From Sphingorhabdus lutea (GTDB lineage: Bacteria; Pseudomonadota; Alphaproteobacteria; Sphingomonadales; Sphingomonadaceae), in assembly GCF_001889025.1 (NCBI RefSeq), contig NZ_CP018154.1, positions 228,501 to 292,500 on the forward strand: 64,000 nt of DNA, in the 5' to 3' direction. The notes under the pieces are model-generated. The model saw only the letters and a list, made by a program, of their open reading frames with translations. It was not told the DNA's origin and ran no database searches. Both the position numbers and the translations under genes were made by a program. The first letter of the stretch is position 1. Each line of letters starts with the position of its first letter. Of this stretch, positions 1-64,000 are shown in pieces.

Positions 1-2370
1 GACATTTGCGCTGCCCATAGCCCCGCCAGTGACCAAATCAAATGTGCCGGTTTTGCTATCTCCCGTTCCTGCTGATAATAGCTGATCATATTTTACCGAA
101 ATGGAGGATTTTTCGCCCACGGGCGCTGCCATGGCGACGCCCCATCTTTCGGTTTGAGACGGGGTTAAGCGCCCTGATGAGGAAAAGCCCTGATCATAAT
201 GTTCAAAATAAACCGATGCTGTACCCAAATCGCCGCTTTTACCGGCCAATTCGGCAAAATTTACGGCTGCCTCGGTGCGATATGCCTTTGCCTTTACCGA
301 TGTTCCCGGGCTGACAATGTCGGTAAAGCTAAGCCCGCCATCAACCGAATTAGATTGGCCAAAGCCCGGCCCGTCGGTTTGCGCAACTTCTGCTTTAAAA
401 TAACTGCCTGCGGTAACACGGACCATGACATCTGCGCCCAACAAGGTTTGGGCGGCTTCCTCCACCGTGTCACGCTGGGCGGTTACGCCGAAACGAACCT
501 TATCACCAAGCCAGCCTGAACCGCGGCCACCAATGGTATATCCATCCAAATCACCCACGGGCGGCGTATATTCATAACGCACCACCAATACCGGCACATT
601 TCCGGTGGAGCTGCCCTCACGCACTGCGCTGTCGGTGGCAACGGTAGAGGCCAATGGCTTTACCAATGTAATGCGCCCTTGAAATGGATCAAAATCATAA
701 TCCTGCTGCGGGTATAAATCGCGGATTTCCAAAATCAATCCGGTTTCACGGTCGCGCACCTCAATGCGCACACGTTCCGACCCAATGGAGACATCCTGAC
801 GTTTCATAAAATATAATGAACCGCCCGTGCCGCGAAATTCCTCTCGCCCGGGAACAGTGCCAGGATCGGATGCAAAGGCGGTAATTTGCGTCCTGCGTTC
901 GCCAAAGCTGGTGCTATCCTTGCTATTATAATCTATCAAAGCGCCAAATAATCCGCGATCAAGCTGCGCCAATTCGGCGCCATTAACTTGGGTGACAAAA
1001 TTGCCGATAACAAATTGGCTGTCGTCTTTATTAACGCGAAGATAGAAACGGCCCTGTGTTGGCGCATCCTCGACCAATGTCGAATTGTCGCCATAGGTGG
1101 GATAATATTGATCGCGGTTCAAACGGCGCAATAATTGGCTTGGATCTTTTCGGTCCAAATTGCTGAACAAATCCTTGACCAATGTTTCGCCCGTATCAAC
1201 CGATGCGGTCACACGAACATCATCACCCACCACACCCTTGGCATAAAATGCAGCGCGGCCAATGGCATAGCTGCCCTCGGCCAAACTATCCCCACTCACC
1301 AACGATGCAGGGCCGCTGCCATAGCTTCTGCCCAAGGTTAAATCACCCTGCCCCACAACAAACCAATCATCCTTTGGCGCGGCAAAGCTTTGCGTTGCGC
1401 TTTTTACCTCTTTCCCATTGCGGGTAATTGAAACATGCATTTCGCCATCTTTACGCGACACAATTTGTTGCGCAACAAAACGGCCATCGGTATCAACGGG
1501 CACAAATTGGCCCGAAACGCGGACAATATCGCCCTGCTCCGCATGGCCTGTTACTGTCGCCATTAAACCAGACAATTCAATATTACGGCGTGCTGCCTCA
1601 TCCACATTACCAAAATTGGGACGCGATACTGGCTCCTGCGCCTTTTTTAATGCCATGCTATTTTCAACAATGGTCAATTCCTGCGGCGTGGTTTCATCAA
1701 ATTTACCATTGGCCCCATATATACGGTAAATATAATAAAGCGCCGATGGGCTGTTATCTGGCACATTCCAACTTGCGCTGCCATTTTCATCGACCGATAT
1801 GATGGCCACTGGTTCAGAATCCGTGCTTTGCGTTGCACGGAAAATGCGCACCTCGCCCTTTTCAATAAAGGCGGGATAGTTGCTATAGCCAAGGAAATTT
1901 ATCGTTTCACCCGCCGCTGCTGTGCGCTCTGAATTCATCATGCCAATGTTTAAAATCGGTGTGACCACCAATGTATCGGCGCGGAATTTTATGTCATGCT
2001 TATCTGTTCGTGCCTTAACAGATTGTTTTTCGGGCGCAGGGGAAGTAGCCGCAGCAATAGCAATGGAGGATGTATTTACAGCAGATTTAACTGGCACATT
2101 TTTATATAATTTGGGTTCATTTTCACCCGTGCCGGCGACAAATATCGTCCCATTTTTTTCATAGGTGCCAGCAACAGCCGACATATCAATAATTTGGGAC
2201 TGTTCCTGACCATTGGCCGAAACGCCGTCCGCCACATCATCATTGGCATATGCCGCCGCCGGTGTCGCCGCGACAGCCACAGCCAACATTGAAGAACGAA
2301 GCGCCCAAATATTGGGGTTGTTATTTTGTTTATTGCTGTTGTTCATTTTGTTTTCCAATATATTTTTCAT
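1..2370 (-). CDS. Predicted large outer-membrane surface protein (3' end outside window)
   Basis: The reading frame is open for 790 codons from ATG at 2370 to the window edge, so the protein is incomplete at its C-terminus. GGGGAG lies about 8 nt upstream of the ATG, and the stop of the giant repeat protein is only 5 bp away, so the two are co-transcribed. The N-terminus has a signal peptide (hydrophobic LAVAVAATPAAAYA, cleavage near residue 40), followed by a roughly 300-residue region with Ig-like beta-rich sequence. From about residue 400 there are alternating amphipathic strands such as GRFYLRV and QFVIGNF, typical of an outer-membrane beta barrel. The motif YYPTYGDNSTLVEDAPTQG near residue 430 is, from memory, shared by large surface proteins encoded beside DUF11 proteins. 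Role unknown; adhesion or anchoring of its partner is inference. Confidence 0.75.
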   Translation of the reverse strand, partial: MKNILENKMNNSNKQNNNPNIWALRSSMLAVAVAATPAAAYANDDVADGVSANGQEQSQIIDMSAVAGTYEKNGTIFVAGTGENEPKLYKNVPVKSAVNTSSIAIAAATSPAPEKQSVKARTDKHDIKFRADTLVVTPILNIGMMNSERTAAAGETINFLGYSNYPAFIEKGEVRIFRATQSTDSEPVAIISVDENGSASWNVPDNSPSALYYIYRIYGANGKFDETTPQELTIVENSMALKKAQEPVSRPNFGNVDEAARRNIELSGLMATVTGHAEQGDIVRVSGQFVPVDTDGRFVAQQIVSRKDGEMHVSITRNGKEVKSATQSFAAPKDDWFVVGQGDLTLGRSYGSGPASLVSGDSLAEGSYAIGRAAFYAKGVVGDDVRVTASVDTGETLVKDLFSNLDRKDPSQLLRRLNRDQYYPTYGDNSTLVEDAPTQGRFYLRVNKDDSQFVIGNFVTQVNGAELAQLDRGLFGALIDYNSKDSTSFGERRTQITAFASDPGTVPGREEFRGTGGSLYFMKRQDVSIGSERVRIEVRDRETGLILEIRDLYPQQDYDFDPFQGRITLVKPLASTVATDSAVREGSSTGNVPVLVVRYEYTPPVGDLDGYTIGGRGSGWLGDKVRFGVTAQRDTVEEAAQTLLGADVMVRVTAGSYFKAEVAQTDGPGFGQSNSVDGGLSFTDIVSPGTSVKAKAYRTEAAVNFAELAGKSGDLGTASVYFEHYDQGFSSSGRLTPSQTERWGVAMAAPVGEKSSISVKYDQLLSAGTGDSKTGTFDLVTGGAMGSANV

Positions 2371-2375
2371 GGCGC

Positions 2376-5300
2376 TTACTCCCCTTTTCCATTGCTGTTT
2401 GTAGGAGCGCCCTCTTCACGTGGTGCGACACCAAAGTTTAACTCACCAAATTTACCTCGGGTCAGACGGATTGATTTTGGATTATCAAAAGTGACCTCCC
2501 AACCAATAGGCAGGGTTCGTGTGTCCACTTTCAAAACAAAGTTTGAACCGATACGTGCATCTGGCACCGCGGCACAGGCAATATGATAACGGCCAAATTC
2601 GTCGGTGGTTATCAATTGGCCGTTGACCGTGGCCAAACGAACACCAGCTATGCCAGGCTCATTTTCATCTTGATATCCATTACGGTTTCTATCTTCAAAC
2701 ACCTTGCCAAGCAGTTCAGAACAATCAAAAACCGCGCTGGGCACAATGGCCACTACGGCCGTACCACGGTTGGAAATGGCACTGAAATCCGCAGCATTTT
2801 GGGCAAGTCCGGTATTCACCTTTTCACCGCCGGTAACGCCCGCACCCACAACAAGGGTTAAATTATACCGCACCGAACCATTTGCCGGTATCACCTGACC
2901 TGTCCAACGCAGCTCTCGATTATTATTTGTGGCAATTGGTTCATTGGCAACACCATCTACCGACGCCGTGCCCAGCACATATTTCATGCCCGCTGGTAAA
3001 ATATCGACAACATCAACACCAGCGCGTTGTGCATTTTCGGTGTTACGCACGGTGATTTCATAGGGGACTAAGTCGCCTGTGCTGGCCGAACGTTTAATGC
3101 TGGTTTTGGTGACCACCAATGGCGTGCGGTTCAAAAATGGATCAAGCGCGATATGATTATTAACCACATCAGGATCGCCCGGTTGCAACCGGAAGCTAAG
3201 GTAAAATGGCGTGTCCGACCCTTGTGGTGGGGTTGCATCGGGTGAGATGCGAACTGGCGCAGGCAGGCCACTTGGGTCGAATGGACCAGGCAATGGCACC
3301 AACACTGTTGAACCATCGGCAAATCCAACTGGCGGAGTTACTTGGATAGTATAAACCGTTTCACTTGCTGGACATTGCGGTGCAGCACCTGGAATAATAT
3401 CAAAACGATATTCGCCGCTTGCTCCGGTTGTTTGGCTTGCCTGTGACGCATCAACAAAGCAAATGGAGGGCAATGGATTGCCATCTGGACCAAGCAAGCG
3501 GACCGTAACGCCGGAAATTGGGTTACGGGTGATGGAATCGTAAATAACGCCCGATGGATCAATGGGTTGGTTTTGATCAATAACAACCGTGTTATTGACA
3601 AGATTGACACCCTCAATCTTATCATAAACAACATTATTTTCTGGATTACGGAAAACAATATCATATCCAGGGCCGGATAAAAGCCCATCGACACGATAGT
3701 CGCCATTGGCGTCGGTTGTGGTGGTGGCCACAACAACACCGTCCTTCATAATTTCAACAATCCAACCTGCACGGCGTGGCTCATCAGGGCCGAGCACACC
3801 ATCACCATTAACATCGGTGAACACGGTACCGGTGACGGAACTGACCGGAGGTTCAACAACTACCGTCACCGTTGCAGTTTTGCAATTGGTGGGATTTAAT
3901 TTTTCACAAATTTGATATTCAATAATATATGTGCCATCGGGCACATTTGCCGTCACCGACACTATACCCGTTGCGGGATCAAGCACCACGCCAGCATGTG
4001 CCGCCGGTGTCAAAATGGTGACATTTATGTCATTCACATCGACAGGCGAACCGTTCAATATATCATTGGCAAAGGCGTTAATTGCATTGGGATTGCCTAC
4101 GCCGCTTCTTACCGGAGCAGGAACATCATTTGCCGCCAATATTTCTGGCGCCTCAACCACTATGGTTACATTACTGCTTGCACAATTGGTGGGGTTTAAC
4201 TTCTGACAAATTTCATAGGCAATGGTATAAGTGCCTGCGGGCGTGCCAACCGACACATCAACCAATCCGGTTGCAGGGTCCATGACAGGAACAGGCGCAC
4301 CGGGGGTAGCAGGCGTTGCTGGGGTCGTAATGGTCGCGTCAATATCCGCCACATTGACGGGCGCACCGTTTAAGCTGTCATTGGCAAAGGCATTGATAAT
4401 ATCATTACCGCCATTTGCACCATTTACTGGTGCGGGGCTATCCACATCCGCCATAATTGGCGCGGCATCCACGGTCACCGAAATAATGGCATTGGCGCAA
4501 TTTGTGGGGTTTAACTTCTCACAAATTTGATAGCCAATGGTATATGTGCCTGCTGGTGTGTTTGGCGCAACGCTGACCATGCCAGTTGCGGGGTCCAAAG
4601 TAACGCCTGCATGGCTGGCTGGGCTGGTCACGGTTACATTTATATCTGCGATGGCAACCGATGCACCGTTTAACATATCATTATTAAGCGCATTGATAAG
4701 ATTTGAACCGCCTGATATGCCAGGAACAGGGCCAACCGCATCATTGCTCGCGGCAATTGGCGCAGCGGTTACCACCACGGTCACATTATTGGTCGCGCAA
4801 TTATTGGGGTTTAACTTCTCACAAATTTCATAAGCAATGGTATAAGTGCCTGCTGGCGTGCCAACCGGCACATCCACCAATCCGGTGGCAGGGTCCATCA
4901 CGGGAACAGGCGCACCTGCAGTTAATGGCGTCGCGGGCGATGTAACAGTGGCTTCAATATCGGCGACATTGACCGGCGCACCGTTTAAGCTGTCATTGGC
5001 AAAGGCATTGATAATATCATTGCCGCCTGTCGCACCATTAACGGGTGCTGGGCTGTCCGCATCTGCCGTAATTGGCGCGGCGGTTACCACCACATTGACC
5101 GTGCTGCTTGCGCAATTATTGGGGTTTAACTTCTCACAAATTTCATAAGCAATGGTATAAGTGCCTGCGGGAGTGCCTGCTGGCACATCCACCAATCCGG
5201 TGGCGGGGTCCATCACGGGAACAGGCGCACCTGCGGTTAATGGCATTGCGGGCGATGTAACAGTGGCTTCAATATCGGCGACATTGACCGGCGCACCGTT

Positions 5301-8300
5301 TAAGCTGTCATTGGCAAAGGCATTGATAATATCATTGCCGCCTGTCGCACCATTAACGGGTGCTGGGCTGTCCGCATCTGCCGTAATTGGCGCGGCGGTT
5401 ACCACCACCTGAACTGTTGCGGTTTTGCAATTGGTCGGATTTGAATTTTCACAAATTTCATAAGCAATGGTATAAGTGCCTGCCGGTGTTCCGGCCGGAA
5501 CATCAACCAATCCGGTTGCAGGGTCCATGACAGGAACAGGCGCACCTGCGGTTAATGGCGTTGCGGGCGCGGTTATGGTCGCGCTAATATCCGCAACATT
5601 GACCGGCGCACCATTTAATGTGTCATTGGCAAAAGCATTGATAATATCATTACCGCCATTTGCACCATTAACGGGGGCGGGGCTATCATTGCTGGCATTT
5701 AATGGGGTAACATCCACAACCACGGCAATGGTTGCACTTTGGCAGTTGGTCGGGTTTAACTTTTCACAAATTTGATAGCCAATGCTGTAATTGCCCGCTG
5801 GTGTGCCAGGGGCGACGCTTACCTGACCCGTGGCGGTGTTTAATGTAACGCCCGCATTGCTGGCTGGTGCAGTTACGGTTAAGTTCACATCCGCCAAGGC
5901 AACAGGTGAACCATTTAATGTATCATTGCCAAGAGCATTGATAAGGTTCGCGCCGCCATTTGCGGTTGTTACCGTTCCAGCATTATCGTTCAACGCCGTA
6001 ATTGGCGCGGCCGAGACGATAACGGTCACGCTGCTATTCGCGCAGTTGGTGGGATTTGTTTTTTCGCAAATTTCATAGGCAATGGTATAAGTGCCTGCTG
6101 GAGTGCCTGCTGGCACATCCACCAATCCGGTGGCGGGATCCATCACGGGAACAGGCGCACCTGCGGTTAATGGCGTTGCTGGCGCGGTTATGGTCGCTTC
6201 AATATCCGCCACATTGACCGGAGAACCATTTAAGCTATCATTGGTAAAGGCGTTAACAATATCATTTGCGCCGGTGCGGCCATTTTGGGCGGGCGGCGTG
6301 TCTGCACTTGCCGCAATCGGGGTCACATTTACTGGAATTGTTACATTGGCAATCGCACAATTGCTTGGATTTAATTTTTCGCAAATTTGATAACCAATGC
6401 TATAATTGCCCGCTGGCGTGCCGGGGGCAACGCTTACCTGACCCGTGGCGGTGTTCATGGTAACGCCCGCATTGCTGGCCGGTGTAGTCACAGTGATATT
6501 AACATTTGATGCAGTTGGGGCAGCACCATTTAAACTATCATTGCCAAGGGCATTTACCAAATTGCTGCCGCCATTTGCGCTATTCACCGCTGGCGTGCTG
6601 TCATTATTGGCCGCAATTGGTGAAGCTGCCACCTGCACCGTGATGCTGGCATTGGCACAATTGGTTGGATTGGCATTTTCGCAAATTCGATAGCCAATGG
6701 TATAGCTGCCCGCTGGTGTGCCCGCAGGAACAGAAACCACACCCGTTGCCGTGTTTAATGATGGCACTGGTGCACCCGCAGACAGCGGAGTCGCAGGGCT
6801 GGTTACCGTTGCGGTGACCAGCGACAGGTTCACTGGATTGCCATTAAAGCTATCATTGGTAAAGGCATTGAAAGCATTTGTATTGCCCGCCGCACCATTT
6901 ACCGCAGGGCCGCTGTCATTACTTGCCGCAATGGGGGTCGGGGTGACGATAATTGTCGCAATAGCGGCCTCACAATTGGTTGGCACCGCGCTGTCGCAAA
7001 TTTCATATCCAATATTATATGTGCCCGCCGGTGTTCCAGCTGGCACAGAAACAACGCCCGTTGATATATTTAACGATGGCACAGATGCGCCGGCAAAGGC
7101 AGGGGTCGCGGGTGAAGTCACATTGATGGTGACATTCGGCGTTGTTGCCGCCCCGCCATTAAATGTATCATTGCTCAACACATTATATAGTGATGCAGAG
7201 CCATTGGTGCTGTTCACCGATGGGCCGCTATCGTCATCCGCATTTATCGGACGCAATGAAACATTGACTGTGGCAACCGCATTGGCACAATTGGTGGGGT
7301 TGCCAATTTCGCAAATTTGATAATTTATTGTATAATTGCCTGCTGGTGTGCCGGGGGCAACGCTAACTTGTCCAGTTGATGTGTTCAACGTCACGCCCGC
7401 ATGGGATGCAGGGGTGGTAACAGTAATCGCAACATTTGATGGAGTTGGCGCAGCGCCCTTCAAACTATCATTGCTTAAAACATTAAATGCATTGGCCTGT
7501 CCATCATTTGTGATGGTGCCTGATTGTGTGTCATTGCTTGCCGCAATGGGCGCACGCGGCACGGCGGTGACAGTTGCGTCATTATTGCCAGGTCCAGGGC
7601 CGGATTTGGTATTATTATTGCCATCGGCGGGGTTGGCGCTGTCCGAAACATCATTTACCACTGTTCCAGCAGCCGTATTACCGCTTGCAGTCGCGCTATT
7701 ATTAACGCCCGTTCCGCTTAAATCGCCCGCGACAAGGGAATAAACAGCGCTGTAAAACCATGTTTCGGTAAGGCCGATATATCCATCATTATTGGTATCG
7801 CCCGAAACATAGGTTGGTGTTGGGGGCGTGCCCGCACCGGTAAATGTGGTTTCGGTTAAGCTGGGGTTTCGCAAAGGCTCTGCGCCATAGGATTTTACTT
7901 GATAAATATAATTGATGGTTTCACCAACTTGGCCATAACCATCGCCATTTAAATCATTAAATGTCGATGCTTTGGTCACGCCAATGCCGGGATACCAAAC
8001 GGTTACTGTTGCCTGATTAGATTGGATGCCAAGCGCATTATCCACGGTATAATTTACAGTTGATGCATAGCCAACAAAGCTTGGATCGGGGGTGAATGTT
8101 AATTGCCCTGTTGTGTCACTATATGACCAGACACCCTCACCTGGAACGGTAAAGCCAATTACATCGCCAAAGCTGTCGGTGATAATGCCTGTTGCGGATG
8201 GCGGGGGGACAAGGTTCACCGATGCGCGTGCAAATTCAGACGCCTTTAAACTATTATTATTGGTGGGGTTATTATTTAATGTTGCCGAGCTGTCATTATC

Positions 8301-9104
8301 CAAAATATCGACAATAGTTGACGTTCCCGGCACGCCTTCTTTGGAATCATTAACCGTAACGGGCGGCTTAAAATCCGCGCATTCAAAATCCAATGTGTCA
8401 AATGCGCTATATGTTGGATTGTCAAAACGAATTAAAAAGCCGCTATTCGCAGTGCGTCCCATGGTAAATGTGCTGCGGTCTTTCCACAATGCTTCCAAAC
8501 CAGATACAGGCTGGTTATTATAATTTTGATCGCCGATTAAGCTGAATGTTTCCGCCTGCCCTGCAACCGCGCCAAAGGCGCGGCCCGTGGTGGCGGTGGC
8601 ATCAATTCGAACCCAGCTTATATCACCTTGACATACGGGCAGGTAAATACGTTCATTATTTGGGCCATCGACATCATTAAATTGAACATGCACATCGGCA
8701 ACCACTGGCACACCGCCGCTATTTGTTGTGATATTATATGTACCTGCACGATATAAACGCCATTCGATGAAAATATCATCCGGCCCCACGGAAGTAATAG
8801 AAGGCCGATTGGCTGTAGTGCTCCATGTATGGTTTAAGGTTGCGGTTGTGATGACACCGACAAGGTCAATTGTATCACTTCCCACCGTGCCTGCATTGGT
8901 CCAAATGGCTCTTTTGCCCTGACCAGTGCCAACAACTGTCGGTGTACCGACATTATTAACAACCAATGATGGTGCAGCCATTGCCGTACTGCTAGCCGCC
9001 AATATTGATGCGCCAGCTAGCCATTTTGCCCGTTTCAGCAATTTACGTGCCTGTTCAGACGATGAAATGACTGTCTTTTGATTATCAAAGGCTAAATGCC
9101 GCAT
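2376..9104 (-). CDS. Giant secreted repeat protein with DUF11 and SdrD-B-like domains
   Basis: A 2242-residue protein. The start at 9104 is preceded by GAGG about 8 nt upstream. An N-terminal signal segment (WLAGASILAASSTAMA) predicts export. Residues about 50-250 are a non-repeated beta-rich head. Residues about 375-480 form a DUF11-like domain (GIGVTKASTFNDLNGDG onward). Residues about 517-1752 are twelve tandem repeats of about 100-105 residues, each with a Cys pair in YEICEKLNPTNCA-like sequence. Next come SdrD-B/CNA-B-like domains (TGTVFTDVNGDGVLGPDEP), a second DUF11 domain (LVVTKTSIKRSASTGDLVPYEI) and a C-terminal SdrD-B domain (LGKVFEDRNRNGYQDENEPG). The calcium-site-like DxNxDG motifs fit Ca-stabilised Ig-like folds. 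No sortase motif is seen, as expected for a Gram-negative. It precedes the outer-membrane protein gene by 5 bp. A surface stalk or adhesin is likely but unproven. Confidence 0.85.
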   Translation of the reverse strand: MRHLAFDNQKTVISSSEQARKLLKRAKWLAGASILAASSTAMAAPSLVVNNVGTPTVVGTGQGKRAIWTNAGTVGSDTIDLVGVITTATLNHTWSTTANRPSITSVGPDDIFIEWRLYRAGTYNITTNSGGVPVVADVHVQFNDVDGPNNERIYLPVCQGDISWVRIDATATTGRAFGAVAGQAETFSLIGDQNYNNQPVSGLEALWKDRSTFTMGRTANSGFLIRFDNPTYSAFDTLDFECADFKPPVTVNDSKEGVPGTSTIVDILDNDSSATLNNNPTNNNSLKASEFARASVNLVPPPSATGIITDSFGDVIGFTVPGEGVWSYSDTTGQLTFTPDPSFVGYASTVNYTVDNALGIQSNQATVTVWYPGIGVTKASTFNDLNGDGYGQVGETINYIYQVKSYGAEPLRNPSLTETTFTGAGTPPTPTYVSGDTNNDGYIGLTETWFYSAVYSLVAGDLSGTGVNNSATASGNTAAGTVVNDVSDSANPADGNNNTKSGPGPGNNDATVTAVPRAPIAASNDTQSGTITNDGQANAFNVLSNDSLKGAAPTPSNVAITVTTPASHAGVTLNTSTGQVSVAPGTPAGNYTINYQICEIGNPTNCANAVATVNVSLRPINADDDSGPSVNSTNGSASLYNVLSNDTFNGGAATTPNVTINVTSPATPAFAGASVPSLNISTGVVSVPAGTPAGTYNIGYEICDSAVPTNCEAAIATIIVTPTPIAASNDSGPAVNGAAGNTNAFNAFTNDSFNGNPVNLSLVTATVTSPATPLSAGAPVPSLNTATGVVSVPAGTPAGSYTIGYRICENANPTNCANASITVQVAASPIAANNDSTPAVNSANGGSNLVNALGNDSLNGAAPTASNVNITVTTPASNAGVTMNTATGQVSVAPGTPAGNYSIGYQICEKLNPSNCAIANVTIPVNVTPIAASADTPPAQNGRTGANDIVNAFTNDSLNGSPVNVADIEATITAPATPLTAGAPVPVMDPATGLVDVPAGTPAGTYTIAYEICEKTNPTNCANSSVTVIVSAAPITALNDNAGTVTTANGGANLINALGNDTLNGSPVALADVNLTVTAPASNAGVTLNTATGQVSVAPGTPAGNYSIGYQICEKLNPTNCQSATIAVVVDVTPLNASNDSPAPVNGANGGNDIINAFANDTLNGAPVNVADISATITAPATPLTAGAPVPVMDPATGLVDVPAGTPAGTYTIAYEICENSNPTNCKTATVQVVVTAAPITADADSPAPVNGATGGNDIINAFANDSLNGAPVNVADIEATVTSPAMPLTAGAPVPVMDPATGLVDVPAGTPAGTYTIAYEICEKLNPNNCASSTVNVVVTAAPITADADSPAPVNGATGGNDIINAFANDSLNGAPVNVADIEATVTSPATPLTAGAPVPVMDPATGLVDVPVGTPAGTYTIAYEICEKLNPNNCATNNVTVVVTAAPIAASNDAVGPVPGISGGSNLINALNNDMLNGASVAIADINVTVTSPASHAGVTLDPATGMVSVAPNTPAGTYTIGYQICEKLNPTNCANAIISVTVDAAPIMADVDSPAPVNGANGGNDIINAFANDSLNGAPVNVADIDATITTPATPATPGAPVPVMDPATGLVDVSVGTPAGTYTIAYEICQKLNPTNCASSNVTIVVEAPEILAANDVPAPVRSGVGNPNAINAFANDILNGSPVDVNDINVTILTPAAHAGVVLDPATGIVSVTANVPDGTYIIEYQICEKLNPTNCKTATVTVVVEPPVSSVTGTVFTDVNGDGVLGPDEPRRAGWIVEIMKDGVVVATTTTDANGDYRVDGLLSGPGYDIVFRNPENNVVYDKIEGVNLVNNTVVIDQNQPIDPSGVIYDSITRNPISGVTVRLLGPDGNPLPSICFVDASQASQTTGASGEYRFDIIPGAAPQCPASETVYTIQVTPPVGFADGSTVLVPLPGPFDPSGLPAPVRISPDATPPQGSDTPFYLSFRLQPGDPDVVNNHIALDPFLNRTPLVVTKTSIKRSASTGDLVPYEITVRNTENAQRAGVDVVDILPAGMKYVLGTASVDGVANEPIATNNNRELRWTGQVIPANGSVRYNLTLVVGAGVTGGEKVNTGLAQNAADFSAISNRGTAVVAIVPSAVFDCSELLGKVFEDRNRNGYQDENEPGIAGVRLATVNGQLITTDEFGRYHIACAAVPDARIGSNFVLKVDTRTLPIGWEVTFDNPKSIRLTRGKFGELNFGVAPREEGAPTNSNGKGE
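3850..7556 (-). repeat. Twelve tandem coding repeats, about 300 or 315 bp each
   Basis: The repeats lie inside the giant surface-protein gene. There are two unit types: a long one of about 105 residues containing TAGAPVPVMDPATGLVDVPAG, and a short one of about 100 residues containing SNAGVTLNTATGQVSVAPG. In protein order the pattern is short, long, long, short, long, short, long, long, long, short, long, short. The eighth and ninth units (about 4850-5165 and 5165-5480) are almost identical in DNA, which points to recent duplication. The third positions remain coding-like throughout and no frame is broken. Confidence 0.9.
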
Positions 9105-9167
9105 AATATGTCCTCAAATTAAAAAAATCTGAGCTACTAATGCTGTTAATATGGTAAAAAATTTATT

Positions 9168-9184
9168 AACTTATCTGATAAGTT
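9168..9184. promoter_or_regulatory. Palindrome upstream of the surface-protein operon
   Basis: AACTTATC-T-GATAAGTT is a perfect 8-bp inverted repeat with a 1-bp centre, 64 bp upstream of the giant protein's ATG, in an AT-rich stretch. It could be an operator for a dimeric regulator. No hairpin plus T-run is present, so it is not a terminator. Function is inferred from position only. Confidence 0.4.
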
Positions 9185-9287
9185 TACGCTTATTTACATC
9201 CAAAATGGATTAAATATTTTATAAATATTACAGCAACATTGCCGTCCTGCACCAAAATATGCACCTATTTCCGGGCCTGCCCGCAAA

Positions 9288-10292
9288 TTAAGAGAAAAAT
9301 ATTCGTTCAAAAAACCAATAGCTGGCCCAGCCTCCAAAAATATAGGCGCAACATTTAACAATATAATCCTGCCATTTGGCCATAAATTTCCCGATTAACG
9401 CCAAAATTAACAAGGCGCAAAGAATCACCAATATCTGGCCCGCCTCAACGCCCACATTAAATGATAATAGGGCAAGCGGCATGTCTGTCTGCGGCAGGCC
9501 AATTTCTGACAATGCACCGGCAAATCCAAATCCGTGCAACAACCCAAAAATAAAGGCCACAATCCATGGACGGCGCGATGTTAAATGCACCTTGCCCCTT
9601 TGCGCCGCAATAATCTCTGCGGCCAGAAATATGATGGACAGCGCGATAATCGCCTCTACGGGTCGTTGCGCCAACCCCATATATCCAAGGCTGCTGCCCA
9701 CCAATGTAATGGAATGGGATAGGGTAAAGGCGCTGGCCGCGATTAAAATGCTGCGCCCACGGCGGATGAGAAGAACAAGGCAAAGCACAAATAATAAATG
9801 GTCAAACCCAAATAAAATATGCTCCACCCCAATGTAAAAATAATCCACAGCAATTTGATAAGGGCCAGCATCCGCCAAAATTTTCATAAATGGCCGCGAT
9901 GCCATTAAACGGCCGCTTTCAATGGGGCGGCCCAATAATTGCACGCGCACCAATATGTCGGTCTGGCTGGCTTCCAAATTGGACAATCCAATTTCCCTCC
10001 CCACCAAAGTTAAGCCGCAACGCGCATCCCATTTACGTATGACCGATTGGGGCGTTTGTGATGTTGAGGTTAATTTTAATATGCAATCCTTGGGGAATAT
10101 GGGAATGCTTTGCGGCCCAATTCCGGTGCGCAGAGGGGCTTTCCAGATAATGTGATATATTGATGCAGATTGTTGATTTACCTCATAATATCCGGGACGA
10201 AGCTCATCCGCATGGGCCAAATATGGCATAGATAAAATCATCGCAGAAAATGCGACAAAACGCCAAAATAATGACATAAAATTCATATTCAT
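9288..10292 (-). CDS. HupE/UreJ family membrane protein
   Basis: A 334-residue protein starting with a signal peptide (FVAFSAMILSMPYLAHA), then an extracytoplasmic domain to about residue 145. Six or seven membrane segments of the HupE/UreJ_2 family follow. Hallmarks are GVEHILFGFDHLLFVLCL, a conserved ThrLeuSerHisSer segment (FTLSHSITLV) and GLLHGFGFAGAL, whose His residues are proposed metal ligands in this family. HupE/UreJ members are linked to nickel, cobalt or other metal permeation, but many in proteobacteria are uncharacterised. The start overlaps the stop of the upstream isomerase gene by 4 bp (ATGA), so the two are translationally coupled. The substrate cannot be read from sequence. 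Confidence 0.85.
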   Translation of the reverse strand: MNMNFMSLFWRFVAFSAMILSMPYLAHADELRPGYYEVNQQSASIYHIIWKAPLRTGIGPQSIPIFPKDCILKLTSTSQTPQSVIRKWDARCGLTLVGREIGLSNLEASQTDILVRVQLLGRPIESGRLMASRPFMKILADAGPYQIAVDYFYIGVEHILFGFDHLLFVLCLVLLIRRGRSILIAASAFTLSHSITLVGSSLGYMGLAQRPVEAIIALSIIFLAAEIIAAQRGKVHLTSRRPWIVAFIFGLLHGFGFAGALSEIGLPQTDMPLALLSFNVGVEAGQILVILCALLILALIGKFMAKWQDYIVKCCAYIFGGWASYWFFERIFFS

Positions 10293-11125
10293 TTTAACGG
10301 TGCAATCTTGACATCATATCCATTTAACAATGCCTGATATGCCTTTTCCTTACGTTCATTTATATATTTGGATTGCCAATCATCAATCAACCGCGCCTCT
10401 ATTTGCGATATGGGCGGAGAATAGGGCGGGCTTTGTTTGGCAATAAATATCACATGGTCGCCAAAACCCGACTGCACTGGTCCGGACCATTTGCCATGTG
10501 GTAATTTGGCCAATTGGTCGGCAAAAGCTTCGCCAAATTCGCGGTTGATATTTGCCGGATCGGCGCCATTTATTTTGCCGCGCAATGATGTGCGCTGCCC
10601 CACCTTATTTGGCTCAACACCGCCATTTAATTGGGCAATAATGGACGCAGCATCGTCATTTTTTCCTAATAATATTTGCTGAAAATCCCAAAATGGTCCA
10701 TTTTGATATTTGGCCTTATTCTCATTGTAAAATGCCTGTAATTGGGAATTAGTGGGCCGTTTATCTTCGGCCGCTTCCATCACCAAAACCTCCATTTTCG
10801 CGCGCATCCGCCGCCGAACAATCGGATCATCCTGATCCAAGCCCAAACGCAAAGCCTCCCGATAATATATTTCCTCGCGAATATAATCACGTATCAGCAT
10901 GTCCACCTCATCACGCGATGCGGGGCGGCCCATGGTGGCGGCGAAACCCTGTGCCAATATGGTCGCCTTTTCCTCGGTTACCTCAATTTTTCGGTCTTCG
11001 GGGCTCACATCATTTGACCCGCCCAAGATGAAAAATATCAATAATCCCAATATCATGAAATGCAGCAACGGCTCATTCGCCCATGATTTTATTTTATCCT
11101 TATGCGCAATTGCCCAATTCGGCAT
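10289..11125 (-). CDS. Membrane-anchored parvulin-type peptidyl-prolyl isomerase
   Basis: A 278-residue protein when started at the ATG at 11125, which has a GGGGGGA Shine-Dalgarno about 6 nt upstream; TTG at 11152 and ATG at 11131 are in-frame alternatives. A short cytoplasmic N-terminus is followed by one membrane anchor (LLHFMILGLLIFFILGG), a helical region with the SurA/PpiC-like segment VDMLIRDYIREEIYYREALRLGL, and a PpiC rotamase-like domain at about 115-225. It is expected to fold exported proteins in the periplasm. It is the first gene of a two-gene unit with the HupE/UreJ protein, an arrangement seen in other proteobacteria, which suggests it helps fold that protein. Confidence 0.8.
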   Translation of the reverse strand: MPNWAIAHKDKIKSWANEPLLHFMILGLLIFFILGGSNDVSPEDRKIEVTEEKATILAQGFAATMGRPASRDEVDMLIRDYIREEIYYREALRLGLDQDDPIVRRRMRAKMEVLVMEAAEDKRPTNSQLQAFYNENKAKYQNGPFWDFQQILLGKNDDAASIIAQLNGGVEPNKVGQRTSLRGKINGADPANINREFGEAFADQLAKLPHGKWSGPVQSGFGDHVIFIAKQSPPYSPPISQIEARLIDDWQSKYINERKEKAYQALLNGYDVKIAPLK

Positions 11126-11331
11126 CGCCATTCCCCCCATATAAATGCGCAAAAATATCGCACATTACTCTTCCCTCTTACAATCTATGTCGCATTTTGG
11201 CGCTTTGACAAGTGCTATGGCTTGACGAGACTATAATATTTCGGGCAATGGAGGATATATATTTCATCAACCGATTAACCCTGTGCCATCAGTGCCAAGG
11301 GATTTTGAATATTTTGATCAAGGATAAGATT

Positions 11332-12984
11332 ATGAGCGACAATGAAATTGCAAGAGAATCAATGGAATATGATGTTGTCATTGTCGGCGGCGGCCCTGCG
11401 GGGTTAAGCGCCGCTATCCGGTTGAAACAATTGGATGCCGATTTAACGGTATGCATCCTTGAAAAAGGATCGGAAATTGGGGCGCATATATTGTCCGGCG
11501 CGGTGGTTGATCCCATTGCCTTAGACGAGCTTTTCCCCGAATGGCGCGACATGGGTTGCCCCATGGCCGAAACCCCCGTTACTGAAAATCATCATTGGGT
11601 ACTGACCAAGGGAAAAAAATGGTCCATCCCCCATTTCACCACCCCAAAATGGATGCATAATAAGGGCACATATACAGGCAGTTTGGGCAGCATGTGCCGC
11701 TGGCTTGGTGAACAGGCAGAGGGATTGGGAGTGGAAATTTTCCCCGGATTTGCGGGCGCGGAGATTTTATATCATGAAAATGGGTCGGTAAAGGGCGTTG
11801 CCACCGGCGATATGGGAATTGCCAAGGATGGAAGCAAAAAAGCCGATTATCAGCCCGGCATGGAGCTGCACGCAAAATATACCCTGTTTGCGGAGGGCGC
11901 GCGCGGCCATTTGACCAAGCAATTAAAGGCAAAATTTGATTTAGAGGCCGATTGCCAGCCACAGGTTTATGGACTTGGCATGAAGGAATTATGGGATATT
12001 GACCCCGCCAAACATGTGCCAGGCCGTGTTATCCATACACAGGGGTGGCCATTGGATGACGCATGGGGCGGCGGATTTTTATATCATCAGGCGGGGGGTC
12101 AAGTTGCCTTGGGCTTTGTTGTCGCTTTGGATTATGAAAATCCGCACATGTTCCCATTTGAGGAATTTCAACGTTGGAAACAACATCCTGAAATCCGCGC
12201 TATTTTAGAAGGCGGCAAGCGTGTATCCTATGGCGCACGGGTGATTAACGAAGGCGGCATTCAATCTATCCCCAAATTGGCTTTTCCCGGCGGCGCGTTA
12301 ATTGGGTGCAGCGCAGGTTTTGTCAATGTGCCGCGCATTAAAGGCAGCCATACCGCCATGAAATCGGGCATGGTGGCCGCCGATAGCGTTAACCTTGCCA
12401 TATCATCGGGCCGCGCCAATGACGAAATGTCCGATTATCAAGAAGCAATTAATGACAGCTGGATTATTAAAGAATTAAAATTGGTGCAAAATGCCGAACC
12501 TGCCGTTGCCAAATTTGGCGGCGTATATGGCACGGTGTTGGCCGGAATTGATATGTGGATGCGCACATTGAAAATTGGCCTGCCCATTATGATGAAGCAT
12601 GAGGCGGATCATACCCATATGGGCCGCGCAGATATTTATCCCAAAATAAATTATCCCAAACCCGATGGCGTGATAAGTTTTGACCGTTTATCATCGGTTT
12701 TCCTATCCAATACCAATCATGAGGAAGACCAACCGGTCCATTTACAATTAAAGGATGAAAGCGTCCCGACCAGTATCAACCTGCCCTTATATGATGAGCC
12801 AGCACAAAGATATTGCCCCGCAGGCGTATATGAAATTGTTGATGCAGAAACATCCGACCCGCGCCTTGTCATCAATGCGCAAAATTGTGTTCATTGTAAA
12901 ACATGCGATATTAAAGACCCCACCCAAAATATAAATTGGGTTGTGCCTGAGGGCGGCGGCGGCCCCAATTATCCCAATATGTAA
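11332..12984 (+). CDS. Electron transfer flavoprotein-ubiquinone oxidoreductase
   Basis: Passes electrons from reduced ETF (from acyl-CoA and other dehydrogenases) to ubiquinone at the inner membrane. The 550-residue protein matches the family length. It has an N-terminal FAD-binding GGGPAGLSAAIRL motif near residue 20, a central ubiquinone-binding region, and a C-terminal [4Fe-4S] ferredoxin domain with four Cys (CPAGVYE and CVHCKTC) ending in the typical NWVVPEGGGGPNY. The ATG at 11332 is chosen because AAGGA lies 9 nt upstream and the family starts there; an in-frame extension upstream to 11212 has no such support. It appears to be monocistronic. Confidence 0.95.
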   Translation: MSDNEIARESMEYDVVIVGGGPAGLSAAIRLKQLDADLTVCILEKGSEIGAHILSGAVVDPIALDELFPEWRDMGCPMAETPVTENHHWVLTKGKKWSIPHFTTPKWMHNKGTYTGSLGSMCRWLGEQAEGLGVEIFPGFAGAEILYHENGSVKGVATGDMGIAKDGSKKADYQPGMELHAKYTLFAEGARGHLTKQLKAKFDLEADCQPQVYGLGMKELWDIDPAKHVPGRVIHTQGWPLDDAWGGGFLYHQAGGQVALGFVVALDYENPHMFPFEEFQRWKQHPEIRAILEGGKRVSYGARVINEGGIQSIPKLAFPGGALIGCSAGFVNVPRIKGSHTAMKSGMVAADSVNLAISSGRANDEMSDYQEAINDSWIIKELKLVQNAEPAVAKFGGVYGTVLAGIDMWMRTLKIGLPIMMKHEADHTHMGRADIYPKINYPKPDGVISFDRLSSVFLSNTNHEEDQPVHLQLKDESVPTSINLPLYDEPAQRYCPAGVYEIVDAETSDPRLVINAQNCVHCKTCDIKDPTQNINWVVPEGGGGPNYPNM

Positions 12985-13002
12985 TTTTTTATATTCTTGT
13001 AA

Positions 13003-13029
13003 CCTTATTCATTTTACCGATGAATAAGG
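13003..13029. other. Perfect 10-bp inverted repeat between ETF-QO and DoxX genes
   Basis: CCTTATTCAT and ATGAATAAGG flank a 7-nt loop. There is no T-run after it in either direction, so it is a weak terminator candidate and might instead be an attenuator, an mRNA-stabilising hairpin or an operator for the DoxX-like gene. Confidence 0.45.
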
Positions 13030-13062
13030 GGACGAGATATAAATTTTATAAAGGAAAAACCC

Positions 13063-13485
13063 ATGGGCAAGGCATATAGTCTGTTATTTTTGCGCGTATC
13101 AACGGGCCTACTCACCATTATATGGGGGTTGATAAAGGTGATGAAACCCGATGCAGGTGTTGGTGTTGCCAATAAATATTATGGCGGCGTTGGCGCGATG
13201 GATGCATTGCAAATGCCGTGGGGCATTGTCCAAATTATCATCGGACTATTGGTGATTTTGGGTCTTTTTCGAAAAATAAGCTATGGGCTGCATGCATTGA
13301 TGCTGTGCCTTGGCGCGGCGGCGATTTGGAAATATTTGGCTGATCCATTTGGCCTATATTTATTGGAAGAAGGCAAGAATCAGATATTATTCTTCCCCTC
13401 GCTTACCGTGGCGGCGGCGACGCTGGTCATGTTGGCATTTTTGGATGAGGACCGCCTGTCGCTTGACCATAAACGCGCCAAATAA
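13063..13485 (+). CDS. DoxX-like small membrane protein
   Basis: A 140-residue protein with four predicted membrane helices: residues about 5-25, 50-70, 75-92 and 110-130. The N-terminal LLFLRVSTGLLTIIWGLIKV resembles the DoxX/MauE-type membrane fold. AAGGA lies 8 nt before the ATG. DoxX-like proteins take part in quinone- or thiol-linked redox processes in some organisms, but the function here is not determined. A long inverted repeat separates it from the ETF-QO gene. Confidence 0.7.
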   Translation: MGKAYSLLFLRVSTGLLTIIWGLIKVMKPDAGVGVANKYYGGVGAMDALQMPWGIVQIIIGLLVILGLFRKISYGLHALMLCLGAAAIWKYLADPFGLYLLEEGKNQILFFPSLTVAAATLVMLAFLDEDRLSLDHKRAK

Positions 13486-13632
13486 TCCTCTAATCATCTT
13501 AAAAATTAACGCTTAAATCGGCCAAGTCATTGTTAATTTTGAATCTATATTAAATTATGTTATCATCCTTTTTGGGAAGGAACAGGATAATTTCCTGTGG
13601 GCGCATCCGACATTTTTTGTAAGGAGGCAAAA

Positions 13633-13800
13633 TTGAAAAAAGATGGTGATAAAATAGAGGTTGATGAGGAAGAAGCCAGTGGCGGGGTAAAGGAACATGG
13701 CGTTCGCTATGTACTTGCCATATCCTTGGTTCTTGTCGTGATTGTCCTGTCGCTAAGCTGGATTATTCCGGCATTGATGAAACCCACCGGTACGGGATAG
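13633..13800 (+). CDS. 55-residue single-pass membrane peptide, TTG start
   Basis: The start is taken as TTG at 13633 because a full AAGGAGG lies 5 nt upstream; a GTG at 13597 would give a 67-residue form without a good ribosome site. The product has a charged N-terminus (KKDGDKIEVDEEEASGG), one hydrophobic helix (YVLAISLVLVVIVLSLSWIIPAL) and a short tail. A strong hairpin terminator follows 31 bp downstream. I do not recognise the family. Its small size and single helix suit a regulatory or assembly peptide of a membrane complex, which is inference. Confidence 0.65.
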   Translation: MKKDGDKIEVDEEEASGGVKEHGVRYVLAISLVLVVIVLSLSWIIPALMKPTGTG

Positions 13801-13830
13801 GTGTTTTTATTGGGTCATAATAGGTCAATA

Positions 13831-13859
13831 AAAAAGGCAGGCCATTGGCCCGCCTTTTT
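13831..13859. terminator. Bidirectional rho-independent terminator
   Basis: AAAAAGGC-A-GGCC and GGCC-C-GCCTTTTT pair around an ATT loop with one mismatch, giving a T-run on both strands. It ends the small membrane-peptide gene from the left and the sulfoquinovose operon from the right. Confidence 0.85.
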
Positions 13860-13911
13860 CTGTCCTTAAACTTTCTTACCTTTTGGTAAATTGGTGCGAC
13901 CCAAAGTTTAA

Positions 13912-15009
13912 TTAAAATTTCAATGGCCCATGTTCAATATGGGGCAATACATGGCGTGAGAATAAATCACATTCTGCGGCATGGGGATATCCGGACAAAA
14001 TAAACGCCTCAATCCCTGCATCCTGATATGCTTTTAATTTTTTCAGAACCTGATCAGGATCGCCGACAATTGCGGCGCCGCAGCCCGAACGTGCACGGCC
14101 AATACCCGTCCATAAATTATCCTCTACAAAGCCATCGCCGCCCGCTGCACCGCGAAGCTCCGCCTGACGCTGCACCCCGTAATTTTTGGCATCCAGCGAT
14201 TTATTGCGAATGGCATCGCCGGTTTCACTATCCAATTTTGACAATAAACGATCGGCATAGGCACGCGCCTCTTCCTCCGTTTCGCGTACAATCACATGGG
14301 CACGATAGCCAAATTTCATGGTGCGGCCATATTTTGCGGCCCGCGCCGTAATATCAGCAATATTTTCCTTCACCTTATCCATGGTGTCGGGCCACATTAA
14401 ATATACATCACATGCCTCTGCGGCTGCTTCGCGCGCTTCATGGCTTAATCCACCAAAATATAGCGGCGGGCATTTGCCCGAACGGGTCGCGATACGCGGC
14501 GGTTCAACCTCCAATTGATAAAATTCACCCTGATGGTTTAAATATTCACCCGCCAACATGGTTTTAAGGATTTTCATCACCTCCACCGTGCGGGCATAGC
14601 GCGGGGCGCTATCCATATTTTCACCAGGCATGGGCGATGAAATAATATTCACGTTCAAACGGCCCGATGTGCCGTCGCTATTTGCACCCAAAATTTGGTC
14701 CAATGTGGCAATACGGCGGGCCAATTGTGGTGGCCAATCTTCGCCAATACGTACCGCCCAAAGCAGTTTTAAACGTTCCAAAAATGGCGCAATGGCCGCC
14801 GCAAATATGGTGGTATCAATGCCCAATTGATAACCAGAGGGCAGCAATATATTGTCATATCCGCCCTTTTCCGCTGTCATCACAATATTACGGCAATGTT
14901 CCCAGCTGGATTGCAGGGCCGGATCAACCTGTCCCAAAAATTCATAATCATCGTCGCATAGCGCCGAAAACCAGCTTATCTCGCATTGTTTTTTCACATT
15001 CTCACTCAT
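13912..15009 (-). CDS. Flavin-dependent sulfonate monooxygenase, probable sulfoquinovose monooxygenase (SmoC-type)
   Basis: A 365-residue bacterial luciferase-like (LLM) monooxygenase of the SsuD type. Such enzymes use FMNH2 and O2 to cleave a C-S bond and release sulfite and an aldehyde; with sulfoquinovose the product would be 6-oxo-glucose. The residues that bind the sulfonate in E. coli SsuD are all present: W206 (SsuD W196), R236 and H238 (SsuD R226, H228, in FGYRAHVIVRET), R307 (SsuD R297) and Y341 (SsuD Y331, in ILSGYPH). It is the last gene of a minus-strand operon after the sulfoquinovosidase, LacI regulator and aldo/keto reductase; its ATG overlaps the reductase stop by 4 bp. The FMN reductase needed for activity is in the neighbouring plus-strand operon. 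The sulfonate class is well supported; SQ as substrate comes from context. Confidence 0.85.
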   Translation of the reverse strand: MSENVKKQCEISWFSALCDDDYEFLGQVDPALQSSWEHCRNIVMTAEKGGYDNILLPSGYQLGIDTTIFAAAIAPFLERLKLLWAVRIGEDWPPQLARRIATLDQILGANSDGTSGRLNVNIISSPMPGENMDSAPRYARTVEVMKILKTMLAGEYLNHQGEFYQLEVEPPRIATRSGKCPPLYFGGLSHEAREAAAEACDVYLMWPDTMDKVKENIADITARAAKYGRTMKFGYRAHVIVRETEEEARAYADRLLSKLDSETGDAIRNKSLDAKNYGVQRQAELRGAAGGDGFVEDNLWTGIGRARSGCGAAIVGDPDQVLKKLKAYQDAGIEAFILSGYPHAAECDLFSRHVLPHIEHGPLKF

Positions 15010-15914
15010 GGTAAAGCAACTCCTCTAGCAGCGACCAGCACATCATACCAATCATTCCGCGTCCATTTTACATTCAAACTTTCCATCGCCTCGGCAATGC
15101 GTTCCACCCGCTGTGACCCGATAATCGGGATGATGCGTGCAGGATGCGCCATAATCCAGCTATATGCCGCCGATGTGCGCGACACGCCCTGTTCATTTGC
15201 AACCCTGTCCAATACAGCAACCACCGCTTTTTCACGGTCATTTTGCGGATCGGCAATCCGCCCGCCGCCAAGGGGCGACCATGCCATTATTTTCATGCCC
15301 AATCGCATTGCCTGATCCAATTCGCCATTTTCGGCAATATCAATGCGAAGGGGTGAAAATTCGGGCTGGGTTGTTGCAATGGGAATGGTCAGAAAATGGT
15401 TTAACGCCTCTATCTGCGCCTGTGTCATGTTCGACACGCCCAAATTCAAAAATTTGCCTGCCTTATGCGCATTTTCCAATGTGCGCGCCAATTCCTGTGG
15501 ATGGGTTAAAATATCTGGACGGTGGATTTGCCATAAATCCATTTGCTCCACACCCATGCGGGTTAAGGATGCGTCCATCGCCTTTGCCAGATAATCTGCG
15601 CTGCTGTCATATGGGATGGGCGGCATAATCCCGCCCTTGCTGGCCAAGAACATCCGGTCCCGTAATGATGCATCACGGGCAAAAACCTTGCCCAATAATG
15701 TTTCAGAATCGCCAAAACCATCATTGCCGTTAAACCCGTAAATATCGGCTGTATCGAACAGGGTGATGCCTGCTTCCAATGCACCATTTACCAATTTTTC
15801 CGCCGCATCGACATCATCGCCAACAAAACGCCACATGCCCCATGCTATGGGGGATAAGGCGATTTTACTATCGCCCAAATGATGCGGGGCCGGGGAGGGT
15901 AGATATTGGTTCAT
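15006..15914 (-). CDS. Aldo/keto reductase, probable 6-oxo-glucose reductase (SmoB-type)
   Basis: A 302-residue YdhF-like aldo/keto reductase with the complete catalytic tetrad D54, Y59 (FDTADIYG), K93 (ASKGG) and H131 (WQIHRPD). The cofactor region contains MAWSPLGGG and IPIIGSQRVERI. In the described sulfo-SMO pathway of Agrobacterium an NADPH-dependent AKR reduces 6-oxo-glucose to glucose; this protein shares the family, the IHRPD and AWSPLGGG motifs and the C-terminal pattern as I remember them. AGGAAAA precedes the ATG. It overlaps the downstream monooxygenase gene by 4 bp and follows the LacI gene by 39 bp, so coupled expression is likely. Substrate is inferred from context. Confidence 0.8.
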   Translation of the reverse strand: MNQYLPSPAPHHLGDSKIALSPIAWGMWRFVGDDVDAAEKLVNGALEAGITLFDTADIYGFNGNDGFGDSETLLGKVFARDASLRDRMFLASKGGIMPPIPYDSSADYLAKAMDASLTRMGVEQMDLWQIHRPDILTHPQELARTLENAHKAGKFLNLGVSNMTQAQIEALNHFLTIPIATTQPEFSPLRIDIAENGELDQAMRLGMKIMAWSPLGGGRIADPQNDREKAVVAVLDRVANEQGVSRTSAAYSWIMAHPARIIPIIGSQRVERIAEAMESLNVKWTRNDWYDVLVAARGVALP

Positions 15915-15953
15915 ATATTTTCCTGACTATTGATATTTTTATTTGTTAGATTT

Positions 15954-16961
15954 TCATTTTATATTATTTTTTATGACAGATTTTCGTTGCACCAATTGAT
16001 GCACCAAACGTTGATGGCTTATCTCATCCCCCTTTAACAACAGGTCCGCCGCACGAAAGCCAAGGTCAAACATTGGTTGGTGAATGGTGGTCAATGGCGG
16101 CCAAACGGTCCGCGCCATGGTGGTATCGTCAAATCCCGCAACCGATAATTTTTGCGGCAAAGAAATGCCTCTATCATGTGCCTCTGCCAAAACGCCTGCG
16201 GCCATGTCATCATTACTGGCAAAAATGGCCGTTGGTGGATGCTTCATATCCAAAAAATATTTGCCCGCACGAACGCCGCTATCAAAATCAAATTGCCCCT
16301 CGGCCACCAATTGCGGTTCAAATGCAATGCCCGCACGGTCCAGCGCACGGCGATACCCAAATTGCCGATCATTGGATGCCATATGATTTTGATGGCCGGT
16401 GATAAACCCAATTCGGCGATGACCAAAATTGATCAAATGGCTGGTCATATCGTCGGCGGCCTGTGCATCATCCATAAATACCGATGATGTCATGGCATGA
16501 TTTGTGCCGGGGGAAATACGCACAAATGGTGTGCCCATCCCCTCCAACACGCGCAAGACAGCATCGCAATCGGTCACGGGGGAAGATAAAATTACGCCGT
16601 CCATATGCGCCTCTTTCACCAATGCGGCAACCTGTGCGCCAACATCTGGATCATCAACATTGACCGGCTGTGCCAATAAACGCACCTTGCCCTCATGGCA
16701 TCTTTCCCAACATCCCGATTGAATTTGATGCATATAATAGGGGCTGTGATTATCATATATTAACGCAATTTGACCCGATTTTGTTCCGGCCAGCACACGT
16801 GCGGCCATATTGGGCCGAAAATCAAGCTGCGCCATTGCATCCTCAACCTTTTTACGGGTCGCGTCGCTGACATATTGATGATCGTTCAACACGCGGCTGA
16901 CTGTTTTTACAGACACCCCCGCCAATGCAGAAACATCGCGGATATTTGACCGTTCAGCCAT
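15954..16961 (-). CDS. LacI family transcriptional repressor of the sulfoquinovose locus
   Basis: A 335-residue protein when started at the ATG at 16961, which has GGGGAG 4 nt upstream; the in-frame extension to 17129 lies inside the upstream gene and lacks support. The N-terminal helix-turn-helix has the LacI signature (IRDVSALAGVSVKTVSRVLN) and a hinge with AARVLAGTKSG. A periplasmic-binding-protein-like sensor domain follows (ASNDDMAAGVLAEAHDRGI, VAGFDDTTMARTVWPPLTTI). The start overlaps the sulfoquinovosidase stop by 8 bp. It probably senses SQ, SQ-glycerol or a pathway intermediate and binds the 19-bp motif present at 19082 and 23383. Confidence 0.9.
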   Translation of the reverse strand: MAERSNIRDVSALAGVSVKTVSRVLNDHQYVSDATRKKVEDAMAQLDFRPNMAARVLAGTKSGQIALIYDNHSPYYMHQIQSGCWERCHEGKVRLLAQPVNVDDPDVGAQVAALVKEAHMDGVILSSPVTDCDAVLRVLEGMGTPFVRISPGTNHAMTSSVFMDDAQAADDMTSHLINFGHRRIGFITGHQNHMASNDRQFGYRRALDRAGIAFEPQLVAEGQFDFDSGVRAGKYFLDMKHPPTAIFASNDDMAAGVLAEAHDRGISLPQKLSVAGFDDTTMARTVWPPLTTIHQPMFDLGFRAADLLLKGDEISHQRLVHQLVQRKSVIKNNIK

Positions 16962-19023
16962 ATTTCTCCCCTTGATTTTCACTGTTCCGTGCAGAGCATA
17001 GTCCAGCAAAGAGTTGAGAAAAAGTGCTATTTTCTTTATAAAATACGGGCGGTTCACCATAGGGAGAGGCAACATCATGCCAACCAGAAGTAAATTTTTT
17101 ACCCGACCATAAATGCACCCAATTTTCACCAGCGGGCAGATATAATTTTCGGCTAAATTGATCCGCCTCTATTATGGGGGCGACCAGCATATCTGTGCCA
17201 TATAAATATTGATCCTGCATGTCGCCTACTTCACTATCATCTGGATAATGTAGGAAAAGCGGGCGTTGCAGGGGAAGGCCATCTTTAACAGCCTGATCGC
17301 TCATAAATCGAACATAGGGGGCAAGCGCCAAATGCACCCGCGACATGGCGGCGAAATGCGACAATAAGTCATCATTGCTATCATATTGCAGATTATCATC
17401 GGGCCGATTGCCCTCATGCGAACGCATTACCGGTGTAAATGCGCCAAGTTCGGCCCAGCGTTTCATTAAATCGGCCGTGCGAATATTACCGTGCAGCGAA
17501 GTATAGCCGCCCACATCATGATGGCTATATGCATTGCCGACAAGCCCCGCAGAAAGCGCCGCAGTGATTACCGTGCCAATGCCGTCATGGCGGGAAAAAT
17601 CAACACATTGGTCGCCCGCCCATAAAAGCGGGCAATGCGCCTGAACCCCGCTTGCCCCCGCGCGCATAAAAAAGACAATATCATCGCGGCCGCGCGATTT
17701 TACTGCCATATCATTTACTTTGGCCCATAATAATGGCCATAAATTATGCGCCTCCATCGGGTCGCTGCCATCATGAAGGCGCAAATCAATGGGCAGATAT
17801 TCACCAAAATCGGCCATCCATCCCGACAGGCCAAAATCAATCATTTGCTTCGCGATAATTTCCTCGGCAAACCATTTTTGGGTTTCAGGACGCGTAAAAT
17901 CCACCACGCCGCAATCAAATTGCCCAAAATCCACCAAATATGGCTCATCATCATGCAGGTTTAACGCCAAATGACCGCCCGACTTCGCCTCAGCAAATTG
18001 TGCGGCATCCACCGCAATATAGGGGTTAACATATCCCAAGAAACGGATATTTTTTTCGGCCAATTCCTTTATCCGATTAGGCAAATCGGGATATCTTGCC
18101 TCATTCCACGACCAATTCCAAAATAATCGGCGACCAAAATCGGTTTGCCTTATCCCGACCCAATCTTCACACCATAAACCCGAAATGGCGGTGCCAGCAT
18201 CGGCAAATTTTTCCAAACGGGCAAAGCTATTATCGCCATCTTTCAATCCAATTATCGCGCCGCCAATTGCCCAATTGGGCAATGCAGGTTGCCGGCCAAA
18301 ATATTGCGCCAATTGTCCAACGATAGACAATTGATTTTCGCCCATGAATAATTTGATATTTAACTCATTATTCCAATATGTTATTTTATGACTATCGCGC
18401 GATGTAAAATCCATCTCTGCATAGGCCGTGCCATCAATATGACAGGCATAATGACGATCGGAAATAAATGTCGGCTGCGGATAATTGCTGGTCCAATAAT
18501 CACCACCCGCCATGCCGTCGGCGTCCATAATTTTTGTTAATTCGGTCGATTTGTCACGGCCAACCCCCGGCTCGCTGGTCCAAATGGGAAAATTGCGCCC
18601 GCGCAGATTTAAATAGCTCATCTGCTCCCCACCACCATATATATGCTCATTTTCCAGAGCATTAAGTGACATGACGATTCGGTTTATTTCTGGGTTGCTC
18701 GCCTTTATATTGAGTGTAAAATAGCCATCCTGCTGCTCTAATTGTAAAATAATGGACTGGCCGTCATCTTCGCCCGATCCAGCCTTATTTAAAAGGGTGA
18801 CGCGCTGCGCCTCGCAATTTTGGACGATATAGGGCGAATATACCGATTTTAATGTATCGGCGATTTTGAAATTCCCGCGCACCATTTCAACATCTTCATC
18901 ACCAATGGCAATGGTGAATGCAGGCGATTTTTCACGATGCGACAAAAGGCACAACTGCCCCAACATCAAATCGAAACCATTGTCTAATGCCCTAAATTCT
19001 GCCATTTTTAATGTTGAAGACAC
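16954..19023 (-). CDS. Sulfoquinovosidase, GH31 (YihQ-type)
   Basis: Hydrolyses alpha-sulfoquinovosides such as SQ-glycerol to sulfoquinovose and an alcohol. The 689-residue length matches E. coli YihQ. The catalytic nucleophile is D405 (GWMADFGEYLP) and the acid/base is D471 (WAGDQCVDF). Residues that recognise the sulfonate line up: R299 and W302 (FGRRLFWNW; YihQ R301, W304) and Y507 (DVGGYTSL; YihQ Y508). K261 and E286 replace the two Gln of E. coli, giving the K-E-R-W-Y set described for Agrobacterium-type sulfoquinovosidases, as I recall. No signal peptide is seen, so it acts in the cytoplasm. The start is GTG at 19023 with GGGGAA about 9 nt upstream; ATG at 19005 is possible. First gene of a four-gene operon. 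Confidence 0.93.
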   Translation of the reverse strand: MSSTLKMAEFRALDNGFDLMLGQLCLLSHREKSPAFTIAIGDEDVEMVRGNFKIADTLKSVYSPYIVQNCEAQRVTLLNKAGSGEDDGQSIILQLEQQDGYFTLNIKASNPEINRIVMSLNALENEHIYGGGEQMSYLNLRGRNFPIWTSEPGVGRDKSTELTKIMDADGMAGGDYWTSNYPQPTFISDRHYACHIDGTAYAEMDFTSRDSHKITYWNNELNIKLFMGENQLSIVGQLAQYFGRQPALPNWAIGGAIIGLKDGDNSFARLEKFADAGTAISGLWCEDWVGIRQTDFGRRLFWNWSWNEARYPDLPNRIKELAEKNIRFLGYVNPYIAVDAAQFAEAKSGGHLALNLHDDEPYLVDFGQFDCGVVDFTRPETQKWFAEEIIAKQMIDFGLSGWMADFGEYLPIDLRLHDGSDPMEAHNLWPLLWAKVNDMAVKSRGRDDIVFFMRAGASGVQAHCPLLWAGDQCVDFSRHDGIGTVITAALSAGLVGNAYSHHDVGGYTSLHGNIRTADLMKRWAELGAFTPVMRSHEGNRPDDNLQYDSNDDLLSHFAAMSRVHLALAPYVRFMSDQAVKDGLPLQRPLFLHYPDDSEVGDMQDQYLYGTDMLVAPIIEADQFSRKLYLPAGENWVHLWSGKKFTSGWHDVASPYGEPPVFYKENSTFSQLFAGLCSARNSENQGEKYG

Positions 19024-19081
19024 GCTATTTTATTCCCCATTTCCCCGATTATTATGTTGCCATAGTGCAACAGTAATTGCG

Positions 19082-19100
19082 TATGACACCGCTTGACATA
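19082..19100. promoter_or_regulatory. Candidate LacI-family operator 1
   Basis: TATGACACCGCTTGACATA is an imperfect palindrome (TATG-n-CA ... TG-n-CATA). A copy differing at two central positions lies at 23383-23401. It sits between the divergent sulfoquinovosidase and receptor genes and overlaps the putative -35 box of the receptor promoter, so bound repressor would block transcription. Confidence 0.7.
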
Positions 19101-19122
19101 ACAATCTATACCGCTCTATGCA
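19093..19122 (+). promoter_or_regulatory. Putative sigma70 promoter of the TonB-dependent receptor
   Basis: TTGACA at 19093-19098 and TATGCA at 19117-19122 are separated by 18 bp, 93 bp before the receptor ATG. On the other strand TTGCAT and TATGTC with a 17-bp gap could serve the sulfoquinovosidase operon. Both overlap operator 1. Confidence 0.55.
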
Positions 19123-19214
19123 AGTATCGAGAAATGAATAAGCGAAAAAAAGTTTATCCATCTCGATTAAGATAGAAACGGAAAAACCGTATAACATTTT
19201 TTTAGGAGGAACGA

Positions 19215-21560
19215 ATGAGCAATCGCCAAAATGGCCTTAGCAAATTGACCAAGAGCCTTGCATATTGCGGCTCTGTATCATTATTCGCACTTGCAATGGC
19301 GGCTCCCGCCCATGCACAGGTCGAAGAAATCGTTGTGACCGCACAAAAGGTTGAACAAAATGTTCAAGATGTGCCAATTTCCATCACCGCCATTTCGGGC
19401 GATCGTTTGACCGAAACAGGCACAAACAGCCTTGAAAATATTGGCGATCTTGTTCCTTCGGTTACTTTCCGCAAAGGCACAACCAATGCGAACAGCGCGA
19501 TTGTGATGCGCGGCGTTGGCACGATTACCTTTTCTGTTGCCGCAGAGCCAAGTGTTTCAACCGTTGTTGACGGTGTTGTTTTGAGCCGTTCTGGCCAATC
19601 CTTCATCGATTTATTGGATTTGGAGCGCATTGAAATTTTGCGCGGACCACAGGGCACATTATTTGGTAAAAACGCCTCTGCTGGTTTGGTCAATATCGTA
19701 TCAAAAGGCGGCACTGACAGTTTTGAAGCATCAGCAAATGCCGAATATTTTGAAGGCGACGAATATCGTTTCCGTGGTTCGGTTTCCGGCCCAATTGCCA
19801 AAGATCTTTCCGCACGTGTAACCGGTTTTTACGGCAGCTATGATGGTAATATTACCAACATCAACACCGCTGCAACAACCGCGGCAGACAGCGGCAAAAA
19901 AGTCAATGGCTATGAACATTATGGCGCGCGCGGCATTTTGGATTATAATGGTCCATCGGCTAAAATTCGCTTGATTGCCGATTATTTCAAGGCAAATGAC
20001 GATTGCTGTGCAGAGGTTACCGGTGTTTCACGCGGCGCAACTTTGGATGCTGAACTTGGCCTTCCCGGCGGCGTTGCACTTGGCGAAGATCAACGTTATG
20101 TCAATCATAATCTTGTCACACAAAGCCTTGATACACAATGGAGCTTAACCGGTTCAGCCGATATTGATGTTCCTGGCGATCATGTGCTTAGCGTGATTTT
20201 AGGCTATCGCAATTGGCAAAATACCGAATTGCGCGAAGGTGATTTCTTGCCCCGCGCTGTTGTCGGCACCGCCCAATTGCATGACGAAGGTTTTGTTGAA
20301 ACTGATCAAATGTCGGCGGAAGTCCGTCTTGCATCTGATCAATCAAAGCCTTTCTCTTATCAAGTTGGCACATTTATTTGGCACAGCAATAATAAACAAG
20401 ATTTCACACGCCGTGATATTGTTTGTTCTGCATCCACCTTGCCCGTTGCGACAAGTGGCGCCACACCTTGTGATGTTAACAACACCACATTGACCACTTT
20501 CCCAACCGCCACATCGGCAAGTGACGTGAACAGCACCAACTTTGCCATTTTTGGACAAGGTACATATCGTTTCACTGATATGCTAAGCCTAACCGCTGGC
20601 CTGCGTTGGACAAGAGACGAATTGTCGTTCAATCACTTCCGTGCACCTGGCGTTAATGCGACCACTGGTCTGCCTTTGACGGGTCCTGGCGTTTCCGGCA
20701 ACCCGGCGGGCGGCACAGTTGCAAGCGGCGGTAACGGCACCAATGTATCCGTTGGCGAAAGCGCGAACAGCAATTTCTCTGGCAAGGCATCATTGCAATT
20801 TGAACCAAGTGATGACTTGCTATTTTATGCAAGCTATACACGCGGTTATAAAGGCCCTGCGTTTAACGTCTTCTTCAACCATACAGCACCAACCAATGCC
20901 GTGCCAATAGATGAAGAATTGTCAGACAGCTATGAAATTGGCATGAAGTCACAATTTTTGAACGATATGGTTCAATTTAACACATCATTATTCCATGTGA
21001 CCTATGATGGGTTCCAAGCGAACAACTTTATCGTTCTAAACGGTGCAACTGTAACCAACCTGACCAATGCAGGCACAGTGCGCAGCAAAGGTTTTGAAGC
21101 CGATGCGATTATCAGCCCAGTCCAAGGTCTGAATTTCCGTGGTAGCGTGGCCTATGCCGATGCAAAGGTTAAGAAGTTTAATCCCAACCCAATCACCAAC
21201 GCACCAGATGCGCGTAATGGCACCCGCTTGCCATTGGCACCAAAATGGTCATGGAATGTTGGCGCGGATTATGAAACCGAGCTTGGCGCTTCGATGAAGC
21301 TATATGCCAGCACAATTTATAGCTATACTGGCGATCAATTCTCCGACCTTGGTGAGGGCGGCCCGATTGACAGCTATGGTATTTGGAATGCCAGCCTTGG
21401 CTTTGGCGATGCGGACGATAAATATCGTCTGACATTCCATGCGCGCAATATTGGCGATACCAGCTATATTTTGCTGAACACAAGTGCAGGACAACGTTTG
21501 CACATTCCGCGTGATGCAGACCGTTATTTCGGTGCGACATTAAGCGCGAAATTTAAATAA
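19215..21560 (+). CDS. TonB-dependent receptor, probable sulfoquinovoside uptake
   Basis: A 781-residue outer-membrane receptor. It has a signal peptide ending in PAHAQ near residue 35, a TonB-box-like segment (EEIVVTAQK) directly after it, a plug domain at about 50-165 (IVMRGVG, RIEILRGPQGTLFGKNASAGLVNIVSK) and a 22-strand-type barrel to the C-terminus (YFGATLSAKFK). AGGAGGA precedes the ATG. Sphingomonads commonly use this receptor type for large or rare nutrients. It is divergent from the sulfoquinovosidase operon and shares its operator, so the likely ligand is SQ, SQ-glycerol or a sulfolipid fragment. The ligand cannot be read from the sequence itself. Confidence 0.9.
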   Translation: MSNRQNGLSKLTKSLAYCGSVSLFALAMAAPAHAQVEEIVVTAQKVEQNVQDVPISITAISGDRLTETGTNSLENIGDLVPSVTFRKGTTNANSAIVMRGVGTITFSVAAEPSVSTVVDGVVLSRSGQSFIDLLDLERIEILRGPQGTLFGKNASAGLVNIVSKGGTDSFEASANAEYFEGDEYRFRGSVSGPIAKDLSARVTGFYGSYDGNITNINTAATTAADSGKKVNGYEHYGARGILDYNGPSAKIRLIADYFKANDDCCAEVTGVSRGATLDAELGLPGGVALGEDQRYVNHNLVTQSLDTQWSLTGSADIDVPGDHVLSVILGYRNWQNTELREGDFLPRAVVGTAQLHDEGFVETDQMSAEVRLASDQSKPFSYQVGTFIWHSNNKQDFTRRDIVCSASTLPVATSGATPCDVNNTTLTTFPTATSASDVNSTNFAIFGQGTYRFTDMLSLTAGLRWTRDELSFNHFRAPGVNATTGLPLTGPGVSGNPAGGTVASGGNGTNVSVGESANSNFSGKASLQFEPSDDLLFYASYTRGYKGPAFNVFFNHTAPTNAVPIDEELSDSYEIGMKSQFLNDMVQFNTSLFHVTYDGFQANNFIVLNGATVTNLTNAGTVRSKGFEADAIISPVQGLNFRGSVAYADAKVKKFNPNPITNAPDARNGTRLPLAPKWSWNVGADYETELGASMKLYASTIYSYTGDQFSDLGEGGPIDSYGIWNASLGFGDADDKYRLTFHARNIGDTSYILLNTSAGQRLHIPRDADRYFGATLSAKFK

Positions 21561-21573
21561 GTTCCCACCCCCG

Positions 21574-21611
21574 TAGCGGCCAGAAGCGTTTTTTCTGGCC
21601 GCTATTTTTTT
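21574..21611 (+). terminator. Strong rho-independent terminator of the receptor gene
   Basis: TAGCGGCCAGAA (21574-21585) pairs with TTCTGGCCGCTA (21593-21604) as a perfect 12-bp stem and is followed by TTTTTTT. It starts 14 bp after the receptor stop codon. Confidence 0.95.
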
Positions 21612-21612
21612 G

Positions 21613-21942
21613 CCTAAAATTGGCCATAGCCATATGCCTTAAATTACCGATAATGTTCTAAATCTACCCAGCGACCGTGGCCTAGATAGCCCTGTCCTAA
21701 AAAATCTTCATGATTGTCTTTAATATGTTTAATCAAGCTGCAAAGTTTAGATGAATTTAGGCAAAATCATTAAATCATAGAATCAAAATATTGATGGCCG
21801 GTGTGTTTGCGTCGGCTTTTTTTGCATGATTAAGTTAGCGCAGCTATCTTATAGCTAAGAGCAAATAGTTGCTTCCTTACCGACCATTACATCCACCTAA
21901 GCGCTGCCCCCCGATTAAATGAGATAAAAGATTATATCAGAC
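21613..21942. other. Noncoding stretch with an orphan terminator-like hairpin
   Basis: About 330 bp with no supportable gene on either strand. The only structure seen is GCCGGTGT...GCGTCGGC followed by seven T (21797-21823), a hairpin with wobble pairs that points rightward. It lies beyond the receptor terminator, so a short unannotated transcript could end there. Confidence 0.4.
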
Positions 21943-21971
21943 AAAAAAAGGGACGGAAAAACCGCCCCTTT
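21943..21971 (-). terminator. Rho-independent terminator of the MFS gene
   Basis: AAAGGGACGG and CCGCCCCTTT pair (one mismatch) around an AAAAA loop. Read on the minus strand the stem is followed by a run of seven T, 22 bp after the transporter stop codon. Confidence 0.85.
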
Positions 21972-21993
21972 AATTTTACAATATAAAATCTTT

Positions 21994-23286
21994 TTATTGA
22001 TCATTCACAATTTTCAATTCCGGTTGAACGAAATGAATCCACGCCAACGCCAATAGATAAGCCATTGCCGACATGATGAACATAGGCGTATAGCCCAGCC
22101 CTGTATCAAGTGCCCATCCTGTAAATTCCAGCATCAATGCGCCGCTTAAATTCCCCGCAAGAGCGCCCATGGCAATTACGCTGCCCACACGGCTTGCAGG
22201 AATAATATCTGCGGTCATGCCAAAAATATTGGTGGAAAAGCCCTGATGCGCAAATAGACCAAGGCCGATAATCAATGCAGCAACCCATTCGTTTGGCGCA
22301 TATAGGGCCAATGGCAATGGCAAAATCAACAATGCATAACAAAACATGGATAATTTACGTGCCGCATTGGGGCTTTTCCCCTTGGCCAATAATAGGGGGA
22401 AAATAAAACCGCTGGTCAACGCACCTAAAGCCGCCAAAACAAACACCACCGCTGTGGGATAACCAATATCCGATTGTCCCAAATTAAATTGTCTTGCAAA
22501 AAAATCTGGCGACCAAAATAAAACGAACCACCATACCGCATCAGTAAGAATTTTTGCACCAACAACCGCCTGTGTGCGTTTTTCCTTTATTAACTTTGCC
22601 CATGAAATGGATTGGTTTTTGCCCGCTCCATCCTTTTTCTGCGCTTCGCCATCCAATTCATCTGCACCATAAATGGTCAAATTGCGCGTGCCAAAATACC
22701 ATAGGATAAGCCAAACAAAACCCAAGGCACCCGTGGCGACAAAGGCAAATTTCCATCCATAAGCTACGGCAATAATCGGCACCAAAAGTGGGGCCAAAAT
22801 TGCGCCAATATTGGACGCGCTATTTATCACCCCAATACCGATTGAACGTTCTTGCACCGGCAGATATGTCGCCGCCGCCTTAATGGCCGCAGGTGTGTTC
22901 ACCGACTCTGCCACGGCAAGGCTAATCCGTGCCATCACAAATTGTTGCACCGAAGTGGCTGCCGCATGGGCCATGCCTGCCAAACTCCACACCGCAACGG
23001 CAAGGCCATAACCCCAACGAACACCAACCTTATCAATAAACCAACCAACCCCCAAAAGGGCAACAGCAGCGGCAATTTGGAAGGAGGAACCAAATCGGGC
23101 AAATTCACCATCAGTCCATGAAAATTCGGCCTGAAGCATTGGTTTTAACAATGACAAAACCTGGCGATCCAAATAATTTAACGCAGTGCCAAAGAAAATA
23201 AGAGCGATAAGGCCTATCCTGATCCATTTTCCTTTATCATGCCCTCCTTTTCCCTTTCCATCCATAAATTGCTCAATTTGTTCCAT
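21994..23286 (-). CDS. MFS transporter, ACS (hexuronate-type) family
   Basis: A 430-residue inner-membrane carrier with twelve predicted helices. The N-terminal ALNYLDRQVLSLLKPML, GWFIDKVGVRWGY and ARISLAVAESVNTPAAIKA motifs are typical of anion:cation symporters of the ExuT/hexuronate group. AAGGAGG precedes the ATG. An anionic hexose carrier fits import of sulfoquinovose or SQ-glycerol from the periplasm after passage through the TonB-dependent receptor. The promoter contains the second copy of the LacI-type motif exactly between the -35 and -10 boxes. Substrate is inferred. Confidence 0.88.
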   Translation of the reverse strand: MEQIEQFMDGKGKGGHDKGKWIRIGLIALIFFGTALNYLDRQVLSLLKPMLQAEFSWTDGEFARFGSSFQIAAAVALLGVGWFIDKVGVRWGYGLAVAVWSLAGMAHAAATSVQQFVMARISLAVAESVNTPAAIKAAATYLPVQERSIGIGVINSASNIGAILAPLLVPIIAVAYGWKFAFVATGALGFVWLILWYFGTRNLTIYGADELDGEAQKKDGAGKNQSISWAKLIKEKRTQAVVGAKILTDAVWWFVLFWSPDFFARQFNLGQSDIGYPTAVVFVLAALGALTSGFIFPLLLAKGKSPNAARKLSMFCYALLILPLPLALYAPNEWVAALIIGLGLFAHQGFSTNIFGMTADIIPASRVGSVIAMGALAGNLSGALMLEFTGWALDTGLGYTPMFIMSAMAYLLALAWIHFVQPELKIVNDQ

Positions 23287-23378
23287 CCCTAAATCCTCCT
23301 TAATTATCTCTATTTTCTGAACAGTTATTTCTTATCTTAAATATATGCTTGCTCCCCATAGGGAAAATGATTTAAGAG

Positions 23379-23407
23379 AGGATATGACACCGCAGGACAT
23401 ACTTCAA
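23379..23407 (-). promoter_or_regulatory. Putative promoter of the MFS gene
   Basis: On the minus strand TTGAAG (23407-23402) and TATCCT (23384-23379) are 17 bp apart. The operator-like motif fills the spacer, a classical arrangement for repression. Confidence 0.5.
23383..23401. promoter_or_regulatory. Candidate LacI-family operator 2
   Basis: TATGACACCGCAGGACATA matches operator 1 at 17 of 19 positions. It lies between the divergent MFS gene and the exporter-glpD-FMN reductase-RibB-like operon, so one repressor could control both. Confidence 0.7.
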
Positions 23408-23456
23408 ACAAAATATGCATTGTGGTAATTTTTTTGAAAATAGTTAAGCTTAATCT

Positions 23457-24551
23457 ATGATAGATAAATGGAAAAAAAGTCGCAAGCTGGCAGAGCAAAG
23501 TCAATTTGCTGGCGATTTATATGGGGAAGTATATCTTTCTAGTGAAGAACAGGCTGTAAAGCCAGAGCGTAAGCCATTATTTCACGGCCTTTCAATTGTC
23601 GTCATGGCCAGTTTGGCGGCGGCATGGCTGTCTGAACATTATGGCATGCCCATTATTTTATTGGGCCTGTTAATTGGCTTGGCGTTAAACTTTCTTTCAA
23701 CGGACGAAAGAACCCATGCGGGCCTTGATTACGCATCGCGAAATTTCCTGCGCTTTGGCATTGTTTTATTGGGATTGCAGGTAACATTCCTGAAAATTGG
23801 GTCGTTGGGCGGTTTAACCTTTATTGCGCTTATCATTGTCATGTCGGCGGCCATTGCAGGATCATTTTTGGCCGCGCGTTTTTCCGCCCAATCAAATGCC
23901 GCTGCCATATTGGCAGGCGGCGCAACCGCCATTTGCGGGGCATCCGCAGCACTTGCCATTTATTCGGTTGTGGGCAAGGAACGCGTGTCACAGGCGCAAT
24001 TTGCGCTTATCCTCGTCGGTATTTCTTTGTTCAGTGCATTGGCGATGACATTATACCCAATGGCGGCGGATTTATTGCATTTAACAGACAGGCAGGCAGG
24101 ATTTTTAACCGGCGCGGCCATTCATGATGTGGCTCAATCGCTGGGCGCGGGTTTTGCCGTATCGGATGCGGCGGGCGGCTATGCCACCATTGTTAAATTG
24201 GCGCGGGTCGCCATGCTGGCCCCGATTGTGGCGATTATTTCCATGTTTATCAGCTCTAATGATGAGAATGAGCAATCAAAACCCATTTGGAAAAAATTGG
24301 CTTTGCCATGGTTCATCACGGCATTTTTGGGTGTGCTGACATTAAATTCTCTGGTCGAAATGCCCGTTTATGTGGGTGAATATGGGCTTAGCATTTCAAA
24401 GGCATTATTATTATTGGCGGTCACGGCCACAGCCATGCGTTCGCGCATGGATTTGGTCCTGCAAATGGGATGGCGCAGTTTAATGCCGGTAATGGCGGCA
24501 ACCATCGCATCTTTTGTCGCCGCCATTATTTTCACCCTGACAATATTATAA
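23457..24551 (+). CDS. YeiH family anion (sulfate/sulfite) exporter
   Basis: A 364-residue membrane protein of the YeiH/UPF0324 family, annotated elsewhere as putative sulfate exporter. Ten or eleven helices; family motifs include LRFGIVLLGLQVTFLKIG, GGATAICGASAALAI and GAAIHDVAQSLGAGFAVSD. The N-terminus has about 45 cytoplasmic residues. No clear Shine-Dalgarno precedes the ATG at 23457. It is the first gene of a plus-strand operon whose members overlap, and it sits next to operator 2. Since SQ cleavage by a monooxygenase releases toxic sulfite, a role in sulfite or sulfate efflux fits well; this is inference, because direct transport evidence for the family is limited. Confidence 0.85.
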   Translation: MIDKWKKSRKLAEQSQFAGDLYGEVYLSSEEQAVKPERKPLFHGLSIVVMASLAAAWLSEHYGMPIILLGLLIGLALNFLSTDERTHAGLDYASRNFLRFGIVLLGLQVTFLKIGSLGGLTFIALIIVMSAAIAGSFLAARFSAQSNAAAILAGGATAICGASAALAIYSVVGKERVSQAQFALILVGISLFSALAMTLYPMAADLLHLTDRQAGFLTGAAIHDVAQSLGAGFAVSDAAGGYATIVKLARVAMLAPIVAIISMFISSNDENEQSKPIWKKLALPWFITAFLGVLTLNSLVEMPVYVGEYGLSISKALLLLAVTATAMRSRMDLVLQMGWRSLMPVMAATIASFVAAIIFTLTIL

Positions 24552-24562
24552 TGGGCGCGATT

Positions 24563-26062
24563 ATGAACGAAAAAATATATGATATTGCCATTATTGGCGG
24601 CGGTATAAACGGCACAGGAATTGCCCGCGATGCGGCAGGACGCGGGGCAAATATATTGTTGCTGGAAAAAGGCGATTTGGCCAGCGGCACATCATCGGCA
24701 TCGACCAAATTAATTCATGGCGGGCTGCGTTATTTGGAACATTATGAATTTGCATTGGTGCGTGAGGCATTGAGCGAGCGGGAGAGATTATGGGCCATTG
24801 CCCCGCATATCATCCACCCCATGCGTTTCATCCTGCCCTATCGAAAGGGACTGCGCCCTGCATGGTTATTGCGATTGGGTTTATTCATTTATGACCATTT
24901 GGGGGGGCGAAAAAAACTGCCCGCCACACAAAGCGTCAATTTACATAAACATCCCGCCGGACAGGCAATTGACGATATGTTTGTTAAGGGTTTTGAATAT
25001 AGCGATTGCTGGGTCGATGATGCGCGTTTGGTGGTGTTAAATGCGCGTGATGCGGCCAATAATGGCGCCGATATCATGCCCCATCACAATGTCGCCAAAT
25101 TGGAACGGGATGGCAAATTTTGGCGAATTACCGCGAATGAAAATGGCAAGGAACATATTTTTTGCGCCAAAAGCATCATTAACGCCGCCGGTCCTTCGGT
25201 AGCAAATTTGCATAAATTATCCGGCGAGCATAGCAATTTGGGGATAAGGCTGGTTCGCGGGTCGCACATCATTGTTCCAAAAATATTTGACCATGATTAT
25301 GCCTATTTCTTTCAAAATCCCGATGGCCGAATATTTTTCGCCATCCCATATGAAGATGATTTCACCTTAATCGGCACAACTGATCAGGATCATGAAGGCA
25401 CATTGGATGAGATAAAAGCAAGCGATGAAGAAATCGCCTATATGTGCACATCGGCCAGCGATTATTTCAAAATACCAGTGCGCCAAGAAGATGTGATATG
25501 GACATATAGCGGGGTTCGCCCATTAATAGACGATGGTTCAGGACGGCCCGAATCCGCGACAAGAGGATATAGTTTTGAATGTGATGGCGGGGGTGACAAC
25601 GCGCCGATTTTATCCATATTTGGCGGAAAAATAACCAGCTATCGCCATTTGGCAGAAGAAGCATTGGACCGAATGGCGGCGCATTTACCGCGCATGAAAA
25701 CCGGCAAATGGACATCAACAAAGCCGCTTCCAGGTGGCAATTTCCCAACCGATGGCCGCGCGGCATTGGTGCAAAATTGGGCGGCGGCGCATCCATGGGC
25801 ACAGCAAAGCTGGTTGAAAAGATGGGCACGCAGCTATGGCACATTGGCCGAAAATTGGTTGTCAAATGCCGTATCCCAATCCGATTTGGGGCAAGATTTC
25901 GGCCATGGGCTATATGCCGCAGAGGTGGATTATTTAATTGACCAAGAATGGGCAAGACACAGCGATGATATTTTATGGCGGCGGACCAAATTGGGCCTGC
26001 GTTTAACGCCGGAGCAAGTTAAAAATTTACAAAATTATGTTGAAAAAAGGATCATGACATGA
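24563..26062 (+). CDS. glpD: Glycerol-3-phosphate dehydrogenase, GlpD-type
   Basis: FAD enzyme that oxidises glycerol-3-phosphate to dihydroxyacetone phosphate at the membrane and feeds electrons to quinone. 499 residues, close to family length. It has the dinucleotide-binding motif YDIAIIGGGINGTGIARDA at the N-terminus, then TSSASTKLIHGGLRYLEH and WTYSGVRPL, all typical of GlpD. A second possible start at 24551 overlaps the exporter stop (TAATG). The stop overlaps the FMN reductase start by 4 bp. In this context it would use glycerol released from SQ-glycerol by the sulfoquinovosidase, after phosphorylation by a glycerol kinase that is not in the window. Confidence 0.93.
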   Translation: MNEKIYDIAIIGGGINGTGIARDAAGRGANILLLEKGDLASGTSSASTKLIHGGLRYLEHYEFALVREALSERERLWAIAPHIIHPMRFILPYRKGLRPAWLLRLGLFIYDHLGGRKKLPATQSVNLHKHPAGQAIDDMFVKGFEYSDCWVDDARLVVLNARDAANNGADIMPHHNVAKLERDGKFWRITANENGKEHIFCAKSIINAAGPSVANLHKLSGEHSNLGIRLVRGSHIIVPKIFDHDYAYFFQNPDGRIFFAIPYEDDFTLIGTTDQDHEGTLDEIKASDEEIAYMCTSASDYFKIPVRQEDVIWTYSGVRPLIDDGSGRPESATRGYSFECDGGGDNAPILSIFGGKITSYRHLAEEALDRMAAHLPRMKTGKWTSTKPLPGGNFPTDGRAALVQNWAAAHPWAQQSWLKRWARSYGTLAENWLSNAVSQSDLGQDFGHGLYAAEVDYLIDQEWARHSDDILWRRTKLGLRLTPEQVKNLQNYVEKRIMT

Positions 26063-26622
26063 CCATTAAAATCGTTGCCATTGGCGGCACAGTAAACCCC
26101 AATTCCTCCACCGAACAAGCATTGGTTTTTACCGCAAATGTCGCCCGCGACATGGGGTGTGAAATTTCCGTCTTTGGCGGTGAATATTTAATGGCATTGC
26201 CCCATTATGGCGGTCCGGACAGCGATTTGGATCGCGGCAAAGAAATGGCAGAGGCGGTTCGCGCCGCCCATGGTGTTATTTTGGCATCGCCGGGCTATCA
26301 TGGCTCTATTTCTGGACTTGTCAAAAATGGTTTGGATTATTTAGAATTATTGTCAAAGGATGATCGGGTTTATCTTGACGGACGCGCCGTGGGCATGATT
26401 GCCACCGCATTTGGGCATCAGGCCGCGATGAGCAGCCTGCAAAGCCTGCGTACCATCACCCATGCGCTTCGTGGTTGGCCCACCCCCATGGGCGCGGCGA
26501 TAAAAACATCACATGGTTTATTCACCCCCGATGGCGGTTGCAGCGACGAAATTATCGCGGCACAATTAACATTGGTTGGTCAACAAGTGGCCGAAGGCGC
26601 AAGAAAGCTGTCAAAATTATGA
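26059..26622 (+). CDS. NADPH-dependent FMN reductase, SsuE-like
   Basis: A 187-residue flavodoxin-fold reductase. It has the flavin-phosphate loop GTVNPNSSTEQAL near residue 10 and the second flavin motif SPGYHGSISGLVKNGLDYLE near residue 80, both typical of SsuE/ArsH-like NAD(P)H:FMN reductases. It would supply FMNH2 to the SQ monooxygenase encoded on the other side of the receptor gene. It overlaps glpD upstream (ATGA) and the RibB-like gene downstream (ATGA), so all three are translationally coupled. In the described Agrobacterium cluster the reductase is, as I recall, of a different flavin-reductase family, so this may be a non-homologous replacement. Confidence 0.9.
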   Translation: MTIKIVAIGGTVNPNSSTEQALVFTANVARDMGCEISVFGGEYLMALPHYGGPDSDLDRGKEMAEAVRAAHGVILASPGYHGSISGLVKNGLDYLELLSKDDRVYLDGRAVGMIATAFGHQAAMSSLQSLRTITHALRGWPTPMGAAIKTSHGLFTPDGGCSDEIIAAQLTLVGQQVAEGARKLSKL

Positions 26623-27209
26623 GCGATATTATCTCACAAGCAATTGCACAGTTGAAAAATGGCGGCATTGTCATTTTAACGGGCGATAATTTTCGCCATG
26701 GCGATATTGATTTTATCGCGCCGGCCAAAAATATCACCGCCGACAGCATCAATTTTATGGCAAAGCATGGGCGCGGACTTATTTGTTTGGGCATGACACC
26801 CAGCCGCGCCGGTTTTTTGAATATTGGCCATATAAATGACGGTGATGAGCGATATTCGGGCCGCCCACATGGCCGTTCGATTGAGGCGAAAGAGGGCGTT
26901 GAAACCGGCATTTCGGCCGCCGATCGCGCGCAAACCATTTTGGTGGCCGCAAATGAAAATAGCAGCGCCGACGATCTGGTTTCGCCAGGCCATGTTTTCC
27001 CCTTAATCGCGCATGCACAGGGATTATCGGCGCGAAATGGCGCGTTGGAAGCTGCCATTGCGCTATGTCAAAAGGCCGAAATGGGCGATATGGCAGTGCT
27101 TTGTTCGATTATGCGCGATGATGGCAGCATGGCCAGAGCAACCGATATGGCTGAATTTGCCGCCGAACATGGCCTACCCATTATCGATATTTCCCAATTA
27201 AAAGGTTAA
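26619..27209 (+). CDS. RibB-like protein lacking DHBP synthase catalytic residues
   Basis: A 196-residue protein with the fold of 3,4-dihydroxy-2-butanone-4-phosphate synthase, judged from EAKEGVETGISAADRAQTI, SPGHVFPLIAHAQG and CSIMRDDGSMARATDM. The acidic loop DDEDRENEGD of RibB, which binds metal and substrate, is replaced by TGDNFRHGDI (residues 21-30). The catalytic His of RGGHTEA is A142 and the Glu of VLCE is S163. Only H125 of the active-site set clearly remains. It is therefore unlikely to make the riboflavin precursor. The ATG at 26619 overlaps the FMN reductase stop by 4 bp. It is the last gene of the exporter-glpD-FMN reductase operon, so a role in SQ catabolism or flavin handling is possible but unknown. 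Confidence 0.8.
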   Translation: MSDIISQAIAQLKNGGIVILTGDNFRHGDIDFIAPAKNITADSINFMAKHGRGLICLGMTPSRAGFLNIGHINDGDERYSGRPHGRSIEAKEGVETGISAADRAQTILVAANENSSADDLVSPGHVFPLIAHAQGLSARNGALEAAIALCQKAEMGDMAVLCSIMRDDGSMARATDMAEFAAEHGLPIIDISQLKG

Positions 27210-27320
27210 ATAAGTAACCAGCCGCTTGTCCATCAAGACATTTGCGAATATGGCGTTAATCATAGTTTAGTAGATTTCGTTCACAGATTGCCTGAAAAGA
27301 GCGAAAAGCAAGGAAATATT

Positions 27321-28901
27321 ATGAGTAAGCCAGCCGAAATGGCAGATGTTGCGATAATTGGTGCAGGGCCGGCGGGCCTGACTGCGGGATATTTATTGTC
27401 CAAAAAAGGATATAAAGTCACCATTATTGAAAAAGATCCCGAATATGTTGGCGGGATAAGCCGCACGGTAAAATATGAAGGTTTTCGTTTTGATATTGGC
27501 GGGCATCGTTTTTTTTCAAAATCAAAAGAAGTGGTCGATTTATGGAATGAAATTTTGCCCGATGATTTTATTCAGCGCCCAAGGATGAGCCGCATTTATT
27601 ATGAAGGCAAATTTTACAGCTATCCCTTGCGTGCGTTTGAGGCTTTATTTAACCTTGGCATATGGCGTTCAAGCCTATGTATGTTAAGTTATTTGCGGTG
27701 GAAACTATTTCCCAATAAAAATATCCGCAGTTTCGAAGATTGGACCGTCAATCAATTTGGATATAAGCTTTATTCCATATTTTTCAAAACCTATACCGAA
27801 AAAGTATGGGGCATGCCATGCGATGAAATGTCCGCCGATTGGGCCGCGCAGCGGATTAAGGGCCTGTCGCTATGGAGCGCGGTGGTCGATGGATTAAAAC
27901 GATCAATGGGGCTGAATAAAAAACCCAATGACGGCATGGAAACCAAGACATTATTGGAAACATTTCGTTATCCGCGCCTTGGTCCTGGTATGATGTGGGA
28001 TGCCGCGCGTGATAAAATTGTCGCCGCTGGAAACCATGTTATTATGGGTCATGCCATGGATAAATTGGCCAAAGATGGCGATGGTAATTGGCAATTAAGC
28101 ACAACAAAGGCCGATGGCAGTGCAGGCATTACCATATCGGCGAAACATGTGATTAGCAGCGCCCCAATGCGCGAATTATCGGCGCGCATTACACCTTTGC
28201 CCAAAACAGATATTAACGCAAAAAAACTACGCTATCGTGATTTCTTAACCGTGGCATTGATGATTAAATCCGAAGATTTATTCCCCGATAATTGGATTTA
28301 TATCCATGACAGCAAGGTGCAGGTAGGGCGCGTGCAAAATTTCCGCAGCTGGTCTCCTGAAATGGTGCCGGATCAAAGCATTGCCTGTGTCGGCCTTGAA
28401 TATTTTTGTTTTGAAGGCGATGGGCTTTGGTCATCCAGCGATGCCGATTTGATCGAATTGGCCAAGAAAGAAATGGCGATTTTGGGGCTTTGCAACCCGC
28501 AAGATGTGGTCGGCGGCGCAGTGGTGCGTCAGGAAAAAGCATATCCCGTCTATGATGATGAATATGCCCAAAATGTGGAAAATATGCGCGCCGAATTAGA
28601 AAACACCTATCCCACTTTGCACATGATTGGCCGTAACGGGATGCACCGTTATAATAACCAAGATCATGCCATGATGACTGCCATGTTGACGGTGGAAAAT
28701 ATTGATGCGGGCAAAAGAGTGTTTAATATTTGGAATGTCAATGAAGATGCCGAATATCATGAATCGGGTGATGAGGGCGAACAAGAGGCATTGAAAAAAA
28801 TGACCGATGGTCAAAAGGCCGCCCTGCAGTCCGAACGTGAAGTGCCCCGCGCCATCAACAAGGATTTGGACGTAAAAGGACAAATGGACAAAGCGTCTTA
28901 A
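27321..28901 (+). CDS. FAD-dependent oxidoreductase, UDP-galactopyranose mutase/HemY-like
   Basis: A 526-residue flavoprotein of the NAD(P)/FAD-dependent amine-oxidase superfamily (COG1232-like). It has the FAD motif [21 protein letters not shown] at the N-terminus, [22 protein letters not shown] next, and a C-terminal [14 protein letters not shown] segment. AAGGA lies 6 nt before the ATG at 27321. The protein resembles a group encoded with polyprenyl-phosphate-sugar genes rather than protoporphyrinogen oxidase proper. GtrA follows 4 bp downstream. A role in modifying a lipid-linked sugar is inference; the substrate is unknown. Confidence 0.8.
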
Positions 28902-28905
28902 TATT

Positions 28906-29337
28906 ATGAATTTTATTAAGGCTCTTTGGTCACGATTTACCTTTACCCGTTATTTGGCCGCCAGTGTCATTGCCCTTGCCTTTGACACGGCGGTTTATTC
29001 ATCCTTGTTAATGGTGGCGGACGATCCCTTAATATTATCTATTTTGGGCATAATCACGCCCTCTCTTGCCTCTGCAATTGGGTATATTGTCGGCATTATT
29101 GTCCATTGGATTATCAGCACAAATATTGTCTTTGTGGGTAAAGTGGCAGAGGGCAGCAAAATGGCCGTTCAGGGCACATTATTTTTGGCCACGGCGTTAA
29201 TGGGCCTTGCCATAACCGTTGGCATTGTTTCATTATTTCATGGATTTGGTGCAAATCCCCTATTGGCAAAGGCTGTTGCTGTTATTGCCAGTTTCATTGC
29301 CGTATATTATAGCCGCAAATTAGGGGTATTTAAATGA
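28906..29337 (+). CDS. GtrA family membrane protein
   Basis: A 143-residue protein with four predicted helices and the GtrA-family pattern (RYLAASVIALAFDTAVYSSL, HWIISTNIVF, AVAVIASFIAVYYSRKLGVF). GtrA proteins are proposed to flip polyprenyl-phosphate-linked sugars across the inner membrane. It lies 4 bp after the FAD oxidoreductase and overlaps the next gene by 4 bp (ATGA), placing it inside one operon. Confidence 0.88.
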   Translation: MNFIKALWSRFTFTRYLAASVIALAFDTAVYSSLLMVADDPLILSILGIITPSLASAIGYIVGIIVHWIISTNIVFVGKVAEGSKMAVQGTLFLATALMGLAITVGIVSLFHGFGANPLLAKAVAVIASFIAVYYSRKLGVFK

Positions 29338-30698
29338 CGGGCAAGGCGATGGGCTCTAAATTATTTTCAATAGATAGGGCAGATTTTGGCCGCTTTGCCA
29401 ATTGGTGCCTAATCTGGCTTTTCATGGCCAATATTGGTTTTATGGCATTATGGTTTGTGGGTGCGCCGCTGCGTCCATGGGAAATTTTATATGGCGGTTT
29501 GGCAGGTTTAATCGCCAAATATTTGCCGCGCATTTTGCGTTATATAATTTTTATTGGCGTGGTAACATGGTCTTGCCTGAAATTTATTGGCGGTTTGTTC
29601 AACCTGACCATTGAATCATTATTATATTCGGTGCAATTTTTTGCCGAAATTGACCCATCAGATTCCATCGAATATATTTTAGCGGGCTTTTTTACGTTTA
29701 TCATCTTAATTTTTGTATGGAAATTGATGAAACGCGATACAAATTTCAAGAACCCGCTTTTAATCATTGCGGCGGCGGGATTAACATTCGCCCTTTCCCA
29801 ATTTGATATTTATATGGGCAAGGATATGCGCGGCCATTATTTCCGCAGTCCCGATGCAGGGGCCGAATTTGCCTCCGCCCGTATGAATAGCGGATTTGCA
29901 AATGCCCCCGATGGCAAACGACATTTATTGCTGATTGTCGTGGAATCATTGGGTCAACCGGCCGATAATGATGAAATTAAACGTAAATTATTTGGGCAGT
30001 TAAAAAACAACCCCGCCATTGCCGCGCGTTTTGAATTAAAACAAGGCATCGCTCCTTATTATAACAGTACCACGTCGGGCGAAATAAGGGAGCTTTGCGG
30101 CCGTTGGGGCGATTATTATTCATTGCTCAATAATAAAATCACCCTAGATAAAAATTGCCTGCCCTATCAATTGACGCAAAAGGGGTATCAAACCCACGCC
30201 CTGCATAGTTTCAATGGTCGTTTTTTCAAACGCGCCATTTGGTATCCCAAAACTGGTTTCCAACAGGTGGAATTTGGTGATAAATTGATAAAAAGAGGCG
30301 CGGAAATGTGCGGCGGTGTTTTCCCCGGTGCATGTGACCGCGATGTGCCGCCCATGATTGGCGATATTTTGCGCAAAGCGGACAAGCCAACATTCCTATA
30401 TTGGTTGTCGCTCAATACCCATTTGCCCGTGCCCACGGGTAAAAATTTGCGCGTGGAAAATTGTGAAAAAAGCTCCGCCATATTGAAGGAGAAATTCCCC
30501 ATGATTTGCCGCCAATTTGCGATATTTGATCAAATTGAGGCGGGACTTGTCGCGCAAATCATTGCAAAGGATTTCCCCGCAACCGATATTTTAATTGTCG
30601 GCGACCATATGCCGCCATTTTTTGATAAGCATAACCGCACCCAATTTGATCCCGCCCATGTGCCATGGCTTTACCTTCGTTGGAAAAACGGCCAATAA
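29334..30698 (+). CDS. Alkaline-phosphatase-superfamily membrane transferase (sulfatase-like)
   Basis: A 454-residue protein with four N-terminal membrane helices (to about residue 165) and a periplasmic sulfatase/LTA-synthase-like domain. Seen motifs are LLIVVESLGQ (first metal-binding strand), YYNSTTSGEIRELCGRWGDY with the probable Thr nucleophile, LSLNTHLPV and ILIVGDHMPPFF with the Asp-His metal ligands. The arrangement matches phosphoethanolamine or phosphoglycerol transferases that decorate surface glycans. The start overlaps the GtrA stop by 4 bp. The transferred group and the acceptor are unknown. Confidence 0.82.
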   Translation: MTGKAMGSKLFSIDRADFGRFANWCLIWLFMANIGFMALWFVGAPLRPWEILYGGLAGLIAKYLPRILRYIIFIGVVTWSCLKFIGGLFNLTIESLLYSVQFFAEIDPSDSIEYILAGFFTFIILIFVWKLMKRDTNFKNPLLIIAAAGLTFALSQFDIYMGKDMRGHYFRSPDAGAEFASARMNSGFANAPDGKRHLLLIVVESLGQPADNDEIKRKLFGQLKNNPAIAARFELKQGIAPYYNSTTSGEIRELCGRWGDYYSLLNNKITLDKNCLPYQLTQKGYQTHALHSFNGRFFKRAIWYPKTGFQQVEFGDKLIKRGAEMCGGVFPGACDRDVPPMIGDILRKADKPTFLYWLSLNTHLPVPTGKNLRVENCEKSSAILKEKFPMICRQFAIFDQIEAGLVAQIIAKDFPATDILIVGDHMPPFFDKHNRTQFDPAHVPWLYLRWKNGQ

Positions 30699-30704
30699 TA
30701 ATTT

Positions 30705-32513
30705 ATGGACAATATGGCGCGCGATAAACAAGGCTGGATCAGGCAATATGGCAGTTATCTGCTCACCTGGCTTATTGGTTGTGCGGTTATCATCTATTTT
30801 AAACAGCCTAGTTTAAGCCCGTGGGATAGCTTTGATCCTGATGATCGCCTGCGCCTCGTGCAAATTCGTGATTTTTTGGCGGGTCAAAGCTGGTTCGATA
30901 ATAGCCAATATCGCATGAACCCGCCCGATGGTGCGCCCATGCATTGGTCGCGCTTAATTGAAATACCCTATTATCTGCTAACCTATATTTTAACCCCTTT
31001 ATTTGGACAGGTAAAGGCGCTGGCCATTGCCACCATCATCGTGCCGTTAAGCCTTTTGGGGATTATGAGCTGGAATATGGGGCAAATTGTGCGGCAATTG
31101 GGTGGGGGTTTATTGGCCCGTCATTTGGCGATGATTATCCCTTTTACCCTGACCGCGATTTTTGAACAATTTTCGCCAATGCGGATTGACCATCATGGTT
31201 GGCAAATCATGCTGTCCATTATCGCATTATATCTTTTGATGCGGGAAAAAGAGGGGTTATACGCATTTGGGGCTGGTATATTATTGGCATGTGCCCTGCA
31301 TATCTCGCTTGAATCGCTGGTCATGTCGGCGGCATTTTTTGGCTGGCTTGGCATCAGATGGATTGCCGGTTTTGCCGATGAACGGCGCATCAAACAATCC
31401 ATTGCTGGATTGGCGGTGGGTTCGGCCACTTTATACCTTGTCGCGACCAATCCTGCACAATATCTTATTCCCTATTGTGATGCAATTTCGCCGCCATATT
31501 TGGCCGCATTGGGCGCGGCGGCGATTATCATGTTGATTGGCACATCGTTAAAGCCTCAAAAATGGTGGGTAAGATTATTTATCGCAGCATTGGCGGGGGG
31601 CAGTGCCATTGCCCTTATCTATCTTATCTCTCCCATTTGCACAAAGGGTGCTTTTTCTCAACTTGACCCATTGGTTTACCGATATTGGTATTTGAACATC
31701 AATGAAGGGCTGCCGATTTGGAATCAGAAATTTGATGGGGCGGCGCTGCGCATTACCCCGCCATTATTGATGATGATTGCCTTAATCGCGATATTATTGA
31801 AACAAAGACAGCATATTTCGCGGCAATATCTGTGCTATGGATATTTTTTGCTCACCTCGCTCTTGCTTGCCTGTTTGGTTTGGCGCGGTGTCGCCTTGGC
31901 CAATGCGATTGCAGTGCCGTTCATCGCGCTTACCATCGAAAAATTATTTAATCTTTGGCGGCGCGAAAAATCCATTGCCAAAAGAATGGCCGCCATTGGC
32001 GCGATATTGGCCATTTTATTGGCCGGCCCATTACTGGTTGAGATGAAAGACTCTTTCAAGGCTGCACCCAAAATGACCAATGGGCAAATTGCGGCGAATA
32101 AAGAAAAAATTGATTTAAAGAAATGCAACTCTCCACGGTCCATCATGACATTGGATATTTTGATTAAAAAACCGTCCCTAATGCTTTCTTCGTTTAATTT
32201 GGGACCATCCATATTATTGCAGACCAGGCATAGCGTGTTGGCCAGCAGCCATCACCGCAATGATAAAGCAATGCATGATCAGCTTGAAATATTTCGCCAA
32301 CCTGCGGCTGTCTCCGCCAAATTTATCAAAAAACATAATATTGATTATATTATAATTTGTAAGGGGGATGGAGAGTTTCGGCTTTACCGTAAAATTGCCC
32401 CAAATGGGTTGGGCAATAATTTGGTAAATGGTAAATTACCCCCCTATATTGATAGGGTAGAGGTGAATGAAGATGGCCTGCAAATATTCCATATAAACCG
32501 CAAATATTTGTAA
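30705..32513 (+). CDS. GT-C-like polytopic membrane glycosyltransferase
   Basis: A 602-residue protein with about twelve helices and a soluble C-terminal part from about residue 450. The first loop carries FDPDDRLRLVQIRDFLAGQSW and YRMNPPDGAPMHWSRLI, an acidic motif pattern typical of GT-C enzymes that use polyprenyl-phosphate sugars. It is 6 bp after the transferase gene and ends the operon. It probably adds a sugar delivered by the GtrA protein to a surface polymer or protein. Family assignment is by pattern only. Confidence 0.7.
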   Translation: MDNMARDKQGWIRQYGSYLLTWLIGCAVIIYFKQPSLSPWDSFDPDDRLRLVQIRDFLAGQSWFDNSQYRMNPPDGAPMHWSRLIEIPYYLLTYILTPLFGQVKALAIATIIVPLSLLGIMSWNMGQIVRQLGGGLLARHLAMIIPFTLTAIFEQFSPMRIDHHGWQIMLSIIALYLLMREKEGLYAFGAGILLACALHISLESLVMSAAFFGWLGIRWIAGFADERRIKQSIAGLAVGSATLYLVATNPAQYLIPYCDAISPPYLAALGAAAIIMLIGTSLKPQKWWVRLFIAALAGGSAIALIYLISPICTKGAFSQLDPLVYRYWYLNINEGLPIWNQKFDGAALRITPPLLMMIALIAILLKQRQHISRQYLCYGYFLLTSLLLACLVWRGVALANAIAVPFIALTIEKLFNLWRREKSIAKRMAAIGAILAILLAGPLLVEMKDSFKAAPKMTNGQIAANKEKIDLKKCNSPRSIMTLDILIKKPSLMLSSFNLGPSILLQTRHSVLASSHHRNDKAMHDQLEIFRQPAAVSAKFIKKHNIDYIIICKGDGEFRLYRKIAPNGLGNNLVNGKLPPYIDRVEVNEDGLQIFHINRKYL

Positions 32514-32566
32514 GCTGCCGCTTCCATGCTATGCTTGCCTAATATGATAAGATGGAGGGCGGATAT

Positions 32567-32938
32567 ATGGCAAAAATAACGGGATTGGGCGGGATTTTTT
32601 ATGTCGCCAAAAATGTTGAAGAAACCAAAAAATGGTATGCCGATATTTTGGGCATTGGCGGTGATTACGGCCCAATGTTAAAATGGAGCGAAGAAAAGGG
32701 CGACCGCCCCTATAGCTTAATTTCATTTTTTGGCGATAATGAATATATCAAACCAGGAAAAAGCGATTTTATGATAAATCTTCGCGTCGATAATCTGGAC
32801 GAATTTGTCGCCATGTTGGTGGACAAAAAAGTCAAAATTGAGGGCCAGGTCGATGAAGGATATGGTAAATTCGCATGGATATTGGACCCCAATGGAATAA
32901 AGATTGAGCTGTGGCAACAGGTTGAGGCAGCCGAATAA
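32567..32938 (+). CDS. VOC family protein (glyoxalase/dioxygenase fold)
   Basis: A 123-residue protein with a duplicated beta-alpha-beta-beta-beta pattern. It starts with GLGGIFYVAKNVEETKKWYADILGI and ends with FAWILDPNGIKIELWQ, the usual VOC signatures with a terminal metal-ligand Glu. The ATG at 32567 is chosen because GGAGGGCGG lies just upstream. Substrate unknown. Confidence 0.85.
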   Translation: MAKITGLGGIFYVAKNVEETKKWYADILGIGGDYGPMLKWSEEKGDRPYSLISFFGDNEYIKPGKSDFMINLRVDNLDEFVAMLVDKKVKIEGQVDEGYGKFAWILDPNGIKIELWQQVEAAE

Positions 32939-32956
32939 TCATCATCTGTTGAATAA

Positions 32957-32981
32957 GTAAAGGGTGATAAAGCCCCTTTAC
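32957..32981. other. Inverted repeat between convergent VOC and msrB genes
   Basis: GTAAAGGG and CCCTTTAC pair around a 9-nt loop. It lies between two converging genes and may act as a weak bidirectional terminator, but no T-run follows. Confidence 0.4.
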
Positions 32982-32996
32982 CCCTGTGATTATTCT

Positions 32997-33494
32997 TTAA
33001 GCTGCGATAAATTTCATCGCCGCGCCATTCATGCAATATCTTTTACCCGTGGGCTTTGGTCCATCGTCAAATACATGTCCCAAATGGCCACCGCAACGTG
33101 CGCAATGCACCTCTGTTCGGGGCAGGCCAATGCTATAATCGGTTTTTGTCGCCACCTTGCCCGATATGGGCCGGATAAAGCTGGGCCAGCCTGTGCCGCT
33201 GTCATATTTATCATTGGAACGGTAAATTTGCTGGCTGCACCCCGCACACACATAGGTCCCTTTGCGTTTTTCATTGTTCAGCGGGCTGGAAAAGGCGCGC
33301 TCTGTTTCTTCCTGACGCAGCACATCATATTGCGCGCGGCTTAAATCACGCCGCCATGCCGCGTCGCTTTTTTGATAGGGGAAGGCCGGCTTTGCCGCCG
33401 CCTGATTATTCCGAAAAATGCCAAAGCCGAAAAAAGCCCCAGTGGCAAGCAAGATTGATCCTCCTGCGATAATATTTCGGCGGTGTATCTGCAT
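32997..33494 (-). CDS. msrB: Peptide-methionine (R)-S-oxide reductase, exported
   Basis: Reduces methionine-R-sulfoxide in proteins. The 165-residue protein has the two zinc CxxC pairs (CAGC, CARC), WPSF, GHVFDDGPKPTGKRYCMNG and the catalytic Cys in RYCMN. The N-terminus has HRRNIIAGGSILLATGAFF, a twin-Arg-like or membrane-anchor signal, so it probably works in the periplasm. The ATG at 33494 has AAGGA 7 nt upstream; an ATG at 33515 is less supported. Confidence 0.92.
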   Translation of the reverse strand: MQIHRRNIIAGGSILLATGAFFGFGIFRNNQAAAKPAFPYQKSDAAWRRDLSRAQYDVLRQEETERAFSSPLNNEKRKGTYVCAGCSQQIYRSNDKYDSGTGWPSFIRPISGKVATKTDYSIGLPRTEVHCARCGGHLGHVFDDGPKPTGKRYCMNGAAMKFIAA

Positions 33495-33603
33495 TTCTTG
33501 TTCCTTCATGTTCAATAATACGCTTCAACCCCCCATTTGGTTACAAAATAGCTGCGCATTTGTGAACATTTGCTGAAAAGAAAAGCATGGCCTTCCCAAT
33601 GGC

Positions 33604-34884
33604 TTAATATGTCGATAATTTGACCATCATTTTACGATATCCATGGACAAAACATGCCGCCACCCGTTCGGGTTCTTCCACCACATTAACCCGCAGGCGC
33701 CTTTTGGCCATTTCCTCCAACAATATACGGATTTGCAATTCGGCCAAACGTGCCCCCACGCAGCGATGTATGCCATAGCCAAAGGATAAATGCCGGCGCG
33801 CATTTTGCCTATCCACGATTAACTTATCCGCATTTTCAAAAATGCTTTCATCTCGATTGGCGGATAAATACCACATCACCACCTTATCCCCCGCCTTTAT
33901 CGGCGCGCCGAATAAATTATGATCCTGTAATGCGGTGCGGCGCATATGGGCCAATGGGGTTTGCCAGCGTATAATCTCGCTCACCGCATTGGGGATTAAG
34001 TCGGGATTTTGTTCCAACTTCTCCCGTTCATCGGGAAATTGGTGCAGGCCATAAACATATCCCGACATGCTGTTCCTTGTCGTATCATTGCCGCCGACAA
34101 TTAACAGGATAAGATTGCCCATATATTCCATCTGATCCATATCCTTCATCGAACTGTGGATCATGCGGGAAATTAAATCGGGCGCTTCGCCCTTATGCAA
34201 TCTTTCATTCCACAGGCGCTGAAAATATGCGCCCATTTCATATATTTTTTCCAATCGCTGCCCGCGCGTCTCCTCATTATGATATAATTCGACATCGCCC
34301 GCCCAATCGGACCACTCAGTCAATTTCCGCCTATCCTCCCACGGAAAATCAAAAATTATCGCCAACATCTGCGTGGTTAGCTCAATTGAAACCTTATCCA
34401 CCCAGTCAAATATTTCATCCATGGGCAGGGCGTCCAAAACCTCGGCCGTTCTTGCACGAATATCGGCGGTCATTCGTTCCATTTCGCCGGGGGTAAAGGC
34501 GGGGGCGACCACGCGTCGTTCCTCGGTATGTTTGGGCCGGTCCATCGCAATGAACATCGGCATGACGACCGCCTCCCCATTGGGCAATGTTTCATCATCG
34601 CGTGGTAATATGGTGATGCCGCCATGTTCATATGATGATGAATAAATGTCGGGCAATGCCTCCACATGCTGAATCACCTTTAACGTGGTGATGTTCCAAT
34701 AATCGCCAAATTGGCTGTTGGTGATTTTGTTAATGGGCGCGGTTTCGCGCATTTGCTTAAAAATCGGATGCCATCTATCCTCGGCATAAATTTGGGATAA
34801 GGATACATCCCATTTATGTGGGGCATTATTTATTTCAAAGGGCAGCGTTTCAACCGCCCCCTTTTCTTTTGCAGCTGTGGCCAT
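33604..34884 (-). CDS. Cytochrome P450, CYP153-like
   Basis: A 426-residue soluble P450. It has an I-helix with the oxygen-binding GGNDTTRNS, a K-helix SEIIRWQTP, and the haem loop HLSFGYGIHRCVGARLAELQ with Cys near residue 375. These sequences resemble CYP153 alkane/fatty-acid terminal hydroxylases common in sphingomonads. AGGAG lies 7 nt before the ATG at 34884. No ferredoxin or ferredoxin reductase is adjacent, so electron partners must be encoded elsewhere. Oxidising medium-chain alkanes or related hydrocarbons is the family's typical role; substrate not shown here. Confidence 0.85.
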   Translation of the reverse strand: MATAAKEKGAVETLPFEINNAPHKWDVSLSQIYAEDRWHPIFKQMRETAPINKITNSQFGDYWNITTLKVIQHVEALPDIYSSSYEHGGITILPRDDETLPNGEAVVMPMFIAMDRPKHTEERRVVAPAFTPGEMERMTADIRARTAEVLDALPMDEIFDWVDKVSIELTTQMLAIIFDFPWEDRRKLTEWSDWAGDVELYHNEETRGQRLEKIYEMGAYFQRLWNERLHKGEAPDLISRMIHSSMKDMDQMEYMGNLILLIVGGNDTTRNSMSGYVYGLHQFPDEREKLEQNPDLIPNAVSEIIRWQTPLAHMRRTALQDHNLFGAPIKAGDKVVMWYLSANRDESIFENADKLIVDRQNARRHLSFGYGIHRCVGARLAELQIRILLEEMAKRRLRVNVVEEPERVAACFVHGYRKMMVKLSTY

Positions 34885-34998
34885 TGTCAATCTCCTCATC
34901 TGACAACCTGCCACTACTTACATAAATGTCAATCCCGCCATTTTGCCACAGCTATATTTTGCGGTTAAATGCTTTCATTATCCGATTAAATTTAATTT

Positions 34999-36225
34999 TT
35001 AACGTTGTGGCAACGGGATAAGCCCAAATAATTTGCGGCGTTCATCATCCAATTTTTTGCCGCTGCCCGATTTCATCACATTGCGGCGGAACAAAACCAC
35101 CCCAATGCGCAACACCAAAATGGCGAACATTGCCTGTCCAAATATCGCCACACCATGGTGCCATAATGTTTCATCCTGTGCCGCGCGGGCCAACATGGCA
35201 AAGGGCGAGGTAAAGGGGAAAATTGACGCAAATTGTTCAATCGGTTGGTTGATTTTGGTAACACTATACATCGCCAAAAAGAAAAAGAGGAGCTGCATCA
35301 TTGTGGCGGGCATGGATAGGGTTTGCACCTCCCGCACGGTGGCGGCCATTGACCCAATTCCCAAAAATAATGACCCCAACATTAAATATGCCATGGCAAA
35401 ATATATAATGCCCAAAGTGATAAATAAGGGCCAACCCACCGCCGGTGCAGAGAATGCCGGTAAACCATTGCCAAAAATCTCCATTCCTGCAATCGCCACA
35501 CTAGCCCATACAATTATGCCCAAAGCCGCCATGGCCAACATGGCAAATAATTTGCCCAAAAATACCGAATCTATGGGGATAGATGCTGCCAAAATTTCAA
35601 TAATTTTGTTCGATTTTTCTTCCACCAAATTGGACAAAACCATGCCGGCCAATAACATGGTCAACATGAATAATAATGTTTGGGCTGCCTGTGCGGTTAA
35701 CAGGCGCAATTCCTTGGCATCGCCTGCGCTTTGTTGCACCAAATTCATGGAAATTTGCGGGGCGGCCAGTCGCTGGCTGTTCATCGCCTGTGCGGTTATT
35801 AAACCCATGCTGCCCTTCCACCGTTCCGCCTGCGCGGTTGTTCCGGTTAAAATGGGGGCATCCAAACTGCCCGATAATATGGCCGACAGGCTGGGCTGTT
35901 TATTCGCCAAATAGCTTTTGGGATCTTGTGGATTGCCTTGATTTACGTCCAATATATAAAATTCGGCAAAACGCCCCTCACCCATAATTGCGGTTAATTC
36001 GGCGCGGGCATCCTGTAATTTTGCGCTGTCCACATCATCCATCAACACACCAATGACGGGCACGTCGCGTTCCTGTGCAATTTGTTTGCCCAGCCCGCCT
36101 GCGGCAAATCCGATAAGCAAGGGGAATAATGGCCCAAGCAGGAAGAAAATAAATGCCTTTGAAAAAATAATCGCGGTAAAATCGCGGCGACCAATCACCC
36201 ATGCGGCGCGGATAACTTCCTTCAT
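34999..36225 (-). CDS. ABC-2 type transporter permease, NatB-like
   Basis: A 408-residue membrane subunit. One N-terminal helix (AFIFFLLGPLFPLLIGFAAG) is followed by a large extracytoplasmic domain at about 50-190 and five or more helices clustered at about 190-390, the usual NatB arrangement. The start overlaps the ATPase stop by 4 bp, so they form a pair. Exports an unknown substrate, possibly Na+ or a lipid or drug as in other NatAB-like systems. Confidence 0.85.
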   Translation of the reverse strand: MKEVIRAAWVIGRRDFTAIIFSKAFIFFLLGPLFPLLIGFAAGGLGKQIAQERDVPVIGVLMDDVDSAKLQDARAELTAIMGEGRFAEFYILDVNQGNPQDPKSYLANKQPSLSAILSGSLDAPILTGTTAQAERWKGSMGLITAQAMNSQRLAAPQISMNLVQQSAGDAKELRLLTAQAAQTLLFMLTMLLAGMVLSNLVEEKSNKIIEILAASIPIDSVFLGKLFAMLAMAALGIIVWASVAIAGMEIFGNGLPAFSAPAVGWPLFITLGIIYFAMAYLMLGSLFLGIGSMAATVREVQTLSMPATMMQLLFFFLAMYSVTKINQPIEQFASIFPFTSPFAMLARAAQDETLWHHGVAIFGQAMFAILVLRIGVVLFRRNVMKSGSGKKLDDERRKLFGLIPLPQR

Positions 36226-37184
36226 AATTTTGCCCCTGCCGATAATGTTTGTAATTCGGTTTCATCCACCATTTCATCCATTTGCGCGGCTACCGCCTCT
36301 CCAGCAATGGCAACAAAGGCATCATGTAATCCCGGCCGTTCGATGGACAGGCTTTTTATGCCTGCCTTTCCCTCCACCAATGCAGTTAATAATGGCTCAA
36401 CCCCGCTTTCGGGCAGGGTGAAATGCCACCAATGCCCCTCTGGCTCGCAATTTTGGGGCAAGGCACTGCGCCATGGCCCATCCAAATTTGCCGTTTCCAA
36501 ATGCACCTGCGGGCGCAATCTGTCCCGTGCCTCCTGCACCAATCCGTCAAAGCTAATCTTGCCGCCTGCAATAATGGCGATACGTTCGCATAATCTTTCG
36601 GCATGGGCGATGACATGGGTGGAAAAAATAACCGTCACGCCGCGCTCTGCCTGCGCACGGATCATTTTTTCCAACTTTGCCTGATTCAGCGCATCCAATC
36701 CAGAAAATGGTTCATCCAAAATAATCAATTCCGGTTCATGAACAATCGTGCCCATTAGCTGCACCGTTTGGGCCATGCCCTTTGACAATTGGCGGATTTG
36801 TCGATCGGCGGCATAGCCAAGCCCCGCCTCTTCCAATAATTCGCGCCCCCTTTTGCGGCCTGTGGTCAATGGAAGCCCACGCAAGGCGCCCATAAAGGCG
36901 ATGGTGTCCACCGCCCGCATGGATTGATAGAGACCACGTTCTTCGGGTAAATATCCCACCCGTGCTGATTGGGTTAATGGCCGCGATGCGCCAAATAATT
37001 TACGGCTGCCCTCATCAGGATCAATAATCCCCAATAAAGTGCGCAATAATGTGGTTTTACCCGCGCCATTTGGTCCCAATATGCCAAAAATGCTGCCCTT
37101 TGGTACAATTAAGTCAACACCGTCCACCGCACGAAAGCCATCAAATATTTTGACGATGCCTTTTGCCTCTATTGCATTGACCAT
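36222..37184 (-). CDS. ABC transporter ATP-binding protein, NatA-like
   Basis: A 320-residue ATPase with Walker A (GPNGAGKTT near residue 38), Q-loop region GYLPEERGLY, signature LSKGMAQ near residue 135, Walker B (LIILDEPFSGLD) and H-loop (STHVIAHAE). The signature Lys replaces the usual second Gly, as in many NatA proteins. A C-terminal extension of about 100 residues is typical of the DUF4162 group. Paired with the permease downstream. Confidence 0.9.
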   Translation of the reverse strand: MVNAIEAKGIVKIFDGFRAVDGVDLIVPKGSIFGILGPNGAGKTTLLRTLLGIIDPDEGSRKLFGASRPLTQSARVGYLPEERGLYQSMRAVDTIAFMGALRGLPLTTGRKRGRELLEEAGLGYAADRQIRQLSKGMAQTVQLMGTIVHEPELIILDEPFSGLDALNQAKLEKMIRAQAERGVTVIFSTHVIAHAERLCERIAIIAGGKISFDGLVQEARDRLRPQVHLETANLDGPWRSALPQNCEPEGHWWHFTLPESGVEPLLTALVEGKAGIKSLSIERPGLHDAFVAIAGEAVAAQMDEMVDETELQTLSAGAKL

Positions 37185-37239
37185 TGCTAAAAACGCCTCA
37201 TAGTTTAATCGGTTACTTCTCCTTCTTTATCGGTGAGTG

Positions 37240-38391
37240 ATGAATAATAGCAAGCAAGATATGGTTAACGCAATAAAAGCTGAGGCGCTGCGCCTTGGCT
37301 TTGCCGATTGCGCCATATCGCCCGCTACTATTGCCTCGGAACATTATCAGTACCTGCAAACATGGTTAAAGGCGGGGCATCATGGCGATATGACATGGAT
37401 GGAAGAACGGGCGGAACAACGCGCCGACCCCAAAATTCTATGGCCCGATGCGAAAAGCGTGATAATGTTAAGTTATAGCTATGCCCCGTCATATGACCCC
37501 ATGCTATTGGCGGAAATGAAGGATAAAGCGCGAATTTCCGTTTATGCACAGGGGCGCGACTATCATGATATTGTCAAAAAATTATTGAAGGCTCTGGCCC
37601 GGTGGATGGTTGAAAAATATCCTGATTATCCATTAAAAGTTTTTGTTGATACCGCGCCGGTGATGGAAAAAAGGCTGGCCCATCAAAGCGGGCTTGGCTG
37701 GCAAGGCAAACATAGCAATGTGATAAGCCGCAGCCACGGCAATTGGATTTTCCTGGGCGCAATTTACACCGCATTGGACCTGCCCCCCGATAAAGAGGCG
37801 CGGGATAATTGCGGGGCGTGCACGGCGTGCCAAACCGCATGTCCCACCAACGCATTTATCGCGCCCTACCGATTGGATGCTGCATCCTGTATCTCTTATC
37901 TTACCATTGAAAATAAAGCGCCAATTGCCCGCAAATTTCGCGCCGCCATCGGCAATCATATTTATGGATGCGATGATTGTTTGGCCGCATGTCCATGGAA
38001 TAAATTTGCCGATAGCGCCCATCGGCAAAAGGCAATGTTACCAAAAATTGAAATGTTTGCGCCCAATATTGCCGATTTATTGCAATTGGACGATGCCGCC
38101 TTTCGTGAATTTTTCTCCGGCTCTCCGGTAAAGCGCACGGGACGCGACCGCTTCATCCGCAATGTGTTAATCGCCGCAGGAAATAGCGGCAATGCGCAAT
38201 ATATAGGGCCGATTATCATTTTATTGGATGACCCACATGCCGTGGTTCGCGGCGCGGCCATTTGGGCATTATCCATGTTGGATAAAGACCAATTTCATGC
38301 CCAGCGCAGCCTGCGCCTGCCGCAAGAACAGGATGCAAATGTCATTGCCGAATGGAATGAAATTTGCCCCGTTGAAGCCATTATTACTTAA
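37240..38391 (+). CDS. queG: Epoxyqueuosine reductase
   Basis: Catalyses the last step of queuosine synthesis, removing the epoxide from epoxyqueuosine in tRNA with a cobalamin and two [4Fe-4S] clusters. The 383-residue protein has VDTAPVMEKRLAHQSGLGWQGK in the cobalamin domain and two cysteine groups CGACTACQTACPTNAF and CDDCLAACPWNKFA for the clusters. A C-terminal HEAT-like stretch (VRNVLIAAGN, VVRGAAIWALSML) binds tRNA in homologues. The ATG at 37240 follows directly on an in-frame GTG at 37237. Confidence 0.95.
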   Translation: MNNSKQDMVNAIKAEALRLGFADCAISPATIASEHYQYLQTWLKAGHHGDMTWMEERAEQRADPKILWPDAKSVIMLSYSYAPSYDPMLLAEMKDKARISVYAQGRDYHDIVKKLLKALARWMVEKYPDYPLKVFVDTAPVMEKRLAHQSGLGWQGKHSNVISRSHGNWIFLGAIYTALDLPPDKEARDNCGACTACQTACPTNAFIAPYRLDAASCISYLTIENKAPIARKFRAAIGNHIYGCDDCLAACPWNKFADSAHRQKAMLPKIEMFAPNIADLLQLDDAAFREFFSGSPVKRTGRDRFIRNVLIAAGNSGNAQYIGPIIILLDDPHAVVRGAAIWALSMLDKDQFHAQRSLRLPQEQDANVIAEWNEICPVEAIIT

Positions 38392-38395
38392 ATGA

Positions 38396-38797
38396 CTATC
38401 GCGACAATGCATTGACACAGGCGGCCCTATCCACCTCTGCCCCGTCGCGGCGGCGCGCATCAACATGGGTCACAATCTCGCTATTTCCCTTGCCCTCTGG
38501 ATATAAATAGGCATCCAAAATACATGCCTTGCCCACAAATTGTAATTTGCGGCCATAGGGTTCTTGAACATCAAGCCGCGGCTCACCAAACATACGGACT
38601 AGGCTGTTTTTATCCCTACCCAACACCGATTCCAGCCCGCGTTTATCGGTAATCGCCACATCGCCGCCCATTAAAATGGGCGCACGCGCGGCAGCTGGGG
38701 CAGTTTTGGGCGCGTTATTCGTGCCGCCACATGCCGATAATGTCATGCCTGCAAGCGACAGAATAAGAATATTTATTTTATGGTGATGATAGCGCAT
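38396..38797 (-). CDS. Small lipoprotein, unknown function
   Basis: A 133-residue protein with a lipoprotein signal (ILSLAGMTLSACGG) and lipidated Cys near residue 23. The rest has a compact beta-rich pattern (LVRMFGEPRLDVQEPYGRKLQFVGKACILDAYLY), resembling SmpA/OmlA-like small outer-membrane proteins only loosely. The ATG at 38797 follows AAGGGG. It lies 25 bp after the EI24 gene on the same strand, so they are probably co-transcribed. Confidence 0.75.
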   Translation of the reverse strand: MRYHHHKINILILSLAGMTLSACGGTNNAPKTAPAAARAPILMGGDVAITDKRGLESVLGRDKNSLVRMFGEPRLDVQEPYGRKLQFVGKACILDAYLYPEGKGNSEIVTHVDARRRDGAEVDRAACVNALSR

Positions 38798-38822
38798 ATT
38801 TGCCCCCTTCAATATGATGCGC

Positions 38823-39497
38823 CTAATGACCCGATTGTTGCCGATGAAGCAAGTGGGTTGCCGCCGATATGGCGATAATCGGCGCGAAAAATCCGACAAT
38901 TGGCACAGCAAGCGCCGCCGTTCCCATAACACCCAACGCCAAACGCTGCATTTTCGGCATGCGCCAGCCCATATCCTTATCATCCAATTGATGACGAAAT
39001 GCGACCATATCCTCCAAATCACGACCCATTAACAACCCATTGACCAGCAAAAATGCAACCGCTGGGCCAATGGCGGTGAATAATAGCATGATGTAAATGG
39101 GTATCATCAACAAATTATATATAATCATCCGCCCCACCGACCGCAGGCCAAGTGATATTCCCGACGCAAATGTCGGCGCGCGCCCCGTCGCTGCACGAAT
39201 GGGATAATATCGTGCCTCCACCGCATCAATAATATGATCGGCAAACACCCATAAAATAGCCACGGCAATGGCGCGAAATAAAAACCATAAAGATAGGATA
39301 AGGGTTAAGGCGGCAATTATCGCCCCAATATTGCTGTCCTCCACCCCATAATATGCCAAGCCCCAATCAATCAACCCGTCCATCGCAAATGCCAATATGG
39401 CAAAAATTATCGCGGTTAATAATATAGTGAGATAGAGATATTTACGGATTTTCGCATCGGTAAATGAAACCATGGCAAGGCGGAATGCATGTAACAT
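38823..39497 (-). CDS. EI24/CysZ-like membrane protein
   Basis: A 224-residue protein with four or five helices. Motifs of the EI24 domain family are DHIIDAVEARYYPIRAA, LRSVGRMIIYNLLMIPIY and GRDLEDMVAFRHQLDD. Some CysZ relatives carry sulfate, but EI24 proteins in alphaproteobacteria are mostly uncharacterised. The lipoprotein gene lies 25 bp downstream. Confidence 0.75.
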   Translation of the reverse strand: MLHAFRLAMVSFTDAKIRKYLYLTILLTAIIFAILAFAMDGLIDWGLAYYGVEDSNIGAIIAALTLILSLWFLFRAIAVAILWVFADHIIDAVEARYYPIRAATGRAPTFASGISLGLRSVGRMIIYNLLMIPIYIMLLFTAIGPAVAFLLVNGLLMGRDLEDMVAFRHQLDDKDMGWRMPKMQRLALGVMGTAALAVPIVGFFAPIIAISAATHLLHRQQSGH

Positions 39498-39615
39498 TTT
39501 ATTATTTTATACCAGCATGGGATAAGGTCAATCATCATTATGATGCAAATATCTTGCCGCCGCGCGTGCATTACTTTAGTGCAGCGATAATTTTATATTT
39601 CAGGAATAATAATCG

Positions 39616-40617
39616 ATGAATAATCAAAGCCCCCGATATGATATTTTGGCCATTGGCAATGCCATTGTTGATGTGATTTCAGAAACCAATGACGAATTTA
39701 TCGAGCTGGAACAATTGACCAAGGGCGGGATGCAGTTAATCGACGCGCCGCGCGCCAAATCCCTATATGATGCAATGGGACCTGCACGGGAAATTAGCGG
39801 CGGCAGCGCGGCCAACACCCTTGCCGGCATGTCAATGCTGGGCCGTCAATGTGCCTTTATTGGTCAAGTGGCGGACGACCAATTGGGGGAGGTTTTCGCA
39901 CATGATATTCGCGCCACGGGCATTGATTTTGATGTTCCTGCATTGAAAAATAGTGAACCGACCGCACGCTGCCTTATCTTTGTCACGCCCGATGCACAGC
40001 GCACCATGAACACATTTTTGGGCGCGTCACAATTTTTACCTGCTTCCTTAATTGATAAGCAGCTTATCCAAAATTCGGCCATTTTATATTTGGAAGGATA
40101 TTTGTGGGACCCGCAAGAACCCCGCGCTGCCATGCGCGCCGCCATTGAACATGCAAAGGCCGCAGGACGTAAGGTTGCATTCACCCTGTCCGATAATTTT
40201 GTTATTGACCGCCACCGCGAAGATTTTTTAACCTTAATCAATGATGGCATGATTGATATTTTATTCGCCAATGAAGGTGAAATAACCTTCCTTAACCAAA
40301 ATCAAGATTTTGATGCAGCGGTTGCCGCCACCTCAGCAAAGGTGAAAACCACCATTGTGACACGGGGTGAAAAGGGAGCAATTGCCCATCATGATGGCAA
40401 ATCCTATGCCGTGGCCGCACAGCCCATTGACAAATTGGTCGATACAACGGGCGCTGGTGATTTATTTGCCGCAGGCTTTCTGTCGGCGATGATAGAGGGC
40501 CGCGCCATTGACGCATGCCTGACCGCTGGTTCAATATGCGCGGCGGAAATAATCTCTCATTATGGTGCACGGCCAGAGGCAGATATTGCCGCATTGGTAA
40601 AGGCGCAATTGGGGTGA
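39616..40617 (+). CDS. PfkB family sugar/nucleoside kinase, adenosine kinase-like
   Basis: A 333-residue ribokinase-superfamily enzyme. It has GGSAANTLAGMSMLG near residue 58, GQVADDQLG, and the C-terminal catalytic motif DTTGAGDLFAAGF with the Asp base. The N-terminus (YDILAIGNAIVDVI) is the form commonly annotated as adenosine kinase in alphaproteobacteria. AGGAA lies 9 nt before the ATG. A diacylglycerol-kinase-like gene starts 16 bp downstream. Confidence 0.88.
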   Translation: MNNQSPRYDILAIGNAIVDVISETNDEFIELEQLTKGGMQLIDAPRAKSLYDAMGPAREISGGSAANTLAGMSMLGRQCAFIGQVADDQLGEVFAHDIRATGIDFDVPALKNSEPTARCLIFVTPDAQRTMNTFLGASQFLPASLIDKQLIQNSAILYLEGYLWDPQEPRAAMRAAIEHAKAAGRKVAFTLSDNFVIDRHREDFLTLINDGMIDILFANEGEITFLNQNQDFDAAVAATSAKVKTTIVTRGEKGAIAHHDGKSYAVAAQPIDKLVDTTGAGDLFAAGFLSAMIEGRAIDACLTAGSICAAEIISHYGARPEADIAALVKAQLG

Positions 40618-40633
40618 TATTTTGGGCCAAAAT

Positions 40634-41497
40634 ATGAAAATATTATTGGCCTATAATGGCTGTGCGGGCAGTTTTTGTCCAAATTTACTGGCCATGCTGC
40701 GCCAAAAATTGGAGCAATCCGGCCATGAAATTTTCACCTGTGATAGCCATGACGGCATATTGTGCGAACAAATGGGCCGGATGGACCATATTTGCATTAT
40801 TGGCGGCGATGGCACATTGCGCGATGTTGTGGCGCGGCTATCACCCGATGAACATTTGCCAAGTTTCAGTATATTCCCTCTTGGCACGATAAATTTAATT
40901 GCGCGGGAGGCGGGGTTTAACCAAAATATTGATGCTTTGGTTAAACGCATCAACGCACATGGACATGATATACATAAATGTAAGAAACATTATGGCTGCA
41001 CCATGAATGGCGAAAATTTTCTCGCCTGCGCCTCCATTTCCCCGGACAGCTATGCAGTGGCGCAGCTTTCCCCATCATTAAAGCGAAAAATTGGCCGCAT
41101 GGCATATTGCGCCGCATTTTTACAAAATTTTTGGGTATGGCCGCGCCCCAATTTGTCCATTCTGGCTGACGGTAAACATTTTAAGGGCGAGGCCGCATTT
41201 TTGTTAAAAGGCAAATTTTATGCTGGCCCGTGGAATTTATCGCCAAAGGCAAATGTTCAACATGAAAAAATAGAGCTTATCATCCTGCCCACGGCGCGGC
41301 GGCGCGATTATTTGCGCCTGATGTTAAGTGCAATGATAAGCCGTAAATTTGTGTCCCCAAAATGGGCGTTTATTTCATGCACAAATATCGCCATTTCGGG
41401 TGATAAAGCGGATATTCCGGTGCAGGCAGATGGTGATTTTACCGGCCATCTGCCCATCAACGCACAAATTGATAATAGGCCGATATATTTTATTTAA
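40634..41497 (+). CDS. Diacylglycerol kinase catalytic-domain (YegS/LCB5-like) protein
   Basis: A 287-residue lipid-kinase-like protein. It has the nucleotide motif CIIGGDGTLRDVV near residue 55 and LGTINLIAREAGF near residue 85, characteristic of DAGK-catalytic proteins. The ATG at 40634 is preferred; a TTG at 40622 is in frame. The gene follows the PfkB kinase by 16 bp and converges with a secreted-protein gene, overlapping its end by 8 bp. It likely phosphorylates a lipid; acceptor unknown. Confidence 0.85.
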   Translation: MKILLAYNGCAGSFCPNLLAMLRQKLEQSGHEIFTCDSHDGILCEQMGRMDHICIIGGDGTLRDVVARLSPDEHLPSFSIFPLGTINLIAREAGFNQNIDALVKRINAHGHDIHKCKKHYGCTMNGENFLACASISPDSYAVAQLSPSLKRKIGRMAYCAAFLQNFWVWPRPNLSILADGKHFKGEAAFLLKGKFYAGPWNLSPKANVQHEKIELIILPTARRRDYLRLMLSAMISRKFVSPKWAFISCTNIAISGDKADIPVQADGDFTGHLPINAQIDNRPIYFI

Positions 41498-42302
41498 ATG
41501 CGTCGCGATATTCCGGCTTTATCATCGCGGCAACATCTGCATCAATATCCATTTTTATTTCATATTGCCCATCACTATATGGTCCGGCGCTATATGGAAT
41601 GGCGATAATGTTGATACTGTCAAATTTGCCGCCTTGTTTAGATTCAAATATGATAGTTAAATCGGCAAAACTGGGACAGCCAAATCCATTATCATAGCTA
41701 TCCCTATCCTTTGCATCGACTGTATCGCCATAGGAAATGGCAATTTCGGCCTTTCTGTTGGATAATTTCTTACAATATTTTGAACGTAAAAATGCCATAT
41801 CATCTTTGAAAAGCGATAAAGGGGACAGGATTTCTTTATCCTTTTTAACATCCCATAATAAGGATGTAGCGCCATACATCCCATGTGCGCCTCCGGTAAA
41901 AATAAATACATCTTTACGTATGCTTATCAAATGGTCATTTTTGGCCATTATAAAATATTCAATGTCATTTTGATATCGGACAAAATTTTCCATTCCCAGA
42001 TCATGAAAGTCTCTTTCGGAATCTCTGGCAAAGCCCTCTAAATCTTTTTTCTTTTCATTTACGATCTGATGAAGCGCGGGATATTCCTCAAATAATAATG
42101 GATATATTAGCCTGATTTCATATGTCTTATCCCGAACATGATATAGAAAATTATCCTCATTCGTCTCTGGGTCTTGGGCTTCTGCCTCAATTTCTTGTGC
42201 TGCCATATTGGCCAGCTCCGCCTTATTTTGCGCATGGGCATTTATGACTGTTGCGGGCATAAAGATCATTGCTGCGATGATGATAGAGGATAATTTCGCC
42301 AT
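41490..42302 (-). CDS. Secreted DUF3298/DUF4163-type protein
   Basis: A 270-residue protein with a signal peptide ending near INAHAQ (about residue 25). The core contains FTGGAHGMYGATSLLWDVKKD and YSAGPYSDGQYEIKM, patterns of the RsiV/PdaC-like DUF3298 fold, which in relatives binds lysozyme or peptidoglycan. It ends in an overlap with the convergent lipid-kinase gene. First of the rightmost three genes on this strand to be read last; 24 bp separate it from the next. Confidence 0.7.
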   Translation of the reverse strand: MAKLSSIIIAAMIFMPATVINAHAQNKAELANMAAQEIEAEAQDPETNEDNFLYHVRDKTYEIRLIYPLLFEEYPALHQIVNEKKKDLEGFARDSERDFHDLGMENFVRYQNDIEYFIMAKNDHLISIRKDVFIFTGGAHGMYGATSLLWDVKKDKEILSPLSLFKDDMAFLRSKYCKKLSNRKAEIAISYGDTVDAKDRDSYDNGFGCPSFADLTIIFESKQGGKFDSINIIAIPYSAGPYSDGQYEIKMDIDADVAAMIKPEYRDAFK

Positions 42303-42326
42303 ATATTTTTACCTTAAACAATAATA

Positions 42327-43058
42327 TCAATAATTTATTTTCATTCGCGCATCAATTTCCACGACGGATTTATCGTCCTTTACCTCAATTATTTTTTCAT
42401 AAACAATTTGATGGTTGAAAGAGCGATTTTCAGGTCGTGTATGACTAACGGCAACAACATTGCCCCATCCATCAACCGCGGTGCTGTTTCCTGCATTAAC
42501 CTGCACTTCATATGTGCCTGATGCTTGGGTGGAGCTGATCAGATAATATTTGCCAGGCAACATAGATTCAAAGGAAAACCGGCCATATTCATCGGTTTTG
42601 CGTGAAATGGCATATTTCATCATGGCGTCATCAAATGCGGCATGTTTGCGCGGCTTGTTCCTATCAAAACGTGCCATGAAGCCGGGTTTGCGAAATTTCT
42701 GGTCCAAATTATACCATTGTTCCAAATATTTGGTCAGCGGATATAAAACAATATTCGTATTGGAAACGGCGGTTACAGGATGTTCTGGGCTGGGCAACAC
42801 ACCCTGTTTGTCCGTGCCATTATAACTTAACCGATGGTATAATGCGCCGCGAATTTCCACATCACCTGCGGCCAATTTATTTTTGGCATCCTGCTCATCA
42901 AATGGGATCGTCGGATAGACGTCGATTACAGTGTTGCGAATTTCATCATTTTTTGCCTGTGCATCGGCATTTTTTAATTTGCTGCCCGCATAGGATGGTT
43001 GAACCGCCATGGCCCAAAAAACAGTCATGGCAGTGATGATGGCAAAAGATTTTTTCAA
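42327..43058 (-). CDS. Secreted protein with carboxypeptidase-regulatory-like fold
   Basis: A 243-residue protein with signal peptide (AVQPSYAG, cleavage near residue 24). A segment with GRFSFESMLPGKYYLIS resembles a carboxypeptidase-regulatory (transthyretin-like) beta sandwich. Upstream is VEIRGALYHRLSYNGTDKQGVL. It is 24 bp upstream of the DUF3298-type gene, so they are likely one transcript. I do not recognise the full-length family. Confidence 0.65.
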   Translation of the reverse strand: MKKSFAIITAMTVFWAMAVQPSYAGSKLKNADAQAKNDEIRNTVIDVYPTIPFDEQDAKNKLAAGDVEIRGALYHRLSYNGTDKQGVLPSPEHPVTAVSNTNIVLYPLTKYLEQWYNLDQKFRKPGFMARFDRNKPRKHAAFDDAMMKYAISRKTDEYGRFSFESMLPGKYYLISSTQASGTYEVQVNAGNSTAVDGWGNVVAVSHTRPENRSFNHQIVYEKIIEVKDDKSVVEIDARMKINY

Positions 43059-43157
43059 TGAAGGACTCTCTATTTCACTCTGTTATATATGTTAAATTAG
43101 TGGTTTGAAACATAAAGTAAATCTTAAAAAAAACGCGCAACATAGATTATTTGGACC

Positions 43158-43772
43158 TTATTCTGGGCTGATATAATTTACTCTGGTCAATTCCCAGCAT
43201 TTGCCAGATTTCGCAAAATTTATAATGCCCGCGCCATGCTTGCCGCTGCTAATCTTTGTTCCCAATGAATCGCCATCATCCGGCCCAACCACGCCATCAT
43301 ATTCAACGCTGGTCCAGCTTACCGCCCAAATGCCATTGCTGCCTTGATCCACATCAAATTCAACAAAAACCGGCTCTTTACCTTCGGAGGAGGGGATTGT
43401 ATCGGGCAGGCCATCGGCATAATTTATCCGCCCTGCATCGCTCAACACAAAATAATTATCCATCATTGCAATTGGGAAATATTGAAAATCACGGCCAGCA
43501 ACGACATTGCTGGTCATTTGTGGGTTACCCCTTTGGTCAATTATAATAGATTCAATTTGCACCTGGCGCCCATAGAATCGTTTCTGCTCTTCACCCATGC
43601 TGATAAAAGCCGCAAAGAAGTTTTCAAATTCATCGGCTTCACAAATTTGGTTTATCGACAAATCATCCGCACTATATCCCTGTGCAGCGTTGATATTGGC
43701 ATATGCAGGCACAGCATTTAGCGCCGACATTGATAATATTGCAGATGAAATAGTTTGTAACAATTGGCGCAT
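43158..43772 (-). CDS. Secreted hypothetical protein
   Basis: A 204-residue protein with signal peptide (AILSMSALNAVPAYA). Two Cys, at ICEADEF and KCWEL near the ends, may form a disulfide. The beta-rich core contains MDNYFVLSD and IWAVSWTSVEYDG, which looks like a small SH3- or nuclear-transport-like fold but is not assigned. It is transcribed towards the carboxypeptidase-regulatory-like gene, with a 99-bp gap. Confidence 0.6.
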   Translation of the reverse strand: MRQLLQTISSAILSMSALNAVPAYANINAAQGYSADDLSINQICEADEFENFFAAFISMGEEQKRFYGRQVQIESIIIDQRGNPQMTSNVVAGRDFQYFPIAMMDNYFVLSDAGRINYADGLPDTIPSSEGKEPVFVEFDVDQGSNGIWAVSWTSVEYDGVVGPDDGDSLGTKISSGKHGAGIINFAKSGKCWELTRVNYISPE

Positions 43773-43867
43773 AGATAAAACTCCCCAAAATCGACTTTAA
43801 TATTATTTTGAATGAACGACTAATTAACTCAAATATAATAGACAATATTTTAAATCTATACTCAAGC

Positions 43868-43897
43868 ATAAAAAGTGGCCGGCAAATCAGCCGACCA
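43868..43897 (-). terminator. Rho-independent terminator of gyrB
   Basis: TGGCCGGC (43876-43883) pairs with GCCGACCA (43890-43897) across a 6-nt loop with one wobble. On the minus strand the stem runs into CTTTTTAT, 24 bp after the gyrB stop. Confidence 0.85.
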
Positions 43898-43920
43898 GTT
43901 ATTTTATACCTATCATTATT

Positions 43921-46446
<2,526 letters not shown>

Positions 46447-46543
46447 CTAGTCCATTTTTCACAAAAACAAAAGCAAAAGCCGCATTTTTCCACAGCATTT
46501 TAACATTCTATATTGGACAGGATATTTGATAAGGAAAGAAGGA

Positions 46544-47047
46544 TTAAACGCCGTCTTTACGGCCCAATTCATTCACCCGTGCGACCACCTCATCACGCAC
46601 ATTTTCAGAAACAAATTTGCCAATATCCCCGCCATAAAAGGCAATTTCCTTTACCAATCGACTGGCAATGGGTTGCAATTCAACATCCGCCATTAAAAAA
46701 ACGGTCTCAATCCGCTCGTTCAGCTGCCTGTTCATGCCGGTAAGTTGATATTCATATTCAAAATCGGTCACCCCCCTAATCCCGCGGATGACAATATTTG
46801 CGCCTTGCTGCTCAGCAAAATTGACCAATAAGCTGTTAAAGCCAACAACCTCTATATCGCCTTTAACCTTAGCAACCTCTCTGCGGACCATCTCCAATCG
46901 CTCATCATCGCTGAACATAGGGGATTTGCTGGCATTGGTGGTAACCCCGATAATCAATTTATCGACAAATTTCGCACCACGTTCAATAATATCCATATGC
47001 CCGCGGGTAATGGGGTCAAATGTCCCGGGATAAACGCCTATTTTCAT
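46544..47047 (-). CDS. coaD: Pantetheine-phosphate adenylyltransferase
   Basis: Fourth step of coenzyme A synthesis: 4'-phosphopantetheine plus ATP to dephospho-CoA. The 167-residue protein has the nucleotidyltransferase TxGH-type start (YPGTFDPITRGHMDI) and the ISSxxxR-like region ASRLVKEIAFYGGDI, with IRGIRGVTDFEYEYQL central. It is on the same strand as ispA (50 bp upstream) and gyrB. Confidence 0.97.
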   Translation of the reverse strand: MKIGVYPGTFDPITRGHMDIIERGAKFVDKLIIGVTTNASKSPMFSDDERLEMVRREVAKVKGDIEVVGFNSLLVNFAEQQGANIVIRGIRGVTDFEYEYQLTGMNRQLNERIETVFLMADVELQPIASRLVKEIAFYGGDIGKFVSENVRDEVVARVNELGRKDGV

Positions 47048-47097
47048 TTCACCTCCCCCATATGCATTATATTTTTTATGACCAAATAATATATTAT

Positions 47098-48003
47098 TTA
47101 ATGATTACGCTCTACGATATAGCGCGCAATATCGCGTAATAAATCAGCCTCTTTACCATGGCCTGCCAAATGGCCAATGGCTTGATTAGACAGCATTTCG
47201 GCCTGTGCCTTGGCCCGCGCCAAACCCATTAAGGAAACAAAAGTTTCCTTGCCTGCCTTTGCATCTTTTTGCAGCGCCTTACCCGCCAATGCCTCATCAC
47301 CCTCCACATCCAAAATATCGTCGGCAATTTGAAACGCCAATCCAATATCGCGTGCATATGCATTTAAAGATGTGCGGTTCTCCAGTGGCACATGGCCCAA
47401 AATCGCGCCCATTTCCACGCTGACGCCAATCAAGGCCCCGGTCTTAAGCTGTTGCAATTTGGTAATTGTCGGCAAATCGAAATTATTTTTTTCCGCCTCT
47501 AAATCCATCATCTGGCCGCCCGCCATCCCCATAGGGCCGCTGGCAATGGCAAGCGCGCTTATTAAATCGCCGCGAACAAAGGGGTCGGGAAAAATATTCT
47601 TATCGGACAACATTTCAAATGCCAAGGCGTGCAGCGCATCACCCGCCAAAACGGCAATTGCCTCATCAAATTGCAAATGCACCGTCGGCTTACCACGGCG
47701 GACATCATCATCATCCATACAGGGCAAATCATCATGAATTAACGAATAAACATGTATCGCCTCCACCGCCGTTGCCGCTCGCAAAGCCATGTCGGGATCG
47801 GCATTATATATTGCCGCAATCTGGGTTAATAATAATGGCCGCAATCTTTTCCCGCCGCCAATGGCCGCATGGCGCATCGCATGGTAAAGCGGCGCGCGCG
47901 CATCATCGGGAATGGGCAATAATAAATCAAAATCCGCATCAATGCGCCCCGCAATTTGCGACAATGCTTGACTCAACGGCGTATCAGATGTGATTTTTGA
48001 CAT
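47098..48003 (-). CDS. ispA: Farnesyl diphosphate synthase (polyprenyl synthetase)
   Basis: Condenses IPP with DMAPP and GPP to farnesyl diphosphate. The 301-residue protein has the first Asp-rich motif DDLPCMDDDDVRRGKPT near residue 88 and the second, DDILDVEGD, near residue 227, plus GGKRLRPLLL near the start. It is 2 bp after xseB, the usual pairing in proteobacteria. Confidence 0.95.
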   Translation of the reverse strand: MSKITSDTPLSQALSQIAGRIDADFDLLLPIPDDARAPLYHAMRHAAIGGGKRLRPLLLTQIAAIYNADPDMALRAATAVEAIHVYSLIHDDLPCMDDDDVRRGKPTVHLQFDEAIAVLAGDALHALAFEMLSDKNIFPDPFVRGDLISALAIASGPMGMAGGQMMDLEAEKNNFDLPTITKLQQLKTGALIGVSVEMGAILGHVPLENRTSLNAYARDIGLAFQIADDILDVEGDEALAGKALQKDAKAGKETFVSLMGLARAKAQAEMLSNQAIGHLAGHGKEADLLRDIARYIVERNH

Positions 48004-48005
48004 TA

Positions 48006-48254
48006 TCAGTCTTCGTCAAAAGATTGAACAGAGGCCGGTTGCTTATCTTTATCCAGCATGATTTTATCAATTCGTGCCCGGGCATGGTCCAACCGTTTTT
48101 GGCATAAAAGCCTTAATTTCTCGCCCTGTTCATATAAATCAATTGATTTGTCCAAGGGCACATTGCCTTGTTCCAATTGATGCACAATCTCCTCCAGCTT
48201 TTGCAGCGCGGTCTCAAAATTATGCTCATCATTTATTTTTATTGCATCGGTCAT
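48006..48254 (-). CDS. xseB: Exodeoxyribonuclease VII small subunit
   Basis: An 82-residue protein with the XseB signature FETALQKLEEIVHQLEQGNVPLD near the N-terminus and a long helical pattern (LYEQGEKLRLLCQKRLDHARARID). It pairs with XseA, which is not in the window, to form single-strand exonuclease VII. Directly upstream of ispA. Confidence 0.95.
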   Translation of the reverse strand: MTDAIKINDEHNFETALQKLEEIVHQLEQGNVPLDKSIDLYEQGEKLRLLCQKRLDHARARIDKIMLDKDKQPASVQSFDED

Positions 48255-48388
48255 AACATATCATTGCCGTGAGCGTAGGAATTGGTCAAGCAATTCATAT
48301 GCTCATTTAAGGCAAAAAATTACCTAAAGTAGATAATAGCCCGCAAAAAATTATTGCGAATAAAAACCAACTCGATAAATAAACTCTA

Positions 48389-48817
48389 ATGAAAAAAATA
48401 AATCTTACTCTCATCCCAGTCGCATTATTGGCGCTTGCCGGTTGCGATAAAAACGAAACCAACAATGAAATCAGCGCAGAGGGCAATAAGGTGGCAATGA
48501 CACCGGCTGACCTGCCCCCGCCAATTACATCAAGCAAAACATATCGTTGCAAGGATAACACCATCCTTTATGTCGATATTTTTGGCGAAATGCAGGGCGC
48601 AGCGGTTCGCATTAGCGATAAAAATTCTGCGGCCATTCGTGCCGACCTGCCCAAAGCGGAGGCCGCCGAAACAGACGCACAGGGCAATAATGTCGCCGCC
48701 CCCGCCACCCCGCAAGGCACATTGGTTTCCAGCGATGGTGAACTGACCGTGTCGGGTGAAGCAGGCAATTTAACCGTTAAACTTCCCGGCAAATCGGCGC
48801 AAAGCTGTAAAGCATAA
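48389..48817 (+). CDS. Lipoprotein, possibly MliC-like
   Basis: A 142-residue protein with a lipobox (VALLALAGCDKNE; Cys near residue 19). After an acidic linker comes TYRCKDNTILYVDIFGEMQGAAVRISD, reminiscent of the MliC lysozyme-inhibitor fold, and a final Cys that could pair with the first. The middle is Ala-rich and low complexity. A strong terminator follows. Confidence 0.65.
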   Translation: MKKINLTLIPVALLALAGCDKNETNNEISAEGNKVAMTPADLPPPITSSKTYRCKDNTILYVDIFGEMQGAAVRISDKNSAAIRADLPKAEAAETDAQGNNVAAPATPQGTLVSSDGELTVSGEAGNLTVKLPGKSAQSCKA

Positions 48818-48842
48818 ACATCAACAATCCTTTATATAGATG

Positions 48843-48872
48843 AAAAAGGTCGGGCCTGTTCCGGCCTTTTTT
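48843..48872 (+). terminator. Rho-independent terminator after the lipoprotein gene
   Basis: AAAAAGG-T-CGG and CCG-G-CCTTTTT pair around a GCCTGTT loop, followed by T6. Because of the A-run it may work in both directions. Confidence 0.85.
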
Positions 48873-48940
48873 ATGCCTCTTTCCTTTTATTTTATCCTGC
48901 GATAGGATATTTCGCGTAAAATGGGGATTGGGGAATATTC

Positions 48941-49621
48941 ATGTTTATTGGCCATTATGCGCCCGCCTTTGTCGCGGCAGCTTTAATCGGGGCGTCGTCA
49001 GGGTCCAAAATTTTGGGCGCGCGCCGTCCTGCGGTTTTGGCGATTATGATGGCGGCGGCGCAATTGGTGGACATATTTTTCTTTGCCCTTGTCATTGGCG
49101 GGGCGGAAAATATGCGGATAATAGAGGGAATAAGTGCCAGTAATAATATGGATTTTTACCATATGCCCTATACGCATAGTTTATTGGGCAATGCCATTTT
49201 TGCCCTTATCTTCGCAATAATTATCCAAATATTATATAAACATAGACGTCTTTCAATCTTGGCCGGATGCGTTGTTTTATCGCATTGGTTTATTGATTGG
49301 TTGGTCCATATCCCCGACCTTACCATGATGGGGTCTGCGCCAAAATTTGGTTTGGGGCTGTGGAATTATCCCATGATTGCCCGATTATTGGAAACCACCT
49401 TTATCGGCATTTCTATATTATTTTATTTTGCGGCACGGCATAAAAAAATGGCGCGGCGGCCATTTTGGGTTTTGGTGATGGTGTTGATAATGCTGCAATC
49501 ATTTGATTGGTTTGCCCCTGCGCCCACACAAATGTCGCTGCGCCTGCCGATGATGGCGCTATTTGCTTATATTGTGGTAATATTATTATCTTTTTGGAAC
49601 GACCGCGCTAAACATAAATGA
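48941..49621 (+). CDS. Multi-pass membrane protein, unknown function
   Basis: A 226-residue protein with about seven helices. It contains HYAPAFVAAAL at the start, FYHMPYTHSLLGN, and LSHWFIDWLVHIPDL. The His/Asp pattern recalls YdjM-type membrane proteins with possible metal ligands. GGGGA precedes the ATG. Function unknown. Confidence 0.7.
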   Translation: MFIGHYAPAFVAAALIGASSGSKILGARRPAVLAIMMAAAQLVDIFFFALVIGGAENMRIIEGISASNNMDFYHMPYTHSLLGNAIFALIFAIIIQILYKHRRLSILAGCVVLSHWFIDWLVHIPDLTMMGSAPKFGLGLWNYPMIARLLETTFIGISILFYFAARHKKMARRPFWVLVMVLIMLQSFDWFAPAPTQMSLRLPMMALFAYIVVILLSFWNDRAKHK

Positions 49622-49681
49622 CATTGGCATAAATTTCATTGGTATAAATTTCATTGGTATAAATTTCATTGGTATAAATAG
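49622..49681. repeat. Four tandem copies of a 15-bp repeat
   Basis: CATTGGTATAAATTT is repeated four times directly after the membrane-protein stop codon (first copy with one change, last copy incomplete at the end). It lies 100 bp before purL. It may be a slippage-prone tract; no protein coding is implied. Confidence 0.85.
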
Positions 49682-49784
49682 CTGGAAAAAAATCAGCGTA
49701 GAAAAATATTTTATGCGATTATTTTTTTACAATAAATATTATAGGGGGCTGGAACAAATTAAACAGCCGCGCTAAAGGGCTTTT

Positions 49785-52091
49785 ATGACTGATCATCACG
49801 CCTATGCTAAACCCGAAATTACTCCTCAAATTGTGGCCGAACATGGCCTGAATCAGGAGGAATATCAACGCATCCTAAATGCAATGGGGCGTGAGCCAAA
49901 TTTGGTGGAATTGGGCATATTTTCCGTCATGTGGTCAGAACATTGCAGTTATAAATCATCGCGCATCCATTTATCAAAATTACCCACCACCGCGCCATGG
50001 GTAATTTGCGGGCCAGGCGAAAATGCAGGCGTTATTGATATTGGCGAAGGGCCAAATGGCACAAAATTGGCGGCGATTTTCAAAATGGAATCGCATAATC
50101 ACCCCAGCTATATTGAACCATATCAAGGTGCAGCAACGGGCGTTGGCGGCATTTTGCGCGATGTGTTCACCATGGGCGCGCGCCCTGTGGCCAACCTAAA
50201 CGCCCTGCGCTTTGGACGTCCTGAACACCCCAAAATGAAACATTTGGTCAAGGGTGTGGTCGCCGGCATTGGCGGATATGGCAATTGTGTGGGCGTGCCC
50301 ACCGTTGGCGGTGAAGTGAATTTCCACCCTGCCTATGACGGCAATATTTTGGTCAATGCAATGACAGTGGGCGTGGCCGACCAAACAAAGATTTTTTACA
50401 GCGCGGCCACCGGTGTCGGCAACCCCATTGTGTATGTAGGCAGCAAAACCGGCCGTGATGGCATTCATGGCGCGACCATGGCATCGGCCGATTTTGGCGA
50501 AGATGCAGAGGAAAAGCGCCCAACGGTTCAGGTTGGCGATCCCTTCACCGAAAAATTATTGATTGAGGCATGCCTTGAATTGATGGCAACCGATGCAATT
50601 GTCGCAATACAGGATATGGGCGCGGCTGGTTTAACCAGCTCTAGCGTGGAAATGGCCACCAATGGCAAAGCAGGAATTAGGTTAAATATGGACAATGTGC
50701 CATGCCGCGAAACCGGCATGACCCCCTATGAAATGATGTTGTCCGAATCCCAAGAACGCATGTTAATGGTGTTAAAACCGGGCAAAGAAGCCATGGCAGA
50801 GGCGATTTTCAAGAAATGGGAATTGGATTTTGCCATTATTGGTGAAGTAACCGACACGGGCCATATGGTCCTTGAATGGCAGGGCGAGGTTGTGTGCGAC
50901 ATCCCCCTTGGTCCATTGGCGGAGGACGCACCAAAATATGACCGTCCCGCCATGTCAAAAGAGGATTATCAGGCATGGGCCAATGTGCCGCCATTGGGTG
51001 ATATTCCGCAAAGCGCCGATATTGGCGCGGATTTGCTAAAATTAATGGCCAGTCCGGATATCGCATCGCGCCGTTGGATTTACGAACAATATGACAGCCA
51101 AGTGGGCGGCGATACGGCGCAGCTTTCGGGCGGGGACGCCGCCGTTGTGCGGATACATGGCACAAATGATGGCAAGGCAGGCCGCGCATTGGCGATGAGC
51201 ACCGATTGCACCCCGCGCTATGTCTATGCCAACCCGTTTGAGGGCGGAAAACAGGCCGTGGCCGAAACCTATCGTAATATCAGCGCAGTGGGCGCAACCC
51301 CATTGGCCATTACCAATTGCCTAAATTTTGCCAATCCCGAACGCCCTGAAATTATGGCGCAATTTGTCGGCGCATTAGAAGGAATGGGAGAGGCATGCCG
51401 CGCATTGGATTATCCCATCGTGTCGGGCAATGTGTCGCTTTATAATGAAAGCAAGGCAACCGGCGGCGGCAGCGCCATCTTGCCCACGCCCGCCATTGGC
51501 GGTGTCGGCGTGATGGAGGATGTCAGCAAAATGGCGACCATCGCATTAAAAGAATCAGGACAGCAATTGCTGGTCATTGGCGCACCAGATGAAATTGGCA
51601 GCCATATGGGCCAATCGCTTTATGTGCGTTATATTTTGGACCGTGAAAGCGGCGATGCACCGCATGTTGATTTGGAAAAAGAGCGTAAAACAGGCGAGAT
51701 GATACGCCAGCTTATCCATAATCAACAAGTAGATGCAGTGCATGATTGTGCCGATGGCGGCCTGCTTGTCGCCATTACCGAAATGGCGATGGCGGGTAAT
51801 ATTGGCGCACAGGTTGATTTGCAGCCCGGCCAATCAAATAATGCGGTGGCGGCAATGTTTGCCGAGGATCAGGGGCGCTATATTGTCGCCATTCCAAAGG
51901 GCATTTCATATATGGATGTGGTGAAAATGGTGCGCGATGCAGGCATTAACTGCTATCATATCGGGGTTACAGGCGGCGATTCAATCTGGCTTGGCGATAT
52001 TTCGGGTAAATTTGGCGAAGTAGCCAACATCCCGCTTACCGACCTTCGCGCCGCGCATGAAAGCTTCTTTGCCGATTGGATGGCGGATTGA
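49785..52091 (+). CDS. purL: Phosphoribosylformylglycinamidine synthase II
   Basis: Purine biosynthesis step four (FGAR to FGAM), ATP-dependent. The 768-residue protein has [14 protein letters not shown] near residue 45, [16 protein letters not shown] near residue 115, and [10 protein letters not shown] later, typical of the small-PurL form that works with PurS and PurQ. Those partners are not in the window. The TonB locus and this gene show no regulatory link. Confidence 0.97.
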
Positions 52092-52144
52092 TTTTTCGCA
52101 GTTAATCATTGTTGATTTAACCACTTTCATTCCCATGTTTCTCT

Positions 52145-52253
52145 GTCACTCCCGTGAAAATGGTAAACCAGATAGAAAAGCACCGTCATTCCCGTGAAAA
52201 CGGGAAACTATATTCGCTTTTGCTGGATCCCCGCCTTCGAGGGGAAGAAGTAG
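52145..52253. repeat. Degenerate extragenic palindromic repeat element
   Basis: A GTCATTCCCGTGAAAA-type sequence occurs twice (52145-52169 and 52185-52209, 40 bp apart), followed by CTGGATCCCCGCCTTCGAGG. These words are the halves of a dispersed intergenic repeat common in sphingomonads and other alphaproteobacteria (CCCGTGAAAACGGG and CCCCGCCT...GGGG). It sits between purL and a small membrane-protein gene. It appears to be a partial, decayed copy. Confidence 0.65.
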
Positions 52254-52298
52254 AATGAATACAAATTCAAAAATGGTCTAACCCAGAGTGAATAGGCC

Positions 52299-52565
52299 TT
52301 AAAATATGCCCACCGCGCCATCAATCCAAAATGAAAGCGCGGTCAATATGATAATCGCGACAATAATATATCGGCTAATTTTTTGGGGGATAAGGCATAT
52401 GGCAATTTCAATGGCCATTGCCATGCCAAATAATAATGAAGCGGCGATAAAAAAATCAAACCCTGTCCAATTTACCTGATCAGTAAACTGCATCGCCGCC
52501 AAAGGAAGCAGTAAAATAAAGGTCAAAATTCCCCACATTATCGCGCGGGGCCGGTTTATTGCCAA
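52299..52565 (-). CDS. Small membrane protein, unknown function, TTG start
   Basis: An 88-residue protein with three predicted helices (ILTFILLLPLAAMQF, FFIAASLLFGMAMAIEIAICLI, YIIVAIIILTALSFW). The start is TTG at 52565, supported by GAGGAG about 7 nt upstream. The MWGILTF...MQFTDQVNWTGFDFF pattern is a conserved alphaproteobacterial family of unknown role. Confidence 0.7.
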   Translation of the reverse strand: MAINRPRAIMWGILTFILLLPLAAMQFTDQVNWTGFDFFIAASLLFGMAMAIEIAICLIPQKISRYIIVAIIILTALSFWIDGAVGIF

Positions 52566-52584
52566 ATGATTTCTCCTCTACATA

Positions 52585-54498
52585 TTATTTCCGGCCAAAT
52601 AATTTTTCTACATCATCCATGGCCAATTTAACCCATGTTGGCCGGCCATGATTGCATTGGCCGCTATGCGGAGTGACCTCCATCTCGCGCAGTAAGGCGT
52701 TCATTTCGGTTACATTTAACACACGCCCCGCGCGGACCGAACCATGACATGCCATTGTCGCGGCGACATGGTCAATGCGTTCTTTTAACGATAAAGCCGC
52801 GTCAAATGCGGTCAAATCATCGGCAATATCGGCCAATAATTTTGCTGCATCCACCTTTTTCAACATGGCGGGCACGCTGCGCACCATCATGGCATTTGGT
52901 CCAAATCTTTCCACATCCAACGCCAATAGGGCTAAATCAGCCTGAACCGCCTCTAACCTATCACATTCTTCCTCGCTCAACTCCACTATATCGGGAATTA
53001 ACAAACCCTGTGCTGCTATGGCCTGTCCCTCGCCCGCTTTTCGCATTCGTTCCAACACCAAACGTTCATGCGCGGCATGTTGGTCCACAATGACCAGCCC
53101 GTCCATAGCTTCCGCCACAATATAGGTATTGGCAATTTGCCCGCGCGCAATGCCCAATGGATAGCTGGCTGCGTCTTCTATTGGGGCGGTAGCCTGAACC
53201 GCGCGGCCCATTAACGGGGCAAGATTTTCATAAATAATAGCGGCATTTTTGGGGTTGGGCGCATTATATCCCCCATTATATGCTGAATTAAAATTCCCCC
53301 TATAGGGTGTCGCACCATCGGCGACATGCGACGCGCGCATATCGCGGTCCCCCTGCCAATGATATGCACCGGACATTTCGTCATTTGGAGGATTTGAACC
53401 AAAGGATTGGGAATGACCCGCCCCTGCATTGTCAAAAATATTAGTTTGCTGTTCTATTATCGGTTCGGTCTGCCACCGCGACATGGCATTTTCATCGGCG
53501 CGGCGCGATCCGGCAAAGCCAGCTTCATCCAATGCACGGCGCAGCCCCGCGACAATCATGCCGCGAATCATGGCCGGTTCGCGAAACCGCACCTCCGTTT
53601 TTGCAGGATGCACATTTACATCGACAAGGTCATGGTCAATATCAATGAATAAAGCGACAACGGCATGGCGATCGCGCGCCAGCATTTCGGCATATGCGCC
53701 GCGAATCGCACCGGTCAGCAATCGGTCCTTTACCGGTCGGCCATTAACGAACAAATATTGATGATCGGCAATACCGCGGTTAAATGTCGGCACGCTGGCC
53801 AATCCATATAATCGCACCCCATCGCGCGGCATATCAATCGCAATGCTATTTTGCGCAAAACCAGCAGCGGTTAATGCCGAAATACGCTGCGCCAAATTAT
53901 CGGTTTGTTGCAGCGACAGGCTTTGCTTACCATTATGTTCCACATGAAAGCTGATATCCATTCGCGCCATGGCCAAACGGCGGATAACATCCATGCTGGC
54001 GCCATATTCGGACCGTGCAGTGCGCAAAAATTTGCGACGCGCGGGGATTTTCCCGAAAAGATTTTCCACCCTAATCCGTGTGCCATATGGCATGGCAATG
54101 GGTGAAAATGCGCTGCGCACACCATGATCAATGGTTAATTTCCAACCATCGCCATTTTCTATACGGCTTTCCAAATTTAATGTTGAAACACTAGCAATAG
54201 AGGGCAGCGCCTCCCCCCGAAATCCCAATGTTGCGACTTTCTCAATCGCCTCATCAGGCAATTTTGATGTGGCGTGCCGTTCCATGGCCAATGCCATATC
54301 ATCACGATCCATCCCGCATCCATTGTCGATTATTTCGATAAGGTCGAGCCCGCCCTCGCCCAGGCGTATATCGATACGGTCCGCGCCCGCATCAATCGCA
54401 TTTTCGACAAGCTCCTTCAACGCACTGGCTGGTCTTTCGACCACTTCACCTGCGGCAATGCGATTTACGAGATTTTCTGGCAGTCTTCTTATTGACAT
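52585..54498 (-). CDS. mutL: DNA mismatch repair protein MutL
   Basis: Couples MutS recognition to strand incision. The 637-residue protein has GHKL ATPase motifs (ELVENAIDAGADRIDI, DNGCGM, ATLGFRGEALPSIASV) in the first 110 residues, a variable linker, and a C-terminal dimerisation domain. The C-terminus has DQHAAHERLVLE, matching the DQHA(x)2E(x)4E endonuclease motif, so this MutL probably nicks DNA itself. Divergent from mreB. Confidence 0.96.
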   Translation of the reverse strand: MSIRRLPENLVNRIAAGEVVERPASALKELVENAIDAGADRIDIRLGEGGLDLIEIIDNGCGMDRDDMALAMERHATSKLPDEAIEKVATLGFRGEALPSIASVSTLNLESRIENGDGWKLTIDHGVRSAFSPIAMPYGTRIRVENLFGKIPARRKFLRTARSEYGASMDVIRRLAMARMDISFHVEHNGKQSLSLQQTDNLAQRISALTAAGFAQNSIAIDMPRDGVRLYGLASVPTFNRGIADHQYLFVNGRPVKDRLLTGAIRGAYAEMLARDRHAVVALFIDIDHDLVDVNVHPAKTEVRFREPAMIRGMIVAGLRRALDEAGFAGSRRADENAMSRWQTEPIIEQQTNIFDNAGAGHSQSFGSNPPNDEMSGAYHWQGDRDMRASHVADGATPYRGNFNSAYNGGYNAPNPKNAAIIYENLAPLMGRAVQATAPIEDAASYPLGIARGQIANTYIVAEAMDGLVIVDQHAAHERLVLERMRKAGEGQAIAAQGLLIPDIVELSEEECDRLEAVQADLALLALDVERFGPNAMMVRSVPAMLKKVDAAKLLADIADDLTAFDAALSLKERIDHVAATMACHGSVRAGRVLNVTEMNALLREMEVTPHSGQCNHGRPTWVKLAMDDVEKLFGRK

Positions 54499-54627
54499 CC
54501 CAGCATTACTAGCCCAATCGCATCAAAGAGGCGACTCCCAATATTGGTTAATTTTCACATGGCAAGCGATTGCTGGCTTTTTTGTGATTATTGGCTATAG
54601 GAAAGTTGCTTAAAAAAAATTTTTTAA

Positions 54628-55707
<1,080 letters not shown>

Positions 55708-55722
55708 CGAAGGGGGGAATGC

Positions 55723-56634
55723 ATGGCGACGCCGGATAAACGGCGTCTCGGATTTTCCCGCCGGGCGCAATATAATTTATTCGCTGCCTATTTGCTGGCA
55801 ATTGCCGGGGCAATAATGGCCGCTTTATTACTGCTAATCTCGCTGCTTGATCCGGCGGGTTTTTCTGCGTTGCGCGTGGCCGCGACGGAGTTAACATCAC
55901 CGGTGGCCCGTTTCTTCTCCTCCGTCCGGCAATCCACCACGGATGTCAGCGAAAATATGTCGGCTTATTTTGATGCCGCCTCGCAAAATCGCGAATTGGA
56001 TAAGAAACTATCCCTATATCGCCAACGCGAAATGAAATATAAGGCAGCCGAGCTGGAGAATAAGCGGCTTCGCGCAATGTTGAACCTTATTGAACAAGAA
56101 CCAACGCACATTGCAATGGGCCGTTTAATCGGATCAACCACCGTTAATTCACGCCGCACCGCCATTTTATCTGTGGGCGGCAATGATGGTGTTAAAAATG
56201 GCCAACCCGTGCGCAGCCCCAATGGGCTTATCGGGCGGGTGATTGAAACCGGGCCAACCACATCGCGCATATTATTGATAACTGATCCAGAAAATGTGGT
56301 GCCGGTCATGCGCATTACCGACGGTGTCCCCGCATTTGCAACCGGCACGGCCAATGGGCAATTGACCATCAAATTGATCAATTTGGGGCTTAATCCGTTT
56401 AAGGTAGGGGATATTTTGGTGTCATCGGGCAATGGTGGTTTATTTCCGCCCAATGTTCCCGTGGCCATTGTTACCAAAAAAACCGATGAGGGCGCAGAGG
56501 CGCGGCCATTGGCCGATCCCACGCGCGAACCATGGGCCGCGGTTTACCCCCCTTTCCAAAAATCTGAAGCCATCACGCCCATTAACGCATCATCGTTGAA
56601 TAAGGAAGAATCCGGTGAGGATGATGCGCCATGA
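55723..56634 (+). CDS. mreC: Rod shape-determining protein MreC
   Basis: Bitopic periplasmic scaffold of the elongasome. The 303-residue protein has one N-terminal helix (LLAIAGAIMAALLLLISLL), a coiled coil at about 80-115 (AELENKRLRAMLNLIEQE), and two beta domains containing VKNGQPVRSPNGLIGRVIETG. GGGGGG precedes the ATG. It is 15 bp after mreB and overlaps mreD by 4 bp. Confidence 0.96.
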   Translation: MATPDKRRLGFSRRAQYNLFAAYLLAIAGAIMAALLLLISLLDPAGFSALRVAATELTSPVARFFSSVRQSTTDVSENMSAYFDAASQNRELDKKLSLYRQREMKYKAAELENKRLRAMLNLIEQEPTHIAMGRLIGSTTVNSRRTAILSVGGNDGVKNGQPVRSPNGLIGRVIETGPTTSRILLITDPENVVPVMRITDGVPAFATGTANGQLTIKLINLGLNPFKVGDILVSSGNGGLFPPNVPVAIVTKKTDEGAEARPLADPTREPWAAVYPPFQKSEAITPINASSLNKEESGEDDAP

Positions 56635-57218
56635 TTGGGCCAAAACAAATCCAAAATAATCCCATTAAGAAATTTGCGAATAATATTAGCAAGAGCATGA
56701 AAAGACGGCCCCGCCACCGTTCATCATTAAACCGCAGCCAAAGTAAATCGCGCAAAACATTTATCCCCATTGCGTCCATTTTATTTTGTTCGGCATTATC
56801 GGGAATATTTTTAATAACGCAGCATCCGTTATTGCCGCCTTTGGGTTTTATGATGTTTATTAGCTGGCGGCTGCTTCGTCCTTCCTTATTTCCCATGTGG
56901 GCGGGCCTGCCCTTTGGATTGATGGATGATATATTCACCGCACAGCCATTTGGATCGGGCGGCCTGTTATTCAGCCTGACCATGCTGGTCATGATGAATA
57001 TTGATAATCGGACAAGCTGGCGTCAATATGGTATGAATTGGGTAATTGGTGCAATTTTAATAATAATTTATTTGTTCGCCAATTTATTTTTTCAGGGTAT
57101 TTACCAAATAAGGGCCGAATTCATCACCATCATGCCGCAAACCATATTAGCCATTTTAACATTCCCGCTTATGCTACGCTTGGCCGGATGGCTTAATCGA
57201 TATAGGCTTTCGTCATGA
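56631..57218 (+). CDS. mreD: Rod shape-determining protein MreD
   Basis: Integral membrane partner of MreC. A 195-residue protein with a basic 55-residue N-terminus and about five helices, including WRLLRPSLFPMWAGLPFGLMDDIF, the family hallmark. It overlaps mreC upstream and mrdA downstream by 4 bp each. Confidence 0.9.
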   Translation: MIGPKQIQNNPIKKFANNISKSMKRRPRHRSSLNRSQSKSRKTFIPIASILFCSALSGIFLITQHPLLPPLGFMMFISWRLLRPSLFPMWAGLPFGLMDDIFTAQPFGSGGLLFSLTMLVMMNIDNRTSWRQYGMNWVIGAILIIIYLFANLFFQGIYQIRAEFITIMPQTILAILTFPLMLRLAGWLNRYRLSS

Positions 57219-59275
57219 AATTTGGCCGCCCATCAAAAAAAAATAAAGCGCCCTTTACCATTGCGCAGCAAAATTTCGCCTTTTCGCGCCGCACCTTATT
57301 TGTCGGTGCGGTTCAGGGCGGCTTTGGCGTGCTGTTAAGCGCGCGCATGGCATATATTGCGGTGGCGGAAAATGAAAAATACCGACTTGCCTCTGAAAGC
57401 AATCGTGTCAATTTAACCTTCATCCCCCCGCGCAGGGGGTGGTTTGTCGATCGATTTGGCAAACCCATTGCCACCAACCGCACCGATTTTCGTGTCGATG
57501 TTATTCCCGATCGCATGGTGGATAAGGACGCAACGATTAAATCGCTTGCCGAATTATTAAGTTTGGACACCGAAACGGTCGAACGGATTAAAAAAGAGGT
57601 CAAACATTCCAGCGGATTTCAACCCGTGCAAGTCGCATCGGGGATGAGTTTTGACGATTTTGCAAAAATAAGCGTGCGTGCGCCCGATTTACCCGGTGTT
57701 TCGCCCAGACAGGGTTTCTCCCGCTATTATCCCAGCGGGCCCGCCGTCGGCCATTTAATCGGATATGTGGGCGGTGCATCGGCCGAGGAATATAAGGCGC
57801 TGAAAAATCCATTATTGATTACCCCGGGTTTCAAAATCGGCAAAGATGGATTGGAAAAGCAATTTGAAAAAACATTGGAAGGATCGCCCGGCGCAAAACG
57901 GGTGGAGGTAACCGCAAGGGGCAAAATCGTCCGCGAATTAACCACAAGGGGCGATGTGCCGGGCAAACCAGTGCAATTGACCATTGATATTGACCTTCAT
58001 AATTATGCCGCCCGCCGATTGGGGTTGGAATCAGGCTCTGTGGTTGTCATGGATTGCTTAACCGGTGATATTTTAACCATGGCGTCCATGCCATCATTTG
58101 ACCCGAACAGCTTTTCCGACGGCATTGGTGTGTCGGAATATAAATGGCTGGCTCAAGATGACCATAAACCGCTGCGCAATAAAACATTAAGCGGACTTTA
58201 CCCCCCCGGATCGACGGTGAAACCCATGGTCGCCATGGCATTTTTGGAGGCGGGGCTTGACCCAGAGGCAAGCGTTGGGTGCAGTGGCGGCCTGCGTGTG
58301 GGAAACCGTGTATTTCGTTGTTGGAACAGGCGCGGCCACGGCAGTGTAAATATGCGCAGGGCCATTTCACAAAGCTGTGATGTGTATTTTTATCATTTTG
58401 CCCAAAAAATCGGCATGGACCCCATTGCGTTAATGGCCGAAAAACTGGGTATGGGGCAGAAATTTGACCTGCCCGTGGCCAGCCAATCATATGGCACTGT
58501 GCCGAATCCGGCATGGATGCTTAAAAAACATGAACGCAAATGGGCGGCATTTGACACGGTAAATTCCACCATTGGACAGGGATATATGCTGGCCAATCCA
58601 TTGCAATTGGCGGTCATGGCATCGCGTTTGGCAACGGGCAAAAATTTAATGCCGCATTTATTGTTAAATAAAAAAGCAAAGCCCCCTTCCGAACTTGGCT
58701 TTACCGAAGAACATATAAATTATGTGCGCCAAGCGATGAGCGATGTGGTCAATGGTGATGGAACAGCTGGCCGGGCCAGATTACCAATTGCCGATGTTAA
58801 ATTGGCAGGAAAAACCGGCACTGCACAGGTTGTAAGCTTGGATTATGGGCGCGGGGGCAGCGATGTGTCGTGGAAATATCGCGATCATGGCCTGTTCATT
58901 TGTTTCGCGCCATTTGACAATCCGCGCTATGCCGCATCTGTGGTTATTGAACATGGCGGCGGTTCAGGTTCGGCCTATCCCATTGCGCGCGATGTTTTGA
59001 CATTTTTATACGACCGAGAAGCCGCAATGAAAACATTGGAATCAATGGAGGCGGGGTGGGGCGGCACGCCGGAACAGCGAATGGCCCGTAATTTGGCCGC
59101 ATTTCGCGTGCAAAATGGCGTGGATGCAAAGCCCAAACCGACAAATGAGCCGCCTTCTGCCAATGGCGCTGCAAATGCAACGGCTTCCCCTTCACCGGCC
59201 ACGGGGCAATCACCGTCCACAGGGCAGGTACCGCCTACAGGGCAAGTGCCAACCAATGATGCGGGGGATGAATAA
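57215..59275 (+). CDS. mrdA: Penicillin-binding protein 2
   Basis: Elongasome transpeptidase that cross-links peptidoglycan. The 686-residue protein has one N-terminal membrane segment, a dimerisation domain (FIPPRRGWFVDRFGKPIATNR), catalytic SxxK in GSTVKPMVAM (Ser near residue 334), SxN-like SCD, and KTG in AGKTGTAQVV. The last 50 residues are Pro/Thr/Ser-rich with repeated PSTGQVPPTGQ, an unusual low-complexity tail. It shares one base with rodA (TAATG). Confidence 0.97.
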   Translation: MKFGRPSKKNKAPFTIAQQNFAFSRRTLFVGAVQGGFGVLLSARMAYIAVAENEKYRLASESNRVNLTFIPPRRGWFVDRFGKPIATNRTDFRVDVIPDRMVDKDATIKSLAELLSLDTETVERIKKEVKHSSGFQPVQVASGMSFDDFAKISVRAPDLPGVSPRQGFSRYYPSGPAVGHLIGYVGGASAEEYKALKNPLLITPGFKIGKDGLEKQFEKTLEGSPGAKRVEVTARGKIVRELTTRGDVPGKPVQLTIDIDLHNYAARRLGLESGSVVVMDCLTGDILTMASMPSFDPNSFSDGIGVSEYKWLAQDDHKPLRNKTLSGLYPPGSTVKPMVAMAFLEAGLDPEASVGCSGGLRVGNRVFRCWNRRGHGSVNMRRAISQSCDVYFYHFAQKIGMDPIALMAEKLGMGQKFDLPVASQSYGTVPNPAWMLKKHERKWAAFDTVNSTIGQGYMLANPLQLAVMASRLATGKNLMPHLLLNKKAKPPSELGFTEEHINYVRQAMSDVVNGDGTAGRARLPIADVKLAGKTGTAQVVSLDYGRGGSDVSWKYRDHGLFICFAPFDNPRYAASVVIEHGGGSGSAYPIARDVLTFLYDREAAMKTLESMEAGWGGTPEQRMARNLAAFRVQNGVDAKPKPTNEPPSANGAANATASPSPATGQSPSTGQVPPTGQVPTNDAGDE

Positions 59276-60384
59276 TGTCGGTTATTCCAGATAAAATCGC
59301 CGCCCTGCCTTGGCGCATTATTTTTTTACTTTTAATAATGGTCAGCTTTGGCACAACGGTTTTATATTCAGCAGCAGGCGGCAATATGCAGCCATGGGCC
59401 GCAAAACATATGATCCGTTTTTTAATCCTGCTTGCCATGGCGATTGTCATGTCGCGTTTCTCATTGGATTTTTACAAAGCAATTACCTTTCCGGTTTATG
59501 GTGCCATTTTATTATTGTTGATGGGCGTGGAAATTTTGGGATTTGTCGGCGGCGGCAGCCAAAGATGGATTGATCTGGGCTTTATGATGTTACAACCATC
59601 TGAATTGATGAAACCTGCCATCGTTCTTGCCATTGCATCATTTTTTGACCGCCTTCCCCCGTCGAAAATTGGCACATTTGATGCCGTTTGGCCCGTGATG
59701 ATGTTAATTGGCGTGCCCGCCGCCTTTGTGCTTTTACAACCCGATTTAGGGACAAGCCTGGCCATTATCGCAGGTGCTATAGTGGTTGGCTTTGTCGCCG
59801 GATGGCCGCTTAAATGGTTTATTACTGCCGGAATATCGGCTATTTTCCTTATCCCCTTGGCGTTTTTTTTCGGGCTAGAGGAATATCAACAAAAACGCGT
59901 TACCACATTTCTTAACCCTGAAGCAGACCCATTGGGTAGCGGATATCATGTCAATCAATCACAAATTGCCATTGGTTCGGGCGGATTATTTGGCAAAGGA
60001 TTTTTGAACGGTACGCAAAGCCATTTGGACTATTTACCCGAAGGACATACCGATTTTGTTTTCGCCACCATGGCAGAGGAATGGGGAATGATTGGCGGAT
60101 TGGCGGTGATATTCGGCTTTTTCCTATTATTAAAATGGGGTACAAATGTCGGGTTAAATTGCAAATCGCGTTTCGGACAATTAACCGCCGTGGGCCTTAC
60201 CTTCGTTATATTTTTCTATGCCGGCGTTAATTTAATGATGGTGATGGGCTTTGCCCCCGTTGTTGGCATTCCCCTTCCTTTTTTAAGCCATGGTGGTTCA
60301 TCCATGATGACAATTATGATCTGTATTGGCATTATTATGGCAATTGAACGTAACCCCGGCGGTCGCAATTCGACATTTTCATAA
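59275..60384 (+). CDS. rodA: Rod shape-determining protein RodA
   Basis: SEDS-family peptidoglycan glycosyltransferase working with PBP2. The 369-residue protein has ten helices and family motifs GGSQRWIDLGFMMLQPSELMK, LLQPDLGTSL and LPFLSHGGSSMM. Its ATG overlaps the mrdA stop by one base. Last gene of the mre operon. Confidence 0.97.
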   Translation: MSVIPDKIAALPWRIIFLLLIMVSFGTTVLYSAAGGNMQPWAAKHMIRFLILLAMAIVMSRFSLDFYKAITFPVYGAILLLLMGVEILGFVGGGSQRWIDLGFMMLQPSELMKPAIVLAIASFFDRLPPSKIGTFDAVWPVMMLIGVPAAFVLLQPDLGTSLAIIAGAIVVGFVAGWPLKWFITAGISAIFLIPLAFFFGLEEYQQKRVTTFLNPEADPLGSGYHVNQSQIAIGSGGLFGKGFLNGTQSHLDYLPEGHTDFVFATMAEEWGMIGGLAVIFGFFLLLKWGTNVGLNCKSRFGQLTAVGLTFVIFFYAGVNLMMVMGFAPVVGIPLPFLSHGGSSMMTIMICIGIIMAIERNPGGRNSTFS

Positions 60385-60450
60385 TCTTATAAGTTGACTT
60401 ATGCCCGCATGGACCACAAATGACTTTAAAGCGGTTATCCGCAAATATAT

Positions 60451-60526
<76 letters not shown>

Positions 60527-60542
60527 TTTTTTCTCTCTTATT

Positions 60543-60986
60543 TTAATAATCATTCTTTGATTTATATTTAACTGCATTTGCACGGCGCAACACAAAAATA
60601 GAAACAGGGAGATTGATTAAAATCGCGGTAACCACGCCAGGGGCATAACCATTTAGTAAAAATGCCGCCGGAATATGAGGTATGAATAGGTTTACTAATA
60701 GGATGGCCGCAAAACAATTCACCATATGATGTTTGGCGGGGCCAAAGGGCCCTCTGCACACCCATATAGTAGCCGCCGCCGCTAATATTGCTACTATAAT
60801 AAGCGCCAAAATAAATATTGATGGCGTTGGCAAGCTGACATTATGCCCAACAAAACGTGCCGTTAAAGCAATTGATTGTTCCCGATAATATCCATAAGTG
60901 AAGGCTTCCTCTAGATTATGCACACATAAAGCCGCAAATAAAATCCACATATTTTGTGCTGCGACATTTTTCTTACTCAATCTCAT
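60543..60986 (-). CDS. HXXEE domain-containing membrane protein
   Basis: A 147-residue protein with four helices and the HNLEE motif near residue 23 that names the HXXEE family. The second half of the motif set (VNLFIPHIPAAFLL) is also present. Function unknown. It sits in the accessory patch between tRNA-Lys and the rRNA operon. Confidence 0.8.
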   Translation of the reverse strand: MRLSKKNVAAQNMWILFAALCVHNLEEAFTYGYYREQSIALTARFVGHNVSLPTPSIFILALIIVAILAAAATIWVCRGPFGPAKHHMVNCFAAILLVNLFIPHIPAAFLLNGYAPGVVTAILINLPVSIFVLRRANAVKYKSKNDY

Positions 60987-61086
60987 ATATATATTTATAT
61001 CATATTGTTAATCTACATTCAAATGGAGCATTTAGAGCGGATATTTACTACTTACCATGTATAATCTTTATGATATATAGTAGCAA

Positions 61087-63098
61087 ATGAAGCGTTCTTT
61101 TTATGAAAATAATATCTCCACTTTCTTAAATGACACACAAGATAAAATTCTTGGAGTTCTTGCTCGCCACAACCAATTTGAACTCGCTACACAACAGAAA
61201 AATGCATGGGTAAAGCAAATCAAGAATCTGAAAGAACAACTATCTAATGTACCTTCAGGTAAAATATTTTTTGAGTTTGTTATCCCAAGAATGGGAAAAC
61301 GCGTCGATGTCCTACTCCTCATAAAGGATATAATTTTTGTTTTAGAATATAAGGTGGGTGCTAATTTTTATGATAAGCATGCCAAGGATCAAGCCCTAGA
61401 TTATGCACTTGATCTCAAAAATTTTCATGAAGGTAGCCATCACAAATATATAGTGCCCATTCTTATTTGCACTTCAGCACGAACATATAATAACGAAGTT
61501 AATTGGTATAAGGACAAAGTTGCTGCGACCTTACTCTCTAATGGCCACAATGTATCAGAGCTAATTGAAGCAATTTTCAAGAATATTGAGCAACTACAAC
61601 CTCGCGCTTTTAACAAGAGAATTACTGACAATTATCAGGATGCTTTTCTCAAAGAAAAAATATGGGCAAATAGTGGTTATAAGCCGACGCCTACTATCGT
61701 AGAGGCTGCGCAAGCTCTATATCAGGGTCATTCCGTAGATGAGATTTCACGTTCTGATGCCGGCGCTAAGAACCTGACTCACACAGCAAACTGTATTTCA
61801 GATATTATAAAGGATTCCAAACAATATAAACGAAAGTCTATTTGTTTTGTCACAGGGGTTCCTGGTGCAGGGAAGACCTTAGCGGGCTTGAACATTTCAA
61901 CTCGCAAAATGGAACAAGATGATGAGCATGCTGTTTTTCTATCAGGCAATGGGCCACTTGTTGCTGTCTTAAGAGAGGCCCTTGCTAGAGATGAAGTTGA
62001 ACGTATAAAGGCTGCGGGTAAGAAAATATCTAAAAAAGAGGCTATACAGAAAGTAAGTGCCTTCATTCAAAATATCCATCACTTCAGAGATGAAGGGGTC
62101 AGATCACCTAAGCCACCAGCTGAACATATTGTGGTTTTTGATGAGGCACAACGTGCCTGGAATCAAGCACAAGCCCAAAAATTTATGGAGAGCAAAAAGG
62201 TGTATCCAACTTTGATATGTCGGAACCTGAATTTTTAATCAGTGTTATGGACCGAAGAGATGATTGGTGCACGATTATTTGTCTTATCGGCGGGGGCCAG
62301 GAGATCAACACGGGAGAGGCTGGCCTCGTTGAATGGTTTGATGTACTAAAGAAGCGCTTTGAGCATTGGAATGTTTATCACTCAAAACAGCTCACTAATA
62401 AAAATTATAGTTGGGGAGAAGATTTAAAGTCCAAACTTACTGGTCTTAATATAGAAGAAAAGACAGCGCTTCACCTAGATGTTTCAATTAGGTCTTTTCG
62501 TGCTGAGAAACTGTCGGACTTTATTGGTGCCATCATTGATGGAAACGCAGCACGGGCTAAAACTCTAAACAACTATCTGGCTGATTATCCAATCCTTATA
62601 ACAAGAGATTTAAACAAGGCGAGGCAATGGCTGCGGCAAAATGCACGCGGCACAGAACGCATCGGGCTTGTTGCATCATCGGGAGCCATTCGCCTTAAGC
62701 CCGAAGGGCTTAACATTAAGGCATCTATTGATCCTGTAAATTGGTTCCTAAATGATAAAGATGATATACGTTCCTCATACTATTTGGAGGATGTAGCCAC
62801 AGAATTCGATATCCAGGGCTTAGAACTAGACTGGGTGTGTATGTGCTGGGATGCAAATTTACGTAAAGAGGAAAAAGGCTGGGGCCATTATAATTTTAGC
62901 GGCACTAAATGGCAGAATGTAAACGATCCATATCGTAAAATTTACCTGTCTAATGCTTATCGTGTTTTATTGACAAGGGCACGTCAAGCTATGGTTATAT
63001 TTATCCCAAAAGGTGACAAGAGTGATTTCACTCGCAATCCGAAATTTTACGATGATACATATAAATTTTTGTTATCATGCGGTATTAAATCACTATAA
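61087..63098 (+). pseudogene. DUF2075 nuclease-helicase gene split by a frameshift
   Basis: Two reading frames (61087-62238 and 62217-63098) are the halves of one protein of about 670 residues. The first half has an N-terminal VDVLLLIKDIIFVLEYKVG segment, a D-x(n)-ExK pattern of PD-(D/E)XK nucleases, then Walker A GVPGAGKTLAGLN and Walker B VVFDEAQRAWN. The second half continues with FDMSEPEFLISVMDRRDDW, DIQGLELDWVCM and NAYRVLLTRARQAMVIF (SF1 helicase motif VI). The frames join at an A5 run (62194-62198); one extra A would give a continuous protein. Codon use (many CTA, CTT, AGA, TCA) and lower GC look unlike neighbouring genes, suggesting horizontal origin. A sequencing indel is possible. 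Confidence 0.85.
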
Positions 63099-63179
63099 AT
63101 TCATAACAACCCTCTTTATTTATTATCCTTATAGCCCACCCAGCGTAGTTTGGACAATGCGGGGCATTGTACGGGCAAG

Positions 63180-63195
63180 CCTTCAGGTTATGAGC
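63180..63195. repeat. 16-bp direct copy of the tRNA-fMet anticodon arm
   Basis: CCTTCAGGTTATGAGC here is identical to 63246-63261 inside tRNA-fMet. The position 3' of the tRNA (relative to its direction) suits a residual attachment site of an integrated element. Chance is possible for 16 bp, but is unlikely this close. Confidence 0.5.
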
Positions 63196-63215
63196 TGTAT
63201 TAAGGGGGTGTATAT

Positions 63216-63437
<222 letters not shown>

Positions 63438-63514
63438 ATTGACCCTATGATACGGGACAAAAGGGTCTGCCATGCCCTAAATTATGATATGGTTCTGTTA
63501 CATTTGTAAAAGTC

Positions 63515-63549
63515 AAAAGGGCAGCGACAAGTAAATGCGCTGCCCTTTT
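63515..63549 (-). terminator. Terminator-like hairpin downstream of 5S rRNA
   Basis: AAAAGGGCAGCG (63515-63526) pairs perfectly with CGCTGCCCTTTT (63538-63549) across an 11-nt loop. On the minus strand it follows 5S by 47 bp and ends in TTTTGACTTTT. It lies before tRNA-fMet. Confidence 0.8.
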
Positions 63550-63596
63550 GTGAAACTGTAAATGGGTTTTATATCCGTGCTAGCACCGGCTTCAAT

Positions 63597-63712
63597 GCCT
63601 GGCGACGCCCTACTCTTCCAACGCTTAAGCGGTAGTACCATCGGCGCAGACAGGTTTCACGTCCGAGTTCGAGATGGGATCGGGTGGAGCACTGTCGCTA
63701 TGGCCACCAAGC
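63597..63712 (-). rRNA. 5S ribosomal RNA
   Basis: About 116 nt. Begins GCTTGGTGGCCATAGCG and ends GGGCGTCGCCAGGC on the minus strand, with the conserved CCCGATCCCATCTCGAACTC internal region. Lies between 23S rRNA and tRNA-fMet. Confidence 0.95.
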
Positions 63713-63829
63713 AATGAAGCAGGTGCTAACCCCCTAATTAAAGGGGAAGGGTATATTTTTAATCGATATCTGGTCTGATAATTATCCATATGACAATCAA
63801 CATTGTCATTGATGGTGGGACTTCACAAG

Positions 63830-64000
<171 letters not shown>

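What the first reader, a model, noticed from the sequence alone, without database searches (positions are those of the whole stretch)
13912..27209. Probable complete sulfoquinovose (sulfolipid) oxidative desulfurisation regulon with TonB/MFS uptake
Seen: GH31 glycosidase with the sulfonate-binding residue set, SsuD-like monooxygenase with all SsuD sulfonate ligands, aldo/keto reductase with intact tetrad, SsuE-like FMN reductase, YeiH-type anion exporter, GlpD, ACS-type MFS carrier, TonB-dependent receptor and LacI repressor, in three adjacent units. Known: the sulfo-SMO pathway (described in Agrobacterium) turns SQ into glucose plus sulfite with sulfoquinovosidase, SQ monooxygenase, flavin reductase and an AKR. 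Inference: outer-membrane capture of SQ-glycerol, import, hydrolysis to SQ and glycerol, C-S cleavage, sulfite export, glycerol entry through GlpD. The TonB receptor, MFS carrier, different flavin reductase, GlpD and RibB-like members differ from the described ABC-transporter version.
Basis: partly seen in the sequence, partly recalled or inferred. Interest (0 to 1): 0.95.

Follow-up and report, generated by a model that had tools for sequence, protein, structure and literature searches.

The report
Sphingomonad sulfosugar-splitting gene cluster
A bacterial gene set that takes up a plant sulfolipid sugar and splits off its sulfur by a pathway already known in close relatives, here joined to an altered look-alike of a vitamin-B2 enzyme whose job is unknown.

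Summary
The core is a published pathway, oxidative desulfurisation of sulfoquinovose (SQ; sulfo-SMO/ASMO), described in Agrobacterium and in the sphingomonad Novosphingobium aromaticivorans (reviews). Nearest solved relatives are the SQ monooxygenases 7oh2/7olf and sulfoquinovosidase YihQ.

Added here: (1) an operator-like motif, TATGACACCGCNNGACATA, lies in both divergent promoters; these are its only exact matches in the 2.53-Mb genome. It recurs, with up to 4 mismatches, in 69 of 69 GH31/TonB-receptor and 26 of 27 MFS/YeiH divergent gaps tested in relatives. (2) The RibB-like gene is not an ordinary riboflavin enzyme: the His-154 position is changed in 25 of 25 sequences, Glu-39 in 24 of 25. 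Among 396 Sphingomonadales genomes it occurs in 35, all within the 88 SMO-positive ones, each time beside the same FMN-reductase gene.

I propose that this pair supplies or controls reduced flavin for the monooxygenase; the RibB-like protein's role is inferred. Verdict: new variant of a known kind. Pathway reading right, novelty overstated; the reductase/pseudo-RibB pair is the new part.

The parts
13912..15009 (-). SQ monooxygenase (SmoC/SquD type, LLM flavin monooxygenase)
   Evidence: 7olf E 1.9e-107, 7oh2 E 1.3e-104; 53% identity to the 7olf chain over 343 aligned residues; PDB titles name SQ desulfurisation
15006..15914 (-). aldo/keto reductase (6-dehydroglucose reductase, SmoB/SquF type)
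   Evidence: best solved relative 7bbz E 8.2e-45; 4 bp overlap with SMO; in 80 of 80 loci
15954..16961 (-). LacI-family regulator
   Evidence: 76 of 80 loci
16954..19023 (-). GH31 sulfoquinovosidase (YihQ type)
   Evidence: E 3.8e-244 to 5ohy YihQ chain; 871.7 bits, cut-off 553, NF007746; pocket and catalytic residues kept
19082..19100 (+). operator-like site 1, divergent GH31/TonB-receptor gap
   Evidence: exact motif match; conserved in 69 of 69 gaps
19215..21560 (+). TonB-dependent receptor, presumed SQ-glycerol/SQ uptake
   Evidence: 71 of 80 loci, 51 of these at 50% identity or more
21994..23286 (-). MFS carrier (galactonate-transporter-like)
   Evidence: TIGR00893 158.6 bits, below its cut-off of 395; PF07690; 64 of 80 loci, 34 of these at 50% identity or more
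23383..23401 (+). operator-like site 2, divergent MFS/YeiH gap
   Evidence: exact motif match; conserved in 26 of 27 gaps
23457..24551 (+). YeiH-family (PF03601) membrane protein, presumed sulfite/sulfate exporter
   Evidence: PF03601 190 bits, over cut-off; TIGR00698 114.9 bits, below its cut-off of 232.6
24563..26062 (+). GlpD glycerol-3-phosphate dehydrogenase
   Evidence: 731.1 bits, cut-off 360; only PF16901 match in the genome
26059..26622 (+). PF03358 NADPH-dependent FMN reductase, presumed FMNH2 supplier of SMO
   Evidence: same 35 SMO-positive genomes as RibB-like at 295 bits or more
26619..27209 (+). RibB-like protein: DHBP-synthase fold with changed metal-ligand positions
   Evidence: fold; residues; distribution:

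Best explanation
A LacI-controlled SQ regulon of the sulfo-SMO type. The TonB receptor and MFS carrier import SQ-glycerol or SQ; the GH31 sulfoquinovosidase releases SQ and glycerol; SMO with its FMN reductase cleaves the C-S bond to sulfite and 6-dehydroglucose; the aldo/keto reductase makes glucose; YeiH exports sulfite; glycerol enters through GlpK (encoded elsewhere) and the cluster's GlpD. LacI binds TATGACACCGC-NN-GACATA in both divergent promoters and lets go when the sugar is present. The RibB-like protein is a former DHBP synthase that has lost its metal centre and now serves the FMN-reductase/SMO pair as a flavin-handling or regulatory partner. Shown by computation: gene identities, conserved neighbourhood, conserved motif, changed metal-ligand positions, pairing of FMN reductase and RibB-like. 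Inferred: transporter substrates, direction of YeiH, LacI binding and inducer, catalysis by these particular proteins, and the role of RibB-like. The confidence given is for the SQ pathway and regulon; for the RibB-like role alone it is about 0.5.
For: SMO nearest to SQ monooxygenases, ahead of MsuD and SsuD. GH31 nearest to YihQ with pocket residues kept. AKR, GH31 and LacI beside SMO in 80, 74 and 76 of 80 loci. Motif: 2 exact copies in the genome; 69 of 69 and 26 of 27 gaps; 129 hits at up to 3 mismatches against 2 for the reversed motif; absent in ten FMN-reductase regions without an SMO match. RibB-like: 35 of 88 SMO-positive, 0 of 308 SMO-negative genomes. FMN reductase at 295 bits or more in exactly those 35 SMO-positive genomes. 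Glycerol arm.
Against: No activity, expression or binding data. The FMN-reductase/RibB-like pair is absent from 53 of 88 SMO-positive genomes, so the pathway can run without it. Eight SMO-negative genomes carry the same FMN reductase without RibB-like, so the reductase is not tied to SMO. The SMO model is of moderate confidence (pLDDT 74). TonB receptor and MFS types vary among relatives. TIGR00698 is not met by YeiH. Five Arg/Asp/Thr positions of DHBP synthase are kept and one of 25 sequences keeps Glu-39, so some catalysis is not excluded. Two of 88 'SMO-positive' genomes (G024, G061) have only 52-53% identical proteins.
Confidence: 0.88

Rival explanations
1. The RibB-like gene still makes DHBP: a second DHBP synthase that raises riboflavin/FMN supply when SMO is induced.
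For: Fold and 35-37% identity to RibB structures; Arg-38, Asp-43, Thr-108, Asp-114 and Arg-151 kept in 25 of 25; FMN demand is plausible.
Against: His-154 position changed in 25 of 25 and Glu-39 in 24 of 25 (2 of these to Asp); Glu-39 mutants are inactive (PMC5228156 passages); the genome has a normal RibBA.
Confidence: 0.12
2. RibB-like acts on the sugar side, for instance as SQ mutarotase or on 6-dehydroglucose, rather than on flavin.
For: The kept Arg/Asp/Thr set lines the sugar-phosphate pocket of DHBP synthase; two new Arg-rich positions (R82 invariant) could hold a sulfonate (inference).
Against: It lies beside the FMN reductase in 35 of 35 genomes and is missing from 53 SMO-positive genomes that must handle the same sugars.
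Confidence: 0.25
3. A general alkanesulfonate or alpha-glucoside cluster, not specific for SQ.
For: NCBIfam's general names for GH31 and SMO relatives.
Against: SMO is far below the SsuD equivalog cut-off (252 against 518 bits) and nearest to SQ monooxygenases; the GH31 keeps the sulfonate-pocket positions; GH31, AKR and SMO stay together.
Confidence: 0.05

Closest known systems
Sulfo-ASMO/SMO pathway of Novosphingobium aromaticivorans (SquD, SquF; Liu et al. 2021, seen through PMC9594981 and PMC12890257 passages)
   Same: YihQ-type sulfoquinovosidase, SQ monooxygenase, 6-dehydroglucose reductase, in a sphingomonad
   Different: That cluster is said to lack SsuE, reductase unknown; here an FMN reductase and a RibB-like gene are part of the regulon. 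Its own gene list was not seen.
Sulfo-SMO pathway of Agrobacterium tumefaciens (Sharma et al. 2022; paper not held; seen through reviews and PDB titles)
   Same: SMO, AKR, GH31; SMO 53% identical to the 7olf chain
   Different: ABC importer with SQ-glycerol-binding protein there; TonB receptor plus MFS here. SmoA there; PF03358 reductase plus RibB-like here.
DHBP synthase RibB
   Same: Fold, TM-score 0.90 to 7tye_A
   Different: Metal-ligand positions changed; found only in SMO-positive genomes of 396 and, at E <= 1e-70, in none of 384 other class-level genomes (sparse)

Membership tests
Sulfo-SMO/ASMO SQ pathway | SQ monooxygenase homolog | tested here: met
Sulfo-SMO/ASMO SQ pathway | 6-dehydroglucose reductase (AKR) next to it | tested here: met
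   (7bbz; that this is SmoB is recalled)
Sulfo-SMO/ASMO SQ pathway | SsuE/SmoA-type flavin reductase (common, not universal per PMC9594981) | tested here: not met
   PF03358 protein below the SsuE cut-off; SmoA type (PF01613) not among its matches
Sulfo-SMO/ASMO SQ pathway | growth on SQ with sulfite/sulfate release | not testable with these tools
   needs culture
GH31 sulfoquinovosidase (YihQ) | sulfonate-pocket residues (K245, E270, R283, W286, Y491 in the 5ohs chain) and catalytic Asp pair | tested here: met
   all kept; residue roles recalled
SsuE FMN reductase | TIGR03567 cut-off | tested here: not met
   24.9 bits, cut-off 164.05
DHBP synthase RibB | overall fold | tested here: met
DHBP synthase RibB | metal ligands Glu-39 and His-154 (V. 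cholerae numbering) | tested here: not met
   changed in 24 of 25 and 25 of 25 sequences; window H and A; roles from PMC5228156 passages
LacI-controlled regulon | shared operator in the promoters | tested here: met
LacI-controlled regulon | LacI binding and SQ response | not testable with these tools
   needs gel shift or RNA-seq
YeiH export family | TIGR00698 cut-off | tested here: inconclusive
   114.9 bits, cut-off 232.6; PF03601 passes

The most novel reading that the evidence does not exclude
The DHBP-synthase fold has been re-used, without its metal centre, as a dedicated accessory of SQ desulfurisation: a small protein encoded beside its own FMN reductase that delivers or regulates FMNH2 for the SQ monooxygenase, or acts on a sugar intermediate. 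Databases label it riboflavin synthesis. It would be a new kind of component for two-component flavin monooxygenases.
Probability: 0.5. Interest if true: 0.65.

Novelty: new variant of a known kind. Interest (0 to 1): 0.45.

Why it matters
SQ is a very abundant organosulfur compound and bacteria predicted to use sulfo-SMO take up its carbon in freshwater (PMC13372026 passages). A review says the flavin reductase of clusters without SsuE is unknown (PMC9594981 passages), and the word TonB does not occur in the main texts of four SQ papers searched. This locus offers a candidate reductase, a RibB-derived partner that databases name as vitamin synthesis, a candidate transport pair, and a motif that can help to call SQ regulons in sphingomonads.

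Tried and rejected
Rejected: RibB-like as a normal DHBP synthase. Rejected: chance co-location. Rejected: RibB-like as a decaying pseudogene: in 19 of the 24 relatives' sequences third codon positions differ most (mean 0.512, against 0.209 and 0.155, 171 pairs), and 12 of 24 checked hold no internal stop.

Little gained: the PF01613 reductase of G180 had no match in the locus file, which held the 80 loci. A text search for KERWY listed eight unrelated papers of 104. PF00174 sulfite oxidase was not found in the genome; other sulfite-oxidising enzymes were not sought. RibB-like was not seen at E <= 1e-70 in 384 other class-level genomes. The text searches listed no title or abstract start about RibB, this FMN reductase, TonB uptake or a LacI operator in SQ use; one search found no paper, and one search showed 10 of 21. 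The motif's letters were not searched for in papers.
Full report
OBSERVATION. The ten open frames are at the stated coordinates with the named families: LLM monooxygenase, aldo/keto reductase, LacI, GH31, TonB receptor, MFS, PF03601, GlpD, PF03358 FMN reductase, PF00926 DHBP synthase. LacI starts at 16961 and GlpD at 24563. RibB-like starts at 26619 and overlaps the FMN reductase by 4 bp.

CORE ENZYMES. SMO is nearest to 7olf and 7oh2 (E 1.9e-107, 1.3e-104), ahead of 7jv3 (4e-63, MsuD) and 1nqk/1m41 (about 5e-53, SsuD). Its model (mean pLDDT 74, 65 residues under 50) finds 7oh2 and 7olf first; their titles name oxidative desulfurisation of sulfoquinovose. GH31 matches the YihQ chain 5ohy at E 3.8e-244 and passes NF007746 (871.7 bits, cut-off 553; that this model is YihQ is recalled). 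It keeps K245, E270, R283, W286, Y491 and both catalytic Asp positions of the 5ohs chain, which itself carries N at 455 (residue roles recalled). The aldo/keto reductase's best solved relative is 7bbz (that this is SmoB is recalled).

NEIGHBOURHOOD. A scan with the SMO protein kept the best 80 of 190 related loci. Over all 80, matches longer than half of the query: SMO 80, AKR 80, LacI 76, GH31 74, TonB receptor 71, MFS 64, YeiH 55, GlpD 44, FMN reductase 25, RibB-like 24. Contig ends and the 10-kb limit make the last figures too low; L055 has the FMN reductase at the locus edge. In 396 Sphingomonadales genomes, SMO matches at E <= 1e-40 occur in 88; G024 and G061 have only 52-53% identical proteins.

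REGULATION. Both divergent gaps carry TATGACACCGCNNGACATA, at 19082 and 23383. In the window 2 matches stand against 0.15 expected at up to 3 mismatches. In the genome these are the only exact matches; three more have 3 mismatches, and the control gave five. In relatives, of 72 loci with GH31 and TonB-receptor matches, 69 have a divergent gap under 900 bases, and 69 of 69 hold the motif within 4 mismatches. Of 54 with MFS and YeiH matches, 27 have such a gap and 26 of 27 hold it; L108 does not. At up to 3 mismatches the 80 loci give 129 hits against 2 for the reversed motif. The nearest gene downstream within 600 bases is the TonB receptor in 67, YeiH 50, GlpD 1, FMN reductase 1, LacI 1 (inside GH31) and none in 9; 71 of 80 loci have at least one hit. 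In L044 a copy precedes GlpD, and in L099 one lies 60 bases before a partial FMN-reductase match.

Of 21 further regions, the motif is present in 7 (L141, L155, L156, L157, L159, L160, L161) and absent in 14: the ten FMN-reductase regions without an SMO match (L143-L152), L153, L154, L158 and Rhizobium L142. Where picked a LacI frame, motif-bearing L156, L157, L159, L160 and L161 have one 70-74% identical to the window's, and motif-free L154 and L158 have 50% and 62%. LacI binding is inferred. Shared descent alone could keep some of these bases; the upstream sequence as a whole was not compared. In the 19082 copy the motif holds TTGACA, so a -35 box may overlap it.

RIBB-LIKE. A profile of 25 RibB-like proteins (A1) separates 35 genomes (252.7-344.1 bits; G130 matched in part) from ordinary RibBA (232.3 bits at most) among 396. 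All 35 are SMO-positive, on the SMO contig, 1.5-12.7 kb away; 0 of 308 SMO-negative genomes have it (Fisher p 2.5e-26, not corrected for kinship). FMN-reductase matches at 295 bits or more, a limit set after seeing the scores, occur in 43 genomes: those 35 plus eight SMO-negative ones. Below it come 279 bits (G208, G304) and a long tail of weaker relatives, some directly beside SMO (G225, G270). The gap between FMN-reductase and RibB-like matches is -4 to 61 nt in 35 of 35. Three of the 35 reductase matches are flagged with a TGA; in the two checked, G364 and G108, it is the last codon. In the 80 loci, 24 of 24 RibB-like genes have the reductase, partial in L099.

The fold is DHBP synthase (model pLDDT 89.6; 7tye_A, TM-score 0.90). 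PMC5228156 (opening section; passages) gives Glu-39 as interacting with both metals, with loss of activity on mutation, and His-154 as M1 ligand. In 25 RibB-like sequences His-154 is A (22) or T (3); Glu-39 is G (16), R (5), D (2), H (1, the window) or E (1). Arg-38, Asp-43, Thr-108, Asp-114 and Arg-151 are kept in all; Glu-41 is Asp in all. So much of the sugar-phosphate side survives and the metal side does not. The genome's own RibBA is intact at these positions. RibB-like varies more than its neighbours (mean pairwise identity in 12 loci 0.69; FMN reductase 0.74, SMO 0.86) but shows a purifying codon pattern.

MECHANISM. The steps follow the published route (PMC12890257 and PMC9594981 passages). 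The glycerol arm is supported by GlpD being the genome's only PF16901 match (a GlpD without that domain would be missed), GlpK at C1:448589 and GlpD-GlpK after SMO in N. pentaromativorans US6-1. No PF00174 sulfite oxidase was found, which fits export or assimilation of sulfite. Pairing with the reductase makes a flavin-side role for RibB-like likeliest (about 0.5), a sugar-side role next (0.25), retained DHBP synthesis unlikely (0.12); the rest is unassigned.

KNOWN OR NEW. The pathway is known, including in a sphingomonad, and Novosphingobium is labelled by 13C-SQ in water samples (PMC13372026 passages). In the listings I saw nothing on the RibB-like gene, this FMN reductase, TonB uptake or a LacI operator in SQ use. 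That library lacks most subscription papers: Sharma 2022 is not held and Liu 2021 was not looked up, so part of this may be printed there.

Noticed in passing
window 13912-27209 against G083, G131, G180, G181, G279 (same genus): The window's SMO is 72-75% identical to those of five same-genus genomes but 80-82% to some in other genera (G294, G271, G149), and of eight same-genus genomes only the window's has RibB-like: possible transfer between genera; no tree was built.
   Followed up: partly
L158 6041-10879 (G180, same genus as the window): An SMO cluster with a Gfo/Idh/MocA oxidoreductase where GH31 would be and a PF01613 flavin reductase after SMO. Whether the former is a GH188-type sulfoquinovosidase was not tested.
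   Followed up: partly
L147 2901-9779 (G288): No SMO match in this genome at E <= 1e-40, yet YeiH and GlpD-FMN reductase lie beside sulfate-activation genes (PAPS reductase, APS kinase, inositol-phosphatase families).
   Followed up: no
L142 (Rhizobium sp. WSM4643 plasmid pWSM4643_1): A 68.5% identical SMO stands beside a cluster annotated with alpha-glucosidase, SDR, gluconolactonase, aldolase, dehydratase and an ABC importer, which resembles a sulfo-ED set (recalled).
   Followed up: no
L141 5449-7167 (N. pentaromativorans US6-1 plasmid pLA3): A TPR/sulfotransferase-family protein lies between two TonB receptors beside the SQ cluster.
   Followed up: no
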